Of a stretch of 64,000 bases of DNA, positions 1-64,000 are shown one piece after another. A program made the position numbers and the translations under genes. The stretch's first letter is position 1. Every line of letters begins with the position of its first letter. The stretch comes from Sulfurospirillum cavolei (GTDB taxonomy: Bacteria; Campylobacterota; Campylobacteria; Campylobacterales; Sulfurospirillaceae). The notes beneath the pieces were generated by a model. The model searched no databases and had not been told where the DNA came from. It was given only the letters and a program-made list of their open reading frames with translations. The stretch is taken from NCBI RefSeq assembly GCF_001548055.1, contig NZ_AP014724.1, positions 2,418,001-2,482,000 on the forward strand. The letters are read 5' to 3'.

Positions 1-408
1 GCCTTTGTATTGAACCACTCGACGACCGGCACGCTTTTTGGGCACAAACTTGCCGCATTGATTATTCTTATTCTCTTGGGCATTCACGCGTATTTGCGAC
101 GTTGTACGATTCGAAGGCTTTTACAAGAGTGTATCGCTATCGCGCGTAACAAGCACATTCGCCATGAAGATAATGTCGAATTTTTAATCCGTAATACTAA
201 AAATCAATCGTTTCAAGAGCTCTGTACGTGGTTTGGTTGCGATGCTTCTTTGCTGCGGCAAAAGCTCTTAGAAAATCACGTTCTCATCCAACGTACGGAA
301 GATTCTCTCAAAACCATTGCCAAAGAGAACGATAAAGATTTGTATGAAATTTTTTTGCTGATGATAAAGCTACATGTAGAGCAAAAAAACGCCCCTTGTG
401 AAGATTGA
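1..408 (+). CDS. Membrane protein, C-terminal part (cut by window edge)
   Basis: The reading frame is open from base 1, so the gene begins before the window; the TTG at base 10 is not a convincing start. One hydrophobic helix is visible near the left end, flanked by histidines in an NHSTTG...GHK...GIHAYLRR pattern that resembles haem-b type DUF4405 membrane proteins. A charged, helical, presumably cytoplasmic tail follows. About 50 residues of the tail (SFQELCTWFG to YEIFLLM) match in pattern the end of the DUF4405 protein at 4299-5126, so the two are probably paralogues. The function is unknown. The frame is certain, the family assignment tentative. Confidence 0.6.
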   Translation, partial: AFVLNHSTTGTLFGHKLAALIILILLGIHAYLRRCTIRRLLQECIAIARNKHIRHEDNVEFLIRNTKNQSFQELCTWFGCDASLLRQKLLENHVLIQRTEDSLKTIAKENDKDLYEIFLLMIKLHVEQKNAPCED

Positions 409-464
409 CTCGCTTTTAAGCAGATTATTACTATGATTAAAAATAAAATTAAAGGACATGTATA

Positions 465-740
465 ATGAAAAAGTTAATACCGATACTATTATTAAACTCA
501 ATGATGTTTGGATGGGATTGTAGTTACGTCACCAACTCAGCCAAAGTATCGGACGATCTAATATGCCGAAGAGCCGCTTATCTTGAGACATCGATCCATA
601 CGGACAACTACCGAGATAACACAAGTTTTAGCGTCTCTCAATTAAAAAATGAAAAACATAGCGAAGTTGTACAACTTTTAATGCAAGAAGCCGAAACATG
701 TTTCACTTCGTGTATGAAAGCATTAAAATCACGAAAATAA
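465..740 (+). CDS. Small secreted cysteine-containing protein, unknown function
   Basis: A 91-residue protein starting at ATG after an AAAGGA ribosome binding site. The first ~16 residues (MKKLIPILLLNSMMFG) look like a signal peptide. The mature part has four cysteines (C19, C34, C83, C87), the last two as CFTSC, which would suit disulfides or metal binding in the periplasm. It lies 56 bp after the truncated membrane protein on the same strand and is followed by a terminator-like hairpin, so it may be the last gene of that operon. I do not recognise the family. Confidence 0.6.
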   Translation: MKKLIPILLLNSMMFGWDCSYVTNSAKVSDDLICRRAAYLETSIHTDNYRDNTSFSVSQLKNEKHSEVVQLLMQEAETCFTSCMKALKSRK

Positions 741-751
741 AAGCTCTTTCA

Positions 752-787
752 AGACGATTGGGTGCGTACGCCTCCGGTCGTCTTTTT
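752..787 (+). terminator. Rho-independent terminator
   Basis: AGACGA at 752-757 pairs with TCGTCT at 778-783. An inner GCGTACGC palindrome lies in the loop and a short T-run follows. It sits 12 bp after the small secreted protein and would end that plus-strand transcript. Confidence 0.6.
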
Positions 788-822
788 CTATCAACGCACG
801 CTTTCAACTCCAAACTCCGTAT

Positions 823-1395
823 TTACCCCTCTTTGGCATCTGCCAACACCAGCGCAAACAAAACATTGATACCGTGCTTTTTGAGTGTCTCATGCGCCTC
901 TTCCAACGTACTTCCCGTGGTCACAATATCGTCGATCAAAATAGCGTCTATTGCATCTTTACATGTAACACTAAAATCGCGTTTATGCGCTTGTCTGAAA
1001 GCTCTGCTTTTGCCCGAATAACTCTCATAATTTTGCGCTCGTAAACTTCCGTACAACGGTGTTAAAAAAGGGTGGGTTGCTTTGGCTAAGATCGCGCTGT
1101 GCGAATAGCCGTGCCTCACATGATCATCGACGGGAACGGCACAAATGCCGTTTGGAAGTTCAAAGGTTTTTAAAAACTCAAAAAACGTATGCTTCCCCAG
1201 TTGTGCGAAAATCTTTGCGCCGATGTAGGTATGTTTGGTATGAAGCAGTGGAGCAATATCAGAATAGTTGTAAAAAGAGTAGACCTTAAGTCCGCTCGGT
1301 AAAATTCGAAAAGCAGGCATTGGGGCTAAAAGGGTTTGCAGACATGTTTTACAAATCGGTTGCCAACTGAGTTTTAAACAAAGATGGCAACGCAT
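823..1395 (-). CDS. comF: ComF-family phosphoribosyltransferase-like protein
   Basis: 190 residues. The N-terminus carries a CxxC...CxxC zinc-binding pattern (C3, C6, C15, C18). The C-terminus carries the type I phosphoribosyltransferase PRPP loop ILIDDIVTTGSTLEEA (about residues 150-166). ComF proteins are linked to DNA uptake and recombination of incoming DNA; the exact reaction is not settled. It is the last gene of the prs-lepA-comF run: only 12 bases separate its ATG from the lepA stop, and that spacer is largely the word CTTACATGTC. No classic ribosome binding site is visible, so translation may be coupled to lepA. Confidence 0.85.
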   Translation of the reverse strand: MRCHLCLKLSWQPICKTCLQTLLAPMPAFRILPSGLKVYSFYNYSDIAPLLHTKHTYIGAKIFAQLGKHTFFEFLKTFELPNGICAVPVDDHVRHGYSHSAILAKATHPFLTPLYGSLRAQNYESYSGKSRAFRQAHKRDFSVTCKDAIDAILIDDIVTTGSTLEEAHETLKKHGINVLFALVLADAKEG

Positions 1396-1407
1396 GACAT
1401 GTAAGGA

Positions 1408-3201
1408 TCAATCGATTTTAAGAATGGTCAAAAACGCTTCTTGCGGGAGTTGGACTTTCCCGATCGATTTCATACGCTTTTTGCCCTCTTTTTGTTTTTC
1501 CAATAACTTTCGTTTTCGGGTAATATCGCCTCCGTAACATTTTGCCGTGACGTTTTTTCCCATGGATTTGACGGTCTCTCTGGCAATAACTTTGTTTCCG
1601 ATGCTCGCTTGAATCGCCACTTCGAAAAGTTGGCGTGGCACGATCTCTTTCATTGCTTTGACAAAGTCACGTCCTCTACTTTGCGCGCTGATGCGAGGCA
1701 CGATAATCGAAAGGGCATCCACGACTTCGCCCGCCACCAAGACGTCGAGTTTGACAAGATCGCCCGCTTGATAGCCGATCGGCTCGTAATCAAAACTCGC
1801 GTATCCTTTGCTGACCGACTTGAGCTTATCGTAAAAATCCATCACGATTTCATTGAGCGGAATCTCATACTCCAGAAGCACGCGCTCGGGACTCAAATAG
1901 TCCATCTTTTTTTGAAGCCCGCGTTTGTTGTTCATCAAAATGATAATATTGCCTAAAAATTCACTCGGCGTTAAAACGGTTGCTTTGACGTAAGGCTCTT
2001 GAATCTCTTCGATCTCGTTAACCGGCGGTAATTCGCTGGGATTTTGAATATCCAAGCTCGTACCTTTGGTTGTAACGACTTTATAGGTAACGGTCGGTGC
2101 GGTGGCAATCAAATCAAGATCGAACTCCCTCTCCAAACGCTCTTTGATGACTTCCATGTGCAGTAAGCCCAAAAAGCCGACGCGAAAGCCAAAGCCAAGG
2201 GCGGCAGAGGTTTCAGGCTCGTATGAGATGCTTGAGTCATTGAGTTTGAGTTTATCAAGCGCGTCTCTGAGTTCTTCAAATCTATCGGTTTCAATCGGAT
2301 AAAGTCCGGCAAAAACGAACTGTTTGACTTGTTTAAAGCCGCCGACCGCTTCGGCAGTTTTGCGTTTGGCATCGGTAATCGTATCACCGACTTGGACGTC
2401 ACCGACGTTTTTCAGACCCAAAACGACGATACCCACTTCACCCGTTTTAATTTCGTTCGTTTTTTGCATCGCCAAAGGGTGCGGATACATCAGGTTCAAC
2501 ACTTCGTGTTTTTTACCCGTTCCCATAACGTAAACTTCCTGTCCCTTGACGATCGTCCCGTCGTAAACGCGTACCAAAGCCAACGCTCCCAAATAGTTGT
2601 CAAACCAGCTATCGTAGATCAGTGCTTTGGTCGGGGCATTTTCATCGCCCGTAGGTGCGGGAATACGATCGACGATACGATCTAAAAGTTCACGAATACC
2701 GATGCCGCTTTTAGCACTCACATTCAAAGATTCGGAACAATCCAGTCCGATCGTATGCTCGATCTCGTCTTTCACGCGTTCCGGATCGGCGGCGGGAAGA
2801 TCGATTTTATTAATGACGGGAATAATTTCTAAATTATGTTCGATTGCGATGTAAACGTTGGCAATCGTTTGCGCCTCGACACCTTGGCTTGCATCGACCA
2901 CTAAAAGGGCACCGTCGCTCGATGCCAAGGAACGGCTGACTTCATACGAAAAATCCACGTGACCCGGAGTGTCGATCAGATTTAGGATATAAGGCTGTCC
3001 GTCTTTGACGTAAGTCAGACGCACGCTTTGCGCTTTGATAGTAATACCGCGTTCTTTTTCGATATCCATCGTGTCCATCATTTGCGAGCTCATTTCGCGT
3101 TCGCTGACCGCACCGCATTCTTGAATCAGACGATCGGCTAAAGTACTCTTACCGTGATCGATATGGGCAATGATTGAAAAGTTTCGAATACGACTCTGCA
3201 T
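1408..3201 (-). CDS. lepA: Elongation factor 4 (LepA)
   Basis: 597 residues, the usual length. It is a ribosome-bound translational GTPase that helps remodel stalled or incorrectly translocated ribosomes and acts in late 30S assembly. Visible motifs are the P-loop AHIDHGKST (residues 12-20), the G3 motif [12 protein letters not shown], the G4 motif NKIDLPAA and the LepA-specific C-terminal domain ending in [16 protein letters not shown]. Its ATG overlaps the prs stop as TAATG, so the two are translationally coupled. It is flanked by comF downstream in the same operon. No anomalies. Confidence 0.98.
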
Positions 3202-4130
3202 TAAATAAACAATCCGTTAACGCTTTCGTTATGGTACACGCGACGAATCACTTCGGCAAAAACCGGAGCAACGCTGAGCACTTTAATTTTTTCGTTTGCT
3301 TCTTTGAGAGGAATCGTATCGGTAACGATCAGTTCGTCCAACTCGCCTTTAGTGATTCGCTCATACGCAGGACCGCTCAAAACCGCATGCGTACAACATG
3401 CCATCACGCTTGTAGCACCCCTTTTTTTGAGCACTTCCGCCGCTTTGACGATCGTTCCCGCCGTATCAATCATATCGTCGACTAAAATGACGTCTTTACC
3501 GTTCACGTCGCCGATAATATTCATCACTTCCGATTCGTTAGCGCGTTCTCGACGTTTATCAACGATGACCATATCGACGCCTAAGAGTTTAGCAAAACTA
3601 CGCGCTCGCGCAACGCCGCCGATGTCGGGACTTGCAATAATAGGGCTTTTAAGGTTTTTCGCTTTAACGTAGTCGTTGAAGACAATAGAGCCGTAAAGGT
3701 TATCGACGGGAATATCGAAGAAACCTTGGATTTGTCCGGCATGAAGATCGATCGTGACAACGCGGTCGATTCCCGCCGTTTGCATCATATTGGCAACGAG
3801 TTTTGCCGTAATCGGAACACGCGGTGCGGCTTTTCTGTCTTGTCTGGCATAACCGAAATAAGGAACGACCGCCGTAATACTGTTCGCAGAACTACGTCGT
3901 AACGCATCCGTCAAAATCAATAACTCCATTAAATTCACATTGGCCGGAGCACATGTAGGTTGAATGATAAAAACATCTTTCCCGCGAACGCTTTCGCTGA
4001 TCTGTACGCTAATCTCACCGTCACTAAAACGTTTGATTTCAGCCGCCGACAAAGGGAGAGAAAGGTGTTTGGCAACGCGTTTAGCGAACTCGGGATTCGC
4101 CGTTCCGGCAAAGACTTTGTAGCCTCTCAT
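3201..4130 (-). CDS. prs: Ribose-phosphate pyrophosphokinase (PRPP synthetase)
   Basis: 309 residues, a class I PRPP synthetase. It transfers pyrophosphate from ATP to ribose 5-phosphate to give PRPP for nucleotide, histidine and tryptophan synthesis. Seen: the N-terminal segment [15 protein letters not shown], the flexible-loop region [32 protein letters not shown], and the PRPP-binding loop [15 protein letters not shown]. It is first in the prs-lepA-comF operon, overlapping lepA by one base. Its upstream region is shared with the divergent DUF4405 gene at 4299 and contains the tandem TTAAGA/TTAACA repeats described separately. Confidence 0.98.
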
Positions 4131-4182
4131 AGTTGTGTATCCTTTAGCATCAAAAAAGTGTTTTATTCTATCTCAAAGGGAC

Positions 4183-4231
4183 TTAAGAAAGCGTTAAGAT
4201 TAAATTTTGCCGCATTAACATTTGCTTAACA
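4183..4231 (+). promoter_or_regulatory. Tandem TTAAGA/TTAACA direct repeats, candidate OmpR-family operator
   Basis: Four half-sites lie in the prs/DUF4405 intergenic region: TTAAGA at 4184 and 4194, TTAACA at 4215 and 4226. The last pair has the 11-bp spacing typical of OmpR/PhoB/BasR-family response regulators. The known PmrA/BasR box is two CTTAAG-like half-sites five bases apart. The same TTAACA-N5-TTAACA pair, inside a shared TTTGCTTAACAC, occurs at 34588-34604 before the TonB receptor. The regulator is unknown. Confidence 0.5.
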
Positions 4232-4298
4232 CTTTCATGCCATACTTTCAAAAGAGTTGTTGTAAAACTTTCTCTAATTATCCTGATCGGAGTTATTT

Positions 4299-5126
4299 AT
4301 GATTCGTTTACGCCGTTTGACCTCTTTATGTGTCGCTTTTTCGTTCTTAGCGATGAGTTATACAGGAATTTTGCTTTTTATCGCACCCAAAGGTCGTGTC
4401 GCTTACTGGACGGATTGGCATCTTTTAGGCTTGGATAAAACGCAATACACGAACTTACATGTCAGCTTTATGATTCTTTTTTTAATAGGCTCGGTCGTAC
4501 ATATCTACTTGAACGTACCGGCGTTACTGAGTTACCTTAAAACGAAAGCATCGACATTTTCGTTTTTCAATAAAGAGTTGCTACTGGCATTGGCGTTCAA
4601 TCTTTTCTTTTGGGTCGGAACACTCTATTTTTGGCAACCTTTCGATGCCTTTTTGGACTTTTCCGATCAGCTTAAGAACTCTTGGGAGCAAAAAGCGGAT
4701 TCAAAAGCACCTTACGGTCATGCCGAACTTTCAAGCTTAGAAGAGTTTGCGATGCGTACTAGCACACCGCTTTCTCAGCTGGTGCAAACCTTAACCGACG
4801 CACAGCTTAAAGCCGTCGATCCTTCCAAACGTATTATCGATATCGCACAATCAAACGGCTACTCGCCCGCACAAATGTTCGGCTTGATGGCAAAACAAAA
4901 ACCTGCTTCGTCATCGTTACAAGAAGGCGGCGGATACGGTCGATTAAGCCTTGCAGAGGCTTCCAAACGCCAAGGATTTTCGCTACCGCGTGCTCTTGTT
5001 TTTCTTCGCGAAAAAGGATTTGACGCACGTGAGACATCGACACTCAAAGAGATTTCGGACGCACTCAATACTAAACCTATGATGCTCTTAGAGCAACTTA
5101 AAACGCTAGAAAAGGATTCCCAATGA
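4299..5126 (+). CDS. DUF4405-type membrane protein with C-terminal helical repeats
   Basis: 275 residues. Three hydrophobic helices are visible: ~10-30, ~55-75 (with histidines at YTNLHVSF and VVHIYL) and ~93-112. This matches the DUF4405 cytochrome-b-like pattern, in which paired histidines could bind haem b (known for relatives, inferred here). The remainder is soluble and contains short helical repeats: IIDIAQSNGYSPAQMFGLM and LAEASKRQGFSLPRALVFL followed by TLKEISDALNTKPMMLLEQL. The last repeat resembles the tail of the truncated gene at 1-408. It starts after CGGAG and overlaps the downstream EF-hand gene by 4 bases (ATGA), so the two are likely co-regulated partners. The function is unknown. 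Confidence 0.65.
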   Translation: MIRLRRLTSLCVAFSFLAMSYTGILLFIAPKGRVAYWTDWHLLGLDKTQYTNLHVSFMILFLIGSVVHIYLNVPALLSYLKTKASTFSFFNKELLLALAFNLFFWVGTLYFWQPFDAFLDFSDQLKNSWEQKADSKAPYGHAELSSLEEFAMRTSTPLSQLVQTLTDAQLKAVDPSKRIIDIAQSNGYSPAQMFGLMAKQKPASSSLQEGGGYGRLSLAEASKRQGFSLPRALVFLREKGFDARETSTLKEISDALNTKPMMLLEQLKTLEKDSQ

Positions 5127-5419
5127 AACGTTTTTTATGGCTATGCGCCTTTGCCTCTTTACTCTTAGCCGCCGATACGACGCGAGGACCGATGAGTTTT
5201 GACGATTTCGATACTAACAAAGACGGAACACTTACGCAAGAAGAATTTGATGCGGCAAAAGCGCAACGTATGAGTGCAAGAGCCCAAGCGGGCGGAGGCA
5301 TGAAAAATGCGGCGGATGCTCCCGATTTTGCTTATTTTGATATCAATCACGACGGAAAAGTAACCAAAGACGAGTTCCGTCAAAAGCAGTTGGAACGGCT
5401 TAAAAACAGACGTAATTAA
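5123..5419 (+). CDS. Secreted EF-hand calcium-binding protein
   Basis: 98 residues. It has a signal peptide (MKRFLWLCAFASLLLAADT) and two canonical 12-residue EF-hand loops, DTNKDGTLTQEE and DINHDGKVTKDE, each with D at positions 1, 3 and 5 and E at 12. It should therefore bind Ca2+ in the periplasm. It overlaps the DUF4405 gene by 4 bases, which suggests it is a calcium-responsive or structural partner of that membrane protein; this is inference. A strong bidirectional terminator follows directly. Confidence 0.85.
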   Translation: MKRFLWLCAFASLLLAADTTRGPMSFDDFDTNKDGTLTQEEFDAAKAQRMSARAQAGGGMKNAADAPDFAYFDINHDGKVTKDEFRQKQLERLKNRRN

Positions 5420-5421
5420 CG

Positions 5422-5448
5422 CAAGAGGCGTCTTTACGCCTCTTGTTT
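5422..5448. terminator. Bidirectional rho-independent terminator
   Basis: CAAGAGGCGT (5422-5431) and ACGCCTCTTG (5436-5445) form a perfect 10-bp stem with a CTTT loop. It sits between the convergent EF-hand and small transporter genes and touches the stop codon of the latter. Confidence 0.8.
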
Positions 5449-5809
5449 ACCCTCGACTGGAAATAAAAATTCCCAGCACGATCAAAGCAAGCCCCAAAAT
5501 TTTATACAGCGTAACGCTTTCGCTAAAGAGAAAAACCGATGAGACAAACACCACGACAAAGGTGAGTCCCATAAACGGATAGGCGTAGCTCAGCTCAAAC
5601 TTAGTCATCGCCGCCATCCAGCACAAAGAGGCGACAAACGCTGAGATAAAGCCACTTAAAATAAACGGATCTAAAAAAAGTTTCAATAAAAAAATCAACT
5701 TTTCAGCAGACGCATCGGGCAAATGCCCGTGAAAAGGAATGCGCCATTTGATAACAAGCTGTCCGTAAACGGTGAAAAATATTGTCCCAAAGATGTATAA
5801 ATGCGCCAT
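5447..5809 (-). CDS. Small EamA/ArnE-like membrane transporter
   Basis: 120 residues from the ATG at 5809, which overlaps the upstream aminotransferase stop as TAATG; this coupling is why I prefer it over the upstream in-frame ATG at 5842. Four hydrophobic helices are visible, with GQLVIKW in helix 1 and LSYAYPFMGLTFV in helix 3, as in the ArnE/ArnF and SMR-like families. ArnE/F-type proteins move undecaprenyl-phosphate-linked sugars across the inner membrane. Being last in an operon with a GtrB-like glycosyltransferase and a sugar aminotransferase, it is probably the flippase of that surface-sugar pathway. Confidence 0.7.
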   Translation of the reverse strand: MAHLYIFGTIFFTVYGQLVIKWRIPFHGHLPDASAEKLIFLLKLFLDPFILSGFISAFVASLCWMAAMTKFELSYAYPFMGLTFVVVFVSSVFLFSESVTLYKILGLALIVLGIFISSRG

Positions 5810-6942
5810 TAGCATGCACTCCATTGTTTTAAGACATCGCATACCGTTTCGATCTCTTCGTTGGTAATGCCATAATAAAGGGGTAAACGAACCAATCGCT
5901 CGCTCTCTTTGGTCGTGTAAAGATCTTCACCAAACATACGACCGTATTTAACGCCCGCAGGTGCGCTGTGCAATGGAATATAGTGAAAAACAGCGCCAAT
6001 GTTGCGCGCTTTAAACTGCTCGAGTAAAATCGTACGTGTTTCCAAATCTTTCACTTTAAAGTAGAACATATGCGCGTTATGCACACATCCTTCAGGAATA
6101 AACGGAAGCTCGATTAGCCCTTTTTTCGCCAATGGCTCTAGCATTGTGTAATACGCTTTCCATGCATTCAAACGGTGGTTTTGAATCACATTCACCTCTT
6201 CTAAATTGCCCCAAAGGTACGCGGCTTGAAGTTCACTAGGAAGGTAACTGCTGCCGATATCCATCCAGCCGTATTTATCGACCATACCTCTGAAAAATTG
6301 GCTACGGTTCGTTCCTTTTTCACGGATAATCTCAGCACGGTGGGAAAAACGCTCATCGTTAATGAGTAAAAGTCCACCTTCGCCGCCACTGGTGACGTTT
6401 TTGGTTTCATGAAAACTAAACGCACCCAAATGTCCAATGGTTCCAAGAGGCTTTCCTTTGTAGGTAGCTTCAAACCCTTGCGCCGCATCTTCAACAACAA
6501 ACAGATTGTGACGCTTTGCAATATCCATGATCACATCCATATTGCATCCCACACCCGCGTAATGCACGGGCACGATCACTTTGGTTTTAGGCGTAATCGC
6601 CGCTTCAATCAAACGCTCATCGATGTTCATCGTCTCAGGTCTGACATCGACAAAAATGATCTTAGCCCCTCTTAGAGCAAACGCATCGGCGGTGCTCACA
6701 AAGGTGTAACTGGGCATAATGACCTCATCGCCCTCTTTGATCTCTAAAAGCAACGCCGCCATTTCAAGGGCGTGTGTACACGAAGGAGTTAACAGCGTTT
6801 TAGCACATTTGTAACGCTCTTCAAACCATTGTTGTGTGCGTTTGCCAAAAGGACCATCGCCCGAAATTTTAAGGCTGTTCATCGCCTCTAACACATATTT
6901 ATCTTCATTGCCTGTTCGTGGAGGTTTATTGAAATGGATCAT
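5809..6942 (-). CDS. dTDP-4-amino-4,6-dideoxygalactose transaminase (WecE/RffA type)
   Basis: 377 residues of the DegT/DnrJ/EryC1 PLP-dependent sugar aminotransferase family. The PLP lysine is K181 in GAFSFHETKNVTSGGEGG. VVEDAAQGFEATYKGKPLG is the usual cofactor segment, and the N-terminal HFNKPPRTGNE is typical of WecE/RffA. It would convert dTDP-4-keto-6-deoxyglucose to dTDP-fucosamine for LPS, capsule or lipid-linked sugar. It overlaps the WbqC-like gene by 4 bases and the small transporter by 1. The exact sugar specificity cannot be read from sequence alone. Confidence 0.88.
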   Translation of the reverse strand: MIHFNKPPRTGNEDKYVLEAMNSLKISGDGPFGKRTQQWFEERYKCAKTLLTPSCTHALEMAALLLEIKEGDEVIMPSYTFVSTADAFALRGAKIIFVDVRPETMNIDERLIEAAITPKTKVIVPVHYAGVGCNMDVIMDIAKRHNLFVVEDAAQGFEATYKGKPLGTIGHLGAFSFHETKNVTSGGEGGLLLINDERFSHRAEIIREKGTNRSQFFRGMVDKYGWMDIGSSYLPSELQAAYLWGNLEEVNVIQNHRLNAWKAYYTMLEPLAKKGLIELPFIPEGCVHNAHMFYFKVKDLETRTILLEQFKARNIGAVFHYIPLHSAPAGVKYGRMFGEDLYTTKESERLVRLPLYYGITNEEIETVCDVLKQWSAC

Positions 6943-7631
6943 TTTTGACTACTTTTAAGAAAATTTTTGGCGTTTTCGCCTTCGTTGAAGATGAGATCGA
7001 TCACACTCACACCATGCTCAAACGGAGGGAATAGTTGATGGTATTCGCTATACCCACTGTAATCCATCCATTCAACCTTTATGCCTGCTTCGACAAAGAT
7101 GGATTCATCTAAGTAATCTTTTGCCGCAGGACCACTCAGATACGTTGTGGCACCTAACTCTTGACACAACGCCAAAAGCCGCTCGCTTTTTCCTTCAGCC
7201 AAGACAAACTCTCTAGAATCACGTATTACCGTTTTGATCTCTAGCATTGCGCAGATCGCATCGATAAAATGACGATTGATCTCGCTAATCGTCTCCATTG
7301 TCGCACCCATATACAATGCTTCAAAGGACTCTTTGTACGCTTTAAAATGAGGCGCTTTGGCATAGCTTTGCGCGATGCTTCGCCAATGGTTCACGTTCCA
7401 TTTTGCATCAGTAATTTTGGTCTCATTGATTTTTTGATGCAAACTCTCTTGACGTACGGGAATACTGAGCCACTGAAGCCCATTTTGCGTCTTGATTTTA
7501 TTGCGGTTGCGCCAGTCGTTTTTAGTGTATTGCATATCATCATAAAGCACGAACTCATCGACGCTTCCAATGATGTCAAAATACCCTTTCCACGGAATAT
7601 AATTGGATTGTAAAATTGCTATTTTTTTCAT
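6939..7631 (-). CDS. WbqC-like family protein
   Basis: 230 residues with the WbqC-like signature at the N-terminus: ILQSNYIPWKGYFDIIGSVDEFVLYDDMQYTKNDWRNRN, in pieces. Members are found in O-antigen and other surface polysaccharide clusters; their chemistry is poorly defined and may involve acyl or amino-sugar modification. It overlaps both neighbours by 4 bases (ATGA), so the glycosyltransferase, this gene and the aminotransferase form a tightly coupled set. Its position next to a WecE-type aminotransferase suggests it modifies the amino sugar made there. Confidence 0.85.
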   Translation of the reverse strand: MKKIAILQSNYIPWKGYFDIIGSVDEFVLYDDMQYTKNDWRNRNKIKTQNGLQWLSIPVRQESLHQKINETKITDAKWNVNHWRSIAQSYAKAPHFKAYKESFEALYMGATMETISEINRHFIDAICAMLEIKTVIRDSREFVLAEGKSERLLALCQELGATTYLSGPAAKDYLDESIFVEAGIKVEWMDYSGYSEYHQLFPPFEHGVSVIDLIFNEGENAKNFLKSSQK

Positions 7632-8557
7632 AAATTGATTGTCTCTTGAATCACGTAAAGAGGTCGTCGTTTGACCTCATCAAAGATCTTTCCGATGTAC
7701 AGCCCCGTAATACCAATAATGGCGAACAGAAGTCCAAACATAAAAAACATCGACACCATCAAACTCGTCCAACCTTCAGCTGGCGTGTGGTAGAAGAAGT
7801 AGCGAATGACCAACCACCCTGCATAAAGCAAACTGGCAAAAGCAATCAAAAATCCTAGTTGAATCGAAAGCCTTAACGGTTTGTTGGAATGCGAAATAAT
7901 CGAATCGATCGCAAGATGAATCAATTTTTTGAGGTTATACGATGATTTTCCGTAAGCACGTGCCGCATGATCGATGTCGATCTCGGTTTTTTTAAATCCG
8001 ACCATTTGGGCAAAAAGTAAAAAGTCGCGGCTGTGTTCGCGATAACGATTGATCGTTTCAACCACTTTTCTCGCATAAATACCGAAATTAGCGATGCTGT
8101 TATCGTGCTTCGTATCGGTGAAATACTCTAACATGCGGTTAAATGCGTATGAGCCGAAACGCTTAAACCAGCCGTCTTTACGCTCCGTGCGTTTGGCAAA
8201 AACAATATCGTACCCTTCGACGACTTTGTTGTAAAGCTTGCTAATCTCTTCGGGGCGATCTTGTAAATCGCAATCCATCACGACAACCCATTCGCCTTTA
8301 GCATGATCGAGTCCGGCTGTAATTGCGTAATGCTGTCCGAAGTTGCGTGAAAGATTAATGCCCTTAACGCGTTCGTCCCTAGCGCATAACATCACGATAC
8401 GCTCCCACGAACCTTGAGGACAGGCATCGTTGACAAAGATAATTTCAAAATTGTCGCTGATAGGACTTAAGGTCTTTACCAAGCGATCGTATAACTCGAA
8501 TAAACACTCTTTACATCCGTAAATAGGGGAAACAACGCTGATTTTTACAGACTCCAC
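7628..8557 (-). CDS. GtrB/DPM1-like glycosyltransferase family 2
   Basis: 309 residues: a GT2 catalytic domain at ~1-225 and two C-terminal membrane helices (~230-290), the GtrB/ArnC/DPM1 layout. Seen: the nucleotide-sugar segment IIFVNDACPQGSW, the metal-binding WVVVMDCDLQDRPEE, and a GNRM-like segment. These enzymes transfer a sugar from its nucleotide to undecaprenyl phosphate on the cytoplasmic face. The start ATG lies inside the word TTACATGT. It precedes the WbqC-like gene with a 4-base overlap, and the membrane protein at 8579-10270 lies 21 bp upstream. That set reads as GtrB-like charging enzyme, flippase and GT-C transferase. Confidence 0.85.
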   Translation of the reverse strand: MESVKISVVSPIYGCKECLFELYDRLVKTLSPISDNFEIIFVNDACPQGSWERIVMLCARDERVKGINLSRNFGQHYAITAGLDHAKGEWVVVMDCDLQDRPEEISKLYNKVVEGYDIVFAKRTERKDGWFKRFGSYAFNRMLEYFTDTKHDNSIANFGIYARKVVETINRYREHSRDFLLFAQMVGFKKTEIDIDHAARAYGKSSYNLKKLIHLAIDSIISHSNKPLRLSIQLGFLIAFASLLYAGWLVIRYFFYHTPAEGWTSLMVSMFFMFGLLFAIIGITGLYIGKIFDEVKRRPLYVIQETINL

Positions 8558-8578
8558 ATGTAACCTTTATAGCAGGGA

Positions 8579-10270
8579 TTAAGGAGCCGTCATTATACGC
8601 TTTTTCTTCCTAGCTTCCGCTTTAGTTCGTTTCACGTAAAGCGGATTTTTTTCGAAAACAAAAAAGGTATATTTGCCCAGCGTAAATTGTTCCAGCGGAT
8701 CGGGCATATTAAAATCGCGTATCGCTCGGTACATGTCGTCTATATCGTCGGGTACTACCATAAAAAAGACTTTACCGTCGGTCGTATCTTTTTGGTACCA
8801 TCTGTCGCTTGAGAGCCATTTAACCAGTTTCATGCCCTCTTTTTCGTCAAAGTCTATCGGACGAATATCGACCTCGCCGTCGCTAAAAACGGTATAAATA
8901 TGTGAATCCCAATACTCGGCGTAGCCAAAATGCAACCCTCTGCTTTTGAGTTCTTCCACCAAAGCGATGCGCTCATCCACAATGCCGCGCCACTCTTTGG
9001 GCGAAACATACTGCCATGAAACGCCCAGAGCAATCGTAAGGCTGACGCTTAAAATCAGTTTCATAAAAAGCGAAAAAAAGCGCCACATAATAACGTTACA
9101 AATGAGCACCATCATAATAAAAGGCGAAAGATACCGTATGTTGTTGCGTGCTGCCCATGCGTGTTCATGCAATGCCGTAGTAGAGTAAAGCACCAAAAGC
9201 AACGCAAAACCGACGTAAGAAAACAAAACGAAAAGCCGCTCGGTCGAGCTCATTTGGTAAAACGCTTTTTTGATGTGCAATGCCGGAATAACGAGTACGA
9301 AAGGGAAAAGCACAAATTTTGCCAAAGAGACGATGCCCTCAAGCGAAGAAGCCCGAATATTCGTTCCCCACTCCGAACCGATAAAATTCCACAACCCTAA
9401 TAAAGCATGTGCGGCGTGAACCGGCAAATCCTCCAAAGGCACTAAAGGTGCGTTATTTGCGCCTCCAGCAAAATGCAAACTTTCCAAAAGCGTAAAATGG
9501 GTAATCGTCGCTCCCGTCATTACGGCACAGGCGAAAATAGAAATTGCGATGCGCTTGATCGAAAGCATACGCAACATCGCTCCTTTAAACGTACGAAGAC
9601 TGTCGCGTGCAAAATAGACTAAAAGGGCTAATGCACCGAAAAACGGCGTGATGTAATAGACGAAAAAGCGTATCGGATTGGCAAGAACCAATAGATACAG
9701 CAAGATCATAAAGGCAATAAACGCTTTAATTTGCGTCCGCTTGCTAATGACATGTGGGCTCAATTTTCGGAAAATAAACATAAACGCGATCATAAAAATA
9801 AAATACCACGTATACGCTGCTTCGCCGTAAAGTTCGCGTAAATACATCGGCGAATAGCCGATGCTAACGACCACTCCTCCCATCACGCTGGACGCTCGCG
9901 AGAGCATCAGCGAACGCAAAAAGAGGTAAATAAAAACGATCATAAAAACGCTAACTTCAAAAACGGTAAACGCATGGGCAAAATAGCCGTTTTTACCTGC
10001 AAGTACCCAAGGAATGACTAAAAGCTGTTTGTAGAAAACCCACAAATCATTATTGACATACCACCAATGGCTTGGGAAAAAGCTCTCGGCCTGAACGATC
10101 TCTTCGGCCAAGATATTGGCGATTGCGGCATCGGAATTGAAAAAAGCGCGATAGGTTTTAAAAATATAAAAGCTAATTTCGTAAAGCGTAAAGCCTAAGA
10201 GCAACAATGCGCCCAAAAAAGGAAGGTTTTTTTTCAAAAGCGTTTTATAACAGAGTTTGTGTGGAGGCAT
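8579..10270 (-). CDS. GT39/GT-C-like polytopic membrane glycosyltransferase
   Basis: 563 residues with about 10-12 hydrophobic helices over residues 1-420 and a soluble C-terminal ~130 residues. The first periplasmic loop contains FFNSDAAIANILAEEIV, an acidic motif placed like the catalytic aspartate of GT-C enzymes. Such proteins take a sugar from a lipid carrier and attach it to LPS or protein outside the cytoplasm. It is upstream of the GtrB-like, WbqC-like and WecE-like genes, a coherent lipid-linked sugar pathway. The substrate is unknown, and the family call rests on topology and one motif. Confidence 0.6.
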   Translation of the reverse strand: MPPHKLCYKTLLKKNLPFLGALLLLGFTLYEISFYIFKTYRAFFNSDAAIANILAEEIVQAESFFPSHWWYVNNDLWVFYKQLLVIPWVLAGKNGYFAHAFTVFEVSVFMIVFIYLFLRSLMLSRASSVMGGVVVSIGYSPMYLRELYGEAAYTWYFIFMIAFMFIFRKLSPHVISKRTQIKAFIAFMILLYLLVLANPIRFFVYYITPFFGALALLVYFARDSLRTFKGAMLRMLSIKRIAISIFACAVMTGATITHFTLLESLHFAGGANNAPLVPLEDLPVHAAHALLGLWNFIGSEWGTNIRASSLEGIVSLAKFVLFPFVLVIPALHIKKAFYQMSSTERLFVLFSYVGFALLLVLYSTTALHEHAWAARNNIRYLSPFIMMVLICNVIMWRFFSLFMKLILSVSLTIALGVSWQYVSPKEWRGIVDERIALVEELKSRGLHFGYAEYWDSHIYTVFSDGEVDIRPIDFDEKEGMKLVKWLSSDRWYQKDTTDGKVFFMVVPDDIDDMYRAIRDFNMPDPLEQFTLGKYTFFVFEKNPLYVKRTKAEARKKKRIMTAP

Positions 10271-10272
10271 CG

Positions 10273-11010
10273 TTATTCTTGGTTCGATAAATGTTCAATC
10301 GCTTTTTTGTAATAGCGACTCTCTTCCAAGCCTTCGGCTTTGAGAGCATTCGTATACACGATCAAGCGTTCGTCGATTTGTTTGACGATTTCGTCAAAAT
10401 CATCGGTTAGCGTAATTAAATTCACGTCTTCCTCTCGAATCACACGGTTTTCGACCATCGTCGTTTTAATAAAATCATACAATTTTTCCCAATAACTTTT
10501 GCCGTACAAAAAGATACTGATCTGCGTAATTTTTCCCGTTTGCGTCAACGTCAAAGCTTCAAAAAGCTCATCCAGCGTTCCAAATCCGCCCGGAAAGATA
10601 ACATACGAAAGTGAATATTTAATTAACATCACTTTCCGCACAAAAAAATAGTCGAAACTTAGATGTTTGGTCGTATACCGATTGCCCGATTGCTCATGCG
10701 GAAGATTGATATTGAGCCCGATCGATTGTGCCGATTTAGCATCGAACGCACCTTTGTTCGCCGCTTCCATAATACCGTGCGATCCGCCGGTCACGATCGT
10801 GTACCCTTTTTTCCCGAGGCGATGAGCAAGAGCATAAGCTTCTTGGTAGTAATAATGATCGGGATGAAACCGCGCACTGCCGAAAAACGTCACCGAAGGT
10901 CCTAAATCCTGCAATTCATCAAAGCCTTTGACAAAATCGGACATAATGCGAAGCACACTCCACTCGTTAGAGTGTTCGGTGTCTTTAATATGGGAAGGTA
11001 TTTTCATCAT
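10273..11010 (-). CDS. LOG/TIGR00730 family Rossmann-fold protein
   Basis: 245 residues. The signature PGGFGTLDE is at 140-148, with TGGSHGIMEAANKGA at ~74-88. The family includes LONELY GUY cytokinin-riboside phosphoribohydrolases, and bacterial members hydrolyse nucleoside 5'-monophosphates to base and ribose 5-phosphate. The long N-terminal extension (residues 1-40) is seen in the larger bacterial group. It lies 7 bp after fliY and 2 bp before the GT39-like gene, so it joins the flagellar and sugar blocks on one strand. Cellular role unclear. Confidence 0.85.
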   Translation of the reverse strand: MMKIPSHIKDTEHSNEWSVLRIMSDFVKGFDELQDLGPSVTFFGSARFHPDHYYYQEAYALAHRLGKKGYTIVTGGSHGIMEAANKGAFDAKSAQSIGLNINLPHEQSGNRYTTKHLSFDYFFVRKVMLIKYSLSYVIFPGGFGTLDELFEALTLTQTGKITQISIFLYGKSYWEKLYDFIKTTMVENRVIREEDVNLITLTDDFDEIVKQIDERLIVYTNALKAEGLEESRYYKKAIEHLSNQE

Positions 11011-11017
11011 GATACGC

Positions 11018-11890
11018 TTATCGTAATTTTTCCAAGCGTTCGCGCTTCGTACCGATTTCTCCGATTTGAACGCCGAAGTTTCCGTCGACGATCACGACTT
11101 CGCCCATAGCAATCAGCTTATCCCCGACCAAAATTTCCAAAGGATCGTTCGCCAATTGATCCAGCTCGATGACCGATCCGATGTCCATGCTTAAGACGTC
11201 TTTGAGCAACATCTTTTTCGAGCCGATACGCACGCGAATCGGAAGCTTAACGTCTTTAATCAACTCGATATTGTTGAGCTCTTCTTGCGTCATTCCTCCC
11301 GAGGAGCGTTTCATTTCGGGTGCGGGAGCTTCTTCGAATAAGGAGACGCTCGGACTTTCTTTGGGAACGTTGACCGTTTCGCCGATAAGCGGTGCCAACT
11401 CGTGCGTGATCGCAAACGAGATGACGTCATGCGAATGGTGAATCGCCAAGTGGTAAATAAACAATTTATCAAACGCTTTAAAATCGACTTCTCCCGTGGC
11501 ATCGATATACTCGACGCTATCGATTTCGAACTCGATTTTAGGCATATTTTTTTGACTGCCTAACGAGCGTGAGAACGCACTTAAAATATTCGAGACGATC
11601 TCTTTAATCGCATCGAGGTCTTCCGCGTCCATCTCCTCTTTTTCGTTTCCCTCTCCACCGAGCATCATATCGCCGATAGCCGTAGCAATCGAAGTCGCAA
11701 CGGTCACGCGCATCTGTCCGTGAACTTGACCGCCGACCGTGACGTCAAGCTTTGCCAAAGGCGGGCTCAATTTTAATTTGCTTTCGCCGTTTTCTTCTTT
11801 ATTGAGTTCAACCGTAGGGGCAACGCCGGTAAGTCCTTCGATCGTCGAGACGATCTCTTGCTCCAATAACTGTACGAATGTTGTATTCAC
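11018..11890 (-). CDS. fliY: Flagellar motor switch protein FliY
   Basis: 290 residues. The N-terminal ~190 residues are CheC/FliM-like (GDMMLGGEGN, DLDAIKEIVSNILSAFSRSLG), followed by a linker and a C-terminal FliN/SpoA domain from ~210 (IELIKDVKLPIRVRIGSKKM... IGEVVIVDGNFGVQI in pieces). It forms the C-ring with FliM and FliG and, in relatives, can dephosphorylate CheY-P. It lies 15 bp downstream of fliM. The pairing fliM-fliY next to fliA is the conserved Campylobacter/Helicobacter arrangement. Confidence 0.95.
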   Translation of the reverse strand: MNTTFVQLLEQEIVSTIEGLTGVAPTVELNKEENGESKLKLSPPLAKLDVTVGGQVHGQMRVTVATSIATAIGDMMLGGEGNEKEEMDAEDLDAIKEIVSNILSAFSRSLGSQKNMPKIEFEIDSVEYIDATGEVDFKAFDKLFIYHLAIHHSHDVISFAITHELAPLIGETVNVPKESPSVSLFEEAPAPEMKRSSGGMTQEELNNIELIKDVKLPIRVRIGSKKMLLKDVLSMDIGSVIELDQLANDPLEILVGDKLIAMGEVVIVDGNFGVQIGEIGTKRERLEKLR

Positions 11891-11905
11891 GTTTTTCCCC
11901 TATGC

Positions 11906-12961
11906 CTATATTTGCGTTTCAAACGACGATATTTTTGATTTGCGGATCTGTTCCAACTCTTCAAGCGCGCTTTTAATTTCATCTTTGTCGGTACGAACCA
12001 ACTCTTCGATTTTAATCGATTTGCGGAAACGGTGCAAACCGATTTCGGCTAAGAAAAGCTCTTTTTTATCGATCATAACGATCGCCTTATCGTCTGCGGC
12101 GCGATCGAGACGGATAATATCGCCTTTTTTAAGATCCAAAAGTTCTCCAACGCTTAATTCCGCTCTGCCGATAATCGCCTCGTTAAAGACTTCCGCACGC
12201 GAAATCAAGGTATTGAGCTCTTTGTTGCGGCTCTTTTTGGCACTCGTTTCGCCAAGCATAATATCGCGGTTTGCCAAACGCGATAAAATCGGTTCAAGGT
12301 AAATAACGGGATAACAAAGGTTGATCATACCGCTGGAGTTACCGATGATAATTTCCATAACGACCATAATGACGATTTCGTTTTGCGAAACGATCTGTAC
12401 GACGTTGGGACTGGACTCTTTGGTCTCGACGGTCGGGTACATATCGGTAATCGGAGCCCAACCCTCTTTCAAACGTTGCATGATAATGCGCAAAATCGCG
12501 TCCAAAAGATTGAGTTCGATATCGGTAAGCTCTCTGGTCGCTTCATACGCTTCGCCCATGCCTCCGAGCAATCGATCGATCATCGGAAACGCAATGGAGG
12601 GATTAATCTCGATAATACAGTTACCGTCAAGCGGTTTAATCGAAAAAACGTTAAAACTCGTCGGACTCGGGAGCGACATCAAGAATTCACCGTACGTCAT
12701 CTGATCTACCGAGTGGAGTTGGATTTCGACGATACTTCGCATAATGGACGAAATCTGCGATGCCAAATTTCGTGCCATTTTGTCGTGAATACCCTTTACC
12801 GCGCGCAATTGTTCTTTTGAAACGCGGTTTGGACGTTTAAAGTCGTAAAGAATGACTTGCTTCGTCTCGCCGGTATCGCCTTCGCTAATCAGCGAATCGC
12901 CGTCTTCTTCGACAACTTCTAAAAGGGCGTCGATCTCTTCTTGACTTAAAATATCAGCCAT
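11906..12961 (-). CDS. fliM: Flagellar motor switch protein FliM
   Basis: 351 residues. The N-terminal CheY-P-binding peptide (MADILSQEEIDALLEVV) is intact, followed by the middle CheC-like domain with the GGMGEAYE loop and a C-terminal SpoA domain (LSVGELLDLKKGDIIRLD). It is part of the flagellar C-ring and sets rotation direction. Its ATG overlaps the end of fliA by 8 bases, and fliY follows 15 bp downstream. Confidence 0.97.
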   Translation of the reverse strand: MADILSQEEIDALLEVVEEDGDSLISEGDTGETKQVILYDFKRPNRVSKEQLRAVKGIHDKMARNLASQISSIMRSIVEIQLHSVDQMTYGEFLMSLPSPTSFNVFSIKPLDGNCIIEINPSIAFPMIDRLLGGMGEAYEATRELTDIELNLLDAILRIIMQRLKEGWAPITDMYPTVETKESSPNVVQIVSQNEIVIMVVMEIIIGNSSGMINLCYPVIYLEPILSRLANRDIMLGETSAKKSRNKELNTLISRAEVFNEAIIGRAELSVGELLDLKKGDIIRLDRAADDKAIVMIDKKELFLAEIGLHRFRKSIKIEELVRTDKDEIKSALEELEQIRKSKISSFETQI

Positions 12962-13667
12962 GGTATAGTCCCAACCGTTCTTTAATCTTCGCTAAAAGCT
13001 TCTTATGAATCTGAGAAATTCTCGACTCGCTGATCTCCAATATTTCGCTAATCTCTTTTAAATTGAGTTCTTCAAAATAGTACAGTTGAATAATCATCTG
13101 TTCTCGTTCGCCAAACGTTGCTAAGATAGCGTGAACCATCTCTAAAAGCTGGTCTTTTTCAACTTTTTGCGCCGTATCTTCACCGGAAAGTACCGTGATT
13201 TGTTCATTCAGCGACATGACCGAAACAATCATCGCGCTGTTGCGCGCTTCGGCGATTTTTTCGATGTCTTCGTTTAAAATCTTTGCCAAATAAGCATCGT
13301 CGGGTTCTTCGCCGTGCTCGCCTAAATAAGCGGTAATTTCTTGATCGACCAGTTTAATCAAACGTCGGTTAGAACGGCTCATCGTATCCAAAGAGCGTAA
13401 AAAATCGAGCATCGCTCCGTAGACGCGTTTTTTTCCGTAGCCCCAAAAGGAGTCGTTTTGCTCTTTATCGTAACGACGCGAAAGTTTAATCATCTCTTCG
13501 GTGCCGATCGAAATCAAATCGTTCACGTCCACTGAAGAAGGCAGGCGTTCCCTTAAGCGATACGCCATCGCTCTGACCGCGGGAAGGTACTGCAAAACAA
13601 GCTCGTCTTGCTCTTTTTTTAAATTTTGACTGTACGGGTTAGGCTGCTTTTTTAACGTAGGATTCAT
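12954..13667 (-). CDS. fliA: Flagellar sigma factor FliA (sigma-28)
   Basis: 237 residues with sigma-70 region 2 (LVLQYLPAVRAMAYRLRERLPSSV, then DLISIGTEEMIKLSRRYD), region 3 and region 4 (LYYFEELNLKEISEILEISESRISQIHKKLLAKI). It directs late flagellar gene transcription. The start lies 29 bases inside the upstream membrane protein gene. The block flhF-flhG-membrane protein-fliA-fliM-fliY is the one known from C. jejuni and H. pylori. Confidence 0.95.
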   Translation of the reverse strand: MNPTLKKQPNPYSQNLKKEQDELVLQYLPAVRAMAYRLRERLPSSVDVNDLISIGTEEMIKLSRRYDKEQNDSFWGYGKKRVYGAMLDFLRSLDTMSRSNRRLIKLVDQEITAYLGEHGEEPDDAYLAKILNEDIEKIAEARNSAMIVSVMSLNEQITVLSGEDTAQKVEKDQLLEMVHAILATFGEREQMIIQLYYFEELNLKEISEILEISESRISQIHKKLLAKIKERLGLYHG

Positions 13668-14013
13668 GACTCTCCGTTGAGCCTTTCACGAGCTTTTCAT
13701 ACTGTTGGTTCATCAAATCGATACCGCTTAATAAATTATCCATAATTTTTTCCCTGTCCTCAAGCTCATGGATAAAATAATCCCCGATCTCTTCATGATC
13801 TTTTTTATTAAAAATATAGGTGCTCAATCGATCAAAATCAAAGAAATTCATAATGGCAACATGAATAATCAAATAAAACGTCAGCGTAATCTCCAAGGTG
13901 TAAAAGAGCATCTCCTCGGGTTCGCTAAAATTTAAAATTGAAAACGCCAAACCGATAAAAAACCCGCACACGGTAAAAAAATAGATAAAATTGTCTGATT
14001 TGACCATGCCCAA
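13639..14013 (-). CDS. Small membrane protein of the flhG-fliA operon
   Basis: 124 residues with three hydrophobic segments (~10-27, ~34-58 and a weaker one) and a charged C-terminal half. It occupies the position of the C. jejuni Cj0062c-type membrane protein between flhG and fliA, and overlaps fliA by 29 bases. The function is unknown. Conserved placement suggests a role in flagellar number or placement control, but nothing in the sequence shows it. Confidence 0.75.
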   Translation of the reverse strand: MGMVKSDNFIYFFTVCGFFIGLAFSILNFSEPEEMLFYTLEITLTFYLIIHVAIMNFFDFDRLSTYIFNKKDHEEIGDYFIHELEDREKIMDNLLSGIDLMNQQYEKLVKGSTESHESYVKKAA

Positions 14014-14029
14014 CCTTTGTGAAATGTAT

Positions 14030-14905
14030 CTAAAATTGCTCTATAATACGCTTAAAGAAGCTTCCGAAGCTCTTATTCGTATCACTTTGAAGCACTTTTC
14101 GTTCCAATTTATACACCAGATTATTGACGATACGCTTCATGTCCAAAGACGCCAACGAATTGGGCGCGTCGTTGGTAAAAAGCGTGCGTTGTTTAATGCT
14201 CTTTGAGACGATTTTATCTTCGGGGAGTTTTCCGATCAGATTTAGTTTTAATCCGTTGCCGATATTGGCTTGGGCGACTTTATTAATCTTGTCAAAAACG
14301 AGTTGCGCCTCTTTTTCGCTCTTGACCATATTTAAAATCAAGTGAATATACGATTGGGTTTTACTCGTAATTTTAATCGTCGCATACGCGTCGGTAATTG
14401 CGGCGGGATCGGGGACGGTTACGACGATGACTTCGTCGGCGGCTTCAAGAAAAAGCTGAATATGCTCTCCGATACCCGCTCCCGTGTCGATAATCATAAA
14501 ATCCAAATCATCAAGCACTTTCGTTTCTTCCAAAAAACGTTCAAATAAAAACTGTTCGGAATACTTCAAAATCTCGTCACCGCTTTCTCCGGGAATCAAG
14601 ATAAGATTCTTTTTAATCGGAACGATGACGTCGTTTAAAGAGCATTCGCCTTTGAGTACATGTAAGATATTTCTATCGATACGCACGTTTAAAATAACGT
14701 CCAAATTCGCAAGACCGATGTCGGCGTCGAACAGTCCGACTTTATACCCGTTATTGGCTAAAATGTTTGCCATATTGGCGCTGATAGTACTTTTACCTAC
14801 GCCTCCTTTACCGCTCGTGATCGCGATAAATTTCGTGCGGCTTGCCGCTTCGCCGCTTGATGCCGCACCGACGAGCTCTTGAAGTTTATTTGCTTGCGTT
14901 TGCAT
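14030..14905 (-). CDS. flhG: Flagellar number regulator FlhG (MinD-like ATPase)
   Basis: 291 residues from the ATG at 14905, chosen over the upstream TTG at 14926 because AGAGGTG lies seven bases before it. It has the deviant Walker A motif AITSGKGGVGKST near residue 30, DADIGLANLDV, and Walker B-like MIIDTGAGIGEHI. FlhG limits flagellar number and position by acting on FlhF. The start lies inside the end of flhF (20-base overlap), so translation is coupled. Confidence 0.95.
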   Translation of the reverse strand: MQTQANKLQELVGAASSGEAASRTKFIAITSGKGGVGKSTISANMANILANNGYKVGLFDADIGLANLDVILNVRIDRNILHVLKGECSLNDVIVPIKKNLILIPGESGDEILKYSEQFLFERFLEETKVLDDLDFMIIDTGAGIGEHIQLFLEAADEVIVVTVPDPAAITDAYATIKITSKTQSYIHLILNMVKSEKEAQLVFDKINKVAQANIGNGLKLNLIGKLPEDKIVSKSIKQRTLFTNDAPNSLASLDMKRIVNNLVYKLERKVLQSDTNKSFGSFFKRIIEQF

Positions 14906-16163
14906 GTTCACCTCTTTTTTTCTCAAAACCGTCTAAAATACACTCGACTAAAAAATCGCTGGAGGCGGGAACGATATCGTCCGGAACCTCTTGCCCGATC
15001 GAAAAGTAACTCACGGGCTTGTCGATATCGTAAATCAAAGAAAAAATCGTTCCAAAAACTTTGGTTTCGTCGAATTTGGTAAAAATAAGCGTGTCGATCG
15101 TTAAAAAGGAGAAGTTATGATAAATCTCTTTGAGATCTTCGAGCTTGCTTCCCGCGGAAAGCACTAAATTGACGTCTATTTGAAGATCGCTTTTTTGAAG
15201 AAACGTGTTGAGCTTCAGTAATTTTTCTTTATCGTACTGCGAACTTCCGACCGTATCGATCAAAATGACGTCGCAATGGCTTAAGGAGGAGAGTGCTTGG
15301 TTAAAATCGTTCGGTTCTACCACGTCTTCGATCGGCAAGCGCATCATTTTAGCGTATTGAAAAAGCTGTTCCACCGCTCCGATTCGATAGGTATCAAGCG
15401 TTATGATGCCGACTTTGGCACGTTTTTCTTGAATGTACGAATAGCGCGCTGCCAACTTGGCGATCGTTGTCGTCTTTCCCACGCCCGTAGGTCCGACGAA
15501 CATCATAATGCGCTTACCCCCTTTGGGAAGTTCGGTTTCCATACGCACGGGAATCAATTTGCGAAGCAAAACCTGAAAATAGCGTTTAATCGTCTCGGAG
15601 CTGTTTTTCATACGACTGGGCATATGTTCCAACGTCAAATTCATAATATTTTCAAGATGGTCTTCGCCCATGCCGCTGGTTTTGGCAAGTTTATAAATTT
15701 CGGCAAACTCGGAGGGAATCGCCAAATGATTGCGATGGTGCGCTTTTTCTTCCCAAAACATCTCTTGAATCAATTTGATTTTATCAGCAAGTTTAGTAAT
15801 CTCACTTTTAATTTCGCCGATGCTTTCGATATTTTGAGCTTTATCGACGGCTTTGGAAGCACTACCGAAACTTCCCGTGTCACCCGTTGCTTGGGCGATT
15901 TGGGAAATCTGTTTCGCCGCTTCGGAGAGACTCAATAACACGTCCTCGCCGCTTTTGTATTTTGACTCGGTCTTAGGTTCCGGCTTTTGCACGGGAAGCT
16001 GTTCTTCATCCACCGCGACGACCACTTCGTAAAGTGCGCTCGTGCTAATCGTCTTTTTGCGCAGTTGTTTGGTGCTGATGACTAAAGCATTCTCGCCGCA
16101 CTCACGTTGAGCGAGTTTGAGTGCTTCTGCCGGTGTTTCACCGCTAAACGTATGAAATTTCAC
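14886..16163 (-). CDS. flhF: Flagellar biosynthesis GTPase FlhF
   Basis: 425 residues. A basic N-terminal B domain (~1-60) and a variable linker are followed by an SRP-type NG GTPase: P-loop GPTGVGKTT at 224-232, ITLDTYRIGAVEQL at ~256, G3 segment DTVGSSQYD and TKFDET near 365. It sets the polar site of flagellar assembly. The G3 segment has V-G-S-S where SRP GTPases usually have A-G-R; this may reduce hydrolysis, which would suit a switch protein. It is 3 bp after folK and overlaps flhG. Confidence 0.95.
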   Translation of the reverse strand: MKFHTFSGETPAEALKLAQRECGENALVISTKQLRKKTISTSALYEVVVAVDEEQLPVQKPEPKTESKYKSGEDVLLSLSEAAKQISQIAQATGDTGSFGSASKAVDKAQNIESIGEIKSEITKLADKIKLIQEMFWEEKAHHRNHLAIPSEFAEIYKLAKTSGMGEDHLENIMNLTLEHMPSRMKNSSETIKRYFQVLLRKLIPVRMETELPKGGKRIMMFVGPTGVGKTTTIAKLAARYSYIQEKRAKVGIITLDTYRIGAVEQLFQYAKMMRLPIEDVVEPNDFNQALSSLSHCDVILIDTVGSSQYDKEKLLKLNTFLQKSDLQIDVNLVLSAGSKLEDLKEIYHNFSFLTIDTLIFTKFDETKVFGTIFSLIYDIDKPVSYFSIGQEVPDDIVPASSDFLVECILDGFEKKRGEHANASK

Positions 16164-16166
16164 CCA

Positions 16167-16634
16167 TTATCCTTTGAAACGTTTTAGCATAAAAAGCGGA
16201 ACGACGACCGATAAACGTTCGCTCCATCGAGGATGCGGGAGCGTCAACCGTGAATCGTTGCGTCGAAGACGATCGAAAAATATTATATCCAAATCAAGCG
16301 TTCTTGGTCCATTTTTAAAGCGTCTCACGCGTTTAAATCGCTTCTCTACATGTAAAAGCATCGTAAGCAACGCTTTGACATGTAAAGAAGTCTCTATGAC
16401 CACTACCGCATTGTGAAAATCGTTTTGTTCGTAATAGCCAAAAGGCGGATTTTGCAAAACGGGCGAACTCTCTTGGATACGCAAGCGCGGATCATTTAGA
16501 AAAAATCGATAGAGGTTGCGAAAACGTTTTTTAACGTCTCCCTCGTTGCCTCCGATACCGATCAGTGCTTCGTATTTGAACCGTTTGGTCAAAGACGAAC
16601 GCATCGGAAAAAAACGGATTTTCTCTAATTTCAC
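16167..16634 (-). CDS. folK: HPPK: 6-hydroxymethyl-7,8-dihydropterin pyrophosphokinase
   Basis: 155 residues. Motifs GIGGNEGDVKKRF (N-terminal), NPPFGYYEQNDFHNAVVVIET and the hallmark GPRTLDLDIIFFD are present. It transfers pyrophosphate from ATP to hydroxymethyldihydropterin in folate synthesis. The ~22-residue N-terminal extension before the GIGGNEGD motif is somewhat long, so a later start is possible, but no better ATG is obvious. It overlaps pepP by 4 bases and precedes flhF, as in Campylobacter and Helicobacter. Confidence 0.93.
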   Translation of the reverse strand: MKLEKIRFFPMRSSLTKRFKYEALIGIGGNEGDVKKRFRNLYRFFLNDPRLRIQESSPVLQNPPFGYYEQNDFHNAVVVIETSLHVKALLTMLLHVEKRFKRVRRFKNGPRTLDLDIIFFDRLRRNDSRLTLPHPRWSERLSVVVPLFMLKRFKG

Positions 16635-17656
16635 CCCAGAACCTCGGCACCGTTTGCTCGCACGACGATCGTATCTTCGATACGCACGCCAAACTCTCCG
16701 GGCAAATAAATCCCCGGCTCGATCGTAAAGACCATATTCTCTTCGATGATCGCGGAGGAACGTGCTCCGATTACGGGCAGTTCGTGAATGTCCAATCCCA
16801 CGCCGTGCCCCGTAGAATGCACGAAATACGCTCCAAAGCCCGCTTTGTCGATGACGTCGCGCGCGGCTTTGTCGATCTCTTTGGCTTGAATGCCCGCACG
16901 CACCGCCTTAAGCGCAGCTTCTTGGGCAAACAAGACGGTATCGTACACTTTTTGTCGGCGTGCATCATTAAAGTGTTGCTCTTTTTCAAAGCCGAAACGT
17001 TCGTTAAAATAGCTCGTACGCGTACGATCAGAACAGTAGCGTCGGTATTTTACACCCGCATCGAGCAACACGAGTTCGCCGTATTCTAAACGCTTACCGG
17101 TAGGAAGCGCATGCGGTTTGGCGGCATTTTCGCCGAATGCAACGATCGGATCGAAACTCAACCCCAATGCACCTTCGTTTTTAAAGATCGCTTCGGCTTC
17201 GAAAAAAGCACGCCTTTCGTCGACTCCTTCATGCGCTTTTAAAAACTCCCCAAAGCGCGCAAACGCCTCTTTACCGTACCGTGCCGCTTGTTTTAAAAGC
17301 GTCAACTCGGCTTCGCTTTTCACGATACGTTTTTCTTGCGAGAAATTGACTTTTCGTTGAAAATGGACATTCAATGTAGCACTAAGACGCTCATAAGCGT
17401 CCACGCTCCACTCGCTTGGATTGTAAACCAAACGTGAAATGCCGCTTTTTCGTACCAACAGACGAACCGTTTTCAACAAATCGCGTCTGTCGCCTAAAAC
17501 AACCTCGGCATTGTGGATCGTCTCCTTTGCTTCGGTCGTATAACGCGCATCGGTAATAAAAAACGCTTCACTGCCGAGTTTCAGAAAAATCGCATTATCG
17601 CACGAAAAGCCGCATTCAAAATACTGCGCGTTTTCGTCTTTGAGGATATAATTCAT
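16631..17656 (-). CDS. pepP: Xaa-Pro aminopeptidase (M24 family)
   Basis: 341 residues with a creatinase-like N-terminal domain and a pita-bread M24 metallopeptidase domain. Dinuclear metal ligands are visible: D in LLDAGVKYRRYCSD, D in the following segment, H in HSTGHGVGLDIHE, E in FTIEPGIY and E in GVRIEDTI. It removes N-terminal residues ahead of proline. It sits between aroQ and folK, the place of H. pylori HP1037 (pepQ); pepP versus pepQ naming is not resolved by sequence alone. Confidence 0.9.
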   Translation of the reverse strand: MNYILKDENAQYFECGFSCDNAIFLKLGSEAFFITDARYTTEAKETIHNAEVVLGDRRDLLKTVRLLVRKSGISRLVYNPSEWSVDAYERLSATLNVHFQRKVNFSQEKRIVKSEAELTLLKQAARYGKEAFARFGEFLKAHEGVDERRAFFEAEAIFKNEGALGLSFDPIVAFGENAAKPHALPTGKRLEYGELVLLDAGVKYRRYCSDRTRTSYFNERFGFEKEQHFNDARRQKVYDTVLFAQEAALKAVRAGIQAKEIDKAARDVIDKAGFGAYFVHSTGHGVGLDIHELPVIGARSSAIIEENMVFTIEPGIYLPGEFGVRIEDTIVVRANGAEVLG

Positions 17657-18139
17657 TTACGCTTTGGCTTGTTGCTGTGCGGCTTGCGCTTTGCGAAGCG
17701 CGTCAAGTTCGCCTAACATTTGCATCATCGAGATCATGGCAAGGTGATAGCCAAAAGGTCCAAAACCGCTGATTTGTCCCGTACAAACCGCTGCGGTCAT
17801 ACTTTTTTGACGAAACTCTTCTCTACGGTAGATATTGCTAATATGCACTTCGATCGCGGGAAGCGAAACTGCACTGATCGCGTCGCGAATCGCGATAGAG
17901 GTGTGCGTATACGCCGCCGGATTGATGATGATACCGTCGGCATCGCCTAAACACTCTTGGATTTTATCGACGATTTCGCCTTCCAAGTTGGATTGAAAAA
18001 ACTCGATCTCAAAATGGTTTTGTTTGGCAACCGTTTCCATTTGCGTATGGATTTCTTCCAATTTCATCGCACCGTAAACGTTTGGTTCGCGGTAACCGAG
18101 CATATTGAGATTAGGACCTTGAATCACGACTATTTTCAT
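17657..18139 (-). CDS. aroQ: Type II 3-dehydroquinate dehydratase
   Basis: 160 residues. It has the catalytic-tyrosine segment [33 protein letters not shown] and [14 protein letters not shown]. It catalyses 3-dehydroquinate to 3-dehydroshikimate in the shikimate pathway, as a dodecamer in the cytoplasm. An alanine/glutamine-rich tail ([11 protein letters not shown]) extends beyond the usual end. It is first in the aroQ-pepP-folK-flhF-flhG... run; the promoter should lie in 18140-18200. Confidence 0.97.
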
Positions 18140-18191
18140 GAATAACCTTTATTAAAAATTTGTTCTTATTATATCAGCGGTTAGTTTAGGA

Positions 18192-18329
18192 TACAATTAC
18201 GCGATTTTATTCGCGTTTCAATCAACGCAAAAGAACGCAGAACACGCCTTTAGAGCTAAGCTCTAAAAGCTACGTTAACACTGGGTTTTGCCAGACGCAA
18301 TGCCCGCGCACCCTTCGGTGCTTTTTCTT
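18192..18329 (+). ncRNA. Candidate small RNA or structured leader upstream of mqnX
   Basis: A -10-like TACAAT at 18192-18197 is followed by a chain of hairpins: GCGTT/AACGC near 18214-18228, an 8-bp TTTAGAGC/GCTCTAAA stem at 18249-18267, and CTGG/CCAG at 18281-18294. Then comes a good intrinsic terminator: GCACC 18308-18312, loop CTTC, GGTGC 18317-18321 and a T-run. That predicts a ~125-nt transcript ending ~60 bases before the mqnX GTG. It could be an independent small RNA or a terminator-controlled leader of mqnX-sppA-yitT. I could not match it to 6S, SRP, tmRNA or a known riboswitch. Confidence 0.45.
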
Positions 18330-18389
18330 ACGAAAAGGTATTTTGTAGGAAGTTGAATACTCTTCTTTGGAAGAACATAAAGGAAAAAC

Positions 18390-19616
18390 GTGAAGTTATT
18401 GATTGCCGATTTCGTCCTAACATGTAACGCGACGTTTGAGATCATCGAAAAAGGCGGCGTCGTTTTCGACGAAACGATTATCGACATAGGACAAAGCGAT
18501 GCGCTTCAAGCGCGTTATCCGGACGCTACGCTGATTCAAACGCCGCCTCATAGCATTATTTTGCCGGGTTTGATTAACGCCCATGTGCATTTAGAGTTTA
18601 GTGCCAACCGTACGATGCTTCGTTACGGCGACTTTATTCCGTGGCTTCAATCCGTCATTCAACACCGCGAAGAGCTCAGCGCACTCGCAACGCACGAACA
18701 CATCGCCGCCGCGCTTCGCGAAATGCTTCAAAGCGGAACGACGACCTTAGGTGCCATCAGCAGTTTCGGAGCCGATCTGGACGCTTGCGTACAAACGCCC
18801 CAACGCGTCGTTTATTTCAATGAAGTTTTAGGCTCCGCTCCTAGTGCGGTCGATGCGATGTACGCAGACTTTGCGAGTCGCTTTGAAGATTCGAAAGCCC
18901 ATGCGGGCAATCGTTTTATTCCGGCTATTTCGGTTCATTCGCCCTATTCGACGCATCCGATTTTGGCGAAAAAAGCCTTGCAAAAAGCACGCGAAGAGGG
19001 GTGCGTCGTTTCGACGCATTTTATGGAAAGCCTTGCCGAGCGTGCTTGGCTCGATAACGCCGAGGGGGATTTTCAACCCTTTTTAAGCGCGTTTAATCCC
19101 CACGCAAAACCGATGTGCGATGCCTTAGAATACCTTGCCCTGTTTGAAAACGTTCCGACGCTCTTTACCCATGCGGTTTATGCCGATACCGAAGAGCTGC
19201 ACGCTCTTTCCGATCAAAAAGCAACGCTCACGCATTGCCCCGTTTCCAATCGTCTTTTGGGCGCAGGCAAACTTGACGTCGCCAAAGTGCTTGCCGCAAA
19301 AATAAACCTTACCTTAGGCACAGACGGTCTCAGTTCCAACACCTCGCTCAGCCTTTGGGACGAGATGCGAAGTGCTTTGATGATGCATTACGAGCGCGAT
19401 CTTACGACCTTGGCAAAACTGCTCTTGCAAAGCGTGACATGTAACGCGGCAAACGCCTTAAAACTTCCGTGCGGATCGCTTGAAAAAGACCGCTATGCCG
19501 ACCTTATCGTCGCAACGCTTCCGCAAGCGTGCGACCGAGAAACGCTGATCGTACAAACGCTCTTACACACCCGTCGCATGGAAGCGATTTATATTCACGG
19601 AGAAGCCTTATGTTAA
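18390..19616 (+). CDS. mqnX: Aminofutalosine deaminase family hydrolase (menaquinone pathway)
   Basis: 408 residues from a GTG preceded by AAAGGA. It belongs to the amidohydrolase superfamily (ATZ/TRZ-like): NAHVHLEFS metal site, HFMESLAERAWL, FTHAVYAD and LGTDGLSSNTSLSLWDEM. It is the counterpart of the C. jejuni Cj0067/H. pylori HP0267 type proteins, which deaminate 6-amino-6-deoxyfutalosine to futalosine-type intermediates; I assign it by that synteny and by motifs. It would serve menaquinone synthesis for the anaerobic respiratory chains encoded nearby. It overlaps sppA by 7 bases. Confidence 0.85.
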   Translation: MKLLIADFVLTCNATFEIIEKGGVVFDETIIDIGQSDALQARYPDATLIQTPPHSIILPGLINAHVHLEFSANRTMLRYGDFIPWLQSVIQHREELSALATHEHIAAALREMLQSGTTTLGAISSFGADLDACVQTPQRVVYFNEVLGSAPSAVDAMYADFASRFEDSKAHAGNRFIPAISVHSPYSTHPILAKKALQKAREEGCVVSTHFMESLAERAWLDNAEGDFQPFLSAFNPHAKPMCDALEYLALFENVPTLFTHAVYADTEELHALSDQKATLTHCPVSNRLLGAGKLDVAKVLAAKINLTLGTDGLSSNTSLSLWDEMRSALMMHYERDLTTLAKLLLQSVTCNAANALKLPCGSLEKDRYADLIVATLPQACDRETLIVQTLLHTRRMEAIYIHGEALC

Positions 19617-20470
19617 ACCTACTCAAAAAACCTTTTATCGTCTTAGGTGCGATTTTAAACTACGTTCAAACCCACTTTAAAACCGTCGTCTTACTCTTAA
19701 TCGTCGCATGGATCGTCGTCTCGCAAGAGGAGATCAAAGAGCCGAACCTTGCGATCGTCAAAATCGAAGGCGAAATCTTAAACATCGACGAAATTTTGGA
19801 TACGATCGAAAAAGCCGAAGAAAACGACCAAATCAAAGGCGTACTCTTACATGTCGACTCTCCCGGCGGCGCACTTGCTCCTTCCATCGAACTCTCGTTA
19901 GCGGTTAAGCGATTGGCGGAGAAAAAACCCGTCGTCGCGTACGCGGCGGGAAGCATGACCAGCGGCAGCTATTACGCTTCGATTTGGTCGAACACCATTA
20001 TCGCCAATCCGGGTGCCTTTATCGGCTCGATCGGCGTACTTTTCCAAGCACCCAACGTCGCCGAATTGGCTAAAAAACTAGGTATTTCGGAGCAGATTAT
20101 TACCGCCGGCGAATACAAACAAATGGGAACGTTTACCAGAGAGTGGACGCCTAAAGAGAAAGAAGCACTCAAAGGTCTGATCGGCGATGCATACGACCTT
20201 TTCGTCAAAGACGTAGCAACCGCGCGCGGGCTGAACCTTGCGAAACCCGACGAATTTGCGAACGCACAGGTTTTTATCGCCTCTAAAGCCTTAAACGTTC
20301 ACCTCATCGACGAAATAGGTTCAGCACAAGAGGCGAAAAAGAGGGTTGAAGCTTTGGCGAACGTCGCGCATCCCGTTTGGGAAAAACCCGACCCGATGGA
20401 CAAGTGGATGAAAAAACTCGAAAGCTCGACCAAGCTTCCGCTTCTCAATTTAACCGGGTATCTTAAATGA
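19610..20470 (+). CDS. sppA: Signal peptide peptidase SppA (short form)
   Basis: 286 residues from the ATG at 19610, inside the end of mqnX; an earlier in-frame start at 19529 would lie deep in mqnX and is rejected. It has one N-terminal membrane helix (~28-42), then an S49 protease domain with LHVDSPGGALAPS and the serine nucleophile in AAGSMTSGSYYAS. It degrades leftover signal peptides in the membrane. The order mqnX-sppA matches C. jejuni Cj0067-Cj0068. It overlaps yitT by 4 bases. Confidence 0.93.
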   Translation: MLNLLKKPFIVLGAILNYVQTHFKTVVLLLIVAWIVVSQEEIKEPNLAIVKIEGEILNIDEILDTIEKAEENDQIKGVLLHVDSPGGALAPSIELSLAVKRLAEKKPVVAYAAGSMTSGSYYASIWSNTIIANPGAFIGSIGVLFQAPNVAELAKKLGISEQIITAGEYKQMGTFTREWTPKEKEALKGLIGDAYDLFVKDVATARGLNLAKPDEFANAQVFIASKALNVHLIDEIGSAQEAKKRVEALANVAHPVWEKPDPMDKWMKKLESSTKLPLLNLTGYLK

Positions 20471-21318
20471 CAAAAGCCTTATTGTCGACGCAACTTCTCC
20501 AAACGGCGTACGTCTTTTTAGGCGCATTATCGATGGCGTTTGGCGTCGTATGCTTTCTCTCCCCTAACGGTGTGATTACCGGAGGGGGCATCGGTATTGC
20601 TTTGATTTTGCACTTTTTCATCACGCAACTCACGTTAGGAACGCTGATCGTATGCGTGAGCATTCCTTTTATCGTTTTAGGGTACGTCTATTTCGGCAAA
20701 CTCTATTTTCTAAAAACCTTGGTCGCGCTTTTTGCAACCTCTTTTTTTACCGATCTTTTTCGCGAAGCCTTACACCTCAAACCGCTGAGCGACGATTTAT
20801 TGCTTGCGGCGGTATTTGGGGGTATTTTTATCGGTCTTGGCGTAGGCTTGATTATCAAAGGACGTTCTTCGACCGGAAGCACCTCCGTTGTGGGAGAAAT
20901 CGTCGCGCAAAAGACGAAGTTCAAAGCTGCCGAAGTGCTTTTGAGCATCGATCTTTCGATTATGATCGTCTATATTTTTGCCTACGGCGATATTTCAAGA
21001 GCCCTTTACAGTATGTTCGGCGTTTACGTCACGACCAAAGTAATCGATACGATCATTACGGGTCGCCCGTCTAAAAAAGTCGTCAAAATCATCTCTAACA
21101 ACGTTGAAATCCTCACCGAGCAGATTCGCGATCGCATCGAAGAACACGGTACGATCTTTACGGGAACGGGGTTGCATCATGAAAAGCAGATTAAAACGAT
21201 GATTTTACTTTCCGTCGAAGCCTCGAAAATCCAACTCTTAAAAGATATTATCCGTAAATACGATCCCGAAGCGTTTCTGATCATTTCCGAGGCAAGCGAA
21301 TTTTTAGGTAGAGACTAA
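20467..21318 (+). CDS. YitT family membrane protein (DUF161/DUF2179)
   Basis: 283 residues. Five to six hydrophobic helices occupy ~10-195 with the glycine-rich GVITGGGIGIAL and GVGLIIKGRSSTGSTSVVGEI segments of the family. A cytoplasmic DUF2179 domain follows (HGTIFTGTGLHHEKQIKTMILLSVEASKIQLLKDII, in pieces). The transport substrate is unknown. It is the last gene of the mqnX-sppA-yitT operon (ATGA overlap with sppA) and ends 4 bp from the convergent YeiH-type gene with no clear terminator between. Confidence 0.85.
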   Translation: MTKALLSTQLLQTAYVFLGALSMAFGVVCFLSPNGVITGGGIGIALILHFFITQLTLGTLIVCVSIPFIVLGYVYFGKLYFLKTLVALFATSFFTDLFREALHLKPLSDDLLLAAVFGGIFIGLGVGLIIKGRSSTGSTSVVGEIVAQKTKFKAAEVLLSIDLSIMIVYIFAYGDISRALYSMFGVYVTTKVIDTIITGRPSKKVVKIISNNVEILTEQIRDRIEEHGTIFTGTGLHHEKQIKTMILLSVEASKIQLLKDIIRKYDPEAFLIISEASEFLGRD

Positions 21319-21322
21319 CGCG

Positions 21323-22372
21323 CTACAACGTCAAAGAAAATTTAACGATGGCAAAGCCTCCGAAAATCAACCATACAAATAAAATCGTCGCTAAATAGAC
21401 CGGCTTCATACCCACGTTTTTAAACTTGCTCGCATTGGTTTCCATGCCCAAAGCACTCATCGCCATGGTCAACAAAAACGTGTCCAAGGCGTTGATCGTA
21501 TCGACGACATGTAAGGGCAGAAGATGCAGCGAATTAAACCCCGCAACGACGATAAACAAAACCGCAAACCACGGTATCGTAATCTTAGTTTTGGTTTTGT
21601 AAATCGACTTGGAGGCACGTGTTAACCAAAGTCCCAAAAGAATCAAAAACGGCGCCAACAACATAACGCGTATCATCTTAACGATCACGGCACTTTGCGA
21701 CGTTTCATCGCCGATAGCATTTCCGGCGGCAACGACGTGCGCGACTTCATGCAAGGTTCCTCCGACGTAAATACCCATTTCGGAGGGACTCAAAGGCACA
21801 CATCCCGCACGGTACAAAAAGGGGTACAAAAACATCGCTATCGTTCCAAACACGACGACCGTGGAAACGGCGATCGTGCTTTTATACGCTTCGGCTTTGA
21901 CGACGGGCTCGGTTGCCAGCACCGCCGCCGCTCCGCAAATAGAACTGCCCGCCGCGGTCAAAATCGTCGTCTCCTTATCGAGTTTTAGCAGTTTCGTCCC
22001 GACCAGATAACCGATGATAAACGTCAACGAAACGACCAATACGCTCGTAACGACGCCCGCCAAACCGACTTCGAGGATATTTTGAAACGTCAAACGAAAA
22101 CCGTAAAAAACGATCCCCGTACGTAAAATCGTTTTAGTCGAAAATAAAATACCCGCAACCCACTCCTGCGGCAATTTCGAACGCAAAGTGTTGGCATAGA
22201 GCATTCCGAGTACAATGCCCACGATTAACGGGCTTAAGCCCAAATGTTTAAACAGCTCAAACTCGCTCAAGTACGTAGCACTCGTCGCAAAAAGCGCGAC
22301 AAACAAGATACCGCTTAGGGTATGAGACCGATTTTCTTTACGAAACATTCCGCTTCCTTCTAAAAATTTCAA
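21323..22372 (-). CDS. YeiH/UPF0324 family putative sulfate/sulfite-type exporter
   Basis: 349 residues with about ten hydrophobic helices and the family segments LGLSPLIVGIVLGMLYAN, TAAGSSICGAAAVLATEPVV and VGGTLHEVAHVVAAG. It is annotated in databases as a putative sulfate exporter; the substrate of most members is unproven. It is divergent from a LysR regulator, the same pairing as E. coli yeiH/yeiE. In a bacterium that reduces thiosulfate, which releases sulfite, export of sulfite is a reasonable idea but remains inference. Confidence 0.85.
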   Translation of the reverse strand: MKFLEGSGMFRKENRSHTLSGILFVALFATSATYLSEFELFKHLGLSPLIVGIVLGMLYANTLRSKLPQEWVAGILFSTKTILRTGIVFYGFRLTFQNILEVGLAGVVTSVLVVSLTFIIGYLVGTKLLKLDKETTILTAAGSSICGAAAVLATEPVVKAEAYKSTIAVSTVVVFGTIAMFLYPFLYRAGCVPLSPSEMGIYVGGTLHEVAHVVAAGNAIGDETSQSAVIVKMIRVMLLAPFLILLGLWLTRASKSIYKTKTKITIPWFAVLFIVVAGFNSLHLLPLHVVDTINALDTFLLTMAMSALGMETNASKFKNVGMKPVYLATILFVWLIFGGFAIVKFSLTL

Positions 22373-22544
22373 CCATTATAGGAGCTTTTTATTCATAAAC
22401 AAAATAAATTAAATTTGCTATAATCATTAATATTTTAAATCAATTTCGTGTAAAAACGATTCGGTAAGCCCTACGACCTCGCGTTAACACATCATTCCTA
22501 ACGCGTAATAAGCGTTTGACGCTAATTTTGATGAAAGAAAGAAA

Positions 22545-23426
22545 ATGACGCTCAAAGAACTCTCTTTTTTTTACCGTTTATGCGAAGAGCCCCATTTTTC
22601 CAAGACGGCGCAAAAGTTAAACATCACGCAATCGGCACTCTCCTTAGCGATCAAATCGCTTGAGCACGACATCGGCGAACCTCTCTTCGATCGCATCGGG
22701 AAGAAGTTGGTTTTAAGCGAAACGGGAAGGCTCTTTAAAGAGCTAACCTATCCTGCTTTCACGACGCTTTTAGAGGCTCAGAGTTTGTTTAGCGGCAATG
22801 CGCTTTTGGGTATTTTAAAAATCGCTTCGAGCAAAACTATCGGCGATTATTTGACGCCCCGCATCGTGTTTGATTTTCTACTGCACCATGAAAACGTACG
22901 CATTCATAAAGAGATTCATAATTCGGCGACGATCATTCAGATGGTTAAAAACGGCACCATCGACGTAGGATTTATCGAATCGGCATGCGATGAACGCGAA
23001 ATCGTCAAAGAGACGATCGGCTATGACGAACTCATCGTCGTAACCGGCGATAGCGCATTGGCAAATCAGTGCGTCTACATCGACGAATTATTCGAAAAAA
23101 AGTGGATTTTACGGGAAAAAGGATCGGGTACGCGCGAAGTTTTTTTGGAAGCGTTGGGGGAGATTGCCCGTTCTTTACCCGTCTTCACGGAATTTAGCGA
23201 ATTTGAAGAGGCGAAAACCCTTCTGTTGCACTCTGCGGATATTATGACCTGCGTCTCGCGCGTCGTCGTCGAAAAAGAGCTTCAACGTCGCGAACTCTTT
23301 GAAGTTCAGCTCAAAAACGTCTCGATTCGCCGTCCGTTTTACCTGATTTACCACAAAGACAAGTACCAAAGTAAACTTTTGAGTACGTTTAAAACGCATG
23401 TTTTAAACGTACTCCGGCCTTCTTAA
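22545..23426 (+). CDS. LysR-family transcriptional regulator (YeiE-like position)
   Basis: 293 residues. The N-terminal winged helix-turn-helix is clear (FSKTAQKLNITQSALSLAIKSLEHDIGEPLFDRIGKKLVLSETG), followed by a periplasmic-binding-like effector domain (~90-290). It is divergent from the YeiH-type transporter across a 172-bp AT-rich gap containing a TATAAT box near 22420. E. coli YeiE controls yeiH and has been linked to sulfite response in enterics; a similar local role is inferred. It ends 1 bp from the convergent ribB. Confidence 0.88.
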   Translation: MTLKELSFFYRLCEEPHFSKTAQKLNITQSALSLAIKSLEHDIGEPLFDRIGKKLVLSETGRLFKELTYPAFTTLLEAQSLFSGNALLGILKIASSKTIGDYLTPRIVFDFLLHHENVRIHKEIHNSATIIQMVKNGTIDVGFIESACDEREIVKETIGYDELIVVTGDSALANQCVYIDELFEKKWILREKGSGTREVFLEALGEIARSLPVFTEFSEFEEAKTLLLHSADIMTCVSRVVVEKELQRRELFEVQLKNVSIRRPFYLIYHKDKYQSKLLSTFKTHVLNVLRPS

Positions 23427-23427
23427 A

Positions 23428-24063
23428 TTAACACGCGTTTTGGCGACGATAGTCGATAATCTCTTCGATAGAGACTATCGGGAAACCGCTTTTGCGCGCA
23501 AAAGCGCGTACGTCTTCTCCTTTGGTCATCGTGCCGTCCGGATTGGTCAGCTCGCACAACACCGCATAAGGCGAAAGCCCCGCTAAACGCATCAAATCCA
23601 CCGAAGCTTCGGTATGACCGTCCCGTTCCAGCACGCCGCCTTCTTTGGCGCGAAGCGGAAAAACATGCCCCGGAGAGACGATTTTGGTTTTACCGTTTGG
23701 ATGAATCGCTGCTTGAATCGTTCTCAGACGATCTTTAGCGCTCACGCCCGTGCTGACGTCTTCTTTGGCTTCGATGGAGACGGTAAAACCGGTGTGAAAT
23801 TTGGATTGGTTGTGTGCGACCATCATCGGCAGTTCCAACGCGTCCACTTTTTCGGGAGGCAAACACAAACAGACGATTCCGCTGCATTCGCGAATCAGCA
23901 ACGCCGTTTGTTCCAACGTTAGCGTTTCGGCATGAAAGATAACGTCGGCTTCGTCTTCACGATCGTTTCGGTCGGTAACGATAACGCCGCTACGGTTGCG
24001 TAACGCTTCCAAAGCGTTCGAGAGGGAGGTAGGCGCGACAAAACGCGCGCAAGGTTGATTCAT
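23428..24063 (-). CDS. ribB: 3,4-dihydroxy-2-butanone 4-phosphate synthase
   Basis: 211 residues, a single-domain RibB without a GTP cyclohydrolase II half. Active-site segments are [38 protein letters not shown] and [32 protein letters not shown]. It converts ribulose 5-phosphate to the four-carbon precursor of riboflavin. The FMN riboswitch ~100 bp upstream on the same strand shows it is repressed by FMN. Confidence 0.95.
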
Positions 24064-24162
24064 GGGTTACTCCTAAGAAAATGAGTAAACTTACCAGAAT
24101 CAGGGCATGTTTAATACTTAGAGACACGACCTTGTCATACAACAATGGCAATAAAGGACTCT

Positions 24163-24303
24163 ATTCTCTCTCATCCGGACTTTAACCGTTGGTTTTGGAG
24201 TTGCACCAAATCTGCTTGACCCTTCACATTCTTACATGTAAAGGCGCTCGCGGACTCTCTTACATGTAAGATTACCGCCAGTAGGGAATCGCACCCTGCC
24301 CTG
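24163..24303 (-). ncRNA. FMN riboswitch (RFN element) for ribB
   Basis: Read on the minus strand it has the conserved blocks in order: CAGGGCAGGGTGCGATTCCC, CTACTGGCGGTAAT, the GCGAGCGC arm, GGTCAAGCAGATTTGGTG, and AGTCCGGATGAGAGAG at the 3' side. It lies upstream of ribB. Two variable arms contain TTACATGTAA palindromes (near 24233 and 24262), the first after GGCGGTAAT being able to form a CTTA/TAAG hairpin. FMN binding should reduce ribB expression. Confidence 0.95.
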
Positions 24304-24344
24304 AGAAATAAGTTTCGTTGAAATCATACAACCGATTGGCTTAA

Positions 24345-26295
<1,951 letters not shown>

Positions 26296-26341
26296 GGAAT
26301 ACTCCTTGCACTCTTCTTGCATGACATGTAAGGAGTTAACG

Positions 26342-26530
26342 ATGGACGAAAAAGAGCTTAAAAAAGAGTTGGCGCGTCTGAAGCGCATTGCGGTAGAAAT
26401 TGCCGGAGAGATTCACGACATCGTCGAAGATACTTTATGGGTCAAGTACGAAGAACTACCGATTCTCTCGGCTAAGGTCGTCGAAGCGGTTAAAGAAGCC
26501 GAAGCGTTCAAAGTACGCAACCATCTTTAA
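26342..26530 (+). CDS. CCE_0567/DUF683-like small metalloprotein
   Basis: 62 residues from an ATG with a strong AAGGAG. It is an all-helical, charged protein: ELKKELARLKRIAVEIAGEIHDIVED...YEELPILSAKVVEAVKEAEAFK, in pieces. The pattern fits the CCE_0567/DUF683 family, in which a conserved H/D/E set can bind metal and which is often found in nitrogenase clusters. No nif gene is seen here. It lies 46 bp after the deaminase, in a spacer that contains GACATGTAAGGAG, where the repeated ACATGT word runs straight into the ribosome binding site. Confidence 0.7.
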   Translation: MDEKELKKELARLKRIAVEIAGEIHDIVEDTLWVKYEELPILSAKVVEAVKEAEAFKVRNHL

Positions 26531-26534
26531 TGCT

Positions 26535-27290
26535 TTAATGCGCGATAATCCAATCGGCAATCTTGCTAAGCGTTTCCGATTCAACGCCGTTAAACCCGTG
26601 ATAAGCATACGCCATGCACGGATCGCCTTGCGATTTTCCGCCTTGAATCATGATGAGCTCCGCTAAGGGCAATTTTTTCATTAAGGTGTCGATTAGCGAA
26701 GGCGAACAATGTACGCATCCGTCATTTGCATGATGCACGACTAAAACCGGCATCGATATTTTTTCAAGCGGCATTTGAGGCACCGCATCGCTTTTTGGAT
26801 CGCTTAATATCGTCGACGTCAAAACGAAACCCGCAACACCCTGAATACCGTGGGTTGCCGCATAAGCAACCGATTGCGTCCCACGGCTCGTTCCCACAAG
26901 CCAAATCGGTACGTTTGTTTTGGTTTTCACCCAATCGATGACGTTTTGGATGTCTTGTACATGTTCTTTGCTTTGACGAAACCCGTTTAAATAAGGCTCA
27001 CGCTGGCGATCACTCGGAGCATCGACGATTACGACCGTTAGATGCGCATCGACAAAAAGTTCTCGCGTACGCATAAGAAAATTACCTTCTCCCCAACCGA
27101 ATGTCCCGTCTTGCTTGAGTTGTATCCCGCCGTGTCCTCCGGCAAATAAGATGACCGCAGCCTTCGCAGTAGGCGATTCACGAAACATTATACGTTCACT
27201 AACGCCGTCTCGGGTTGGAATATCTAGGATGTGAGCGTGAAGAAAACTCATAAACAATAGAAGTATCGAAAGAGAGTATTTTGCCATCAT
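26535..27290 (-). CDS. Secreted alpha/beta hydrolase
   Basis: 251 residues with a signal peptide (MMAKYSLSILLLFMSFLHAH). It has an alpha/beta-hydrolase fold: nucleophile elbow GTSRGT, acid in VVHHANDGC, and histidine in AYAYHGFNG. FAGGHGGIQL is the oxyanion-side segment. It probably cleaves an ester or similar bond in the periplasm; substrate unknown. It is convergent with the CCE_0567-like gene (4-bp gap) and follows a GC-rich inverted repeat. Confidence 0.75.
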   Translation of the reverse strand: MMAKYSLSILLLFMSFLHAHILDIPTRDGVSERIMFRESPTAKAAVILFAGGHGGIQLKQDGTFGWGEGNFLMRTRELFVDAHLTVVIVDAPSDRQREPYLNGFRQSKEHVQDIQNVIDWVKTKTNVPIWLVGTSRGTQSVAYAATHGIQGVAGFVLTSTILSDPKSDAVPQMPLEKISMPVLVVHHANDGCVHCSPSLIDTLMKKLPLAELIMIQGGKSQGDPCMAYAYHGFNGVESETLSKIADWIIAH

Positions 27291-27311
27291 CGCTCTTGAA
27301 AGGATATCGCA

Positions 27312-27346
27312 ACGGGGCGACGACGATCTGTTTTTCGCCGTCGCCC
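27312..27346 (-). repeat. GC-rich 10-bp inverted repeat, possible terminator
   Basis: CGGGGCGACG and CGTCGCCCCG form a perfect 10-bp stem with a 15-base loop. It lies directly after the gene at 27354-28181 (minus) and before the hydrolase. There is no long T-run after the stem, so it may slow or partially stop transcription rather than fully end it. Confidence 0.55.
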
Positions 27347-27353
27347 CGTGCTA

Positions 27354-28181
27354 TTACTCTACCAGACGCTTGCCCGGAGAGTCTTGGTATTCCGCATCCG
27401 ATTCGCTCGGATTGGGGATACGTTTGCCTAAAACGGCCGCCGTAATCTGCATTGCAACCTCTTCGACCGCCATATCGACGACTTCATCGGCAGGAATGTA
27501 ATCTCGTGCATCAAACGTTTTGGATCCTTTGCCCGTAAAGGTTCGAGCGAATACCGACGTTCCGTCGCTTGCACGCGTAATCTTGATATTGATCTTACAT
27601 GTAGCGTTAATTGCATAGCGTCGATGCGTACCGTCGGGAACTTTACGAATACCGTTCAATTGCATTTTCACAATATCGCCGGTTAAGACATAATCTCCCG
27701 CGCGTTTAGCAATCGCCTTTTTAGCCGCTTCTTCCGATGTTTTGGCACTCATATATTCGGGATTGCGCATGCCCAGTTTCACACCGCCTTCGCTCAAAGC
27801 CGATTCAATCATACCGGTCAATTTTTCCGAGTCGAAACTCTTCTCGACGATCACTTTATCGGTGCTCGCGTGAAATTCGCTCTCGTCTTTGGACTTAAGA
27901 TCGTATTTGCCGTCAAAACTCCCTTTGGATTGGGCACTTGCGCTTCCGCTGTAATAGCCCTCGCGATAATTTGCATCGTAGGAAGCGGAGCCTTTTTCAT
28001 GAGCATAACCTTTGAGCGACGACTCGGCTCTTGCGTATTCGTCGTAAAACTCGCGCGTCACTTGATACGTATAGCGCAAAGGCATTACCACGACGCTTTT
28101 GTCAAACGGAACCACCTGAGCACACGCTAAGCATTCCGCCAGCAAAAGAGCTACCACTATTTTTAGGCTAAATCGTTTCAT
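27354..28181 (-). CDS. Secreted protein of the LpoB/YcfL cluster, unknown function
   Basis: 275 residues with a signal peptide (MKRFSLKIVVALLLAECLACA). The middle (~50-105) is low-complexity, rich in S, G, K, D and Y. The C-terminal ~120 residues (GDYVLTGDIVKMQLNG... CKINIKITRASDGTSVFARTFTGKG) have the alternating strand pattern of CsgG/LpoB-like outer-membrane-associated proteins, as does the next gene. It lies 3 bp after lpoB, so it belongs to that operon. I do not recognise a named family. Confidence 0.65.
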   Translation of the reverse strand: MKRFSLKIVVALLLAECLACAQVVPFDKSVVVMPLRYTYQVTREFYDEYARAESSLKGYAHEKGSASYDANYREGYYSGSASAQSKGSFDGKYDLKSKDESEFHASTDKVIVEKSFDSEKLTGMIESALSEGGVKLGMRNPEYMSAKTSEEAAKKAIAKRAGDYVLTGDIVKMQLNGIRKVPDGTHRRYAINATCKINIKITRASDGTSVFARTFTGKGSKTFDARDYIPADEVVDMAVEEVAMQITAAVLGKRIPNPSESDAEYQDSPGKRLVE

Positions 28182-28184
28182 ACG

Positions 28185-28802
28185 TTACCAACCTAAAGAG
28201 GGTTTTTTGCTAACCTTACGAATCTCTTTTTCGTCTTCCCACAAAATCTCGCTGCTTTGAGGGTCAACCAACTGCAACATAATACTGTAGTAATTGTCTT
28301 GGACGTTGGCGTTGGCTTTTTTAATCGAGCGAACGGTTCCCGTAATCACATAATCAAAATCCGTCATTGCTTTGACGTTCTTTTTCTTCGTCGAAGTCTC
28401 TAAGAAATCTCGTGCCTCGTTGACTTGTCCTAAGTTCGCGCTGTCCGCAACAAAGCGAACCGAACCGGATTTAAGAAGTTTCGATCGAATTTTTTCGGTA
28501 ATCGCACGCGTATCGATATGCTCGTAACTTTGGTTTTTGACTTCCATCAAACGTACTTTCGGAGGTTGTTGCGCTTTCGCGATGTAGCGAACTTCCAAAA
28601 GCGATTGCGCCATCATTTCGGCCGTTGCTTGAAGATCGGTCGAACCGAAATCTGCCGTGACCGTTTCAACCGCTTTGGCATCGCCGTACGCAACGTTGCT
28701 ATCGCCGCCGTCTACTTTTCCTGCTCCTCCGGTCGTGGCACATCCGGAAAATAATAATGCGGCTACCGCCGCGCTACCGATAATTTTTGAAATAGAACCC
28801 AT
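28185..28802 (-). CDS. lpoB: LpoB-like lipoprotein (penicillin-binding protein activator family)
   Basis: 205 residues. It has a lipobox LLFSGC (C21) after a short signal, a disordered glycine/aspartate linker, then an LpoB-type domain (VRLMEVKNQSYEHIDTRAITEKIRSKLLKSG; DFDYVITGTVRSIKK). LpoB in E. coli reaches from the outer membrane to activate PBP1b. Here it is followed by ycfL-like and COG3014 partners, the ycfL-lpoB pair being known from enterics. Whether it activates a transpeptidase in this lineage is untested. Confidence 0.85.
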   Translation of the reverse strand: MGSISKIIGSAAVAALLFSGCATTGGAGKVDGGDSNVAYGDAKAVETVTADFGSTDLQATAEMMAQSLLEVRYIAKAQQPPKVRLMEVKNQSYEHIDTRAITEKIRSKLLKSGSVRFVADSANLGQVNEARDFLETSTKKKNVKAMTDFDYVITGTVRSIKKANANVQDNYYSIMLQLVDPQSSEILWEDEKEIRKVSKKPSLGW

Positions 28803-28813
28803 AGGCGTACTCC

Positions 28814-29221
28814 TTATTTTTTGGTTGAAATAATTAATTTATAATCAACGATAGAAGGTATTGTAGCAGCTTCTACCACTTTAATCTTTTGATTTCCGAT
28901 GACGGTTTTCGGTCTCCAGCTGGTCGTCTCTTTGAGTTGACCGTACTGATCGTACCATTCGACTTGGTACACGAAATCGCGTTTTTCACCGTTATCCGCA
29001 TTGATAAACTCTGCCATCAATTTCAAAAAACCGTTCTCTTTAAACAACTTAATATCGCTTACGAGTACGTCCATATCGTCAACGTAATTGACTTTATCGA
29101 CGCTAAGTGCTTTATTGCGTTCCATCACGGCATCGCGTTGCATTTGCGAATTTTGATTGGCGCATCCGCCGAGCATTAAAAGAGCGATCGCACTCAAAGC
29201 CAACGATTTAATATTCAACAT
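28814..29221 (-). CDS. YcfL/DUF1425 family lipoprotein
   Basis: 135 residues from the ATG at 29221 (a start at 29260 would sit far inside the upstream gene). Lipobox LMLGGC near residue 20. The domain KLMAEFINADNGEKRDFVYQVEWYDQYGQLKETTSWRPKTVIG shows the typical YcfL (COG5633) pattern. It is an outer-membrane lipoprotein of unknown role, almost always next to lpoB. It overlaps the COG3014 gene by 14 bases. Confidence 0.85.
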   Translation of the reverse strand: MLNIKSLALSAIALLMLGGCANQNSQMQRDAVMERNKALSVDKVNYVDDMDVLVSDIKLFKENGFLKLMAEFINADNGEKRDFVYQVEWYDQYGQLKETTSWRPKTVIGNQKIKVVEAATIPSIVDYKLIISTKK

Positions 29222-30554
29222 GATCGACCTCCACGTTTTGACTAGAAAGATACGAAACAAGAATCAAAGAGCCGCGTTTTGTCTCCTGAGGGACTTGAAC
29301 GCCAAACTCTTGACCTCCCAATTTCACGATGACAGTATCGCCTTTTTTCGCTGAAACTTTCGATAAGTATCCGGAGTTAGGAAGCATCTCCCAGTTTCGA
29401 TAACTTTGCTCCATCGCGCTTGACGTAACGTCCATCAAAATCGACGCCGCCAAACCGCCGAGCAAACCGCCGTGATCGGACGCTTGTTTAGCGACAACGC
29501 CTTTGGTCGTCGCACGAACGACCGATTTCATAATTTCCAAAGGAAGCTCGTCTTTGAGCGTTTTATACGCCATTTTGTCCGTTTTTAAAAGTCTAGGAGA
29601 AGCACTCTCGCCCATCAACGGCGAATAGATATTGACGTAAGAAATATCGTCTTTGGGGTGTTTGAGCGAAGGAAGATCCAGTACCGTATAATAATTTAAA
29701 CTCGGTAGAGGAAAGCGAATCTTGTCGATACTTTGCACCGGCGCTTGTCCCGTAAACGTTACGACGTAAACATCTACCGTATCGGGTGTTGCTTTTTGTT
29801 TGGAAGGTGCAAACACTATAGACGCTTCCGGAGAGAGTGCTACCGCTCTTTTTTGGCTGATTTCAGAGTATTGCGTGTCGTTGGAGATGCGACTGACGAC
29901 GGCACTTAGAGCATACGAAAAAGCATCTTGATAGTTGTTTGCCATCGCTCTCACGTCGGGGTCTTGTAACATTTCGCCCATTGAATAGCCTGCGGGAATT
30001 TGATCGGTATTGGGATTGCCCTTAACCTCTTCTTTCTTTTTTTGCGTTTCGGAGAGTTTTTCTTCGGACTCTTTGAGCCAGAATTCTTGACGTTTTTCCA
30101 TTTTACGCATTTCAACCGTCGCACCCTCAAAATTGCCTAGCATCGCATAGTTAAGCCCGTTTAACGTATGCATCAGCGTTCGCTCGTACCCTTTGCCGTA
30201 GTACGTTTCCGCACCTTTAGAGAACAATAACGATCCCATACCTGCTCCGACGTTTCGCATGCTTACTTCCGCGCGCGCTTCGTACTCGTCTAAAATCGCC
30301 TCTGCTTTACCGAAAGCTTCGATCGATTTTTCATATTGTTTATTGCTTTGGTACAAGCGTCCCAAGTTCAACCAATGCCACATTTCGCTTTGTGCCGAGG
30401 TATCTTTTTCCATCTGTTCGATGGTTTTAGCGACCGTCTCTTTTTGATTTGCCCCCGCTTGTAACTGTTGCGTCGACACCGCCGGCGTACATCCCGTTAA
30501 GAAGAAAAATGCGACAACACTACTGATGATACCCAATGCCCCAAAACGATTCAT
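29208..30554 (-). CDS. COG3014 family lipoprotein with TPR-like region
   Basis: 448 residues from the ATG at 30554. Lipobox FFLTGC near residue 22. A TPR-like region (WHWLNLGRLYQSNKQYEKSIEAFGKAEAIL) is followed by GKGYERTLMHTLNGLNYAMLGNFEGATVEMRKM, which is distinctive of COG3014, and by a glycine-rich segment ASDHGGLLGGLAASILMD. COG3014, YcfL and LpoB genes form a recurrent cluster in proteobacteria. The function is not established; the cluster suggests an outer-membrane or peptidoglycan complex. It is first in this four-gene operon. Confidence 0.85.
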   Translation of the reverse strand: MNRFGALGIISSVVAFFFLTGCTPAVSTQQLQAGANQKETVAKTIEQMEKDTSAQSEMWHWLNLGRLYQSNKQYEKSIEAFGKAEAILDEYEARAEVSMRNVGAGMGSLLFSKGAETYYGKGYERTLMHTLNGLNYAMLGNFEGATVEMRKMEKRQEFWLKESEEKLSETQKKKEEVKGNPNTDQIPAGYSMGEMLQDPDVRAMANNYQDAFSYALSAVVSRISNDTQYSEISQKRAVALSPEASIVFAPSKQKATPDTVDVYVVTFTGQAPVQSIDKIRFPLPSLNYYTVLDLPSLKHPKDDISYVNIYSPLMGESASPRLLKTDKMAYKTLKDELPLEIMKSVVRATTKGVVAKQASDHGGLLGGLAASILMDVTSSAMEQSYRNWEMLPNSGYLSKVSAKKGDTVIVKLGGQEFGVQVPQETKRGSLILVSYLSSQNVEVDHVEY

Positions 30555-30615
30555 AGCAATCCTTTTTATGGAAGATAAATAACCTGTCAAACATCAAACC
30601 TTTACATCGTAAAAA

Positions 30616-30634
30616 TTTGCCTATCATAGGCAAA
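30616..30634. repeat. TTTGCCTAT/ATAGGCAAA inverted repeat
   Basis: Two 9-base arms with one central base make a 19-bp near-perfect palindrome, 62 bp upstream of the COG3014 start and after xseA. A one-base centre suits a protein operator better than a hairpin. A-rich flanks on one side would also let it act as a weak terminator for the xseA transcript. Confidence 0.5.
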
Positions 30635-30761
30635 AAATATTTAAATTTTTATTATTATGGTAAGAAAAGAATCAAACGATATACGACCGCATTGTAACCT
30701 ACTATCGTTACGTCTTGCGTTATAAAAAAGGTACCGATCTGCTTGCCGATCGCAAAGAAGG

Positions 30762-32021
30762 TTACAGGTCTAAAGGTCGTTTGCTTAAAGCTTGGGCTAG
30801 AAGGATTGTCGAGGGGGTTTGAAGTTCAAATACTTCGTCGATTTCGATGGTTTCGAGTGCTACTTTTTTACCCTTTCGGACGATTTGCGCATAACACTCT
30901 TTTTGCTCTCGTTTGGGCTCTTTTGCGCTCAACGCATTGCGATACGTCAAAAGACGTTGTTCGTGCGTGCTCAAATTTTGGCGCGTTTGAAAGACAAGGC
31001 GTTCGAGTAGACCTTGACGCGCATACGCTTTTTCGCGCAATAAACGTTCGAAACGTTCGTTTAATTGCCCTTGCAATAAAGCGATCTCGCTTTTCCATAA
31101 TGCCATTTTACGATCGATAGAGTGTTGATGAAACAACTCTTGAAGCCGCGTTAACGCAAGAACTTTCGTATGCAATAAACGTTCGACCAAACGTTCGTAG
31201 TGTTGCGCCGTGTCGTCTAAGCGTTGGAGCATTTCGATTTGATCGGGAAGCAACATCTCCATCGCCGCAGAAGGCGTGGGAGCGCGAACGTCCGCTACAA
31301 AATCGCTAATTACATAGTCGATTTCATGCCCGACCGCGGAGACGATCGGCGTTTGACATGTAAAGATAGCATCGGCGACGATCTCTTCGTTAAACGCCCA
31401 CAAATCTTCGATACTACCGCCGCCGCGCGCGATGATAATCACGTCTACGTTTAAGCGATCGGCCTTGGCGATATTCTCCGCAATGCTAAACTTGGCATTT
31501 TCGCCTTGCACCAAGGTATCCAAAAGCGTTATCTTTACAAGCGGCCAGCGTTTTTGAGCGACTTTGAGCATATCTTGGAGTGCAGCTCCCGTCGCCGACG
31601 TTACTAATGCGACATGTTCGACGAATTTGGGAAGCCTCTTTTTTCGCTCCGCATCAAAATAGCCTTTGGCGGAAAGTTTTGCTTTGAGTTGTTCGTATGC
31701 TTTGGCAAGCGCACCGCTACCGGCGGGCTCCATGCTAAGGCAATTGATTTGGTACGTTCCTCTGGGAGAAAAAACCGATAATGCGCCGTGAACGATCACC
31801 GCCATACCCTCTTCGAGCTGAAATTTGAGGGCTTTGGCGTTGCCTTTGAACATCACGCAGGCAATCGCGGAATCGGCGTCTTTAAGCGTAAAGTAAAGAT
31901 GCCCCGAGCTGTGGTACGTTGCCCTTGAAATTTCGCCCTCGACACTGACATGTAAGAACGTCGCTTCTAAAAGCGACTTGATCTGGTTGTTGAGGCTTGA
32001 GACGCTTTGCGTTTGACTCAT
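30762..32021 (-). CDS. xseA: Exodeoxyribonuclease VII large subunit
   Basis: 419 residues from the ATG at 32021, which overlaps the ubiE stop as ATGA; a start at 32072 is rejected for that reason. An N-terminal OB fold ([28 protein letters not shown]) is followed by the catalytic domain with [18 protein letters not shown] and [25 protein letters not shown]-like residues (seen as TPSAAMEM), then a long coiled coil. It degrades single-stranded DNA with XseB, which is not in the window. Confidence 0.95.
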   Translation of the reverse strand: [419 protein letters not shown]

Positions 32022-32737
32022 CGTTTTCGAGCAATAACCAAAGTCGAAATATCCATCGAAAAACTTTTGCAAAATTCGGTTTCAAATCCCGCATCGTCCA
32101 GCTCTTTTTGGAGCATGCTTGCGGTTAAAAAACCTTCGATGGAGTTAGGAAGGTATTCGTACGCCGCTTTATTTTTGGAGATAAGTCCGCCTAAAATCGG
32201 CAAAATTTTCGTGAGGTAAAAATCTTTAATCGTAAAAAACAAGCCTTTTTTATCGTCTTTCGTAAACTCCAAAATCACAACGTAGCCGCCTTGTTTGAGC
32301 ACTCTCGCGAACTCTCTAAAAGCTTCTTGACGTTTCATCACGTTGCGAATGCCGTAACTGATGCTTACAATATCCGCGCTTTCGCTCGTCAAAGGTAATG
32401 CCGTCGCTTCGGAGATAAAAAACTCGAATTCCGGAAACTTTTGCTTCCCGACGTCACTCATCCCCACAGAAGGATCGACGCCCACGATTTTGCCGATCTT
32501 ACGGTCTGCTTTAGTCGCTTGTTTTGACCAATAGCCCATCATATCGCCCGTTCCGCATGCGACGTCGACGATAAGTTCGATAGGTTTGTTATAGCGTTTA
32601 AACGTTTCGTTGCACGCTTTTTTGCGCCACTGAATATCGATCCCCATGCTTAAAACACGGTTTGCCCTGTCGTACGTACCTGCGATCTCATCGAACATTT
32701 GAACGATTTTTTGCTGTTTAGTGTCGGTATTTTCCAA
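32018..32737 (-). CDS. ubiE: Demethylmenaquinone C-methyltransferase (UbiE/MenG)
   Basis: 239 residues. The SAM-binding motif I is VDVACGTGDMM; NRVLSMGIDIQWRKKA and FREFARVLKQGGYVVILEF are family signatures. It methylates demethylmenaquinone to menaquinone; since the futalosine-pathway gene mqnX is also here, the quinone is menaquinone (the name menG also applies). It overlaps xseA by 4 bases. It would supply the electron carrier for the Psr modules. Confidence 0.95.
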   Translation of the reverse strand: MENTDTKQQKIVQMFDEIAGTYDRANRVLSMGIDIQWRKKACNETFKRYNKPIELIVDVACGTGDMMGYWSKQATKADRKIGKIVGVDPSVGMSDVGKQKFPEFEFFISEATALPLTSESADIVSISYGIRNVMKRQEAFREFARVLKQGGYVVILEFTKDDKKGLFFTIKDFYLTKILPILGGLISKNKAAYEYLPNSIEGFLTASMLQKELDDAGFETEFCKSFSMDISTLVIARKR

Positions 32738-32799
32738 AAATGAATCCTCTTAAGGCGAACATAAAAAGAATATTGTAGCGAATGAAGTTTTAGATAGCC

Positions 32800-33567
32800 T
32801 TAGCGTATCGCTTTTTTGAGGCGTTTTACCAGTGCATTGGGCTCTTTTTTGACCATTTTTTTGATGAAAAAGAGTAAAGGTTGATTGCCTTTTTTTTGGA
32901 GAAAAAAGTCGCTTTTTTCCGTTAAAAGTGTCTGTATATCCCATAAAAAAGCTTGATAAGCAGAGCTTTGCATACGATCTAACAGTGCCGTACGCTCTTT
33001 ACATGTCAAAACACCCAAGGCGTTTTGCAAACGATCGATCATCGCCGTATCGAATAAAAAGCGGGAAATTTTAAGTAGCATCGCGATACGTTTAAGTTGC
33101 CGATAGGTTTTTCTAAGCGCGTCGCCTTCATCCTCGAGCAAAGCTTGCACCGCATGTTTTAAACGTAAAGTCTCATGGTAAAGAAGCACTTTAAACACTT
33201 TTTGGGCACTCATGCCGCCCATAAACGTAAAGTCAATCGAAACGTCCGCCAATCTATCGCATTTGGTAAAAACCGTCTGTTCGTCAAAATCATACTCCTC
33301 GGGAAAGCCGAAAAGCTTCACAAAGCGGTTTTTATAGCGCCGATCGTTCGTGACGTCGCGCAGGATATGCAAAGCGGCGTCTTCGCTCAATACCGCAAGC
33401 GTCGCTTCGTCGTCATAACGTACGCCTAAAACACCGAATGTCGCATACGTGTCGCAATAAAATTGATCGATATTTTTTTTATATGGAGTCGAAGTGCTCT
33501 GCAAATAGCCAAGCACTTCATGGGGGTGTTCAATCAGGTATTTTTTTTTCCAAAACGACTTTTTCAC
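32800..33567 (-). CDS. Unknown helical protein (CHAD-like pattern in the second half)
   Basis: 255 residues, no signal peptide or membrane helix. The second half is helical and basic: LRLKHAVQALLEDEGDALRKTYRQLKRIAMLLKISRFLFD is reminiscent of CHAD-domain helices but lacks the clear conserved histidines, so I do not claim the family. The C-terminus is strongly basic. It lies between ppaC (11 bp) and ubiE (62 bp), on the same strand. If it is CHAD-like, polyphosphate binding next to a pyrophosphatase would be of interest. Confidence 0.6.
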   Translation of the reverse strand: MKKSFWKKKYLIEHPHEVLGYLQSTSTPYKKNIDQFYCDTYATFGVLGVRYDDEATLAVLSEDAALHILRDVTNDRRYKNRFVKLFGFPEEYDFDEQTVFTKCDRLADVSIDFTFMGGMSAQKVFKVLLYHETLRLKHAVQALLEDEGDALRKTYRQLKRIAMLLKISRFLFDTAMIDRLQNALGVLTCKERTALLDRMQSSAYQAFLWDIQTLLTEKSDFFLQKKGNQPLLFFIKKMVKKEPNALVKRLKKAIR

Positions 33568-33578
33568 AAAGTACGCTT

Positions 33579-34496
33579 TTAAAACTGTTTTTCCATGACG
33601 GGAATGACCTGTTTTTTACGACTTAAAACGCCCTCAACCCACATTTCGTGGTTCACAAGTTTGGTGTTAAACGCGTTTTCGATTTTGTTTTCGTCGTCGC
33701 TGACAACTAAAAATTGAGAGCCTTCGATCATGATATCGGTTAAAAGGAGCATTACGGTATGGCGATGGCCCTCTTCTTTATAGGTTTTCATATCGGCAAA
33801 AAGTGCCTCTTTCATCTCGTCGAATACGGTTAAATCCACGACTTCAAGTTGACCGATGCCGATTTTATGACCGCCCATATCAAAATCTTTAAAATCACGC
33901 AATAAGAGCGTACGAGGACTTGCCCCTTTGACCGCGGATTTGACTAAAAACATCTCCATTCCAAGTTTTTTGAAATCTTCCACGCCCGCAATATGCGCCA
34001 ACTCTTTTACTGCTTTGGTGTCCGCTTTGGTACATGTGGGCGACTTAAACAAAACCGTATCGCTCAAAATTGCCAGCATCATAGCACCCGCAATATTTTT
34101 CGGGATGTCGATTTTATAATGATCGAACATCTCTTTGACGATCGTATTCGTACAACCCACCGGGCGAATCCAACACTCAAGCGGCGTTGAAGTCGTAATG
34201 TCGCCGAGTTTATGATGATCGACAATGCCTAAAATATTCGTCTCTTTGAGATTGTGCGGTGCTTGCGCAAGATCGGAATAGTCGGTAATGTAAAGGTTGT
34301 CGCCTGAAAAATCGTTCTTTAAAAGAGGTTTTTCAAGTCCGAACGTTTTTAAAATAAACTCCGTCTCGGGGCTGATTTCGCCTTGGCGTGCCGGCGTACA
34401 AGCTTCGCCGAGTTCTGTTTTAAGGTATGAGAGTGAAATCGCCGATACGATCGAATCGGAATCGGGATTGATGTGTCCGCATGCATAGGTTTGCAT
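33579..34496 (-). CDS. ppaC: Manganese-dependent inorganic pyrophosphatase
   Basis: 305 residues from the ATG at 34496 (a TTG one codon earlier is also in frame); AAAGGA lies upstream. It is a family II (DHH) pyrophosphatase: GHINPDSDSIVSAI, DYSD, the DHH motif VDHHKLGD and a C-terminal DHHA2 domain ending in GVLSRKKQVIPVME (the SRKKQ substrate loop). It hydrolyses PPi. It is the first gene of a minus-strand run with the unknown gene, ubiE and xseA. Confidence 0.95.
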   Translation of the reverse strand: MQTYACGHINPDSDSIVSAISLSYLKTELGEACTPARQGEISPETEFILKTFGLEKPLLKNDFSGDNLYITDYSDLAQAPHNLKETNILGIVDHHKLGDITTSTPLECWIRPVGCTNTIVKEMFDHYKIDIPKNIAGAMMLAILSDTVLFKSPTCTKADTKAVKELAHIAGVEDFKKLGMEMFLVKSAVKGASPRTLLLRDFKDFDMGGHKIGIGQLEVVDLTVFDEMKEALFADMKTYKEEGHRHTVMLLLTDIMIEGSQFLVVSDDENKIENAFNTKLVNHEMWVEGVLSRKKQVIPVMEKQF

Positions 34497-34587
34497 CAAA
34501 ATATCCTTTAGTGTTTTTCGTGTAATTATAGCCGATTGTTTCTATTTTTTGAAATCCAATCGCATTATCTCGTAAAGTCCGTTTTGC

Positions 34588-34604
34588 TTAACACATATTT
34601 AACA
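34588..34604 (+). promoter_or_regulatory. TTAACA-N5-TTAACA tandem repeat before the TonB operon
   Basis: TTAACA at 34588-34593 and 34599-34604, 11 bp apart, 45 bp before the receptor ATG. The surrounding TTTGCTTAACAC is identical to the copy at 4223-4232 before the DUF4405/EF-hand operon. This layout suggests a shared OmpR-family response regulator; identity unknown. Confidence 0.5.
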
Positions 34605-34648
34605 CTGGTGTGTGACAATTTATCTTCAGACTACTACAAGGAATATGC

Positions 34649-36751
34649 ATGATTGATAAGAAACGCCTTTACGCGTCCCTCACGCTTTTGCCTCTTCTCG
34701 CCCACGCTGAAACACTTCAGCTTGACACCGTGAGTGTCACCGCCACCAAAGTTGAAACCGAAACGAAAGAGGTTTCCCAATCCATTGCCGTCGTTAACGC
34801 TCAGACCATTGAAGATAAAAACGTCCTTGATGTGAGCAGTGCATTGGAAAACATCCCCGGTGTCAACGTAGAAAGCTCCAGTAACTCTCCAAGTCCAAGA
34901 CTTATTATCCGAGGTGCGGGACTTAAAGCAAATTACGGCGTACGAGAGATTATGGTCATCAAAGACGGCGTTCCGATGACCGACCCCGATTCGTTCACGC
35001 GCTTTGATTATATCGACATGCAAGACGTTCAAAGCATCGAGGTACAAAAAGGTCCCGGTTCTATCAGTGCCGTTAACGCCACGGGCGGCGTTATTCAGCT
35101 CATTACCAAGTCTGTTTTCGAAGAAGACGATAATAGCATCAAAATCGGCGTAGGAAACGAGGGGCAACGCAATCTCAATCTCAAATTGCGTGAAAAAATC
35201 GACGATAACGATTTTGTGTCGATGAATTTTTCCAGACAGTCAAAAGACAATCACTGGCGCGATAACAACGAATTCGACTCAACGCAAATCAGCCTCAAAT
35301 ACGGTCATATTTTCGACGACGATTCAACTTTGCAGGGTGAAATCGCCTATACCGAATCCAACTTACAGCTTCCCGCTTCCATGACCAAAAACGAATTTGA
35401 AGCCTTTAAGAAAACGGGCGAACAACACGATACTTCAAGTCCGTGGCAATACACCGCGCGTAATTCCAAAATTCTCTCGCTCAATACCCAGTACCAAAAG
35501 GAAGTCGGAGATTTAACGTATAAACCTCGCTTTTACGTCAATCGCTGGGAACATTTTCATCCCGTCACCGGTATTATCAACGATGCTGACGAGAACTACG
35601 TCTACGGTACAGATTTGGAAGCCGATTACGCCCATCAACTCTTCAATAAGAATGCCACCTTGGTTTTCGGTGTGACCGCCAAACAAGATCGAAGCGACGA
35701 TGCCAAAAAATACCAATACGCCGATATCGTCACACAAAATGTAATCCTCTACGGTAGACCCGTCACGCAAGTCGTTCAAACACTTTCCAATAGGGAAGGT
35801 AGTTTAGCCAATGTCGAAGACAGTCTTGCAACGTTATACGGTATCTATGCCATGGAAACATTTAGTCCATTCGATCGTACTACCGTAGACATTAGTAGCC
35901 GTGTCGATCGACTAGGATTTGATATTAGCGGCAATGAAATATCGTATTTTGATTATTCAACATCAAGCTATAAAACAGGTGCAGGCGACTATGCTATTAA
36001 TAAAAGCTACACGCTGATGTCCTCCAAACTCGGTGTGACGTATGCGCTCACCGATACGACCAATATTTACAGTTCTATCGCGTTTGCCAATCAAGCACCG
36101 ACGACCAGTGAACTTGGCGATAACGAGGGACTGGATAAAACGCAAAGCGTCAACTATGAAATCGGTTTGAAAACACGAACGGAACAGTTTAGTTACGACG
36201 TTGCGCTTTACCAAAACGACGTGAAAGACGAGATTATTCAAATTAAAGATGCGGGCGGCAATACCATCTACGACAATGCGGGACAGACCCAAAAACGCGG
36301 TTTTGAGTTTTTAGGAATGTATCACGTCAACACGGCGCTTAGTTTTGGTCTCTCTTATGCCTACAGCGATTTTAAATACGTGAGTTTCCAAGAAAAAGTG
36401 GGCGCAACGTTTGTCAATCGAGACGGCAATTATTTACCCTACATCCCCAAACACCAATACGGTTTGGAAGCCAACTACAAAATGGAAAACGGCTTTAAAA
36501 CGCGTATTCAAACCAAATCGTGGGGAAGCTATTACCTCGATAGTGCCAACAGCGACAAATACGAAGGTTACGATTTCGTGACCGACGTGATGTTCGGGTA
36601 TGAGAAAAAAGCACATTTGATTCAACTCAACGTCAACAATATCTTCGATAAACATTACGCGATGCAAGCCGAAAAGAGCGTTTACGGCGTAGAAAGCTAT
36701 AAAGCGGCCGCACCTCGAAACTTTATGGTCAGCTATCGCTATAAATTTTAA
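34649..36751 (+). CDS. TonB-dependent outer-membrane receptor
   Basis: 700 residues. Signal peptide (MIDKKRLYASLTLLPLLAHA), TonB box-like region LDTVSVTATK at ~25-35, plug domain (IPGVNVESSSNSPSPRLIIRGAG; VREIMVIKDGVPMTDPDSF; VQKGPGSISAVNATGGVIQL) and a 22-strand barrel ending in NFMVSYRYKF with a terminal aromatic residue. The substrate is not shown by sequence; the operon partners (FeS-NosL fusion, ExbB, ExbD, TonB) point to a metal or metal chelate. It starts 7 bp before the FeS-NosL gene, so the whole TonB system is one operon. Confidence 0.92.
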   Translation: MIDKKRLYASLTLLPLLAHAETLQLDTVSVTATKVETETKEVSQSIAVVNAQTIEDKNVLDVSSALENIPGVNVESSSNSPSPRLIIRGAGLKANYGVREIMVIKDGVPMTDPDSFTRFDYIDMQDVQSIEVQKGPGSISAVNATGGVIQLITKSVFEEDDNSIKIGVGNEGQRNLNLKLREKIDDNDFVSMNFSRQSKDNHWRDNNEFDSTQISLKYGHIFDDDSTLQGEIAYTESNLQLPASMTKNEFEAFKKTGEQHDTSSPWQYTARNSKILSLNTQYQKEVGDLTYKPRFYVNRWEHFHPVTGIINDADENYVYGTDLEADYAHQLFNKNATLVFGVTAKQDRSDDAKKYQYADIVTQNVILYGRPVTQVVQTLSNREGSLANVEDSLATLYGIYAMETFSPFDRTTVDISSRVDRLGFDISGNEISYFDYSTSSYKTGAGDYAINKSYTLMSSKLGVTYALTDTTNIYSSIAFANQAPTTSELGDNEGLDKTQSVNYEIGLKTRTEQFSYDVALYQNDVKDEIIQIKDAGGNTIYDNAGQTQKRGFEFLGMYHVNTALSFGLSYAYSDFKYVSFQEKVGATFVNRDGNYLPYIPKHQYGLEANYKMENGFKTRIQTKSWGSYYLDSANSDKYEGYDFVTDVMFGYEKKAHLIQLNVNNIFDKHYAMQAEKSVYGVESYKAAAPRNFMVSYRYKF

Positions 36752-36757
36752 GGACGA

Positions 36758-38581
36758 ATGATGGTGACGCAACAAAAAAGAGATGCCGACGACCTTTTTT
36801 CCTATAAGACCACGGCATTTTTCTTTAAAAACACGTATTTTTTGAAAGCTCTTCGTATCGTCGTTCTCGCATTGTTCGTCTATGCGATTTTTTTAGGCTA
36901 TGTCCAACCGGACAAAGCGCAAAACACCTTCACGACGACGCTCTTTTGGTCGTTGTTTTGGCCGCTTTTTATGGTCGTGACGCTTTCGACGTTCGGCAGA
37001 CTCTTTTGCGGTATCTGCCCGCATGCGTTTGTGGGTAAATACCTCACAAAAATCGGTCTTAAAAAAACACCGCCCAAATGGCTTAAAAAGCCGCTTATCG
37101 GCGTATTGCTTCTTTTTTTGGGATGGTGGAGCGTTTATTATATCTATCCCAGCGCCTACAAGACGCCATTGAGCAGTGCCCTCTTTTTTACGGTTCTGAG
37201 CGTTTTGGCGTTGAGTTTCTTTTTTATCTTCAAAGAGATGAGTTACTGTAAATACATTTGTCCTATCGGAACCATGACACGCACGTTTTCAAAAATCTCG
37301 TTTACGTGGCTTGGCACTTATGCGCAAAGCTGTCAATCGTGCAAAACGTTTGATTGCACCAAGGCGTGTTCGTACAATCTCAAGCCTTTTAGCTTCACCG
37401 CCAAAGCATCGATGAGTGATTGTACGTTGTGTATGGATTGTGCGCAGACGTGCGAATCGGTTCATTTTAAACTTCAAAAGCCTTCTTCGTCTCTTTTTAA
37501 AAAATTTCAAACGTCCCGTGCCGAAGTCTGGGCGATTTTACTGATTACTGCCGCCATTACGATTACGATGAGTTTTCATCACGCACTTTCCCAAGTCGCG
37601 ATTAGCGATGCTTATTTTTGGGTGCGCGCGGGCAAATGGCTTCAAAATACCGTCGGTATCGAAGGTATCGATTACATCGGCATGAGTGCGTTGATATCGG
37701 CGCTTATAAGCACCCTAGGCTTTGCCGCAGGCGGTATTTTCGTGGCGTCAAAAATCTTACATGTAAGATTTTCATCTGCTTTTGATACGTTGTGTTATGC
37801 GTTTATTCCTATCTTTATCATCGGCGGATTGTCGCATACCTACGAATTTTTCTTTGTACACCATTACAGCACTATTCTTAACGGTTTCATCCAAGGATTT
37901 CATCTGCCTTTCGAAGCCGTCAAGCCGCTCGCAACCAAAAAAGATGCATGGTTAAAAATCTTCGGTATTTTAAACTATGTCGCCGTTTTATGGGCACTTC
38001 TCATTATGGCAAAACGCGTCAGTTTCTTTAACGCATCGCGTGCCGCTCGTATTGCCGCGTTCGCGTTTGCGTCGCTTTTGATTTTTTTCTATTTGGGACT
38101 CAATCTCTACCGTTCTTACGCGTTTGCGACGTACGGTATTAAACAAGGCGGACATGCGCACAACGGCGCTGCCAAAACGCTCTTTGCCAGCGTACCCAAA
38201 GACAAAGCGCTCTTGCTTCAAGGAAGTAACGAGGGCGTGGTTTGCGGAATGCCTTTGGACAAACACTTCAAAACCAACCACAGTGCCACCTTGGAGGGAA
38301 ACGTCAGACAGTACTGCTCCTTGCACTGCCTTACCGAAGATTTGATGATTAAGAAGCTACCGCTTCAAAATATTCACGTCGTCGATGTGAGCACACTTTC
38401 GTTTATTGACGCGCACAATGCCTTTTACGTGGTAGGAAGCCGCGTCAAAGGAACGATGAGCGAAACCAGTCAATATGCTTTTGCCAAAGAAGAGGATGCC
38501 CAAGCGTTCCGCACTAAAAACGGCGGAGAAATCATGTCGTTTGAGCACGCGCTCAAGATTGCTATGAAGGATTTTGAATGA
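36758..38581 (+). CDS. Membrane FeS (NosR/CcoG-like) protein fused to NosL-like domain
   Basis: 607 residues. Membrane helices flank the cysteine motifs GRLFCGICPHAF and CKYICPIGTM and two ferredoxin-type clusters, CQSCKTFDCTKAC and CTLCMDCAQTC, as in NosR, NapH and CcoG. More helices follow to ~460. The C-terminal ~119 residues (489-607) look like NosL: VVCGMPL with C496-G-M and an AFYVVGSRVKGTMS...YAFAKEEDAQAF...GGEIMSFEHA tail. NosL delivers copper to nitrous oxide reductase; no nos genes are here. I infer an electron-transfer and metal-handling partner for the TonB system, perhaps reducing and trapping copper or iron at the inner membrane. Confidence 0.75.
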   Translation: MMVTQQKRDADDLFSYKTTAFFFKNTYFLKALRIVVLALFVYAIFLGYVQPDKAQNTFTTTLFWSLFWPLFMVVTLSTFGRLFCGICPHAFVGKYLTKIGLKKTPPKWLKKPLIGVLLLFLGWWSVYYIYPSAYKTPLSSALFFTVLSVLALSFFFIFKEMSYCKYICPIGTMTRTFSKISFTWLGTYAQSCQSCKTFDCTKACSYNLKPFSFTAKASMSDCTLCMDCAQTCESVHFKLQKPSSSLFKKFQTSRAEVWAILLITAAITITMSFHHALSQVAISDAYFWVRAGKWLQNTVGIEGIDYIGMSALISALISTLGFAAGGIFVASKILHVRFSSAFDTLCYAFIPIFIIGGLSHTYEFFFVHHYSTILNGFIQGFHLPFEAVKPLATKKDAWLKIFGILNYVAVLWALLIMAKRVSFFNASRAARIAAFAFASLLIFFYLGLNLYRSYAFATYGIKQGGHAHNGAAKTLFASVPKDKALLLQGSNEGVVCGMPLDKHFKTNHSATLEGNVRQYCSLHCLTEDLMIKKLPLQNIHVVDVSTLSFIDAHNAFYVVGSRVKGTMSETSQYAFAKEEDAQAFRTKNGGEIMSFEHALKIAMKDFE

Positions 38582-39021
38582 TATCTATCGAACTCATGCA
38601 ACATTTGGTCGACTACGGCGTAATCGGGCTTTTGGGCGTGATGAGCTTTTTAACGCTCTTTTTTTGGATTGAACGGTTGTTGTTTTTTAGAACTTTACAT
38701 GTAAGAAATTACGCTTGTAAGGAAAAACTAGAGATGGATGTGAGCAATCACATCCATATTCTCTCCACCTTTGGCTCAAACGCTCCTTACATCGGGCTTT
38801 TAGGAACGGTATGCGGCATTATCATTACGTTTTACGCCATGGGCCAAAGCGGACAAATCGACGTCAAAACGATTATGAGCTCCTTAGCCCTAGCGCTTAA
38901 AGCTACCGCCATGGGACTCGTGGTTGCCATCCCCGCCATCTTTTTTTACAACCATCTGATCCGTAAAATCGAAAAGATTCTTTTGGCGTGGGACATCGAG
39001 CAGAAAAAAGAGACCGTATGA
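38578..39021 (+). CDS. exbB: ExbB-type TonB energizer (MotA/TolQ/ExbB family)
   Basis: 147 residues, three hydrophobic helices. The pore segment GSNAPYIGLLGTVCGIIITFYAMG and ALALKATAMGLVVAIPAIFFYNHL are the family signature. It forms the proton channel that powers TonB with ExbD. It overlaps the FeS-NosL gene by 4 bases and exbD by 4 bases. Confidence 0.92.
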   Translation: MISIELMQHLVDYGVIGLLGVMSFLTLFFWIERLLFFRTLHVRNYACKEKLEMDVSNHIHILSTFGSNAPYIGLLGTVCGIIITFYAMGQSGQIDVKTIMSSLALALKATAMGLVVAIPAIFFYNHLIRKIEKILLAWDIEQKKETV

Positions 39022-39395
39022 AGCTACGCCGTTTCGAGTCGATTAACGTTGTACCGTTTATCGATATTATGCTGGTTTTATTGGTCATCGTCCTCACCAC
39101 CGCGACCTTTGTCGCAAGAGGGATGATTCCCGTCGATTTGGCGCAAGCCTCCTCATCCAATGCCCTACAACCGCAAAAAGAGTTAGTGATTACCGTACAA
39201 AAAGACGGGAGTTATTTTTTTGACGATCAACCCGTCGATACGACGCAAATCGATGCGCGTTTAGCATCCTACCCGTCGCAAACAAACGTGCTGATTAACG
39301 CTGATAAACAAAGTCTTTTCGAACCGTTTGTTTTTTTGATGGATCGTCTCAAAGAGCATGGGTTTGACCATATAGGAATTGTGACAAAACGATGA
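39018..39395 (+). CDS. exbD: ExbD-type TonB energizer
   Basis: 125 residues from the ATG at 39018, which overlaps the exbB stop (ATGA). One N-terminal helix with the proton-carrying aspartate in NVVPFIDIMLVLLVIVLTT (D16), then a periplasmic domain. It partners ExbB and TonB. It overlaps tonB by 4 bases. Confidence 0.92.
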   Translation: MKLRRFESINVVPFIDIMLVLLVIVLTTATFVARGMIPVDLAQASSSNALQPQKELVITVQKDGSYFFDDQPVDTTQIDARLASYPSQTNVLINADKQSLFEPFVFLMDRLKEHGFDHIGIVTKR

Positions 39396-40060
39396 AACGC
39401 TATTTAAATGCTTTGAGTATCACTCTGCTCATTTATACGTGTATCGGTTATGTTTTACTGTATCAGCGCACCCTCCAACCACTGAGCGCTCCTGTGTCAG
39501 AAACGACGTATATAAGCGTCTTTATTCAAAAAACGCCCCCAAAACAAGAAGCGCCCAGCGTCGCTCCGACGCCTCCAGAACCTATAAAACAGGACGTTCC
39601 AAAACCAAAAACAATTGCCAAAGCGACAACGCCCAAAATCAAGCAACCAACGGCGATTCCGTTACCAAAAGAACCCTCTATCGACGAAACAGTCGCAAAA
39701 AACGACCTCAAAGAAGTACCGCAAAAAGAATCAATCCAAAACGAAACAGCCGTATCTTCTCCGCCGAAAGGAAAAAATGATGCGATGCAAGCGTACATCA
39801 AACGCGTGGTGGCACGCATCAACGAGCATAAAATTTATCCGAAAATTGCGCAAAAAAGTCATATTGAAGGAAACGTTATCGTCGAATTTACGATTTCGCC
39901 TACGGGAGAGTTGCTCTCACTGACCATTATCGAAGGAAAGAAAATTTTCTATAAAGCGACGGAAGAAGCCTTTTATAAAAGCTTCCCCTGTCCGCTTGAA
40001 GAGCGATGGCTCACGAGCGACACGACGTTTCGCATCGCTCTGAATTATACGCTACTTTAA
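39392..40060 (+). CDS. tonB: TonB energy-transducing protein
   Basis: 222 residues: an N-terminal anchor (~7-25), a Pro/Lys/Glu-rich periplasmic spacer (~45-125) and a C-terminal TonB domain (YIKRVVARINEHKIYPKIAQKSHIEGNVIVEFTISPTGEL...). The tail contacts the receptor TonB box and passes on energy from ExbB/ExbD. It ends convergent with the next gene, the two stops overlapping by a few bases. Confidence 0.92.
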   Translation: MKRYLNALSITLLIYTCIGYVLLYQRTLQPLSAPVSETTYISVFIQKTPPKQEAPSVAPTPPEPIKQDVPKPKTIAKATTPKIKQPTAIPLPKEPSIDETVAKNDLKEVPQKESIQNETAVSSPPKGKNDAMQAYIKRVVARINEHKIYPKIAQKSHIEGNVIVEFTISPTGELLSLTIIEGKKIFYKATEEAFYKSFPCPLEERWLTSDTTFRIALNYTLL

Positions 40061-40500
40061 TGCCCTTTTTTTCCGTGCTCTTTATCTTTGGATTTTTTAC
40101 CGTAATCGTCGTCATCGTCAAAACGCATATCGTGGCCGCCTTTAAGCGCTTTAAATTCGGAAGACCCCGGTTTAATACCGAGACTTTGCGCCATAGCTCC
40201 CCAGCCTTGTTTGTGATGCTTGTGATACTCTTGCAACACGTAGTCGGGCGATCTGCCGCTAAGTTCTGCCAAGCGCAGCACCATATATGCGTCCGCCGGT
40301 GCTCCGACGCTTTTTAAAATAACACCCAGTTGCGCTTCGGGCATTCTAAAACGCGACAACAAATCGGAGCGGTATCGGACAGGATCGGAATCGGATCGAA
40401 GATTGAGATTCATCATCCAATCAAAATCGGCCGCAACCAGCGAGGATACCCCTAGTAAAGCAATCACCGTCATACGTATCAAAGATCGTTTTAACTGCAT
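40057..40500 (-). CDS. Secreted protein with ADFDW domain and acidic/basic low-complexity tail
   Basis: 147 residues from the ATG at 40500, chosen because AAAGGAGAAAAA precedes it; a start at 40569 would lie inside the upstream gene. Signal peptide to ~25, then ADFDWMMNLNLRSDSDPVRYRSDLLSRF and GAPADAYMVLRLAELSGRSPDYVLQEY. The tail is rich in D, K, H and G (DDDDDYGKKSKDKEHGKKGH). The domain is shared with the next gene upstream, so they are tandem paralogues. The family and function are unknown; the tail could bind metal ions. Confidence 0.7.
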   Translation of the reverse strand: MQLKRSLIRMTVIALLGVSSLVAADFDWMMNLNLRSDSDPVRYRSDLLSRFRMPEAQLGVILKSVGAPADAYMVLRLAELSGRSPDYVLQEYHKHHKQGWGAMAQSLGIKPGSSEFKALKGGHDMRFDDDDDYGKKSKDKEHGKKGH

Positions 40501-40513
40501 TTTTTCTCCTTTA

Positions 40514-41131
40514 TTAACGTCTATCGTATCTATCGTCGTCTTTTCTATCTCGGTCGTGTCGTGGGTCATGCGACTCTCTTCGAGGCTGTTCTACACGCCC
40601 TTGATCGTGTCGTTGAGGCTCGACGTGCTCACGACGCGGTTCGTATTCTCGATGCGGCTGTTCGATATACACGCGCGTCGGCGGAACATACCGTCGAGGC
40701 TCGCTGTAATGGTATTCTTCGTAACGAACATGCGGGCGTTCACGATAGATAATATCGTGACCGTGGCGCAACGACGTAAACATCGGTGCGTAAACGGGGA
40801 TGCCTAGAAAAAGTGCAAAATCATCCCAATGGGCAAATCGACGTTCGCGATAAATGCGCAACACGTATTCAGGCGGTCGATTGGAAAGTTCCGCCAATCG
40901 AAAAATCATATAGGCGTCTGCGGGTTCATAAACGTTGTCCATGATGGAAATAACCTCTACTTCATTGTAATGAAATCGGTCCATCAAGCCGTAACGGTAT
41001 GCATACGGGTCGGAATGCGAACGTAAATTCAAACTGACCATCCAATCAAAATCGGCCGCTTTAAGCGTTGATGCCGAAGGTATTGCCAACAAAAGTGTCG
41101 CAATAAAAACCAAATTCGGTGCTATTTTCAT
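40514..41131 (-). CDS. Secreted ADFDW-domain protein with Arg/Glu/His-rich tail
   Basis: 205 residues with a signal peptide (MKIAPNLVFIATLLLAIPSAS). It shares with the next gene the domain ADFDWMVSLNLRSHSDPYAYRYGLMDRF...EPADAYMIFRLAELSNRPPEYVLRIY. The C-terminal ~85 residues are low-complexity (many R, E, H, D, P). The ATG follows GGGAGAC. It is upstream of its paralogue with a 13-base gap, one operon, both periplasmic. Divergent promoters toward the HemN-like gene lie in 41132-41320. Confidence 0.7.
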   Translation of the reverse strand: MKIAPNLVFIATLLLAIPSASTLKAADFDWMVSLNLRSHSDPYAYRYGLMDRFHYNEVEVISIMDNVYEPADAYMIFRLAELSNRPPEYVLRIYRERRFAHWDDFALFLGIPVYAPMFTSLRHGHDIIYRERPHVRYEEYHYSEPRRYVPPTRVYIEQPHREYEPRREHVEPQRHDQGRVEQPRRESHDPRHDRDRKDDDRYDRR

Positions 41132-41320
41132 ATAAAGTCTCCCTTTTTTATTGCAATTAAAGCATTATTCTCTATAAAAGTGAATTTATCGTGAATCTTA
41201 CTCCCCCTCTTTTTCTCACGTTTGAGCGTTATAATCTTGCGTATGAATTAAAAATTTACATAAAAATTACTTTTGTTACTTATAATAGCGGCAAAAGACG
41301 GGCTTTAGAAAGGAAATTTG

Positions 41321-42586
41321 ATGTTACGCCATCCCTCAAAAATCATTACGAGTGCAACCAGTTATTTTATGCACCAATACACCAAACACTATTTAAACGT
41401 CGACAACCCTTCCAAAGGATTGCCGTTGCCTCCTGAAAACAAACCTTATTTGCTCTACGTTCACGTACCGTTTTGTTCGATGTTTTGCCCTTATTGCTCG
41501 TTCAACAAATTTACCTATACGAAAGAAGCGGCAAGCGTTTACTTTCAACACTTGCGTCAAGAGATTTTACATGTCAAATCGTTAGGGTACGATTTTGATT
41601 ATTTGGTGATCGGCGGAGGTACGCCGCTTATCGATGAAGATGAACTGATCAAAACGATCGAACTGATTAAAACGCAGTTCAATATTCAACACGTCTCGTG
41701 CGAAAGCGATCCTAACCATATCAAGCCGAAAACCGTTTTACGCTTAGACGGACTCATCGATCGCCTCTCTATCGGCGTACAAACCTTTGACGACACGCTT
41801 CTGAAAAAACTCGGTCGTTTTGAAAAATTCGGTTCCGGCGAAGAGGTGTACCGTAAAATCGAATCGATGCTCGGCATTTTACCGATCACGAGCGTCGATT
41901 TGATCTTTAATTTCCCAGAGCAAAGCGAAGCCGGACTTATTCGAGATTTGGAACTTCTTAAAAAACTCTCTCCGGAACAAACGAGCGTTTATCCGTTAAT
42001 GACCTCATCGTTGGTCAAAAACAGCGTGCGTAAAAGCCTCGGGGAATTTAGTATGGCGCATGAAATGGCTTTCTTTAAAACGATTAAAAAACAGCTCAAA
42101 ACCGCCTATCCTTCACGTCACGGTTGGTCGTTTTCCAAAGAACAAGACACGATCATCGACGAATACATCATCGATCACGAAGAGTACGTCGGCGTTGGTT
42201 CGGGTTCGTTTAGCTTTTTAAAAGATACGCTTTACTTAAACGAGTTTGCGCTCGACCAATACTCCGCACATATTCAAAACCGCAACAGTGCCGTCATTAA
42301 AGAAAAAACTTTTCCTCAAAATTCGCAAATGTATTACCGCCTTATGGTCGATCTTTTCAACGGCAAACTTTCCAAGAGAAAATTTCACCGTATGTTCGGC
42401 GTCGAAATCGAAGAGGCGTTGGGCAAAGAGCTGATGTTGCTCCGTTTGGCAAAAACCGTCGTCGAAGACGAACATACGATCAAAACGACGGAATTCGGCG
42501 ACTATCTCTTTTTGGTCTTAATGAAAGAGTTTTACATGGGTATGGATCGTATCCGCAACAATGCGCGAAAGCACCTTAGCCTTTAA
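41321..42586 (+). CDS. HemN/HemW-like coproporphyrinogen III oxidase family radical SAM protein
   Basis: 421 residues from the ATG after AAAGGAAATTTG (the TTG one codon earlier is also open). Radical SAM CxxxCxxC in VPFCSMFCPYCSFNKF, with GGGTPL and SIGVQTFDD as in HemN/HemW. Family members act in haem synthesis, haem insertion or anaerobic haem breakdown; which one is unclear. Two TATAAT boxes lie upstream (one at 41281-41286). It ends convergent with the Cache-domain gene, overlapping by 11 bases. Confidence 0.8.
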   Translation: MLRHPSKIITSATSYFMHQYTKHYLNVDNPSKGLPLPPENKPYLLYVHVPFCSMFCPYCSFNKFTYTKEAASVYFQHLRQEILHVKSLGYDFDYLVIGGGTPLIDEDELIKTIELIKTQFNIQHVSCESDPNHIKPKTVLRLDGLIDRLSIGVQTFDDTLLKKLGRFEKFGSGEEVYRKIESMLGILPITSVDLIFNFPEQSEAGLIRDLELLKKLSPEQTSVYPLMTSSLVKNSVRKSLGEFSMAHEMAFFKTIKKQLKTAYPSRHGWSFSKEQDTIIDEYIIDHEEYVGVGSGSFSFLKDTLYLNEFALDQYSAHIQNRNSAVIKEKTFPQNSQMYYRLMVDLFNGKLSKRKFHRMFGVEIEEALGKELMLLRLAKTVVEDEHTIKTTEFGDYLFLVLMKEFYMGMDRIRNNARKHLSL

Positions 42587-43427
42587 ATGACGCCAAGGAG
42601 AGGCTTTCACTCCACGTTAAGACGAAAAAGCCGACATATTCACCGTTAATATCGACTATCGGGGTGTAAAGCACGTAACTGTCTCCCATTTTCATATAGC
42701 CCGTGCCTTGAAAATTGGCACTTTTGATAAAATGAAGCCCGTTGGTCGATTGATTGACGATCGTGTAATTATCAAGCCTAAGATTTGGAGCATACTCCGA
42801 AGCATTGGCGATGTCGGCGTATTCGTTTTTCATCAAAACGTACAGCTCCACGCCGTCTTTTTTGAAATAACGACTCATATCTTTAAAATCCACAACCGTT
42901 TCGATTGTCCCGACATACTCCTCTTGGTTAAATACCGGAGCAATCGCACGCATAAACATCCCGTTACGCCCGATCTCAATCCCTTTGATGGAGTGTTTGG
43001 TTGCTTTCACTTTTTCTAGCGCATGGCGAAAAGCACTTAAATCGTCGTTACTTTCATTGCGATAGTCCCATAAGCGCATAAAACTTTTGAACTCTTTGGT
43101 GTGCAAGTGTAAGCGTGCGTTTTCAAACACGCCCGAGAGAGCCATCGTATTTTTAATGTCGAGCAAATAATCCAAACACTGCGTTCGATCTTGGTTTTGA
43201 AGGCAACCGATCACGTGAGGGCTTTTGGCTAAAATAACCGAGCTCGCCAATGAGACGTGCGTCGTCTCTTCGATCTTGTTGTGTAACGTCAAAAGCAGCG
43301 CGTCCATCTGTTTTTTAAGGGTTTCGTCCTCTTCAAACGAAATCGATTTGTTGTATAAAAAAAGCAAGCAAAGCCCAAAAAAGAGCATTACTAATGCGCT
43401 GAGGAAAAAGCGTTTTTCTTTCATCAT
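42576..43427 (-). CDS. Membrane-anchored Cache-domain sensor protein
   Basis: 283 residues: one N-terminal membrane helix (~8-26) and a large periplasmic double-Cache region (ETVVDFKDMSRYFKKDGVELYVLMKNEY; GDSYVLYTPIVDINGEYVGFFVLTW). There is no cytoplasmic output domain, so it cannot signal alone. Its ATG overlaps the histidine kinase stop, so it is probably an accessory sensor for that kinase. It is last in the psrABC-RR-HK operon, which suggests it senses a respiratory sulfur compound or product (inference). Confidence 0.75.
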   Translation of the reverse strand: MMKEKRFFLSALVMLFFGLCLLFLYNKSISFEEDETLKKQMDALLLTLHNKIEETTHVSLASSVILAKSPHVIGCLQNQDRTQCLDYLLDIKNTMALSGVFENARLHLHTKEFKSFMRLWDYRNESNDDLSAFRHALEKVKATKHSIKGIEIGRNGMFMRAIAPVFNQEEYVGTIETVVDFKDMSRYFKKDGVELYVLMKNEYADIANASEYAPNLRLDNYTIVNQSTNGLHFIKSANFQGTGYMKMGDSYVLYTPIVDINGEYVGFFVLTWSESLSLASFKG

Positions 43428-44605
43428 GTCAAAGCCTTTTGTTCGTTTTCAACTTTATCGAGCCATTTTTGGTGATCGAGCTTAAAAACGTACGTAAAGC
43501 GCGATCCTTGGTTCTCGTACGATTCAATGTCGATATCGACGTCGTTTTTATTGCATATATTTTGAACGATATTGAGTCCTAAGCCAAAGCCGCCTTGCAC
43601 GCCGTCTTCCCTTTCAAAACGCTCAAAGACTTTATAGAGGTCTTTAATGCCTTGCCCGTGATCGATAAAGCTCAAAATACAACTGCTTTCGTCTTTACGG
43701 TGAAGGTATATTTCGACAATGCCTTGAAAAAACGAATACTTAATCGCATTGGAGAGCGTATTATCAAGAATGCGTTGCAGTTCGACCTTACTGATAAAAA
43801 TCATCATCGCCTCTTCGATCTCGTACTTTAAAACGATGGATTTCGAGCGTGCAATATCTTCGAAAAACGCGATGCGTAACCCGAGGTATTCCGAAAGGTT
43901 GATCGGCTCTTTCGCATACACCACTTTTTTGTGTTTAATATAATATTCCACGTCTTCGTATGTCATTTGCATCTGTTTCGTTGCCGCTTTAATGCGTTGG
44001 AGGTGTTTGGAAGAGGTTACGTAATTGGAGAGCAACTCGACGTTAATGTTAATGACGCCCAAAGGCGTTTTGAGCTCATGCATCGAATCGTTAAAAAAGT
44101 CGTTCATATAGCGTTGCATTCGCTGATACGGATAGATGCTCGAATGCACGAAGACGTTGCTTAGAAGGTAAATCAAAAACAAAACGATAAAAAAAAGCAT
44201 CGTCGTCACGAAAATAATCTTGGCATAATTGAGCTTGGTTTGAACCACTACGAAAAAAAGCCCTCTATCGTCGGTTTGTACCGCTTTTTGATAGTACAAA
44301 AACGGATACACCACGCGTATCTTAAATTGCACGTCCTCTAACGTCGCTTCGATGCCTCGGTACAAAAGCGTATGCGTCTCGTCGTAAATATTGAGGTGAA
44401 ACCGTACGCTACGCGGAATATCAAACTCTTCTTTGGCAAAAATGCTTTTTTCGTGCGTTGAGACCCATTCGAAAAGCTCTTGCGAAGCTTTGTATTTTTC
44501 TTCCGTCACGGTACTTTGAATCGCAAAAAAACTCGGAACGCTAAAAAGTGCCATGACGATCAGCGTATAAAGCCAAACCGAACGAAACGGATTAAGCGTC
44601 AACAT
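43424..44605 (-). CDS. Sensor histidine kinase of the Psr operon
   Basis: 393 residues. Two membrane helices (~10-30 and ~130-150) bracket a ~100-residue periplasmic domain. The H-box is SMHELKTPLG with His176; an N box (LSNAIKYSF), a G1-like SFIDHGQGI and GGFGLGLNIVQNI follow. It overlaps the response regulator gene (14 bases) and the Cache gene (4 bases), so it is translated together with both. The HK likely phosphorylates the neighbouring regulator. Confidence 0.9.
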   Translation of the reverse strand: MLTLNPFRSVWLYTLIVMALFSVPSFFAIQSTVTEEKYKASQELFEWVSTHEKSIFAKEEFDIPRSVRFHLNIYDETHTLLYRGIEATLEDVQFKIRVVYPFLYYQKAVQTDDRGLFFVVVQTKLNYAKIIFVTTMLFFIVLFLIYLLSNVFVHSSIYPYQRMQRYMNDFFNDSMHELKTPLGVININVELLSNYVTSSKHLQRIKAATKQMQMTYEDVEYYIKHKKVVYAKEPINLSEYLGLRIAFFEDIARSKSIVLKYEIEEAMMIFISKVELQRILDNTLSNAIKYSFFQGIVEIYLHRKDESSCILSFIDHGQGIKDLYKVFERFEREDGVQGGFGLGLNIVQNICNKNDVDIDIESYENQGSRFTYVFKLDHQKWLDKVENEQKALT

Positions 44606-45260
44606 CGATTTTATACCCCAAACCGCGCGAGGATTTGATGAATGCTTCGACGCCTACTTTGAGTCTGATCTTGCGAATGTACATTCGAATGTCGGCATAA
44701 CTGATCTCTTTGCCTTCCCAAACGTTTTCGCGCAGGGTCTCGATATCGCAGAACGTATTTTTACGTCGAATTAAAAAACGCACCAACTCTTGTTCTTTGG
44801 AACTTAAAATAATCGTTTGATCGTCTTTCTTGATTTCGCCCGTTTCGAAATTGAAACAAAGACCGCATGCCAGCTTAAATACCCCTTCGTTTCCGGTTTG
44901 ATAGTGCTTTTTAATCAGCTCTTTAACACGAAGCTCTAACTCTTTGAGCTCAAAAGGTTTTTTGAGATAATCGTTACAGCCAAGCTCATAGCCGATTGCG
45001 ATATTGTCGATATCGACCAAAGAGGTAATGATAATAATCGGCGTGGTAATCTTGGCTTCTTTGATGTATTTGATCAGTTCGTGACCGTTGAGCTTAGGAA
45101 CTTTCACGTCCAACAAAAACAGATAATAGGTTTTTTGCATAATCGCGTCCAAAGCACTCTCTCCGTCGAAAAAGGCATCGACTTCATAGCCCAAAAACTC
45201 CAAATACTCTTTAATGCTTTCGTTGTAATTGTAGTCGTCTTCGAGCAATAAAAGTTTCAT
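44592..45260 (-). CDS. OmpR-family response regulator of the Psr operon
   Basis: 222 residues from the ATG at 45260; a start at 45443 would be inside psrC. Receiver domain with acidic pair EDD at 7-9 and phosphoacceptor D51 in YLFLLDVKVPK, then a winged-helix DNA-binding domain (LRENVWEGKEISYADIRMYIRKIRLKVG). It lies 8 bp after psrC in the same operon. OmpR-family proteins bind 11-bp direct repeats; one exists upstream of the second Psr operon at 55943-55964. Confidence 0.92.
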   Translation of the reverse strand: MKLLLLEDDYNYNESIKEYLEFLGYEVDAFFDGESALDAIMQKTYYLFLLDVKVPKLNGHELIKYIKEAKITTPIIIITSLVDIDNIAIGYELGCNDYLKKPFELKELELRVKELIKKHYQTGNEGVFKLACGLCFNFETGEIKKDDQTIILSSKEQELVRFLIRRKNTFCDIETLRENVWEGKEISYADIRMYIRKIRLKVGVEAFIKSSRGLGYKIDVDA

Positions 45261-45268
45261 GATCGTCC

Positions 45269-46237
45269 TTATCCAAGATAGATTTGTCCGGCGTAAATAA
45301 TGTAATAACGTAGCAATAAAACACCTAAAAGCACCGCCGTTGCGTTGGTTAAAATATACCTGACCCGATAGACGTGGCTTCGTAACGCCAAAATAACCGT
45401 CGCAAGCGGCAATAACAACCCGATGCCGATGACTCCGAGCCAAAAGACCAACGCCAATCCGCCGTGGCTCAGTGCCGCTTTCGCCACCGACGAAACTTCG
45501 CCGCCGCCGTAAAAAAGACCGACGAAAAAGATACCCAAAAGCGGCAATTCGGTCATAATAACCCGCAAATCCAGCACCAAAAGGTACTTGATGCTCTCCG
45601 TGTTGATCGTACTTTTAAAAAACACCAATCCGATCAAAATATTCACCGCAATCCCCGAAGAGATGCTCGAAGTCAAAAAAACGATCGGCAAAACAGGACT
45701 GTTCCACAGCGGAATCGCATACAACGCCGAGAGTAAAAAGCCCGTATAAGAGCCTACGCACAATGCCGCCGCCATTAAAAAATACTCGATCGTTTTTGCA
45801 TACGAGTGCAAACTCTTGACCCATTCGATAAAGCTTCCCAAAGGCAAAAGCCATGTGTATTTCACAATCGTCCGTTCAAACACCAAAAGCGTAAAAACCA
45901 ACACGATCGGCGTGTAAATCAGTAAAAAAAGAACGCCCAAGCTCATAACCGAGAGAGGATTAAAACGAATCAAAAGCCAATAAAACGACAACGGACGCCC
46001 TAAATCCGCGACCAATAAAAAAAGTCCCGCTAAAATCGATACGGGAGCGACCAAAGTTCCAGACTTAATCATCGCGTCCCAAATCGAAGAGTTACTACGT
46101 TCGTGTCGATTCCATTTGACCAGCAGCGCAACGATAATCGAACCAGCGCTGATACCGGCTAAAAAGAGATAAACGGCAATCGCCCACGACCAGTGAATCA
46201 CTTCGTACTGCGCGGTACTTCCCCACATCGGGCTCAT
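45269..46237 (-). CDS. psrC: PsrC/NrfD-type quinone-interacting membrane subunit (copy 1)
   Basis: 322 residues with eight or more hydrophobic helices, NrfD family. Start segment WGSTAQYEVIHWSWAIAVYLFLAGISAGSII matches copy 2 closely. It takes electrons from menaquinol and passes them to the FeS subunit. It overlaps psrB by 4 bases. It differs from the copy-2 subunit through much of the central region, so the two modules are not recent duplicates. Confidence 0.9.
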   Translation of the reverse strand: MSPMWGSTAQYEVIHWSWAIAVYLFLAGISAGSIIVALLVKWNRHERSNSSIWDAMIKSGTLVAPVSILAGLFLLVADLGRPLSFYWLLIRFNPLSVMSLGVLFLLIYTPIVLVFTLLVFERTIVKYTWLLPLGSFIEWVKSLHSYAKTIEYFLMAAALCVGSYTGFLLSALYAIPLWNSPVLPIVFLTSSISSGIAVNILIGLVFFKSTINTESIKYLLVLDLRVIMTELPLLGIFFVGLFYGGGEVSSVAKAALSHGGLALVFWLGVIGIGLLLPLATVILALRSHVYRVRYILTNATAVLLGVLLLRYYIIYAGQIYLG

Positions 46238-46800
46238 ACTTTAACTCCTTTGCGTGCGGGGATAAAGCAGACTTTCGGTTTCGTTCCCAAATGCGCTTTG
46301 GGAAATAATAGGGTCTCTTTGCGTGAAAGCATCGCAACCGCCGAATTTTCTTGACTCACATCCCCAAAACGTAACGCTTCGGTCGTACAAACGCTGACGC
46401 ATGCGGGATCTAGCGCTTTTGAAAGCCGGCTATCAAAACAAAACGTACATTTTTCGACCACGTTTTTGAGTGGATTGATAAAGCGTGCATGGTAAGGACA
46501 CGCCAAAATACAATACTTACATGTAATGCATTGCGACTCGTGAATATGCACCAAACCGTCTTTGCTCTGAAACGACGCTCCCGTAGGGCATACACTCACG
46601 CACGGAGGCTCGTCGCACATCACGCACGAGCGTCTTTCAAAGTGCATTCCAAGGTGTGGAAAAACGCCTTGCGTCGTGACATGGACTTGCAAACGATAAA
46701 CTCCCTCAGGCACGTCGTTCTCCAAACGGCACGCCACGTTACAGGCTTGACATCCGATGCAAAGATTTTCGTCGAAAATCAGTCGATACGCTTTTGCCAT
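46234..46800 (-). CDS. psrB: PsrB-type four-cluster iron-sulfur subunit (copy 1)
   Basis: 188 residues from the ATG at 46800, two bases after the psrA stop. Four cysteine groups for [4Fe-4S] clusters: CIGCQACNVAC, CVMCDEPPCVSVCP, CITCKYCILACP and the split CTFC...CVSVC. It wires electrons from PsrC to PsrA in the periplasm. No signal peptide is visible, as expected if it is carried by the Tat-exported PsrA. Confidence 0.93.
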   Translation of the reverse strand: MAKAYRLIFDENLCIGCQACNVACRLENDVPEGVYRLQVHVTTQGVFPHLGMHFERRSCVMCDEPPCVSVCPTGASFQSKDGLVHIHESQCITCKYCILACPYHARFINPLKNVVEKCTFCFDSRLSKALDPACVSVCTTEALRFGDVSQENSAVAMLSRKETLLFPKAHLGTKPKVCFIPARKGVKV

Positions 46801-46802
46801 CG

Positions 46803-49067
46803 CTATGCCCTCACGATACGAACGCCGGTATTGGTAATCATCGCACCGCAAACAGGCGCGGTTTTTAACGAAAGCAGTTTGGAAGCACTCGATCCTTTAC
46901 GATCAATCTTAGGCAGTAAAGGCGTTTGCCGTCCAAATCCCATATACAAAAAGAGTGTATCGGGGCGAATGCCTTCGGTAAGAAATACTTTCACCTTCTC
47001 TTTGCCGATCTCGTTTTCGATGTAACATGTATCGTTTTGACGCAAACCGTGAGCTTTTGCCGTACTCGGATGCATCCAAAGCGGGTTATCGGGCATGAGG
47101 GCGTGAAGGTACGGTACGTTTTGCGTATGTCCGTTGGTATGAATCGCGCTCTTGCCCGAAATCAGCGTGTACGGATAGTTTTGTTGCACGTCCATATCGA
47201 CCGCGCAAGGTACGCCGTATCCCTCAAACGCTTTTTCGATATGCGCGCAAAAGAGCTCGATTTTGCCTGAGGGCGTTTTGCGTCGGCGTTCGAACATCTC
47301 TAAGACATGTCTAAGCTCAACGTGTGCATAACGTTCGCAAAAAGCACGGACACTCGCCTCTTCTCGTAAAAAAAGATGCGGTATCGTCGCTTGAACGTAG
47401 CCTCGTTTCACAAGACTTTCCAACAATGCGCTATTGCCTTTGGCTTGGTACGCGCGAAGCTCTTGCATCGTTTTCCACGAATAGGCATGCGAAAAACCCA
47501 ACGCATCGGCTAAGCTTCGAACGATCTCGTGCAAGCTTCGAGTGCGGTGCAGGGGCGTTAGGGCACGGTTGCGCATCGTATAGGAGGGAACAAGCCCGTG
47601 GTGTAAATGAATGCTTTCATCCCGCTCTAAATAGGTTGCTTCGGGTAAAACCACGTCCGCCATCATCGCCGTATCGCTCATGTAAATGTCGTTCACGACG
47701 ATCAGATCCAACGACGCCATCGCCGTTCTCATTTTTTGCGGATCGGCAACGGTTACCAACGGATTGTGGCGCGTTAAAAACCATCCTTTGATCGCGTAGG
47801 GTTGTTGCGTTAAAATCGCGTCCGCAATCGCATTGAGTACGCCGTGCTTTTTCGGAACGAACCGATACGCGCTTCCCTCTTCACCCGCACCGTCGATACG
47901 CGCAATGCCGACTTCCGGAGTCGGATAGGGCGATTGAAGCAAAGGAAAAAGCGGCTCTTGAATTAATGCGTTGAGCATTTCGGGCGTTTTTGCAAAGTAG
48001 ATACCGCCTTTTTTCTCCACGTTTCCCATCAAAACGTTGGCGATTAAAATCGCGCGGGTACGCTGAAACTCCGCCGGAGACGTCGTCGCTTTGTGTCCCC
48101 AATCAAGTATGCAACGCGGCGCGGCGCGGTAAATTTCGTCCGCCAAACGCTCGATCGTTTTCGCATCGATTCCGGTGTAACGCTCTTGCCATTGCGGAGT
48201 CGTCTCTTTCAAAGAGGCTTTTAAAGCGTCCAATCCAATGCAATAACGCCGGACAAACGCGTGGTCGTATTTAGCGTCTCTGAGCCATACATGTAAAAGG
48301 CTTAAGACAAACGCAAGGTCTTGCCCTGCCTTAATCGGATACCACTCGTCCGCCTTGCCCGCCATGATCGAAAACCTCGGGTCTAGCACGATCAATTTTT
48401 TGGAAGGGTTTGCCGCAAAACGCGCCATGGCTTTGCTTAAAGGAATGTCTAGCCCTTCAAAGAGGTTGTGCCCGAAATTGACGATATAATCGGCATGCTC
48501 GAAATCCCGATACGCCCGTTCGCCGAACGTCTGCTCCAAGGCACTCTCAATCGCGATCGGACAAGAACTCCAATGTGAAAACGTATTGGGAGAGCCGTAG
48601 TTGGCGGCAAAAGAGGATAAAAGATCGAACGATTCGCCCGTTTTGGACGAAAACAGCATACTCTGCGCACCGTAGTTTTGTTTCAAACGCTGCATCGACG
48701 AAGCGACAAACGCCAAAGCTTCGTCCCAAGATGCTTCTCTCCAACGGTTCTCCCCGCGTTGCCCGACGCGCATTAACGGCGTCCTCAGGCGGTCTTGATC
48801 GTATAACTGCGAAACGCCCGAAAGCCCTCTGGCGCAAATACTCGAGTGCATACGCGTATCAAACGCGTTTCCTTGAAGCCACACGGGTTTTTGATCCACC
48901 ACGCGTACTTCGATAGCGCAACGACTGCTGCATATTTCACATACGCTTCGCACCCATTTGTCTTCCCCTTTGAGTATGCTTGGTTCCAAAGCGCGGAGAC
49001 TTCCTTGCATGCTAAGGGCGGCGGTTGAAAATTGAAGGAATCGTCGTCGGGCATAAGACTCTATCAC
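46803..49067 (-). CDS. psrA: PsrA/PhsA-type molybdopterin oxidoreductase (copy 1)
   Basis: 754 residues with a Tat-like signal (ARRRFLQFS, R7-R9). [4Fe-4S] cysteines C43, C46, C50 and C78; the likely molybdenum-ligand cysteine is C169 in SHWSSCP, where copy 2 has HEATCP. MGDB (bis-molybdopterin) binding segments such as WYPIKAGQDLAFVLSLLHVWL are clear. It should reduce polysulfide or thiosulfate in the periplasm; the replaced residues around the ligand suggest a different or altered substrate from copy 2. It starts the psrABC-RR-HK-Cache operon. Confidence 0.9.
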   Translation of the reverse strand: MIESYARRRFLQFSTAALSMQGSLRALEPSILKGEDKWVRSVCEICSSRCAIEVRVVDQKPVWLQGNAFDTRMHSSICARGLSGVSQLYDQDRLRTPLMRVGQRGENRWREASWDEALAFVASSMQRLKQNYGAQSMLFSSKTGESFDLLSSFAANYGSPNTFSHWSSCPIAIESALEQTFGERAYRDFEHADYIVNFGHNLFEGLDIPLSKAMARFAANPSKKLIVLDPRFSIMAGKADEWYPIKAGQDLAFVLSLLHVWLRDAKYDHAFVRRYCIGLDALKASLKETTPQWQERYTGIDAKTIERLADEIYRAAPRCILDWGHKATTSPAEFQRTRAILIANVLMGNVEKKGGIYFAKTPEMLNALIQEPLFPLLQSPYPTPEVGIARIDGAGEEGSAYRFVPKKHGVLNAIADAILTQQPYAIKGWFLTRHNPLVTVADPQKMRTAMASLDLIVVNDIYMSDTAMMADVVLPEATYLERDESIHLHHGLVPSYTMRNRALTPLHRTRSLHEIVRSLADALGFSHAYSWKTMQELRAYQAKGNSALLESLVKRGYVQATIPHLFLREEASVRAFCERYAHVELRHVLEMFERRRKTPSGKIELFCAHIEKAFEGYGVPCAVDMDVQQNYPYTLISGKSAIHTNGHTQNVPYLHALMPDNPLWMHPSTAKAHGLRQNDTCYIENEIGKEKVKVFLTEGIRPDTLFLYMGFGRQTPLLPKIDRKGSSASKLLSLKTAPVCGAMITNTGVRIVRA

Positions 49068-49141
49068 GTATGGCTCGCTTAAAGATTTTTCTCTTACGCA
49101 AAGGATGTAAGAATTCTGTCTTATTGTAAGGTATTTTCGCT

Positions 49142-51943
49142 TTAAAGCTCTATAACCCGATGCGGTTTGCTAAAAAGATAGCCTTGAGAAAAGTCGACGT
49201 TTAAGCGTTCCAGCTTGGCTTGCACCGTTTCTTTATCCACAAATTCGGCGACGATTTTATAACCCATTTTATGCGCGAACGAGACAATCGTCTCGACCGT
49301 CATCTCTTTGGTCGGATCGGTATCGATCTCTTGGATTAACGAGCCGTCAATCTTAATATAATCGATTTTGAGTCGCGCCAAATAGGAAAAATTGGAGTAT
49401 CCCGTACCAAAATCATCGATAGCGATACGGCATCCTAGTGCTTTTGCTTCTTGAATAAAAAAGCTCATCTCTTCAAAATTGTCGATACCCTCACTCTCGA
49501 CGATTTCCAAAATGACCCGATCCCCGCAATCGTACGTGCGAATCGCGTCGTACAAACACTCTTTAACCGACACGGAGAGAATATCGCGGACATTGAGGTT
49601 CAGCGAAAAAGCAACGCCTTTGTCGTGAAGGTAGGCAAAGGATTTTTGAATCATGATTTTCGTCAGCTTTTCGTAAAGCCGCGTTTTTTTGGCTTGTTCC
49701 AAGAAATGGTACGGACTTAAGTAACTCCCGTCCTCTTCTTCCAAGCGCATCAGCACTTCGTACTTGGTAATTTTTTTTTGCACGTTGTCGTAAATGCCTT
49801 GATAAAACGGTACGATGCGATCGTTTTCGACGGCATGTTGAATTTTATGAATGATTTGAATATTGTGTTTTGTTTTATCTTTGAGCGTTTCGTTGAGGTT
49901 GTACGTCACAATCACCTCATCGCGTTTTTTAGCCTCTTTGAGCGCAATATGCGACTGCATGTAGATATGCTCGTCGCATCCAGAAGCGATGCCGACATTC
50001 AGGCGCACAACGATTTCATAGCCTTGAATGAGAAAAATATGCTTTTCCAGATAATGAATCATTCGGTAGAGTTTATCACTGTTTTTATGCTGCCATACGT
50101 GATCGTTTTCTTTAATCAACAATGCAAATTCATCTCCGTTGATGCGAAAAACGACGCGGTGTTTTTCCGCAAAGCGTTGATCGAGCAACGCTCCGATCTC
50201 TTTGAGCAATGCGTCGCCCACGTCGTATCCTAGATAATCGTTGATCTCCGAAAAGCCGATCAGGTTGATGAGCATCAACATCTTTTCGTTCGTATCGCTG
50301 CGTATTTCGTTAAAAAGAGCCTGACGGTTGCCAAGTCCCGTCAATTCGTCGATGAGCTGTTCTTGAATGATGCGGTCTTTAACGATTTGCTCCGTAATAT
50401 CCGTGCTACTCGTGATATACTCCATCGTTTGCCCGTGTTCGTTGACGACGGGAACCAAGGTACTTTTGATGTAAAACGTTTCGCCTTGTCGGTTGAGGCA
50501 TTTTAAAACGCCTTGCCAAATCCGTTGCGATTGAATCGTTTCCCATAGCGTGTCATACGAAGACTCATCGTGTTCGGGATGGCGAAAACGGCTGTGTTTC
50601 GTACCGATAATTTCATCTCGCGTATATCCCGTAGCCGCGCAAAACGCGTCGTTGACGTAGGTGATGTAGCCTTGTGCATCCATTTTCGAAAAAATAGCAC
50701 TGTGGTCTAAAACGGTTTTATATTGGCGTAAAAAGTTGACGCTTTCGTCCAATTCGCATTGCGTCGTATTGACCAAATGCGTCAAAAATTTTAAAATCGA
50801 ATCCGTGGGGCGAACCATCGTTTTTTTGAGAGGGATTTGGTGAATGGAGGATTCGCTAAGGGCTAGAATCGTTGTTGTAACGTTTAACAGATGATTCGCA
50901 GTACGACCGCTGTAAAATTCGCCGTAGGTAAAAAATCCGACCGTAGGAGCGATTTGCTCTAACATTTCCAGCTCGTAATGCAGTTGATCTTTTAAAAAAT
51001 ATTTTCGAACGGCACAGGAGTAAATAAACATCGCTTCAATCGCATTTTCGCAAAGGGTTTGTTGCAGTGTTTCGGCTTTTTCCATAATCTCTTCGATATT
51101 GCCGATGGCAAAACGCACGTGATCACCCTCGCAAAACTCTCCGGCAAAACGATACGAACGGTCTTCATTGACACCCACGATTGAGCGGCATACCTCTACG
51201 TTCTCGCTTTGGCTCACCAACGGAAAGGCAATGGCACTCGCGGGCAATCCTCGAATCATATCGTTGCCCAAATAGTGCCGATAGACCGCTTCGATCGGTT
51301 GATGATCGAGTTCGTACAAATCGTTTCCCTTGCAGCGCGTAACCGTCATCGTTTTACCGATTTGCGTCCATCCGAACGAGTAATCTTGATGGACATGTAA
51401 GCTATCGCCTTCCAAAATCGCCAAAACGACGCCGTGGTCTTCGATGCGGTCGGCATGAAACAGATACGTTTGCGCAAACGCAAAACTATCGGCGGCGTTT
51501 CCTCCGGCGACGACGACATGTGCGGCGGCTTCGCCCAAGGCTTGAATAAACGCCTCGTTCTCCTTGCTTTTCAAAGGTTCGGTAAAAGCGATGCAGACTT
51601 TCGTCGAAGGCGTTATCGCGCGCGATGCGATTTCATACGCGCTTTTTCGATCGGCAACGTCAAGGTAGTATACGCCGGCGCGTGAGGTTTCCAAAAGGCA
51701 AAATGAAAGAACGATCGTTTCTTGGGACATTTGGGCTCGGTGGATTTCTCCGGCACTCGTCGCTCCGATGACCACACTTTGCGGTAAACGGGTATGAAGG
51801 TAATCTAAAATATTTTGAAGAACGACGCAATCGCCGCTTCCGCTAAAAAGTTGTATGAAAAGATGCTGATCGGGTTGGAAGCGCGCCTCGACGAAGTTTT
51901 GCAAGGTCTTTAAATCATCATAAATAAGAGAGTACAACTTCAT
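49142..51943 (-). CDS. FIST-PAS-GGDEF-EAL signalling protein
   Basis: 933 residues from the ATG at 51943 (AAAGGA upstream); a start at 52024 is rejected. Domains in order: FIST_N (~20-210), FIST_C (~215-370, ending in GFFTYGEFYSGR), PAS (~415-525), GGDEF (~540-690) and EAL (~700-930). The GGDEF site reads RINGDEFALL (first G replaced by N) and the EAL motif is EVL, but DDFGTGYSN, EIVESEG and KIDGSL are kept. It may bind or hydrolyse c-di-GMP; synthase activity is doubtful. FIST senses small ligands such as amino acids. It lies between the two Psr operons with no overlap to either. Confidence 0.85.
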   Translation of the reverse strand: MKLYSLIYDDLKTLQNFVEARFQPDQHLFIQLFSGSGDCVVLQNILDYLHTRLPQSVVIGATSAGEIHRAQMSQETIVLSFCLLETSRAGVYYLDVADRKSAYEIASRAITPSTKVCIAFTEPLKSKENEAFIQALGEAAAHVVVAGGNAADSFAFAQTYLFHADRIEDHGVVLAILEGDSLHVHQDYSFGWTQIGKTMTVTRCKGNDLYELDHQPIEAVYRHYLGNDMIRGLPASAIAFPLVSQSENVEVCRSIVGVNEDRSYRFAGEFCEGDHVRFAIGNIEEIMEKAETLQQTLCENAIEAMFIYSCAVRKYFLKDQLHYELEMLEQIAPTVGFFTYGEFYSGRTANHLLNVTTTILALSESSIHQIPLKKTMVRPTDSILKFLTHLVNTTQCELDESVNFLRQYKTVLDHSAIFSKMDAQGYITYVNDAFCAATGYTRDEIIGTKHSRFRHPEHDESSYDTLWETIQSQRIWQGVLKCLNRQGETFYIKSTLVPVVNEHGQTMEYITSSTDITEQIVKDRIIQEQLIDELTGLGNRQALFNEIRSDTNEKMLMLINLIGFSEINDYLGYDVGDALLKEIGALLDQRFAEKHRVVFRINGDEFALLIKENDHVWQHKNSDKLYRMIHYLEKHIFLIQGYEIVVRLNVGIASGCDEHIYMQSHIALKEAKKRDEVIVTYNLNETLKDKTKHNIQIIHKIQHAVENDRIVPFYQGIYDNVQKKITKYEVLMRLEEEDGSYLSPYHFLEQAKKTRLYEKLTKIMIQKSFAYLHDKGVAFSLNLNVRDILSVSVKECLYDAIRTYDCGDRVILEIVESEGIDNFEEMSFFIQEAKALGCRIAIDDFGTGYSNFSYLARLKIDYIKIDGSLIQEIDTDPTKEMTVETIVSFAHKMGYKIVAEFVDKETVQAKLERLNVDFSQGYLFSKPHRVIEL

Positions 51944-52024
51944 GACGATTCCTTTGAAAATAATACGAAAGACGTATTGTATCACAACAAAAGAAAATCT
52001 TACGCTAAGATGATGCAAAGGCAC

Positions 52025-52056
52025 GAAAAAACCCTTAGAGCCTTGACTCTAAGGGT
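52025..52056 (-). terminator. Rho-independent terminator of the second Psr operon
   Basis: On the minus strand ACCCTTAGAG and CTCTAAGGGT (52031-52040 and 52047-52056) form a 10-bp stem with a six-base loop, followed by a run of T. It lies just downstream of psrC copy 2. Confidence 0.9.
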
Positions 52057-52066
52057 GACATGTTCT

Positions 52067-53020
52067 TTATCCGACGAAGGTTTGTCCGGCATAAAGCATG
52101 TAGTAACGCAGTGCTAAAACGCCCACAAGAACGATAAGAGCGTTAAAGATCACAAAGGCGTGGGAGTGTTTGACTCCGTGAGGCAAAGCAAAGTTCAATC
52201 CGATAGGTAAAAGCAAGCCAAAACCGATGACGCCCACCCAAAGAAGGGTTGAAAGACCGCCCGTACTAAGTGCCGCCGCTCCCGCATGTGCCGTTGCGCC
52301 TCCTTGGTACATCATTCCCACGAAAAGAATGAAGATGAAAAAGAGTTCTGCAAAGATCACTTTGACGTCCAGTCCGTGCAAATAGCTTACGTTGGCGTCT
52401 TTCGTTGCATGGGTAAAGAACAATAATCCGACGACAAGGTTTGCCGAAATACCCGCAGATACGCCCGAAGCCAAAAAGAGTGCCGGAAGAACGGGCGTAT
52501 TTAAAAGCGGATAGCTGTTCATCGCCGAGAGCAAGAAACCGGTATACGCACCTACGCCCACCGCCAATACAAGCGTAATCGCTTCAAGTGCTTTGCCGTA
52601 ATTGAGTGCCAAATCTGCAATCGGCGCTAAGAATTTAAACGGTCCATCCACGGCTAACTCTTTTTTGAAAACGCCGAGCAAAAACAAAATGGAAACCGGC
52701 ATATAGGCAAACAAGGCCAAAACACCGATCGTCATGACCGAGCCGAAGTTATAATGAATCAACAATTTCCAAAACATCAACGGTCGGGTAAGATCAAAAA
52801 TCAAAAGGCATAAACCCGCACCGATCGTAACGGGTGCTAAGATCGCTCCCGCTTTAATAATTCCGTCCCATGGGGAAACATCGTTACCTTTCATCCATTT
52901 CACGACGATGGCGGAGATAATCGCACCGGCGGAAAGTCCCGCCAAGAAGAGATAAACCGCGATCGGCCAATGCCATACGACCGTATTGTATTGCTCCACA
53001 GAGCCCCAGATTTGATTCAT
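52067..53020 (-). CDS. psrC: PsrC/NrfD-type membrane subunit (copy 2)
   Basis: 317 residues, eight or more membrane helices. Start WGSVEQYNTVVWHWPIAVYLFLAGLSAGAII parallels copy 1. It connects menaquinol to the FeS subunit. It overlaps psrB copy 2 by 4 bases and is followed by a strong terminator. Confidence 0.9.
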   Translation of the reverse strand: MNQIWGSVEQYNTVVWHWPIAVYLFLAGLSAGAIISAIVVKWMKGNDVSPWDGIIKAGAILAPVTIGAGLCLLIFDLTRPLMFWKLLIHYNFGSVMTIGVLALFAYMPVSILFLLGVFKKELAVDGPFKFLAPIADLALNYGKALEAITLVLAVGVGAYTGFLLSAMNSYPLLNTPVLPALFLASGVSAGISANLVVGLLFFTHATKDANVSYLHGLDVKVIFAELFFIFILFVGMMYQGGATAHAGAAALSTGGLSTLLWVGVIGFGLLLPIGLNFALPHGVKHSHAFVIFNALIVLVGVLALRYYMLYAGQTFVG

Positions 53021-53589
53021 GAGTTGATCCCTCCTTTATGGTTGGGTACGATATACATTTTCGGTTTGGTTCCGAGTCTCTCTTTTTGGCGGTACGTAAC
53101 GCGTTCGGAGAGCACTTTGTTGATTTTGCTTTTTGGATCATTGAGATCGCCAAAGGTTAACGCTTCGGTTGGGCATACGGTCACACACGCCGGCTCTTCG
53201 CCTCGGCTTAAGCGTGATTCGTGGCAGAACGTACACTTATCGGGTGCTTTGGTCACCGGATGGACGTAACGCGCTTGATAAGGACATGCCGCGACGCAGT
53301 AAAGACAACCGACGCACAAGTCGTTATCGACTAAAACGATACCGTCTTCGTTGACATGTGAAGCTTTGGTCGGACAAACGCTTACACACGGCGTATTTTC
53401 GCAATGCACGCACGATTGTCTGTGGTATTCGTAGCCTAAACTTCCGTTAGGATACTCTTCTTGTTTGACCCATACTTGTAAACGGTAAACGGAATCGGGA
53501 ATTTTATTTTCGGATCTACACGCAACATTACAGGCTTGACAGCCGATGCATAAATTGTTGTCGTGGACCATTGCATATTTTTTTGCCAT
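53017..53589 (-). CDS. psrB: PsrB-type iron-sulfur subunit (copy 2)
   Basis: 190 residues. Cluster motifs CIGCQACNVAC, CVHCENTPCVSVCP, CVGCLYCVAACP and CTFC...CVTVC are complete. It is 15 bp after psrA, with a GGAGAAAACA-type ribosome binding site. It carries electrons between PsrC and PsrA. Confidence 0.93.
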   Translation of the reverse strand: MAKKYAMVHDNNLCIGCQACNVACRSENKIPDSVYRLQVWVKQEEYPNGSLGYEYHRQSCVHCENTPCVSVCPTKASHVNEDGIVLVDNDLCVGCLYCVAACPYQARYVHPVTKAPDKCTFCHESRLSRGEEPACVTVCPTEALTFGDLNDPKSKINKVLSERVTYRQKERLGTKPKMYIVPNHKGGINS

Positions 53590-53604
53590 TGTTTTCTCCT
53601 TACC

Positions 53605-55896
53605 TTACGCTTTTTTGACTTTGACGCCGACGACGTGAAGGTTCATACCGCTATTGGGCGATACTAACGGCGAATAAAGCGAGTTACTGTTCACGCCTTT
53701 GCCGTAAGCTCGTTTTAAATCTTTACTGATATGTCCAAACCCAAAGTACGCAAATACGGTATCTTCACGTACGCCTTTGGTCACGAGCGCTTTGCCTTTT
53801 TGCGTGGCATATTTGTTATACACTTCGATCTTGTCGCCGTTTTTAATGCCTAAACGCTCTGCCGTTTTAGGGTGAATCCATACCGCCGCATCGTCTAAAA
53901 GATTGTTAAGCCATGCGTTGTTACCGTTGTGACCGTTGGTGCGAACGGCAGATTTACCGTTAATAAAATAGAGCTCGTCGGCTTCTTTGTATTTGTAAGG
54001 CTCGTAACTAAGAGCGCCTTTTTTGGAAACGGTTTCGAGTTCCGGACTGAAAAGTTTGATTTTGTGCGGAAGGTCTATCGTTCCTTCTTCATTGACTTTA
54101 GAGGCAGCACTCGGGAATTTTTTCACGAACTCCGCAACGCTCTTCTTATCTTGAAGCAAAAGCGGTACGCCGAAACTCGCACTTCCGGTCGCTTTGAGTT
54201 TTGCCAAAAGATCAAGATTGTCGCCGACTTGTTGCAAGCGGTAATCTTCGATGTCTTTGTACGGGAAATAAGCACCTAAGCCCATTTTCTCGCCTAATTC
54301 TTTTGCCACTCTCCACCCCGGACGACATTCGCCGATCGGTTCGACCACTTTTTGGCGACCTACGCCGTAGCTTGGGTTTTTACTGCCGCTGGCGGTAAAC
54401 TCTTCATCCCTTTCCAAATACGTCGTATCGGGAAGGACGATGTCGGCAAACCATGCGGTATCGGAAACTTGAATATCAAACACAACCACCAAGTCCATCG
54501 CTTTGAGTGCTTTGATGACGTTTTCGGTATTGCTTTGTGTCATGACGGGATTATTACGGGCGATAAACCAGCCGTGCAACTTGTATCCGACACCCGGCAA
54601 TTCGTTGAGTGCGGCATGCGGAACAAGGGTCACGATACCGTTTCCTTTTTTACAAAGGAAAAATTCGCTGTCTTTCTCGCCGATACGGTCGATTCGAGGT
54701 ACTTCGACTTTCGGATATGCCGGTGTTTTAGGTTTTTTGAGCACAGGTGCTTTAGGATCGTTTTCGCCTAAGTATTTGTTGTAAAACGCGGCACCTTTGT
54801 TGAGGTAATAACCGCCTTCTTGTTCTATCGCACCGACCAATGCGTTACACATCATAATCGCGCGGCGAAGTTCCAACTCTTGCGGCGTGAGGGTAACGCG
54901 ATGGCAAAAGTCGAAAATGGCTTTGGGAGCCGCTTTGGCAAATTCACGCGCCATTCGTTTAATCGTATCGGCGGGAATATCGCACTCAACCGCCATTTTT
55001 TCCGGCGTGTATTCGGCGACGCTGGCCTTGAGTTCTTCAAACCCTTCGCAATACTTCTCGACGAATTTTTTATTGTAAAGATTTTCATTGATCAAAACGT
55101 TGATAAACCCTAAAACAAACGGAAGATCGTGTCCCGGTTTGATCGGATGCCATTCGGTAGCTTTTGCCGCCATCGTCGAAAATCTCGGATCGAGTGAAAT
55201 GACTTTCGCGCCGTGTGCGAGTGCGTCCATGTATTGACGGGCATAAGAGATAACGATACCCTCAAAGACGTTGTGGCTGAGGTTGATAATGTATTTTGCT
55301 TTACCGAAGTCACGGCTTATGCCGCCCTCAAACACGTCGTCCATCGCCAAATCGTACGCCAAAGGACAGGTTGCTTCGTGTCCGAAAAGGTTGTGTGAAC
55401 CGTAGGCTTGTGCTAAATTATGAAACCATGTTTTGTTCCAACCGCTACGTGCGGTAAATGCCACCGTGTGCGCGCCGTATTTTTGTTTGATGTCCTCTAG
55501 TTTTTTGGCAATGAAAGTGTATGCTTCGTCCCAACTGACCTCTTTCCACTTTCCTTCACCCCTCTCACCCACACGCATAATCGGCTTGACCAAACGTTGC
55601 GGATCGTAGAGCTGGTTAAATCCAGAACTACCTCTTGCACAGACTTTACCGCCTCGGCTCTTATCGGCGGGATTGCCGCGAATAAACATTCCTTTACCGT
55701 CCTCGACACGCGCTTCGATGGTACACGAACTCGTACACATCTCGCAAATGCTCGGGGTAAACTTTGTGTTTCCCTTGTATTGCTTTTTGGCCTCTTCCAT
55801 CGCCCCGAGCGTGCCGGGAATGCTAGAAAGCCCTGCTACCGCCGCAGCAGTTGAAGAAAGCTTGAGAAAACTTCTTCGACTAAGCATTTGAGTCAT
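53605..55896 (-). CDS. psrA: PsrA/PhsA-type molybdopterin oxidoreductase (copy 2)
   Basis: 763 residues with a clear Tat signal ([19 protein letters not shown]). [4Fe-4S] cysteines C51, C54, C58, C86; Mo-ligand candidate C177 in [10 protein letters not shown], the classical Psr/Phs sequence. It should reduce polysulfide or thiosulfate to sulfide (plus sulfite for thiosulfate). It is first in the psrABC operon; tandem 11-bp repeats lie 47-68 bases upstream of its start. A second ATG three codons later is also usable. Confidence 0.93.
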
Positions 55897-55942
55897 CTTT
55901 CATCCTTTTCATAAGATTTCATAGTGCAATCTTAGAAAAGCT

Positions 55943-55964
55943 ATGTAAATTTTATGTAAATTTT
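55943..55964 (-). promoter_or_regulatory. Tandem 11-bp direct repeat upstream of psrA copy 2
   Basis: ATGTAAATTTT occurs twice in immediate succession (55943-55953 and 55954-55964), 47 bases from the psrA start. Two exact 11-bp repeats are the hallmark of OmpR/PhoB-type response regulator sites. The candidate regulator is the OmpR-type protein encoded at 44592-45260 in the other Psr operon. The rest of the 287-bp gap to the MocR gene is AT-rich with no gene recognised. Confidence 0.55.
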
Positions 55965-56183
55965 AATGACGACTTTTATCTTTATTTTTTGAGTTTACAA
56001 AAGCTCATTATTGCCTTAAAATAGTTATATATAAAAAAATATGACGATAAAATATAGCATAAAACAATCAATAAGAATCTATTATGAAAAAAGGAGGAAG
56101 CTAAACTTTCAAAAGGGCTCAGGCAAACATTAAAAATATCGTTCTTCTTATTTGCGTACCGTGCGATACCATTACGGTAGAGC

Positions 56184-57566
56184 TTACCGTGCCAACGTTT
56201 CTATCCAAATGGTATTGAGAAGTTCTATAGCATCACTGATCTCTTCTTCCCTCAGTCCTCCAAACCCCATGCGTATCGCTTCCCATGTCTCACCGTAAAG
56301 ATCGCTCGCACAATAGAGTTTCATACCCTTTTTAAGGGCATTTTCACGCAAACGGTGCAGATCGATCGCAACCGTTGGACGCATGATGATCGCTAAACCT
56401 CCACCTTCACTGATGATCTCGATCTGATCGCCTAGCATGCTTTTGAGTTTATTGCGCATAAGGTCATGTTTTTTACGATTGAGCGTGCGAATCTTACGCA
56501 AGTGTCGCTCCCAATGCCCCTCTGCCATAAAAAGCTCTAACGTCTTTTGCGTACTCAGTGCCACGCCACAGCGTTGATGGCTCATCTGACACATCGTGGT
56601 GTAGGCTTCCAAGTAACGATGCGGCAAAACGATGTAACTCACCCGAAGAGCAGGAGAAAGTGCTTTGGAGAAGGTTCCCATATAAATGACATTGGCACCG
56701 TTTTCCAGTCCTTGCAGTGCTGGAATCGGACGGTTTTGGTACCTCAGTTCGCTGTCATAATCATCTTCAATGATCACACCTCCCTCCCGTTTTGCCCAGT
56801 GCAACAACCGCATACGATGCGTTATGGGCATACTGACGCCTGTGGGGTACTGGTGCGATGGGGTGATGTAAACCATCTTTGCCGTTGTCTGCTCTAACGC
56901 ATCTATGTTAAGACCACTCGCATTGACCTCAATGGGTGCAATGGCATAGCCGTACTGTTTAAAAATAGTCCCTGCCGCGGGGTATCCAGGATGTTCAACG
57001 GCGATTTCATGAAAGTGCGTTTGAAAAAGGGTTGCGATCTGCCGCATCGCATCGCTAGAGCCTGCACAAAGAATGATTTGTGAAGCATCGCAAAGCACAC
57101 CACGTGAATGCATCAAGTAGCGTGCTATCTCACTTCGAAGCCCTTCCTCTCCTTGTCTATTCGTGTACGCACCAAAATCGAGCGGTGTTTTCATTGCTTT
57201 GATAAAAAGGCGTTGCCACAGTTTGAGTGGAAAGGTGTCTGGACTGAGTCTTGCTGGGAAAAAGTCATAACGAATAGATGGCTCAGATGGCGTCTCTTGC
57301 ATGGGCGAAGAGCGCGCTGTGGGGGTGAGTTCGTGTACGATGTCGGCGACGAAATAGCCGCTTTTGGGCACGCTTTCGATGTACCCTTCGCTGTAAAGTT
57401 GCTGATACGCTAGCGAAACGCTGTTTTTGCTGATGGCGTATTGAACTGCCATTTTACGCACCGAAGAGAGTTTGGTGCCTTTTTCGAGCTGATGGGTGAC
57501 GATGTCGTGCTTGATCGCATCGTAGAGTTGAATGTAAAGTGGCTTATTTTGGTTAAGATCGTACAT
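56184..57566 (-). CDS. MocR/PdxR-type GntR regulator with aminotransferase domain
   Basis: 460 residues. N-terminal GntR winged helix (PLYIQLYDAIKHDIVTHQLEKGTKLSSVRKMAVQYAISKNSVSLAYQQLYSEGYIESVPKSGYFV, in pieces), then a type I aminotransferase fold with PLP lysine in YMGTFSKALSPALR. MocR regulators sense PLP or amino acids; PdxR controls vitamin B6 genes. It is divergent from two flavin/pyridoxamine-oxidase-like genes, which it probably controls. The intergenic 90 bp holds a direct repeat, AACTGRCYCTT. Confidence 0.92.
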   Translation of the reverse strand: MYDLNQNKPLYIQLYDAIKHDIVTHQLEKGTKLSSVRKMAVQYAISKNSVSLAYQQLYSEGYIESVPKSGYFVADIVHELTPTARSSPMQETPSEPSIRYDFFPARLSPDTFPLKLWQRLFIKAMKTPLDFGAYTNRQGEEGLRSEIARYLMHSRGVLCDASQIILCAGSSDAMRQIATLFQTHFHEIAVEHPGYPAAGTIFKQYGYAIAPIEVNASGLNIDALEQTTAKMVYITPSHQYPTGVSMPITHRMRLLHWAKREGGVIIEDDYDSELRYQNRPIPALQGLENGANVIYMGTFSKALSPALRVSYIVLPHRYLEAYTTMCQMSHQRCGVALSTQKTLELFMAEGHWERHLRKIRTLNRKKHDLMRNKLKSMLGDQIEIISEGGGLAIIMRPTVAIDLHRLRENALKKGMKLYCASDLYGETWEAIRMGFGGLREEEISDAIELLNTIWIETLAR

Positions 57567-57628
57567 AACTGACCCTTAAAATATTTCAAAAACTGGCTCT
57601 TGTGAAGAGTACAGATTAGGATTATAAT
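57567..57628 (+). promoter_or_regulatory. MocR operator and promoter for the split-barrel genes
   Basis: AACTGACCCTT (57567-57577) and AACTGGCTCTT (57591-57601) form an imperfect direct repeat 24 bp apart; MocR-type regulators bind such repeats. A TATAAT box is at 57623-57628, ~30 bp before the plus-strand ATG. Which site the regulator uses is inferred. Confidence 0.55.
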
Positions 57629-57656
57629 ACCACAATTTAAATCAAAAGGAGTTCGT

Positions 57657-58025
57657 ATGATTTCAGACACACTCAAACGTGTGATGCAAAAAGAGGGCGT
57701 TGTCGCCATCGTCGCTCAAGGCAAAGAGTTTCCCTGCGTTGTCAATACATGGCATTCGTATGTGCGTCTTACTGAAAATAGCTTGATTATTCCTGTGGGT
57801 GGTATGCACAGCATCGAAGAGGCATTAAGTCGCGATAACAGAGTTTTAGTGACAGTGGGCAGTAAAGAGGTCGAGGGATTGCACCATATGGGGACAGGAT
57901 TTTTACTGCGCGGCAATGCCTGCATGATAGAAGAGGGTGATGCGTTTACGACTATCAAAGAGAACTACCCGTGGGCAAGAGCGGTGTTGGAAATCAATCT
58001 GACAGAAGCAACACAAACCGTTTAG
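57657..58025 (+). CDS. Pyridoxamine 5'-phosphate oxidase-like flavin split-barrel protein
   Basis: 122 residues after AAAAGGAG. FMN-binding split-barrel pattern: GVVAIVAQGKEFPCVVNTWHSYVRLTENSLIIPVGGM, then VLVTVGSKEVEG and GTGFLLRGNACMIEEG. Small proteins of this kind bind FMN or related cofactors; activity unknown. It is 10 bp before a second split-barrel gene and divergent from the MocR gene. Confidence 0.8.
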   Translation: MISDTLKRVMQKEGVVAIVAQGKEFPCVVNTWHSYVRLTENSLIIPVGGMHSIEEALSRDNRVLVTVGSKEVEGLHHMGTGFLLRGNACMIEEGDAFTTIKENYPWARAVLEINLTEATQTV

Positions 58026-58035
58026 GAGAAAAAGC

Positions 58036-58644
58036 ATGCGAAGAGCTGAGTTTGAAGTGCATGATCCTGCACTCATCGAAGAAGTTTTGAACAGTTGCGA
58101 GTATGGAACGCTCAGTCTTGTCGATGGCGACAAGCCTTACGGCGTGCCGATCAATTTTGCGTGGCATGAAAACCGTCTAGGATTTCATGGATCGCTCGAA
58201 GGCCGCAAGATGGACGTCATCGCTCGAAATGCCAAAGCCAGTTTCAGTGTGGTGAAACCGCTTTCGCTTTTGCCCTCGTATTTTAGCAACACACGCTCGG
58301 CGTGTCCGGCTTCTCAGCTTTATATTTCCGTGATGTGTGTAGGAGTTGTGAAGGTGATTTCGGATTTACATGTAAAGTGTGAGATGCTCAATGCGCTGAT
58401 GCAAAAGCTCCAACCTGAAGGTGGGTACGACCCTATCGAAGCGGACAATCCTGTCTATACAAAAGTGGTCGAACGACTGGGCATTTGTGTTTTAGAACCG
58501 ACGTCCATGAGCCTCAAAGTCAAAGCCGGGCAAAATCTTACGGAAGAGCGAAGAACACTGTTGGTGGAGAAATTGCGTCAAAGAGATAGTGCGATCGATC
58601 GTTTGAGTCTTAAAGTGATCCAACAGCTCAATGAACAACATTAA
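58036..58644 (+). CDS. NimA-like pyridoxamine 5'-phosphate oxidase family protein
   Basis: 202 residues. MRRAEFEVHDPALIEEVLNSCEYGTLSLVDGDKPYGVPINFAWHENRLGFHGSLEGRKMDVI (in pieces) is the split-barrel signature of the NimA/5-nitroimidazole-resistance-like group. It probably binds FMN or haem; substrate unknown. It is preceded closely by the other split-barrel gene (ATG 10 bp after its stop, AGGAG upstream) and is under the same MocR-type control. Resistance to nitroimidazoles is not implied by sequence alone. Confidence 0.8.
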   Translation: MRRAEFEVHDPALIEEVLNSCEYGTLSLVDGDKPYGVPINFAWHENRLGFHGSLEGRKMDVIARNAKASFSVVKPLSLLPSYFSNTRSACPASQLYISVMCVGVVKVISDLHVKCEMLNALMQKLQPEGGYDPIEADNPVYTKVVERLGICVLEPTSMSLKVKAGQNLTEERRTLLVEKLRQRDSAIDRLSLKVIQQLNEQH

Positions 58645-58712
58645 AGGATAGTGTGTATGCCAAAGAATGAAGGATTAGGGGAAATAACGTGATGTGTTAA
58701 AGAATAAAATTC

Positions 58713-58754
58713 TTACATGTCAAGATGCTTAGGCAAAATTTAGATAGAATTTAA
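58713..58754 (+). repeat. 42-bp imperfect direct repeat, upstream copy
   Basis: From TTACATGTCAAGA to TAGAATTTAA; matches 59738-59779 at about 33 of 42 positions by eye. The 3' end TAGAATTTAA is identical in both copies and looks like a -10 region, so it may be the promoter of the PAS-GGDEF gene 28 bp downstream. Confidence 0.6.
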
Positions 58755-58781
58755 TGCATCAAATGACATAAGAGGTGATAT

Positions 58782-59720
58782 ATGAGTAAAAAATTTAATC
58801 TTTTGCATACACATATTAGCCTTGAAGCACTTTTTGAATTAATGCCTGTAGCAATGGTTCTCATCGATAGGTCCGGTCGGAATATTGCCTTCAATCAAAA
58901 GCTCAGAACGTTACATGGATTTACACCCAACATTCTTCTTCGACGAAGAGTAAAAGAGTTTTGCCAAAAAAGCGCAGCCAATATTGAACGCGATTTTTAT
59001 ATGCACGATAAAGGCTTAGATGTGCCAGACCACGAAATACAGATAAACAATAAAATTTACCTTGTTGCCGTTAGACCTATCCGAGATAAGAGTGGTTTTG
59101 CCGTCGGAGAAATGGCAAGCTTAACCGATATTACGCAACAAAAGAACACTGAAAGAGCACTTGTATTAGCCAATGAAAAACTCGAGTTTCTGGCAAATAA
59201 CGACCCTCTAACTGGATTGTTAAATACGCGCGCTTACTATACCGTATGTGAACAGATGATTAATATATCTCATCGTAACCATACATCCTTTTCTGTTCTC
59301 TTTGTCGATCTTGATCATTTTAAAAATATTAACGACACCTATGGACATAATGTCGGAGATATTGTTCTTAAAGCCGTCTCAAAATGTATCATGGATTTTT
59401 GTAGAAAAAGCGATCTTATCGGTCGAGTCGGCGGTGAAGAGTTTTCAATATTCCTGCCTGATACCGACAATATAAGTGCCGTCAATTTTGCCGAAAAACT
59501 ACGTGCGAAGATTGAGCTATTAAATCCTAATATCGGCGAAGATAAAAACATAAGTATTACGGCGAGTATTGGGGTAGCTTCAAAAATGACACATCACAAA
59601 TCTATAACAGATATTCAGCGCGACGCAGATCATGCCATGTATCATGCTAAAAAAAATGGTCGTAATAGGGTTTCATGTTTGCATCACCCCTGCTATGTTG
59701 AAGCAAAAAAGGAACTATAA
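58782..59720 (+). CDS. PAS-GGDEF diguanylate cyclase
   Basis: 312 residues, no membrane helix. PAS domain ~15-125 (LEALFELMPVAMVLIDRSGRNIAFNQKLR) and GGDEF domain ~140-300 with an intact RVGGEEFSIFLP site, SVLFVDLDHFKNINDTYGHNVGD upstream. It should make c-di-GMP in response to a PAS-bound signal. It follows AGAGGTG. A 42-bp direct repeat lies on each side of the gene (58713-58754 and 59738-59779). Confidence 0.92.
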   Translation: MSKKFNLLHTHISLEALFELMPVAMVLIDRSGRNIAFNQKLRTLHGFTPNILLRRRVKEFCQKSAANIERDFYMHDKGLDVPDHEIQINNKIYLVAVRPIRDKSGFAVGEMASLTDITQQKNTERALVLANEKLEFLANNDPLTGLLNTRAYYTVCEQMINISHRNHTSFSVLFVDLDHFKNINDTYGHNVGDIVLKAVSKCIMDFCRKSDLIGRVGGEEFSIFLPDTDNISAVNFAEKLRAKIELLNPNIGEDKNISITASIGVASKMTHHKSITDIQRDADHAMYHAKKNGRNRVSCLHHPCYVEAKKEL

Positions 59721-59737
59721 GCTTGTAACGTTTATCT

Positions 59738-59779
59738 TTACATGTAAAGAGTTGTAGACAAGATTGAGTTAGAATTTAA
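59738..59779 (+). repeat. 42-bp imperfect direct repeat, downstream copy
   Basis: Second copy of the repeat flanking the PAS-GGDEF gene. It keeps the promoter-like end but no plus-strand gene follows it; 59780-59931 is AT-rich and appears empty, ending at the convergent ankyrin gene. Confidence 0.6.
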
Positions 59780-59931
59780 CCAATAAAATTGACATTTAAC
59801 GGAAGAAAATTAAAAATTTAATTGAATGAAAGAAAGTTGAATTCTTTTCCAATCTTTCTTTCCATAATTACCTTTCCATTAATTAAAATCATATTAGACA
59901 TTGAGAAGATAGTTTTCTTTTGTGACGAATG

Positions 59932-60882
59932 TCAAATACGATTTTTTAAAAAATTGACGACATCATGTCTATTATGCATAACTGCAAATTCTTTCAGAGA
60001 TTTTCCATAAGAAACCTTTTGTGTAATATCAGCTCCTTTTTCAATCAAAATTTTTATCATTTCAAGATTTCCATGCTTAAAAATTGCCAATGCAAGTACT
60101 CCGTCTCCTTCTCCATGCTTTTTTTTATTCGGATAAGAGAAAATTGATTCTCTAGGATTTACCCCATTTTCAAGTAACAAGTTAACTGCTTCTAATTTGT
60201 TGCAATTTACAGCAAAATATAAGGGGGAATAGCCTGCTCCAAAAGAATCATATTCAAGTTTATTTGGGCTTGTTCCATTAGTAATAAATTCATGCATCTT
60301 TGACAAATCACCAAGTCCAGCACATAAATGCAAGTTCAACGATACACCATGTTCAACAAAGATTTTCGCTACAGTTGTTGAATTATCGCAATACAATAGA
60401 GCTTGAGCTAGAGGAGTTTCTAATTTATTATTTTTCAATCCTTCAATATTTGCTCTATTATTTAGAAGTAATTTTACTATTGACTCATATCCATGTGTGG
60501 CTGCTATACTTAATGGCGTTCTCATAAATTTTTCAGCACTTTTTCCACTACCATCATATGTGTCGTATGTTCCATCCACAAACGCTCCACGCTCAAGTAA
60601 AAGCTTGCATATTTCTATATTCCCTTCAGCCGCTGCTATATATAACGGACGACCTTCGTCAAGATCTGCCCCATAGTCTAATAAAAGCTGGACTACATTT
60701 AAGTTACCATTCTCTATTGCACACGAAATAGGAAGTTTTTTATAGCTGCTTTTCCCATCATTTCCATATTTGTTAGCGTTAACACCGCCTTCTAAAAGTT
60801 TTTTTACAAGTGCAATAGCACCATTCCGTGATGCTTTACAAAGTTCATCAGCTCTATTATCAAAAAGACCAAATAACCCCAT
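59932..60882 (-). CDS. Ankyrin-repeat protein
   Basis: 316 residues made of about seven ankyrin repeats from ~15 (NGAIALVKKLLEGGVNANKYG; NGNLNVVQLLLDYGADLDEG; EGNIEICKLLLERGAFVDG; HGYESIVKLLLNNRANIEG). No signal peptide or membrane helix. The gene is clearly more AT-rich than its neighbours, with different codon choices, so it may have come by transfer. Ankyrin proteins bind other proteins; the target is unknown. Confidence 0.85.
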   Translation of the reverse strand: MGLFGLFDNRADELCKASRNGAIALVKKLLEGGVNANKYGNDGKSSYKKLPISCAIENGNLNVVQLLLDYGADLDEGRPLYIAAAEGNIEICKLLLERGAFVDGTYDTYDGSGKSAEKFMRTPLSIAATHGYESIVKLLLNNRANIEGLKNNKLETPLAQALLYCDNSTTVAKIFVEHGVSLNLHLCAGLGDLSKMHEFITNGTSPNKLEYDSFGAGYSPLYFAVNCNKLEAVNLLLENGVNPRESIFSYPNKKKHGEGDGVLALAIFKHGNLEMIKILIEKGADITQKVSYGKSLKEFAVMHNRHDVVNFLKNRI

Positions 60883-60983
60883 TGTATTCCTTTTTATTTT
60901 TGTTGTTAGTTTATTATATTATCCATCAATTTACCTACATTTTATGCGTAAAAAGATAGAAGTTGAGAACTAACCTTTTCACT

Positions 60984-62666
60984 TCAATCTTTACATGTCA
61001 AGACTTTTTGACGTTCGCTTTCGATCTCTTTATCGCTTAAGATACCGTAAGGATCACGGTACGGTTCTTTAACATGTAAGGACTTCGACACCTTTGAGAG
61101 TGTAGCGACGACACCTTTGATGTCGCTGTTTTCGTCATTGGCAACGTGCACGTCAAAGCCTGCGAGCGTGAGTCCCGCTTGGCTGACATGTAACGCGGTG
61201 GAGGCGACCAAAATGCCATCTAGTTTGAGCCGTTTTCGCAGGGTTTGGAAAAATTCTAACGTCACAAGCGACGCGTTGTTACTCTCTAAAAATGGGTCTA
61301 CAAAGATGACATCGAAGCACTCGTCCAAACGCGTCATCGCATAACGTGCTTCGGCGTTGAGAAATTCAACCTTCGTAAAATCATCTTCATACTTCCCACA
61401 TGTAAAAAGTGCTTCCAAAAGTTGTACATGTAAAGATTCCGGCACGATCTCCATGCTCTTTTGTAAAAGCAGACGATCGTGGTCGATCGCCTTGACATGT
61501 AAGGTGTGTTTTCTGAGGATTTGTGCTACTTTAAGAGCTTCAAGCGTGTTGTACCCCATCCCGAAACCGATCTCCAATACCCTTACGTCGCCTTGTTCCA
61601 GCCGCTTTTTTAAACACGATTTTTCCAAAAAAAGCCTTTGTGCTTGAGCGTACGCACCCGCTTTAGGATGGTAATAATCACGGTACGTTTCGCTCCAAAA
61701 AGTCGTACTTCCGTCTTTTAAGTCTATTTTTTGCGGTATTACACTCTTTGGTGCGCTTTGGTTTTCGATGCGATCGCCTTGAGAGATTCCGCGATACCGC
61801 ATCGTTTGAGCGACGTATTCACTAAATTGCCCCTTTGCCATATGCCATTTTGGAGCGACCAATTCGCGCTCGGGCGTGTCGGTGGCAAGGCGCACGATCG
61901 GTATAGACGAAGGCACGTAACGAAGCAACTCGATCAAGGCTTCGGCATACGCGTATTCGTTTAAAAGCGTGAAGGGCTCTTGAGCATATTGGCGCGCCAA
62001 ATCGGTATTTTTGATGACATGTAAGTTGTGAAATTTAATCCCAGCAATGTGCTCGTCGACCACGCCTCGAACGCTTTCGCGCCACATCTCGGGCGTTTCG
62101 TTCGGAAGCCCTACGATCAGGTGCGCATACGTTTTTAACCCTTTGGCGCGTAAACGCCTTAGCGCATCCAAAGAGCACGCGGCGGTATGCCCGCGATTGA
62201 GACTTTCAAGCGTTACATCGTGCAAACTTTGAACGCCAAGCTCCACGACCACATCGATCGTGCTGTTGAGTTCACTCAAATAGGCTAACGTCGCCTCACT
62301 CAAACAATCAGGTCTGGTTCCGACATGTAAAGCTCGAAAAGGGTATAGCGAAAGCAAGGCGGCGTAGGTCTCTTTTTGCCGAATCAACGAGGCAAAAGTG
62401 CCCGTGTAGGCTTGAATGTAAAGGGCAAACGCTTGAGCGTTGTAACGTTTTTTCGCAAAAGCAAGTGCTTTTTCGATCTGCTCTTCGACACTTTTGGCAT
62501 CGGCGATTTGAGCTGCGCGGCTTCCGTGTTCGGGGCAAAACGAGCAGCCGCCGCTTCCGTCTTTTTCACGGTTGGGGCAACCAAATTCCACATTGACGGG
62601 AATAGTGTACAACGCTTCGCCATAACAAGCGCGCATAGACGCTTTATGGCTTAAATACGGAAGCAT
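60984..62666 (-). CDS. TIGR01212 (YtqA/YhcC-like) radical SAM protein fused to MnmC-like methyltransferase
   Basis: 560 residues. Residues 1-~305 are a TIGR01212 radical SAM domain: cluster cysteines C30, C41, C44 (FGCPNREKDGSGGCSFCPEH), then GTRPDCLSEATLAYL, ELGVQSLHD and HLIVGLPNETPEMW. Residues ~314-560 look like the DUF752 methyltransferase half of MnmC: LKDGSTTFWSETYRDYYHPKAGA start, SAM motif VLEIGFGMGYN (363-373), and DVIFVDPFLESNN. B. subtilis YtqA, of the same radical SAM family, is linked to mnm5(s2)U34 synthesis (from memory, as MnmL). A single protein could thus make nm5U and then methylate it to mnm5U. At least eight ACATGT words fall in this gene. It is one base after the YgbA-like stop (TAAATG). 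Confidence 0.8.
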   Translation of the reverse strand: MLPYLSHKASMRACYGEALYTIPVNVEFGCPNREKDGSGGCSFCPEHGSRAAQIADAKSVEEQIEKALAFAKKRYNAQAFALYIQAYTGTFASLIRQKETYAALLSLYPFRALHVGTRPDCLSEATLAYLSELNSTIDVVVELGVQSLHDVTLESLNRGHTAACSLDALRRLRAKGLKTYAHLIVGLPNETPEMWRESVRGVVDEHIAGIKFHNLHVIKNTDLARQYAQEPFTLLNEYAYAEALIELLRYVPSSIPIVRLATDTPERELVAPKWHMAKGQFSEYVAQTMRYRGISQGDRIENQSAPKSVIPQKIDLKDGSTTFWSETYRDYYHPKAGAYAQAQRLFLEKSCLKKRLEQGDVRVLEIGFGMGYNTLEALKVAQILRKHTLHVKAIDHDRLLLQKSMEIVPESLHVQLLEALFTCGKYEDDFTKVEFLNAEARYAMTRLDECFDVIFVDPFLESNNASLVTLEFFQTLRKRLKLDGILVASTALHVSQAGLTLAGFDVHVANDENSDIKGVVATLSKVSKSLHVKEPYRDPYGILSDKEIESERQKVLTCKD

Positions 62667-63014
62667 TTACTTGAAAAGAAATTGGCGCATCTTGGTCAAT
62701 CCCAAACGCATACCGCTGTAACGCATAATCTTCGCCATCTTTTTCCACACCGGTTTTTCATAGCACGGATTGAGACATTTGCGACAACTGGGTTTGGGTT
62801 CTTGCGTACAGTTTCGAAGCCTCTCATAGGCATACAAAAAAAGCGTTTCGCACTCTTCGCACAAACGATACGGCACTTCGCATACGTTCTCTTCGTGAAA
62901 ACGAACCTGTAACGTACCCTCTTTTTTGGGAACGTCGTTGTGTTCTTTATCGCAATGCAATTGTAAAAAACGGTGTAGGGTTTGGCTATCGTTAGCAAGT
63001 TTATCGCGCGTCAT
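62667..63014 (-). CDS. YgbA/nitrous-oxide-stimulated-promoter family protein
   Basis: 115 residues from the ATG at 63014; an in-frame ATG at 63029 would give 120 residues, but MTRD... lines up better with the start of E. coli YgbA (from memory). Cysteine pattern HCDKEH...LCEECETLFLYAYERLRNC...SCRKCLNPCYEKP...RYSGMRL matches PF11756. It probably binds metal; E. coli YgbA responds to NO. It is directly upstream of the radical SAM fusion with no gap (co-transcribed), an unusual pairing. Confidence 0.85.
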   Translation of the reverse strand: MTRDKLANDSQTLHRFLQLHCDKEHNDVPKKEGTLQVRFHEENVCEVPYRLCEECETLFLYAYERLRNCTQEPKPSCRKCLNPCYEKPVWKKMAKIMRYSGMRLGLTKMRQFLFK

Positions 63015-63113
63015 GATCTCTCTTTGCATGTAAAAATAGATGCTCTAGCAAAAAGCAATAGTATCACAAAATCATTAACGCGACGTTCTCTTTTGAACTT
63101 AACGGTTCTTTTT

Positions 63114-63142
63114 AAAAAAAGAGCGACCTAAATCGCCCTTTT
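63114..63142 (-). terminator. Rho-independent terminator after the TsdA-like gene
   Basis: On the minus strand GGGCGA (63133-63138) pairs with TCGCTC (63121-63126), with one G-T pair, followed by seven T. It lies ten bases after the cytochrome stop and ends that transcript. Confidence 0.75.
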
Positions 63143-63151
63143 TCGGAAGGA

Positions 63152-64000
63152 TTATTCGGCTTTTTTCGCGGGAATAATAATGCCTTTGTAAGGACCAAAT
63201 TTATGCTGATGGCGATTTTTATCGTCAGCATATGGAGGCGTATCGGTATCCGCAGCTTTGACGATTACGTCAGGAAAATCTTTTTCTTTATTCGCTTTAA
63301 TCGGTCGTACCTTGTCGTAATTGTTAATATACGCGGCAACATCATAAGCTTGATCGTCCGTCAAAATTTTTGCATCGCTGGTCGCACCTAAAGGCATATT
63401 AGTAGCAATCCAATCGGCAGCTTTAATCAATCTAAACATACCGGCACCCGTATTATAAGTATCTTTACCCCAAAGCGGCGGATATTCATAACCGTTTGCC
63501 TTGCCTTCACGTTTCACACCCTGTCCGTTATCACCGTGACAAGAAGCGCAATACTCTTGATATACCTTTTCTCCTTTGATGGGGTCAGCCGCTCGACTCA
63601 TAATTATTTTACGGTCAATTTTCATCAAAGAACTGCCTTCAACTTTAGCACCGACAGGTATCCCCTGTGATAACCAATACATATATGCCGTCATCGCTTT
63701 CATCTCTTTAGAGTTTTCCGGCAATGGCTTACCGTTCATACTACGTTGCATACAGCCGTTAATACGATCTTCGATAGTTCCAATCGTATTTTCTCTAGGA
63801 CGGTATTGAGGGAAATTTGCAAAAACACCGATAAATCCCGCAGAATATTTCTTTGTTCCTGCATCTAAGTGGCAACTGTTACAGGCAAGGTTATTGCCAG
63901 CATAACGCATTTTTGGATCGGCAACTTCCGGTCCAATGTATTTATACGTTTCTTGAACTAAGGCTTTGCCGTAACGAACATACTCCCCAAACATATTATC
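63152..64000 (-). CDS. tsdA: TsdA-like dihaem cytochrome c (5' end cut by window)
   Basis: The frame stays open to base 64000, so the start and signal peptide lie outside; 282 codons are visible. Two haem c sites: CNSCH followed by LDAGTKKYSAGFIGVFANFPQYRPR, and CASCH in YCASCHGDNGQG. The segment DRINGCMQRSMNGKPLP is typical of TsdA, where a cysteine there supplies an axial haem ligand (from memory). TsdA interconverts thiosulfate and tetrathionate; in Campylobacter it favours tetrathionate reduction. It fits the sulfur respiration theme of the window. A terminator follows. Confidence 0.9.
   Translation of the reverse strand, partial: DNMFGEYVRYGKALVQETYKYIGPEVADPKMRYAGNNLACNSCHLDAGTKKYSAGFIGVFANFPQYRPRENTIGTIEDRINGCMQRSMNGKPLPENSKEMKAMTAYMYWLSQGIPVGAKVEGSSLMKIDRKIIMSRAADPIKGEKVYQEYCASCHGDNGQGVKREGKANGYEYPPLWGKDTYNTGAGMFRLIKAADWIATNMPLGATSDAKILTDDQAYDVAAYINNYDKVRPIKANKEKDFPDVIVKAADTDTPPYADDKNRHQHKFGPYKGIIIPAKKAE

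Follow-up and report, generated by a model that had tools for sequence, protein, structure and literature searches.

A TonB operon with a fused FeS–NosL membrane protein in Sulfurospirillum cavolei: a candidate system for reductive copper acquisition

Organization of the operon

The window analysed here, a 64,000-nucleotide stretch of the Sulfurospirillum cavolei genome, contains five tightly linked genes on its forward strand (34649-40060), which encode a TonB-dependent receptor, an FeS membrane protein fused to a NosL domain, ExbB, ExbD and TonB. These genes, their subdomains and the associated promoter features are as follows.

4215-4234, + strand: second copy of the operator, before genes for a DUF4405 protein and an EF-hand protein (4299-5419)
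34588-34606, + strand: direct-repeat operator TTAACACATATTTAACACT with a period of 11 bp, located 61 bp upstream of the receptor start (conserved in related loci; genome-wide association with copper genes)
34599-34626, + strand: promoter-like TTAACA-16-TATCTT (consensus scan; weak on its own)
34649-36751, + strand: TonB-dependent receptor, 700 aa (Pfam PF00593/PF07715)
36758-38581, + strand: FeS membrane protein fused to NosL, 607 aa (Pfam, family alignment, AlphaFold2 model)
36758-37507, + strand: residues 1-250, polyferredoxin module with four helices and 12 invariant Cys (Fer4_5; 36/36 conserved)
37499-38152, + strand: residues 248-465, membrane domain with five helices and conserved H275 and H360 (alignment; Yip1-like in some relatives)
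38153-38167, + strand: residues 466-470, HAHNG, a periplasmic tail rich in His and conserved among the variants
38216-38545, + strand: residues 487-596, NosL domain with C496-G-M498, C520, H523, C524 and M567 (Pfam, alignment, fold)
38578-39021, + strand: ExbB (TIGR02805 exbB2, 165.7 bits against a cut-off of 135.35)
39018-39395, + strand: ExbD (PF02472, 98.6 bits)
39392-40060, + strand: TonB, 222 aa, with a linker rich in Pro and Lys (PF03544, 42.6 bits)

The initial annotation had described these genes as overlapping or nearly abutting, and the junctions agree with this description (6-9, -4, -4 and -4 bp). The receptor and fusion genes are separated by 6 bp, or by 9 bp if the fusion starts at its second ATG (36761), to which the relatives align, rather than at the first (36758), and the fusion/ExbB, ExbB/ExbD and ExbD/TonB junctions are all ATGA overlaps of 4 bp. 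ExbD is taken to start at the ATG at 39018, where the ORF list gives a GTG further upstream. All five genes exceed their Pfam cut-offs, including each of the three components TonB, ExbB and ExbD, and Fer4_5 in the fusion scores 40.7 bits against a cut-off of 22. Since the gene order is also found in G146, G228, L043, L044 and L045, and the fusion itself in L014/L049, L016/L051, L043 and L044, the arrangement is not an artefact of sequencing or of ORF calling. No Rfam elements were found in 33000-42000, and terminator and promoter scans stayed at the level of shuffled sequence, except for the repeat at the -35 position.

The receptor and the fusion protein

The receptor carries the motif W300-x-H302-x-H304-P-V-T-G of its family, whose invariant residues are conserved 14/14. 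The solved structures closest to it are YncD/PqqU, associated with PQQ (YncD 2.1e-34), followed by siderophore receptors; the structure of the copper receptor CrtA (9rvq) matches at 2.9e-12, much more weakly than YncD, with a best stretch (residues 544-697) that covers only the end of the barrel. With the NCBIfam model of PqqU the score is 130 bits against a cut-off of 1200, and TIGR01778, which describes the OprC/NosA-type copper receptors, is absent among the receptor's NCBIfam matches at E <= 0.001. Judged by its sequence, the receptor thus lies outside the known copper-receptor family, and this counts against a role in copper transport. What it would share with NosA/OprC is TonB-dependent import of copper across the outer membrane, a function that is presumed for it, but it is another receptor of the same genome, preceded by the same operator, that resembles TIGR01778.

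The 12 Cys of the polyferredoxin module of the fusion are invariant in 36 of the 36 sequences in the family alignment, and the two 4Fe-4S motifs (C192/195/200/204 and C222/225/228/232) are likewise invariant. Nine helices are predicted, with a positive-inside pattern that would place the clusters on the cytoplasmic side and NosL in the periplasm. The module resembles the NosR/NapH polyferredoxins in its CX2-3CP motifs and its two 4Fe-4S motifs, but the fusion scores only about 22-25 bits against cut-offs of 213-1000 (residues 121-241: 24.5 bits against 1000 for NosR, and 22.2 against 213 for NapH/MauN), and neither the FMN domain of NosR, nor PepSY, nor the CcoG-type Ig-like C-terminal domain of Pfam is matched. 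E. coli YccM shows a distant similarity to residues 145-245. Fold searches with the five-helix domain, both within the whole model and alone (pLDDT 91.6), gave a best Z of 5.7, which is the helical background, and no convincing relative, a result that does not amount to evidence for a new fold; in some relatives this domain matches Pfam Yip1. A weak overlap with the helices of heme-copper oxidases (Z 5.0) was discarded, as the model of the isolated domain no longer showed it. Distant homologues in haloarchaea are plasmid-borne, and their neighbouring genes are uninformative.

The initial annotation had proposed that the C-terminal domain is NosL-like and had suggested that its predicted fold be compared with NosL. 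The assignment is confirmed by Pfam (PF05573, 4e-18, 66.4 bits against a cut-off of 24) and by the fold, which matches 7og7 with a Z of 11.0 and an rmsd of 2.6 over 102 aligned residues (Foldseek E 2.4e-4). NosL binds Cu(I) with attomolar affinity and does not bind Cu(II) (PMC6530538), and both the Cu(I)-binding CXM motif (C496-G-M498) and the second invariant Met (GxM at M567, aligned to the solved NosL) are kept here. The likeness to the NosL chaperone thus holds for the sequence and the fold as well as for the CXM motif and the second Met; the difference is that the domain follows a transmembrane helix, lacks the lipid-anchor cysteine of signal peptidase II, and sits in the periplasm at the end of a membrane protein with nine helices, so that it is a NosL domain but not a classical NosL lipoprotein. 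NosL is missing from 28 of the 35 FeS modules, and it is therefore dispensable for their core function.

A shared operator and the distribution of the FeS module

The operator at the operon promoter has the form TTAACAC-N4-TTAACACT (from 34588), its second repeat overlapping the -35 position, and it is found upstream of 24 of the 26 receptor genes in the list of related loci. The motif was learned from receptor promoters only, and the scans are pattern searches for exact sites, of which there are 120 in 45 genomes. In 26 cases a nosZ or NosL match lies less than 300 bp downstream of the site, where 0.03 would be expected and a control gave 0 of 21; one further site precedes PCuAC. In the present genome the operator stands before tandem NosL genes, before nosZ and before the receptor that best matches the TonB-copper family TIGR01778. 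An independent link is provided by G057, in which an RR-HK pair, the operator, ExbB-ExbD-TonB and tandem NosL genes form one cluster. On this association, the operator marks a copper regulon across Campylobacterota, nosZ included. Ten of the 11 sites at nosZ are on the opposite strand, and the sign of regulation may therefore be different for these genes. The DUF4405/EF-hand pair is preceded by the operator in three congeners as in the window, and some sites precede genes that have no known link to copper.

The two-component system of the window (43424-45443) was considered as the regulator and rejected, its RR being only 35% identical to the operator-adjacent group, with no operator nearby; the nearest member of that group in the genome is at 2612586-2613245 (55%).

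The initial annotation had reported no nos genes, which holds within the window but not for the 2.70 Mb genome, where there are two nosZ of clade-II type (876 and 859 bits) and six more NosL-domain matches spread over four other genes. Its suggestion that the gene set might recur without nosZ is borne out: 13 of the 31 carriers of the FeS module lack nosZ, and one of these, the congener G146, has all five genes. nosZ is nevertheless commoner in carriers (18/31 against 68/267; Fisher p 0.0005, a nominal value because the carriers are related). The five nosZ-free carriers tested (G146, G134, G127, G287 and G116) all have a cbb3 oxidase, which would be a further client for copper. In relatives DUF4198 takes the place of NosL, frequently together with an additional double-cubane protein and its ATPase. 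One member of the DUF4198 family has been shown to bind Ni, which raises the possibility that several metals are served by the FeS module; the family has also been placed in an iron-reduction operon of Caulobacter.

Proposed reductive copper uptake and its alternatives

With the gene set, the NosL identity, the shared operator and the recurrence without nosZ established by sequence comparison, we consider the locus to be a dedicated operon for reductive copper acquisition with a probability of about two in three. A copper complex, probably Cu(II) bound to a small chelator, would enter the periplasm through the receptor, powered by its own TonB-ExbB-ExbD. The fusion protein in the inner membrane would accept electrons at the FeS clusters facing the cytoplasm, and these electrons would cross the five-helix domain to the periplasmic face, where copper would be reduced to Cu(I) and released from the chelator. 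The His-rich tail, together with the fused NosL domain, would then capture the Cu(I) and hand it on to periplasmic copper enzymes such as nitrous oxide reductase and cbb3 oxidase, and the level of expression would be set by the OmpR-type direct-repeat operator common to other copper genes. Copper as the substrate metal is well supported; reduction by the FeS protein and its direction we infer, as we do the chelated ligand, the electron path, induction by copper limitation and the identity of the regulator.

Two known systems offer partial parallels. In Bordetella pertussis, CrtA-CrpH pairs a chelated-copper receptor with a putative membrane copper reductase, is induced by copper starvation, is accompanied by ExbBD-TonB in some loci, and serves copper respiratory enzymes (PMC12914433, PMC13038864). 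The present operon resembles it in having a TonB receptor gene followed by that of an inner-membrane putative periplasmic copper reductase, with ExbBD-TonB as in some CrtA-CrpH loci, but CrpH is a PepSY_TM heme protein rather than an FeS polyferredoxin fused to NosL, the window receptor probably belongs to another group than CrtA, and the regulator family presumably differs. The cupric reductase CcoG/FixG/RdxA also resides in the membrane, carries two 4Fe-4S motifs and has its C-terminal domain in the periplasm (PMC7558416), but that domain is Ig-like, and the fusion has in addition five extra helices, the His tail and NosL.

An operon that is an accessory of the nitrous oxide reductase pathway, with a NosA-like receptor and a NosR/NosL-like protein supplying copper to NosZ only, would account for the two nosZ genes in the genome, the enrichment of nosZ among carriers and the operator at nosZ. 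It is unlikely, since so many carriers, including G146 with its complete operon, are without nosZ, the genome holds other nosL-type genes, the receptor is not of NosA type, and the operators at nosZ are mostly reversed. The sharing of the operator with nosZ and NosL genes makes copper for nitrous oxide reductase one plausible use, others being possible.

Import of an iron, nickel or cobalt chelate, in which the FeS protein would reduce Fe(III) siderophores and NosL would serve as a general metal binder, is decidedly improbable: the siderophore-type and PqqU models closest to the receptor, and the DUF4198 of the sister operons, agree with it, but the operator is one that the operon shares with NosL, nosZ and PCuAC genes, and the copper ligands of NosL are kept. 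The earlier reading of the substrate as copper or iron thus stands as to a metal, and the shared operator speaks strongly for copper rather than iron. Import of an organic cofactor, for example PQQ or a quinone, with reduction by the FeS protein, is very improbable, because the match to YncD/PqqU, the receptor's best solved relative, is at the superfamily level only, on which ground PQQ import was rejected, and because NosL and the copper operator would be left without a role. It is equally hard to credit copper tolerance, in which periplasmic copper is reduced and sequestered but not acquired; CcoG, a related kind of cupric reductase, does also affect copper tolerance (PMC7558416), but a dedicated receptor with TonB-ExbBD speaks for import.

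Beyond the reductive copper operon itself, it is conceivable, though we hold it doubtful, that Campylobacterota possess a new family of reductive copper importers in which one membrane FeS module is combined with exchangeable capture domains in the periplasm (the His tail alone, NosL, DUF4198, or both), the window operon being the simplest member. In its large members the double-cubane protein and its ATPase would feed ATP-boosted electrons of very low potential into this module and so release metal from chelates whose stability defeats ordinary reductases. Searches of the open-access literature for TonB in connection with NosL and FeS, or with double-cubane proteins, turned up no account of the present system.

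To our knowledge, copper acquisition in Gram-negative bacteria is poorly known, with few copper receptors described, and the physiological substrates of double-cubane proteins are largely open. A membrane copper reductase tied to a copper receptor was proposed only in 2026, in Bordetella. The present operon would add a second type of reductase, unrelated to that of Bordetella and wired to a Cu(I) chaperone, and it suggests a possible role for double-cubane proteins. The conserved operator would define a copper regulon across Campylobacterota that includes nosZ, an N2O sink, and its sites provide a list of testable candidate copper genes.

Operon and fusion protein

The initial annotation described a tightly packed five-gene TonB operon, and the confirmed open reading frames, each matching Pfam above cut-off, are separated by one gap of 6-9 bp and three ATGA overlaps. 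The window spans 2418001-2482000 of a 2.70 Mb genome in one contig, and the closest named relatives with the complete five-gene set are Sulfurospirillaceae MAGs.

The operon and its operator (window coordinates; genes on the plus strand)
34588-34606, operator, whose second half overlaps a -35-like position
34649-36751, plus, TonB-dependent receptor
36758-38581, plus, FeS-NosL fusion
38578-39021, plus, ExbB (TIGR02805 exbB2)
39018-39395, plus, ExbD
39392-40060, plus, TonB

The NosL-like C-terminal domain proposed for the fusion is borne out by a Pfam match over residues 487-596 (66.4 bits) and by superposition of the AlphaFold2 model (mean pLDDT 82.6) on the solved NosL 7og7 (Z 11.0, rmsd 2.6, 102 residues). 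The NosL ligands known from the literature are retained as the CXM motif C496-G-M498, and M567 lies in a GxM motif aligned with solved NosL. The matches of the fusion to NosR and NapH in NCBIfam are weak, so the earlier label “NosR-like” holds as a resemblance, not as membership.

Twelve cysteines are invariant among 36 family members (Cys84, 87, 164, 168, 192, 195, 200, 204, 222, 225, 228 and 232), while H275 and H360 are retained in 34 of the 36 and H466 in 31 of 33. H466 opens a His-rich stretch directly behind the last helix, HAHNG in the window protein and HNHGAS, HANHGGG or HMNHKK in relatives, which is present with or without NosL. Since nine helices are predicted, with Lys/Arg-rich loops behind helices 2, 6 and 8, the sequence suggests that the FeS clusters are cytoplasmic and NosL periplasmic.

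Adjacent to the operon, two neighbouring minus-strand genes (window 40057-41131) encode exported proteins, 170 and 205 aa long and related to each other, which share a DFDWMxxLNLRSxSDP motif, keep this position in two congeners, and have no match in Pfam or NCBIfam.

Distribution and the shared operator

At a threshold of >300 bits, the FeS module, the membrane polyferredoxin part of the fusion, is carried by 31 of 298 genomes of the class, and nosZ lies above cut-off in 86. Eighteen carriers have nosZ (Fisher p 0.0005, nominal because the genomes are related). The initial annotation had asked whether the set recurs without nosZ: 13 of the 31 carriers of the FeS module lack nosZ, among them G146, a genome of the same genus with the entire operon including the fusion. 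A cbb3 oxidase was found in all five nosZ-free carriers checked (G146, G134, G127, G287 and G116). The pairing of receptor and FeS module is broadly conserved among the loci, and ExbB-ExbD and TonB are frequently, not invariably, within the cluster.

Receptor upstream regions in distant genomes have in common a direct repeat, TTAACAC-N4-TTAACACT, usually 45-75 bp ahead of the receptor start. The pattern TTAACAY-N4-TTAACA seldom occurs in exact form: there are 45 copies in one set of 15 genomes and 75 in 30 more, 120 altogether, against 21 copies of the reversed control pattern across the same 45 genomes. Twelve of the 120 lie ahead of FeS operons; the 300 bp upstream of nosZ matches hold 11 and those upstream of NosL matches 15. 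For nosZ and NosL about 0.03 sites would be expected under uniform placement, and the resulting probability is nominal because many genomes are related; none of the 21 control copies qualifies, and the motif was defined without any nosZ or NosL promoter. Further targets are PCuAC in genome G127, response regulator-kinase pairs and, in several genomes, a bd-like oxidase.

Further operator copies in this genome
61348, tandem NosL (one mismatch)
nosZ (20.2 bits)
898939, second receptor
window 4215, ahead of a DUF4405 membrane protein and an EF-hand protein (window 4215-5419)

The operator follows gene orientation at all 12 FeS operons and in 14 of the 15 NosL cases, and is opposite to it in 10 of 11 nosZ cases (G061, G195, G206, G218, G220, G224, G228, G247, G263 and G271); this reversal suggests, as a prediction, that the regulatory sign at nosZ differs from that at other targets.

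The operator-linked bd-like oxidase has a C-terminal cytochrome c domain (loci L127:4610-7216, L139, L078, L079 and L075) and could be a copper-sparing oxidase. The second receptor, for which the best NCBIfam model is TonB-copper TIGR01778 (190 bits, under the 472 cut-off), lies in convergent orientation to MsrP and to a small membrane protein that is likely MsrQ (L126:3974-7488). The DUF4405 and EF-hand arrangement recurs in three congeners (L081, L093 and L094). A near-match to the operator also precedes a multiheme cytochrome operon (L124:1691-3912, L134:2777-5004 and L141:6229-8463) that looks like sulfite reductase MccA, a heme-copper enzyme.

A two-component pair with a short kinase adjoins receptor, ExbBD-TonB, NosL or operator sites in six genomes (G057, G053, G240, G224, G127 and G134), and its best match here, at 2612586-2613245 (55% identity), is a candidate regulator of the operon. 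Another two-component system, with a dCache_3 sensor protein (window 42576-45443), keeps its synteny to the operon in three congeners; it is probably not the operon's regulator.

Exchange of C-terminal domains

On a 35-row tree the FeS module ends in a tail only (18), NosL (5), DUF4198 (10) or both domains (2), which requires at least nine state changes; NosL-bearing and NosL-free members are intermixed in the window's own clade. Nickel was bound by one solved member of DUF4198, a domain located near TonB receptors (PMC12537917), and in Caulobacter this domain is part of a proposed iron-reduction operon (PMC11870441); the FeS module may therefore serve more than one metal.

Many DUF4198 operons add a DsbD_2-type membrane protein, a second NapH-like ferredoxin, a 2-hydroxyacyl-CoA-dehydratase-like protein with a BadF-type ATPase of its own; an RND pump is frequent too. 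For the dehydratase-like protein the best match is 6eno/7yyl (1.6e-62), the double-cubane cluster protein, and its score against NCBIfam NF040772 “double_cubane” is 345.4 bits (cut-off 350). The ATPase matches the activators. The gene set also occurs on a Sulfurovum mangrovi plasmid (L182), annotated merely as 4Fe-4S and dehydratase proteins. Loci L052-L068 (e.g. L057:4171-16440) and L182 hold TonB uptake operons that combine a double-cubane cluster protein and its ATPase with DUF4198, a NapH-like ferredoxin and, in many cases, an RND pump; they are apparently undescribed, and no description linking double-cubane proteins with TonB uptake was found in the open-access literature.

Proposed copper acquisition and known systems

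Uptake, reduction and trapping of copper or iron chelates had been suggested for the operon; copper acquisition is now the best-supported reading, and the reduction step is putative. The receptor would import copper with energy from the dedicated TonB complex, the polyferredoxin would reduce it at the inner membrane, and the His tail together with NosL would capture the resulting Cu(I). That NosL binds Cu(I) and not Cu(II) (PMC6530538) is consistent with a reductase and a chaperone being joined in one protein. A W-x-H-x-H-P-V-T-G motif is invariant across the receptor family (tested for the W and both His; the other positions are those of the window receptor); a His that is invariant in CrtA has been proposed as a filter for copper chelates (PMC12914433).

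The nearest system by function is CrtA-CrpH of Bordetella. Because the window operon, unlike that system, has no PepSY_TM partner, its receptor is closer to YncD/PqqU and is no member of TIGR01778, and its fusion lacks the Ig domain of CcoG, the comparison places it outside any described family, as an operon that would act like a receptor-plus-copper-reductase importer.

Follow-up and report, generated by a model that had tools for sequence, protein, structure and literature searches.

Can a single polypeptide complete the mnm5U34 modification of the tRNA wobble uridine with a radical SAM domain standing where MnmC carries its FAD oxidase? The question is raised by an intact 560-residue open reading frame, beginning with ATG and free of internal stops, in the window, by which we mean the whole 64,000-nucleotide stretch of DNA analysed from the sulfur-metabolising bacterium Sulfurospirillum cavolei (Table 1). 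A sequence-only reading of the locus had proposed that a YtqA/MnmL-like radical SAM domain and an MnmC-type methyltransferase were joined in this one chain. Our follow-up indicates that the protein is probably a bifunctional tRNA wobble-uridine enzyme which, like MnmC, would convert cmnm5U34 by way of nm5U34 to mnm5U34, with the radical SAM domain in place of the FAD oxidase.

Table 1. Features of the fusion locus, given in positions of the window.
Feature	Position	Strand	Evidence
560-aa fusion of TIGR01212 radical SAM domain and MnmC2-type methyltransferase	60984..62666	-	profiles, phmmer, alignment, predicted fold
TIGR01212 radical SAM domain, residues 7-300	61767..62648	-	237.3 bits against a curated cut-off of 180; Elp3 Z 24.6
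[4Fe-4S] cysteines C30, C41, C44	62535..62579	-	conservation across fusions and radical SAM groups
MnmC2-type (DUF752/PF05430) methyltransferase domain, residues ~313-542	61041..61730	-	3vyw E 2.1e-18, Z 28.3; PF05430
SAM-binding loop GFGMGYN, residues 367-373	61548..61568	-	methyltransferase alignment
D457, counterpart of E. coli MnmC Asp178 (proposed catalytic base)	61296..61298	-	alignment; role from PMC3648344
YgbA_NO (PF11756) gene, upstream of fusion	62667..63029	-	48 bits, cut-off 25

The N-terminal half was assigned by profile to TIGR01212, which bears the NCBI name ‘tRNA modification radical SAM protein MnmL/YtqA’, and its cysteines lie where the sequence-only reading had placed them, in the C30-x10-C41-x2-C44 pattern of that family. 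All three are invariant across the 20 fusions aligned (the stretch between C30 and C41 being shortened in L082) and conserved to 90% or more in every one of the five radical SAM groups that were compared. Profile searches of the protein found neither an FAD oxidase domain (MnmC1) nor an acetyltransferase domain, and TIGR01211 gave 60.4 bits, far under its cut-off of 350.

The C-terminal half matches PF05430 over residues 426-508 with 35 bits (gathering cut-off 22), and a phmmer search of the solved structures returned Aquifex MnmC2 for this half and Elp3 for the other. The predicted LEIGFGMGYN motif was located at residues 364-373, and the DG...S..Y.D.Y start typical of the domain, read here as DGSTTFWSETYRDYY, at residues 318-332. 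With the MnmC2 equivalog model NF033855 the protein reached 73.7 bits (E 1.8e-20), short of the cut-off of 136, which was likewise missed by five other fusions scanned (67-118 bits). Because of these scores we use the term ‘MnmC2-type’ and do not call the domain an NF033855 equivalog; judged from its sequence, it appears to be a diverged member of the type.

Key residues were compared in an alignment of 62 methyltransferase domains, among them 20 Campylobacterota fusions and seven others. Kim and Almo (2013; PMC3648344) propose Asp178 of E. coli MnmC as the base, assign Glu101 to binding of the SAM ribose and describe Asp26 as widely conserved. The counterpart of Asp178 is aspartate in 19 of the 20 Campylobacterota fusions (asparagine in L065) and in all seven others, that of Asp26 is aspartate in 18 of the 20, and that of Glu101 is aspartate in 16 and glutamate in four, while F67, G68, G70 and N72 are kept in 27 of 27 fusions. 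The position of Pro182 is occupied by glutamate in 15 of the 20, and that of Lys236 by aspartate or glutamate in all 20; among stand-alone MnmC2 proteins, too, few have this lysine (5 of 28).

An AlphaFold2 model of the fusion, built from 32 sequences, had a mean pLDDT of 91.5 and a pTM of 0.90. In structural alignments its C half matched Aquifex MnmC2 (3vyw_D) over 240 residues with an rmsd of 2.3, and its N half matched Elp3 (8asw) over 277 residues with an rmsd of 3.1; the C half is thus predicted to have the fold of the solved MnmC2. Profile, fold and key residues together upheld the family assignments of the sequence-only reading for both halves, with the exception of the strict NF033855 cut-off for MnmC2.

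The host genome is a single contig of 2,698,323 bases, and profile searches of it found both MnmG (C1:568396-570237, 891.5 bits) and MnmE (C1:1058519-1059832, 402.4 bits). No MnmC1 was detected in this genome, the best match having an E-value of 1.2e-6 over the first 35 profile positions only. The sequence-only reading had named a complete MnmC elsewhere in the genome as a refutation, and this check left its proposal standing. The weak TIGR03197 matches listed for the genome were not accepted as MnmC1, being confined to a short segment where the profile begins, presumably FAD-binding. MnmM was absent from this genome and from all 44 genomes of the family sample, and the fusion was the only PF05430 match in the genome, which holds no second MnmC2 protein. 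This inventory fits the claim that the oxidase has been replaced by the radical SAM domain. A second TIGR01212 protein, stand-alone and YhcC-like (L026), is encoded at C1:2559841-2560773 and is 32% identical to the fused N half.

The spread of the fusion, which the sequence-only reading had marked for mapping, was followed within the family with frame length taken as a proxy. A full-length TIGR01212 frame of fusion size (481-604 aa) was present in 30 of the 44 genomes and a stand-alone TIGR01212 protein in 28 (including G031, where it is split over two frames). Both halves were confirmed in each of the 22 fusion genomes, out of the 30, whose frames were read. No TIGR01212 protein other than the fusion exceeds the cut-off in G013 (a single contig, 99% complete), G024, G039 and G040; a full-length stand-alone protein occurs without a full-length fusion in G030 and G037; and 12 genomes have neither form at full length. 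Fragments were seen in G030 and G036. The PF05430 search covered six of the 44 genomes: in G016, G020 and G021 the domain lies inside the fusion-size frame, and these three, the host genome and G014 have no PF05430 protein besides the fusion.

None of the family's 30 fusion genomes holds an MnmC1-like protein of at least 130 bits. By comparison, eight of ten genomes of one further genus (g2) carry such a protein and all ten are without a TIGR01212 match over the cut-off; PF05430 was not found in G010, the one g2 genome searched. This contrast lies between genera and may reflect a single event. Probable stand-alone MnmC1 proteins were noted at L121:4418-5461 (-), in G010, and L122:3814-4887 (-), whose MnmC1 scores of 158 and 169 bits (cut-off 174.2) compare with 66 and 58 bits for ThiO, and a similar match occurs in 35 more of 150 genomes. 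At first sight the MnmC1-like proteins of about 350-420 residues resemble glycine oxidases, B. subtilis also matching in the MnmC1-like search, but in the two scanned the higher score for MnmC1 than for ThiO disfavours that identity.

At the level of the phylum, 150 Campylobacterota genomes, drawn evenly and at least 95% complete, were sampled. Full MnmC is present in 53, none of which has TIGR01212, and stand-alone MnmC2 in 70, of which 68 have TIGR01212; the fusion was found in five. The remaining 22 lack PF05430, and one of these (G112) has TIGR01212. The two genomes with stand-alone MnmC2 and no TIGR01212 (G147, G166) carry an MnmC1-like protein that reaches E <= 1e-25 without attaining the cut-off, and 34 more of the 70 have one too. 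Consequently, all 128 genomes with an MnmC2 domain contain TIGR01212, MnmC1 or an MnmC1-like protein. In eight of the 70 genomes the TIGR01212 and stand-alone MnmC2 genes adjoin, with match starts within 1.4 kb, and four of these pairs (L083-L086) were fetched and read. The co-occurrence tracks families, so that it amounts to few independent events, and shared ancestry lies outside the Fisher statistics. The association of TIGR01212 proteins, YhcC-like where placed in a tree, with oxidase-free MnmC2 hints that the YhcC branch also acts in the mnm5U34 pathway, a suggestion to which the fusion would add if its bifunctional reading is right.

One scan of a collection of 84,980 species genomes yielded 49 loci, and in 34 of them one ORF matches both halves. 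Seven of the 34 are labelled outside Campylobacterota. Three are named strains of Desulfobulbales (Desulforhopalus sp. IMCC35007, D. vacuolatus and Desulfogranum marinum); the other four come from metagenome bins, possibly misbinned, with the labels Kiritimatiellales, Kiritimatiellae, Spirochaetia and Planctomycetota. A further fusion, L143, is labelled Proteobacteria only and is 73% identical to the window's protein. Eight loci with Kiritimatiellota, Lentisphaerota or Paceibacterota labels have the nearest radical SAM domain without MnmC2, and PF05430 was found in none of the five such genomes searched (G202-G206). In a Kiritimatiellia metagenome bin, QueH (epoxyqueuosine reductase, PF02677) is fused to a TIGR01212 domain of the same clade (L157:5290-6897, +); this genome gave no PF05430 match.

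Coexistence with the stand-alone enzymes was surveyed in 20 genomes of unstated completeness. Six Campylobacterota (G188-G193, including Arcobacter CECT 8985 as G188 and Malaciobacter halophilus as G189) hold the fusion together with stand-alone TIGR01212 and stand-alone MnmC2, and G188, G189 and G192 have an MnmC1-like protein of more than 140 bits as well, with a partial one (74 bits) in G193. In G194 the fusion is accompanied by an incomplete second TIGR01212 and an MnmC1-like protein, in G196, G198, G200 and G201 by a further TIGR01212 protein over the cut-off (G201 also has another stretch of PF05430, at the end of a contig), and in G207 by a stand-alone TIGR01212. In G195, G197 and G199 the fusion contains the sole TIGR01212 match (E <= 1e-20) as well as the sole PF05430, and MnmC1 was not detected at E 1e-20.

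In a tree of 82 radical SAM rows, the 27 fused and eight Kiritimatiellota-type rows fell on one side of a 100/100 branch. The stand-alone Campylobacterota proteins, including the paralogue L026, grouped with E. coli YhcC, and a 99/93 branch separated YhcC and Bacteroidia from the remaining rows. Two Bacilli proteins that adjoin MnmM, the MnmM neighbours being confirmed at 245 and 236 bits, were placed elsewhere. Grouping the fused and Kiritimatiellota-type rows with YhcC was not rejected in the AU test (p 0.10), and grouping with MnmL was rejected (p 0.0005) in a badly posed comparison that had two Bacilli MnmL rows and left out their relatives, so that nothing is built on it here. As the fused rows form a clade of their own, the tree does not support taking the domain as YtqA outright: the earlier ‘YtqA’ assignment stands at the level of the TIGR01212 family, and the domain itself, in a genome with a second family member, is placed by this tree apart from both Bacilli MnmL and YhcC.

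The methyltransferase tree (62 rows) set the domains of full MnmC apart at 100/100. The fused halves lie on one side of a weak branch (59/98), those of Campylobacterota together with L154 on a long branch (98/99). A single origin of the fusion is possible: an AU test did not reject a single clade of fused rows (p 0.24).

The fusion's ATG is touched by the TAA stop of the YgbA_NO gene, which stands directly upstream in all 12 same-genus loci fetched by place and in none of seven loci from other genera of the family; an eighth such locus, L065, stops short of the position. Any tie of the fusion to nitrosative stress is a guess. Further upstream lies a c-type cytochrome-like ORF (63152-63994, -) with CNSCH and CASCH motifs, a relative of which is found upstream of the fusion in 10 of the 12 same-genus loci. 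Downstream, an ankyrin-repeat-like protein (59932-60882, -), so judged from sequence alone, gave no BLAST hit at E 1e-8 around the fusion in any of the 54 loci compared.

The bifunctional reading is based on the kinship of the domains, their cofactor and key residues, the predicted fold, the distribution of the fusion, and the absence of the usual enzymes. From these we infer the substrate, the order of steps, the chemistry, the oxygen independence and the activity of both halves. MnmE and MnmG would modify C5 of U34, installing cmnm when glycine is used and nm when ammonium is used. The N-terminal domain would then remove the carboxymethyl group from cmnm5(s2)U34 to give nm5(s2)U34, presumably through attack of a 5'-deoxyadenosyl radical on the glycine-derived carbon, and the C-terminal domain would methylate the amine with SAM, yielding mnm5(s2)U34. 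Such an oxygen-independent enzyme would suit an anaerobe.

This reading is favoured by the family, residue and fold matches, by the presence of MnmG and MnmE without MnmC1 or MnmM in the host genome, and by the genomes where the fusion is the only candidate (G195, G197, G199) or the only TIGR01212 protein (G013, G024, G039, G040). Moreover, in the phylum sample TIGR01212 accompanies stand-alone MnmC2 in 68 of 70 genomes, with the two genes adjoining in eight, and full MnmC in none of 53; the TIGR01212 proteins of two Bacilli adjoin MnmM, and QueH, which also acts on a wobble base, occurs fused to a radical SAM domain of the fusion's clade. It is weakened by the separate radical SAM clade, the second TIGR01212 protein (L026) and the coexistence in G188-G193, as well as by the long branch of the fused MnmC2 halves and the sub-threshold NF033855 score of the window's C half.

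Specialisation or a changed reaction are kept as options because the six coexistence genomes hold the fusion beside the stand-alone pair. The two TIGR01212 copies of the host genome, the same six genomes (three with an MnmC1-like protein too) and the YgbA_NO gene upstream in the genus would fit a division of labour, in which both TIGR01212 proteins catalyse one step, with the fusion serving certain tRNAs or certain conditions (such as strict anoxia or nitrosative stress) and the YhcC-like protein the rest. We regard this as unlikely, given the four family genomes whose only TIGR01212 protein is the fusion and given G037, which has the stand-alone protein alone, although either might be able to stand in for the other. 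Coexistence with the stand-alone pair would also fit if the Campylobacterota fusion has drifted to another wobble-uridine modification or another tRNA and the pair makes mnm5U, and the separate radical SAM clade, the long methyltransferase branch and the acidic residues at the positions of Lys236 and Pro182 point the same way. Nevertheless, the SAM loop and the catalytic aspartate are kept, five family genomes including the host have no other PF05430 protein, and in G195, G197 and G199 no other candidate was found, which makes such a drift rather improbable. The fused clade might also represent a third lineage of radical SAM proteins in the wobble-uridine pathway, one whose distinct reaction forms a new wobble nucleoside in those Campylobacterota that keep the stand-alone pair, and which has taken over the pathway in Sulfurospirillum; this, too, strikes us as rather improbable.

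The methyltransferase half might also work alone, on nm5U supplied by the ammonium route of MnmEG, with the radical SAM half having another role or binding tRNA. The route is real in E. coli (PMC3936742), and G147 and G166 have stand-alone MnmC2 without TIGR01212, though both possess an MnmC1-like protein; against it, the cluster cysteines are invariant and each of the 128 MnmC2-bearing genomes among the 150 has a TIGR01212, MnmC1 or MnmC1-like protein, so that we consider it very unlikely. A frameshift, misassembly or chance joining of two genes has a negligible probability and is ruled out by the spread of the fusion: 30 of the 44 family genomes have fusion-size frames, and 34 of the 49 scanned loci, named strains included, encode both halves in one ORF.

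The family-level role of TIGR01212 (MnmL) reportedly goes back to Jaroch et al. in 2024, whose abstract is said to mention fusion proteins in the MnmL pathway. This work is cited for MnmL in the nm5s2U34 table entry of a review (PMC12548931) and for ytqA in a phage paper (PMC12245174). According to a passage of the MnmM paper (PMC9976899), its authors expected a single oxidoreductase and methyltransferase polypeptide, or an operon, among their candidates and found none there. Our literature search returned no title or abstract start that describes a radical SAM-MnmC2 fusion, the MnmL paper lying outside that search, and none in which yhcC is named alongside both tRNA and radical SAM.

Among known systems, Elp3 provides the closest solved fold for the radical SAM half, and it too acts at C5 of U34; the fusion differs in its TIGR01211 score and in showing no acetyltransferase domain. 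E. coli YhcC and its Campylobacterota relatives share the TIGR01212 family, whereas the fused domain forms a separate clade for which a common grouping with YhcC was not rejected. MnmL/YtqA, which works with MnmM in Bacillota, belongs to the same NCBIfam family over the cut-off and has the same cysteine pattern. Furthermore, D263 of the fusion is common to the three MnmL-group rows and was not found in the YhcC-group consensus. MnmL stands beside MnmM, whereas the fused radical SAM domain, in its own clade, is joined to MnmC2.

Stand-alone MnmC2, as in Aquifex (3vyw) and Campylobacterota, offers the best structural match and similar key residues; the fusion's methyltransferase, in contrast, is joined to a radical SAM domain, diverged and under the NF033855 cut-off. 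If the bifunctional reading is right, one chain does the job of MnmC in E. coli, and of MnmL and MnmM in Bacillus, without an FAD oxidase, and would provide a small system in which to test the radical SAM step, with the joined methyltransferase able to trap its product. A parallel in organisation is bifunctional MnmC (MnmC2-MnmC1; E. coli and 53 Campylobacterota), which has two activities per chain, a methyltransferase of the same family and the same net reaction as that proposed for the fusion. The methyltransferase domains of the two fall into separate clades, and the fusion, lacking an FAD oxidase, carries its radical SAM domain at the N-terminus, whereas the oxidase of MnmC is C-terminal.
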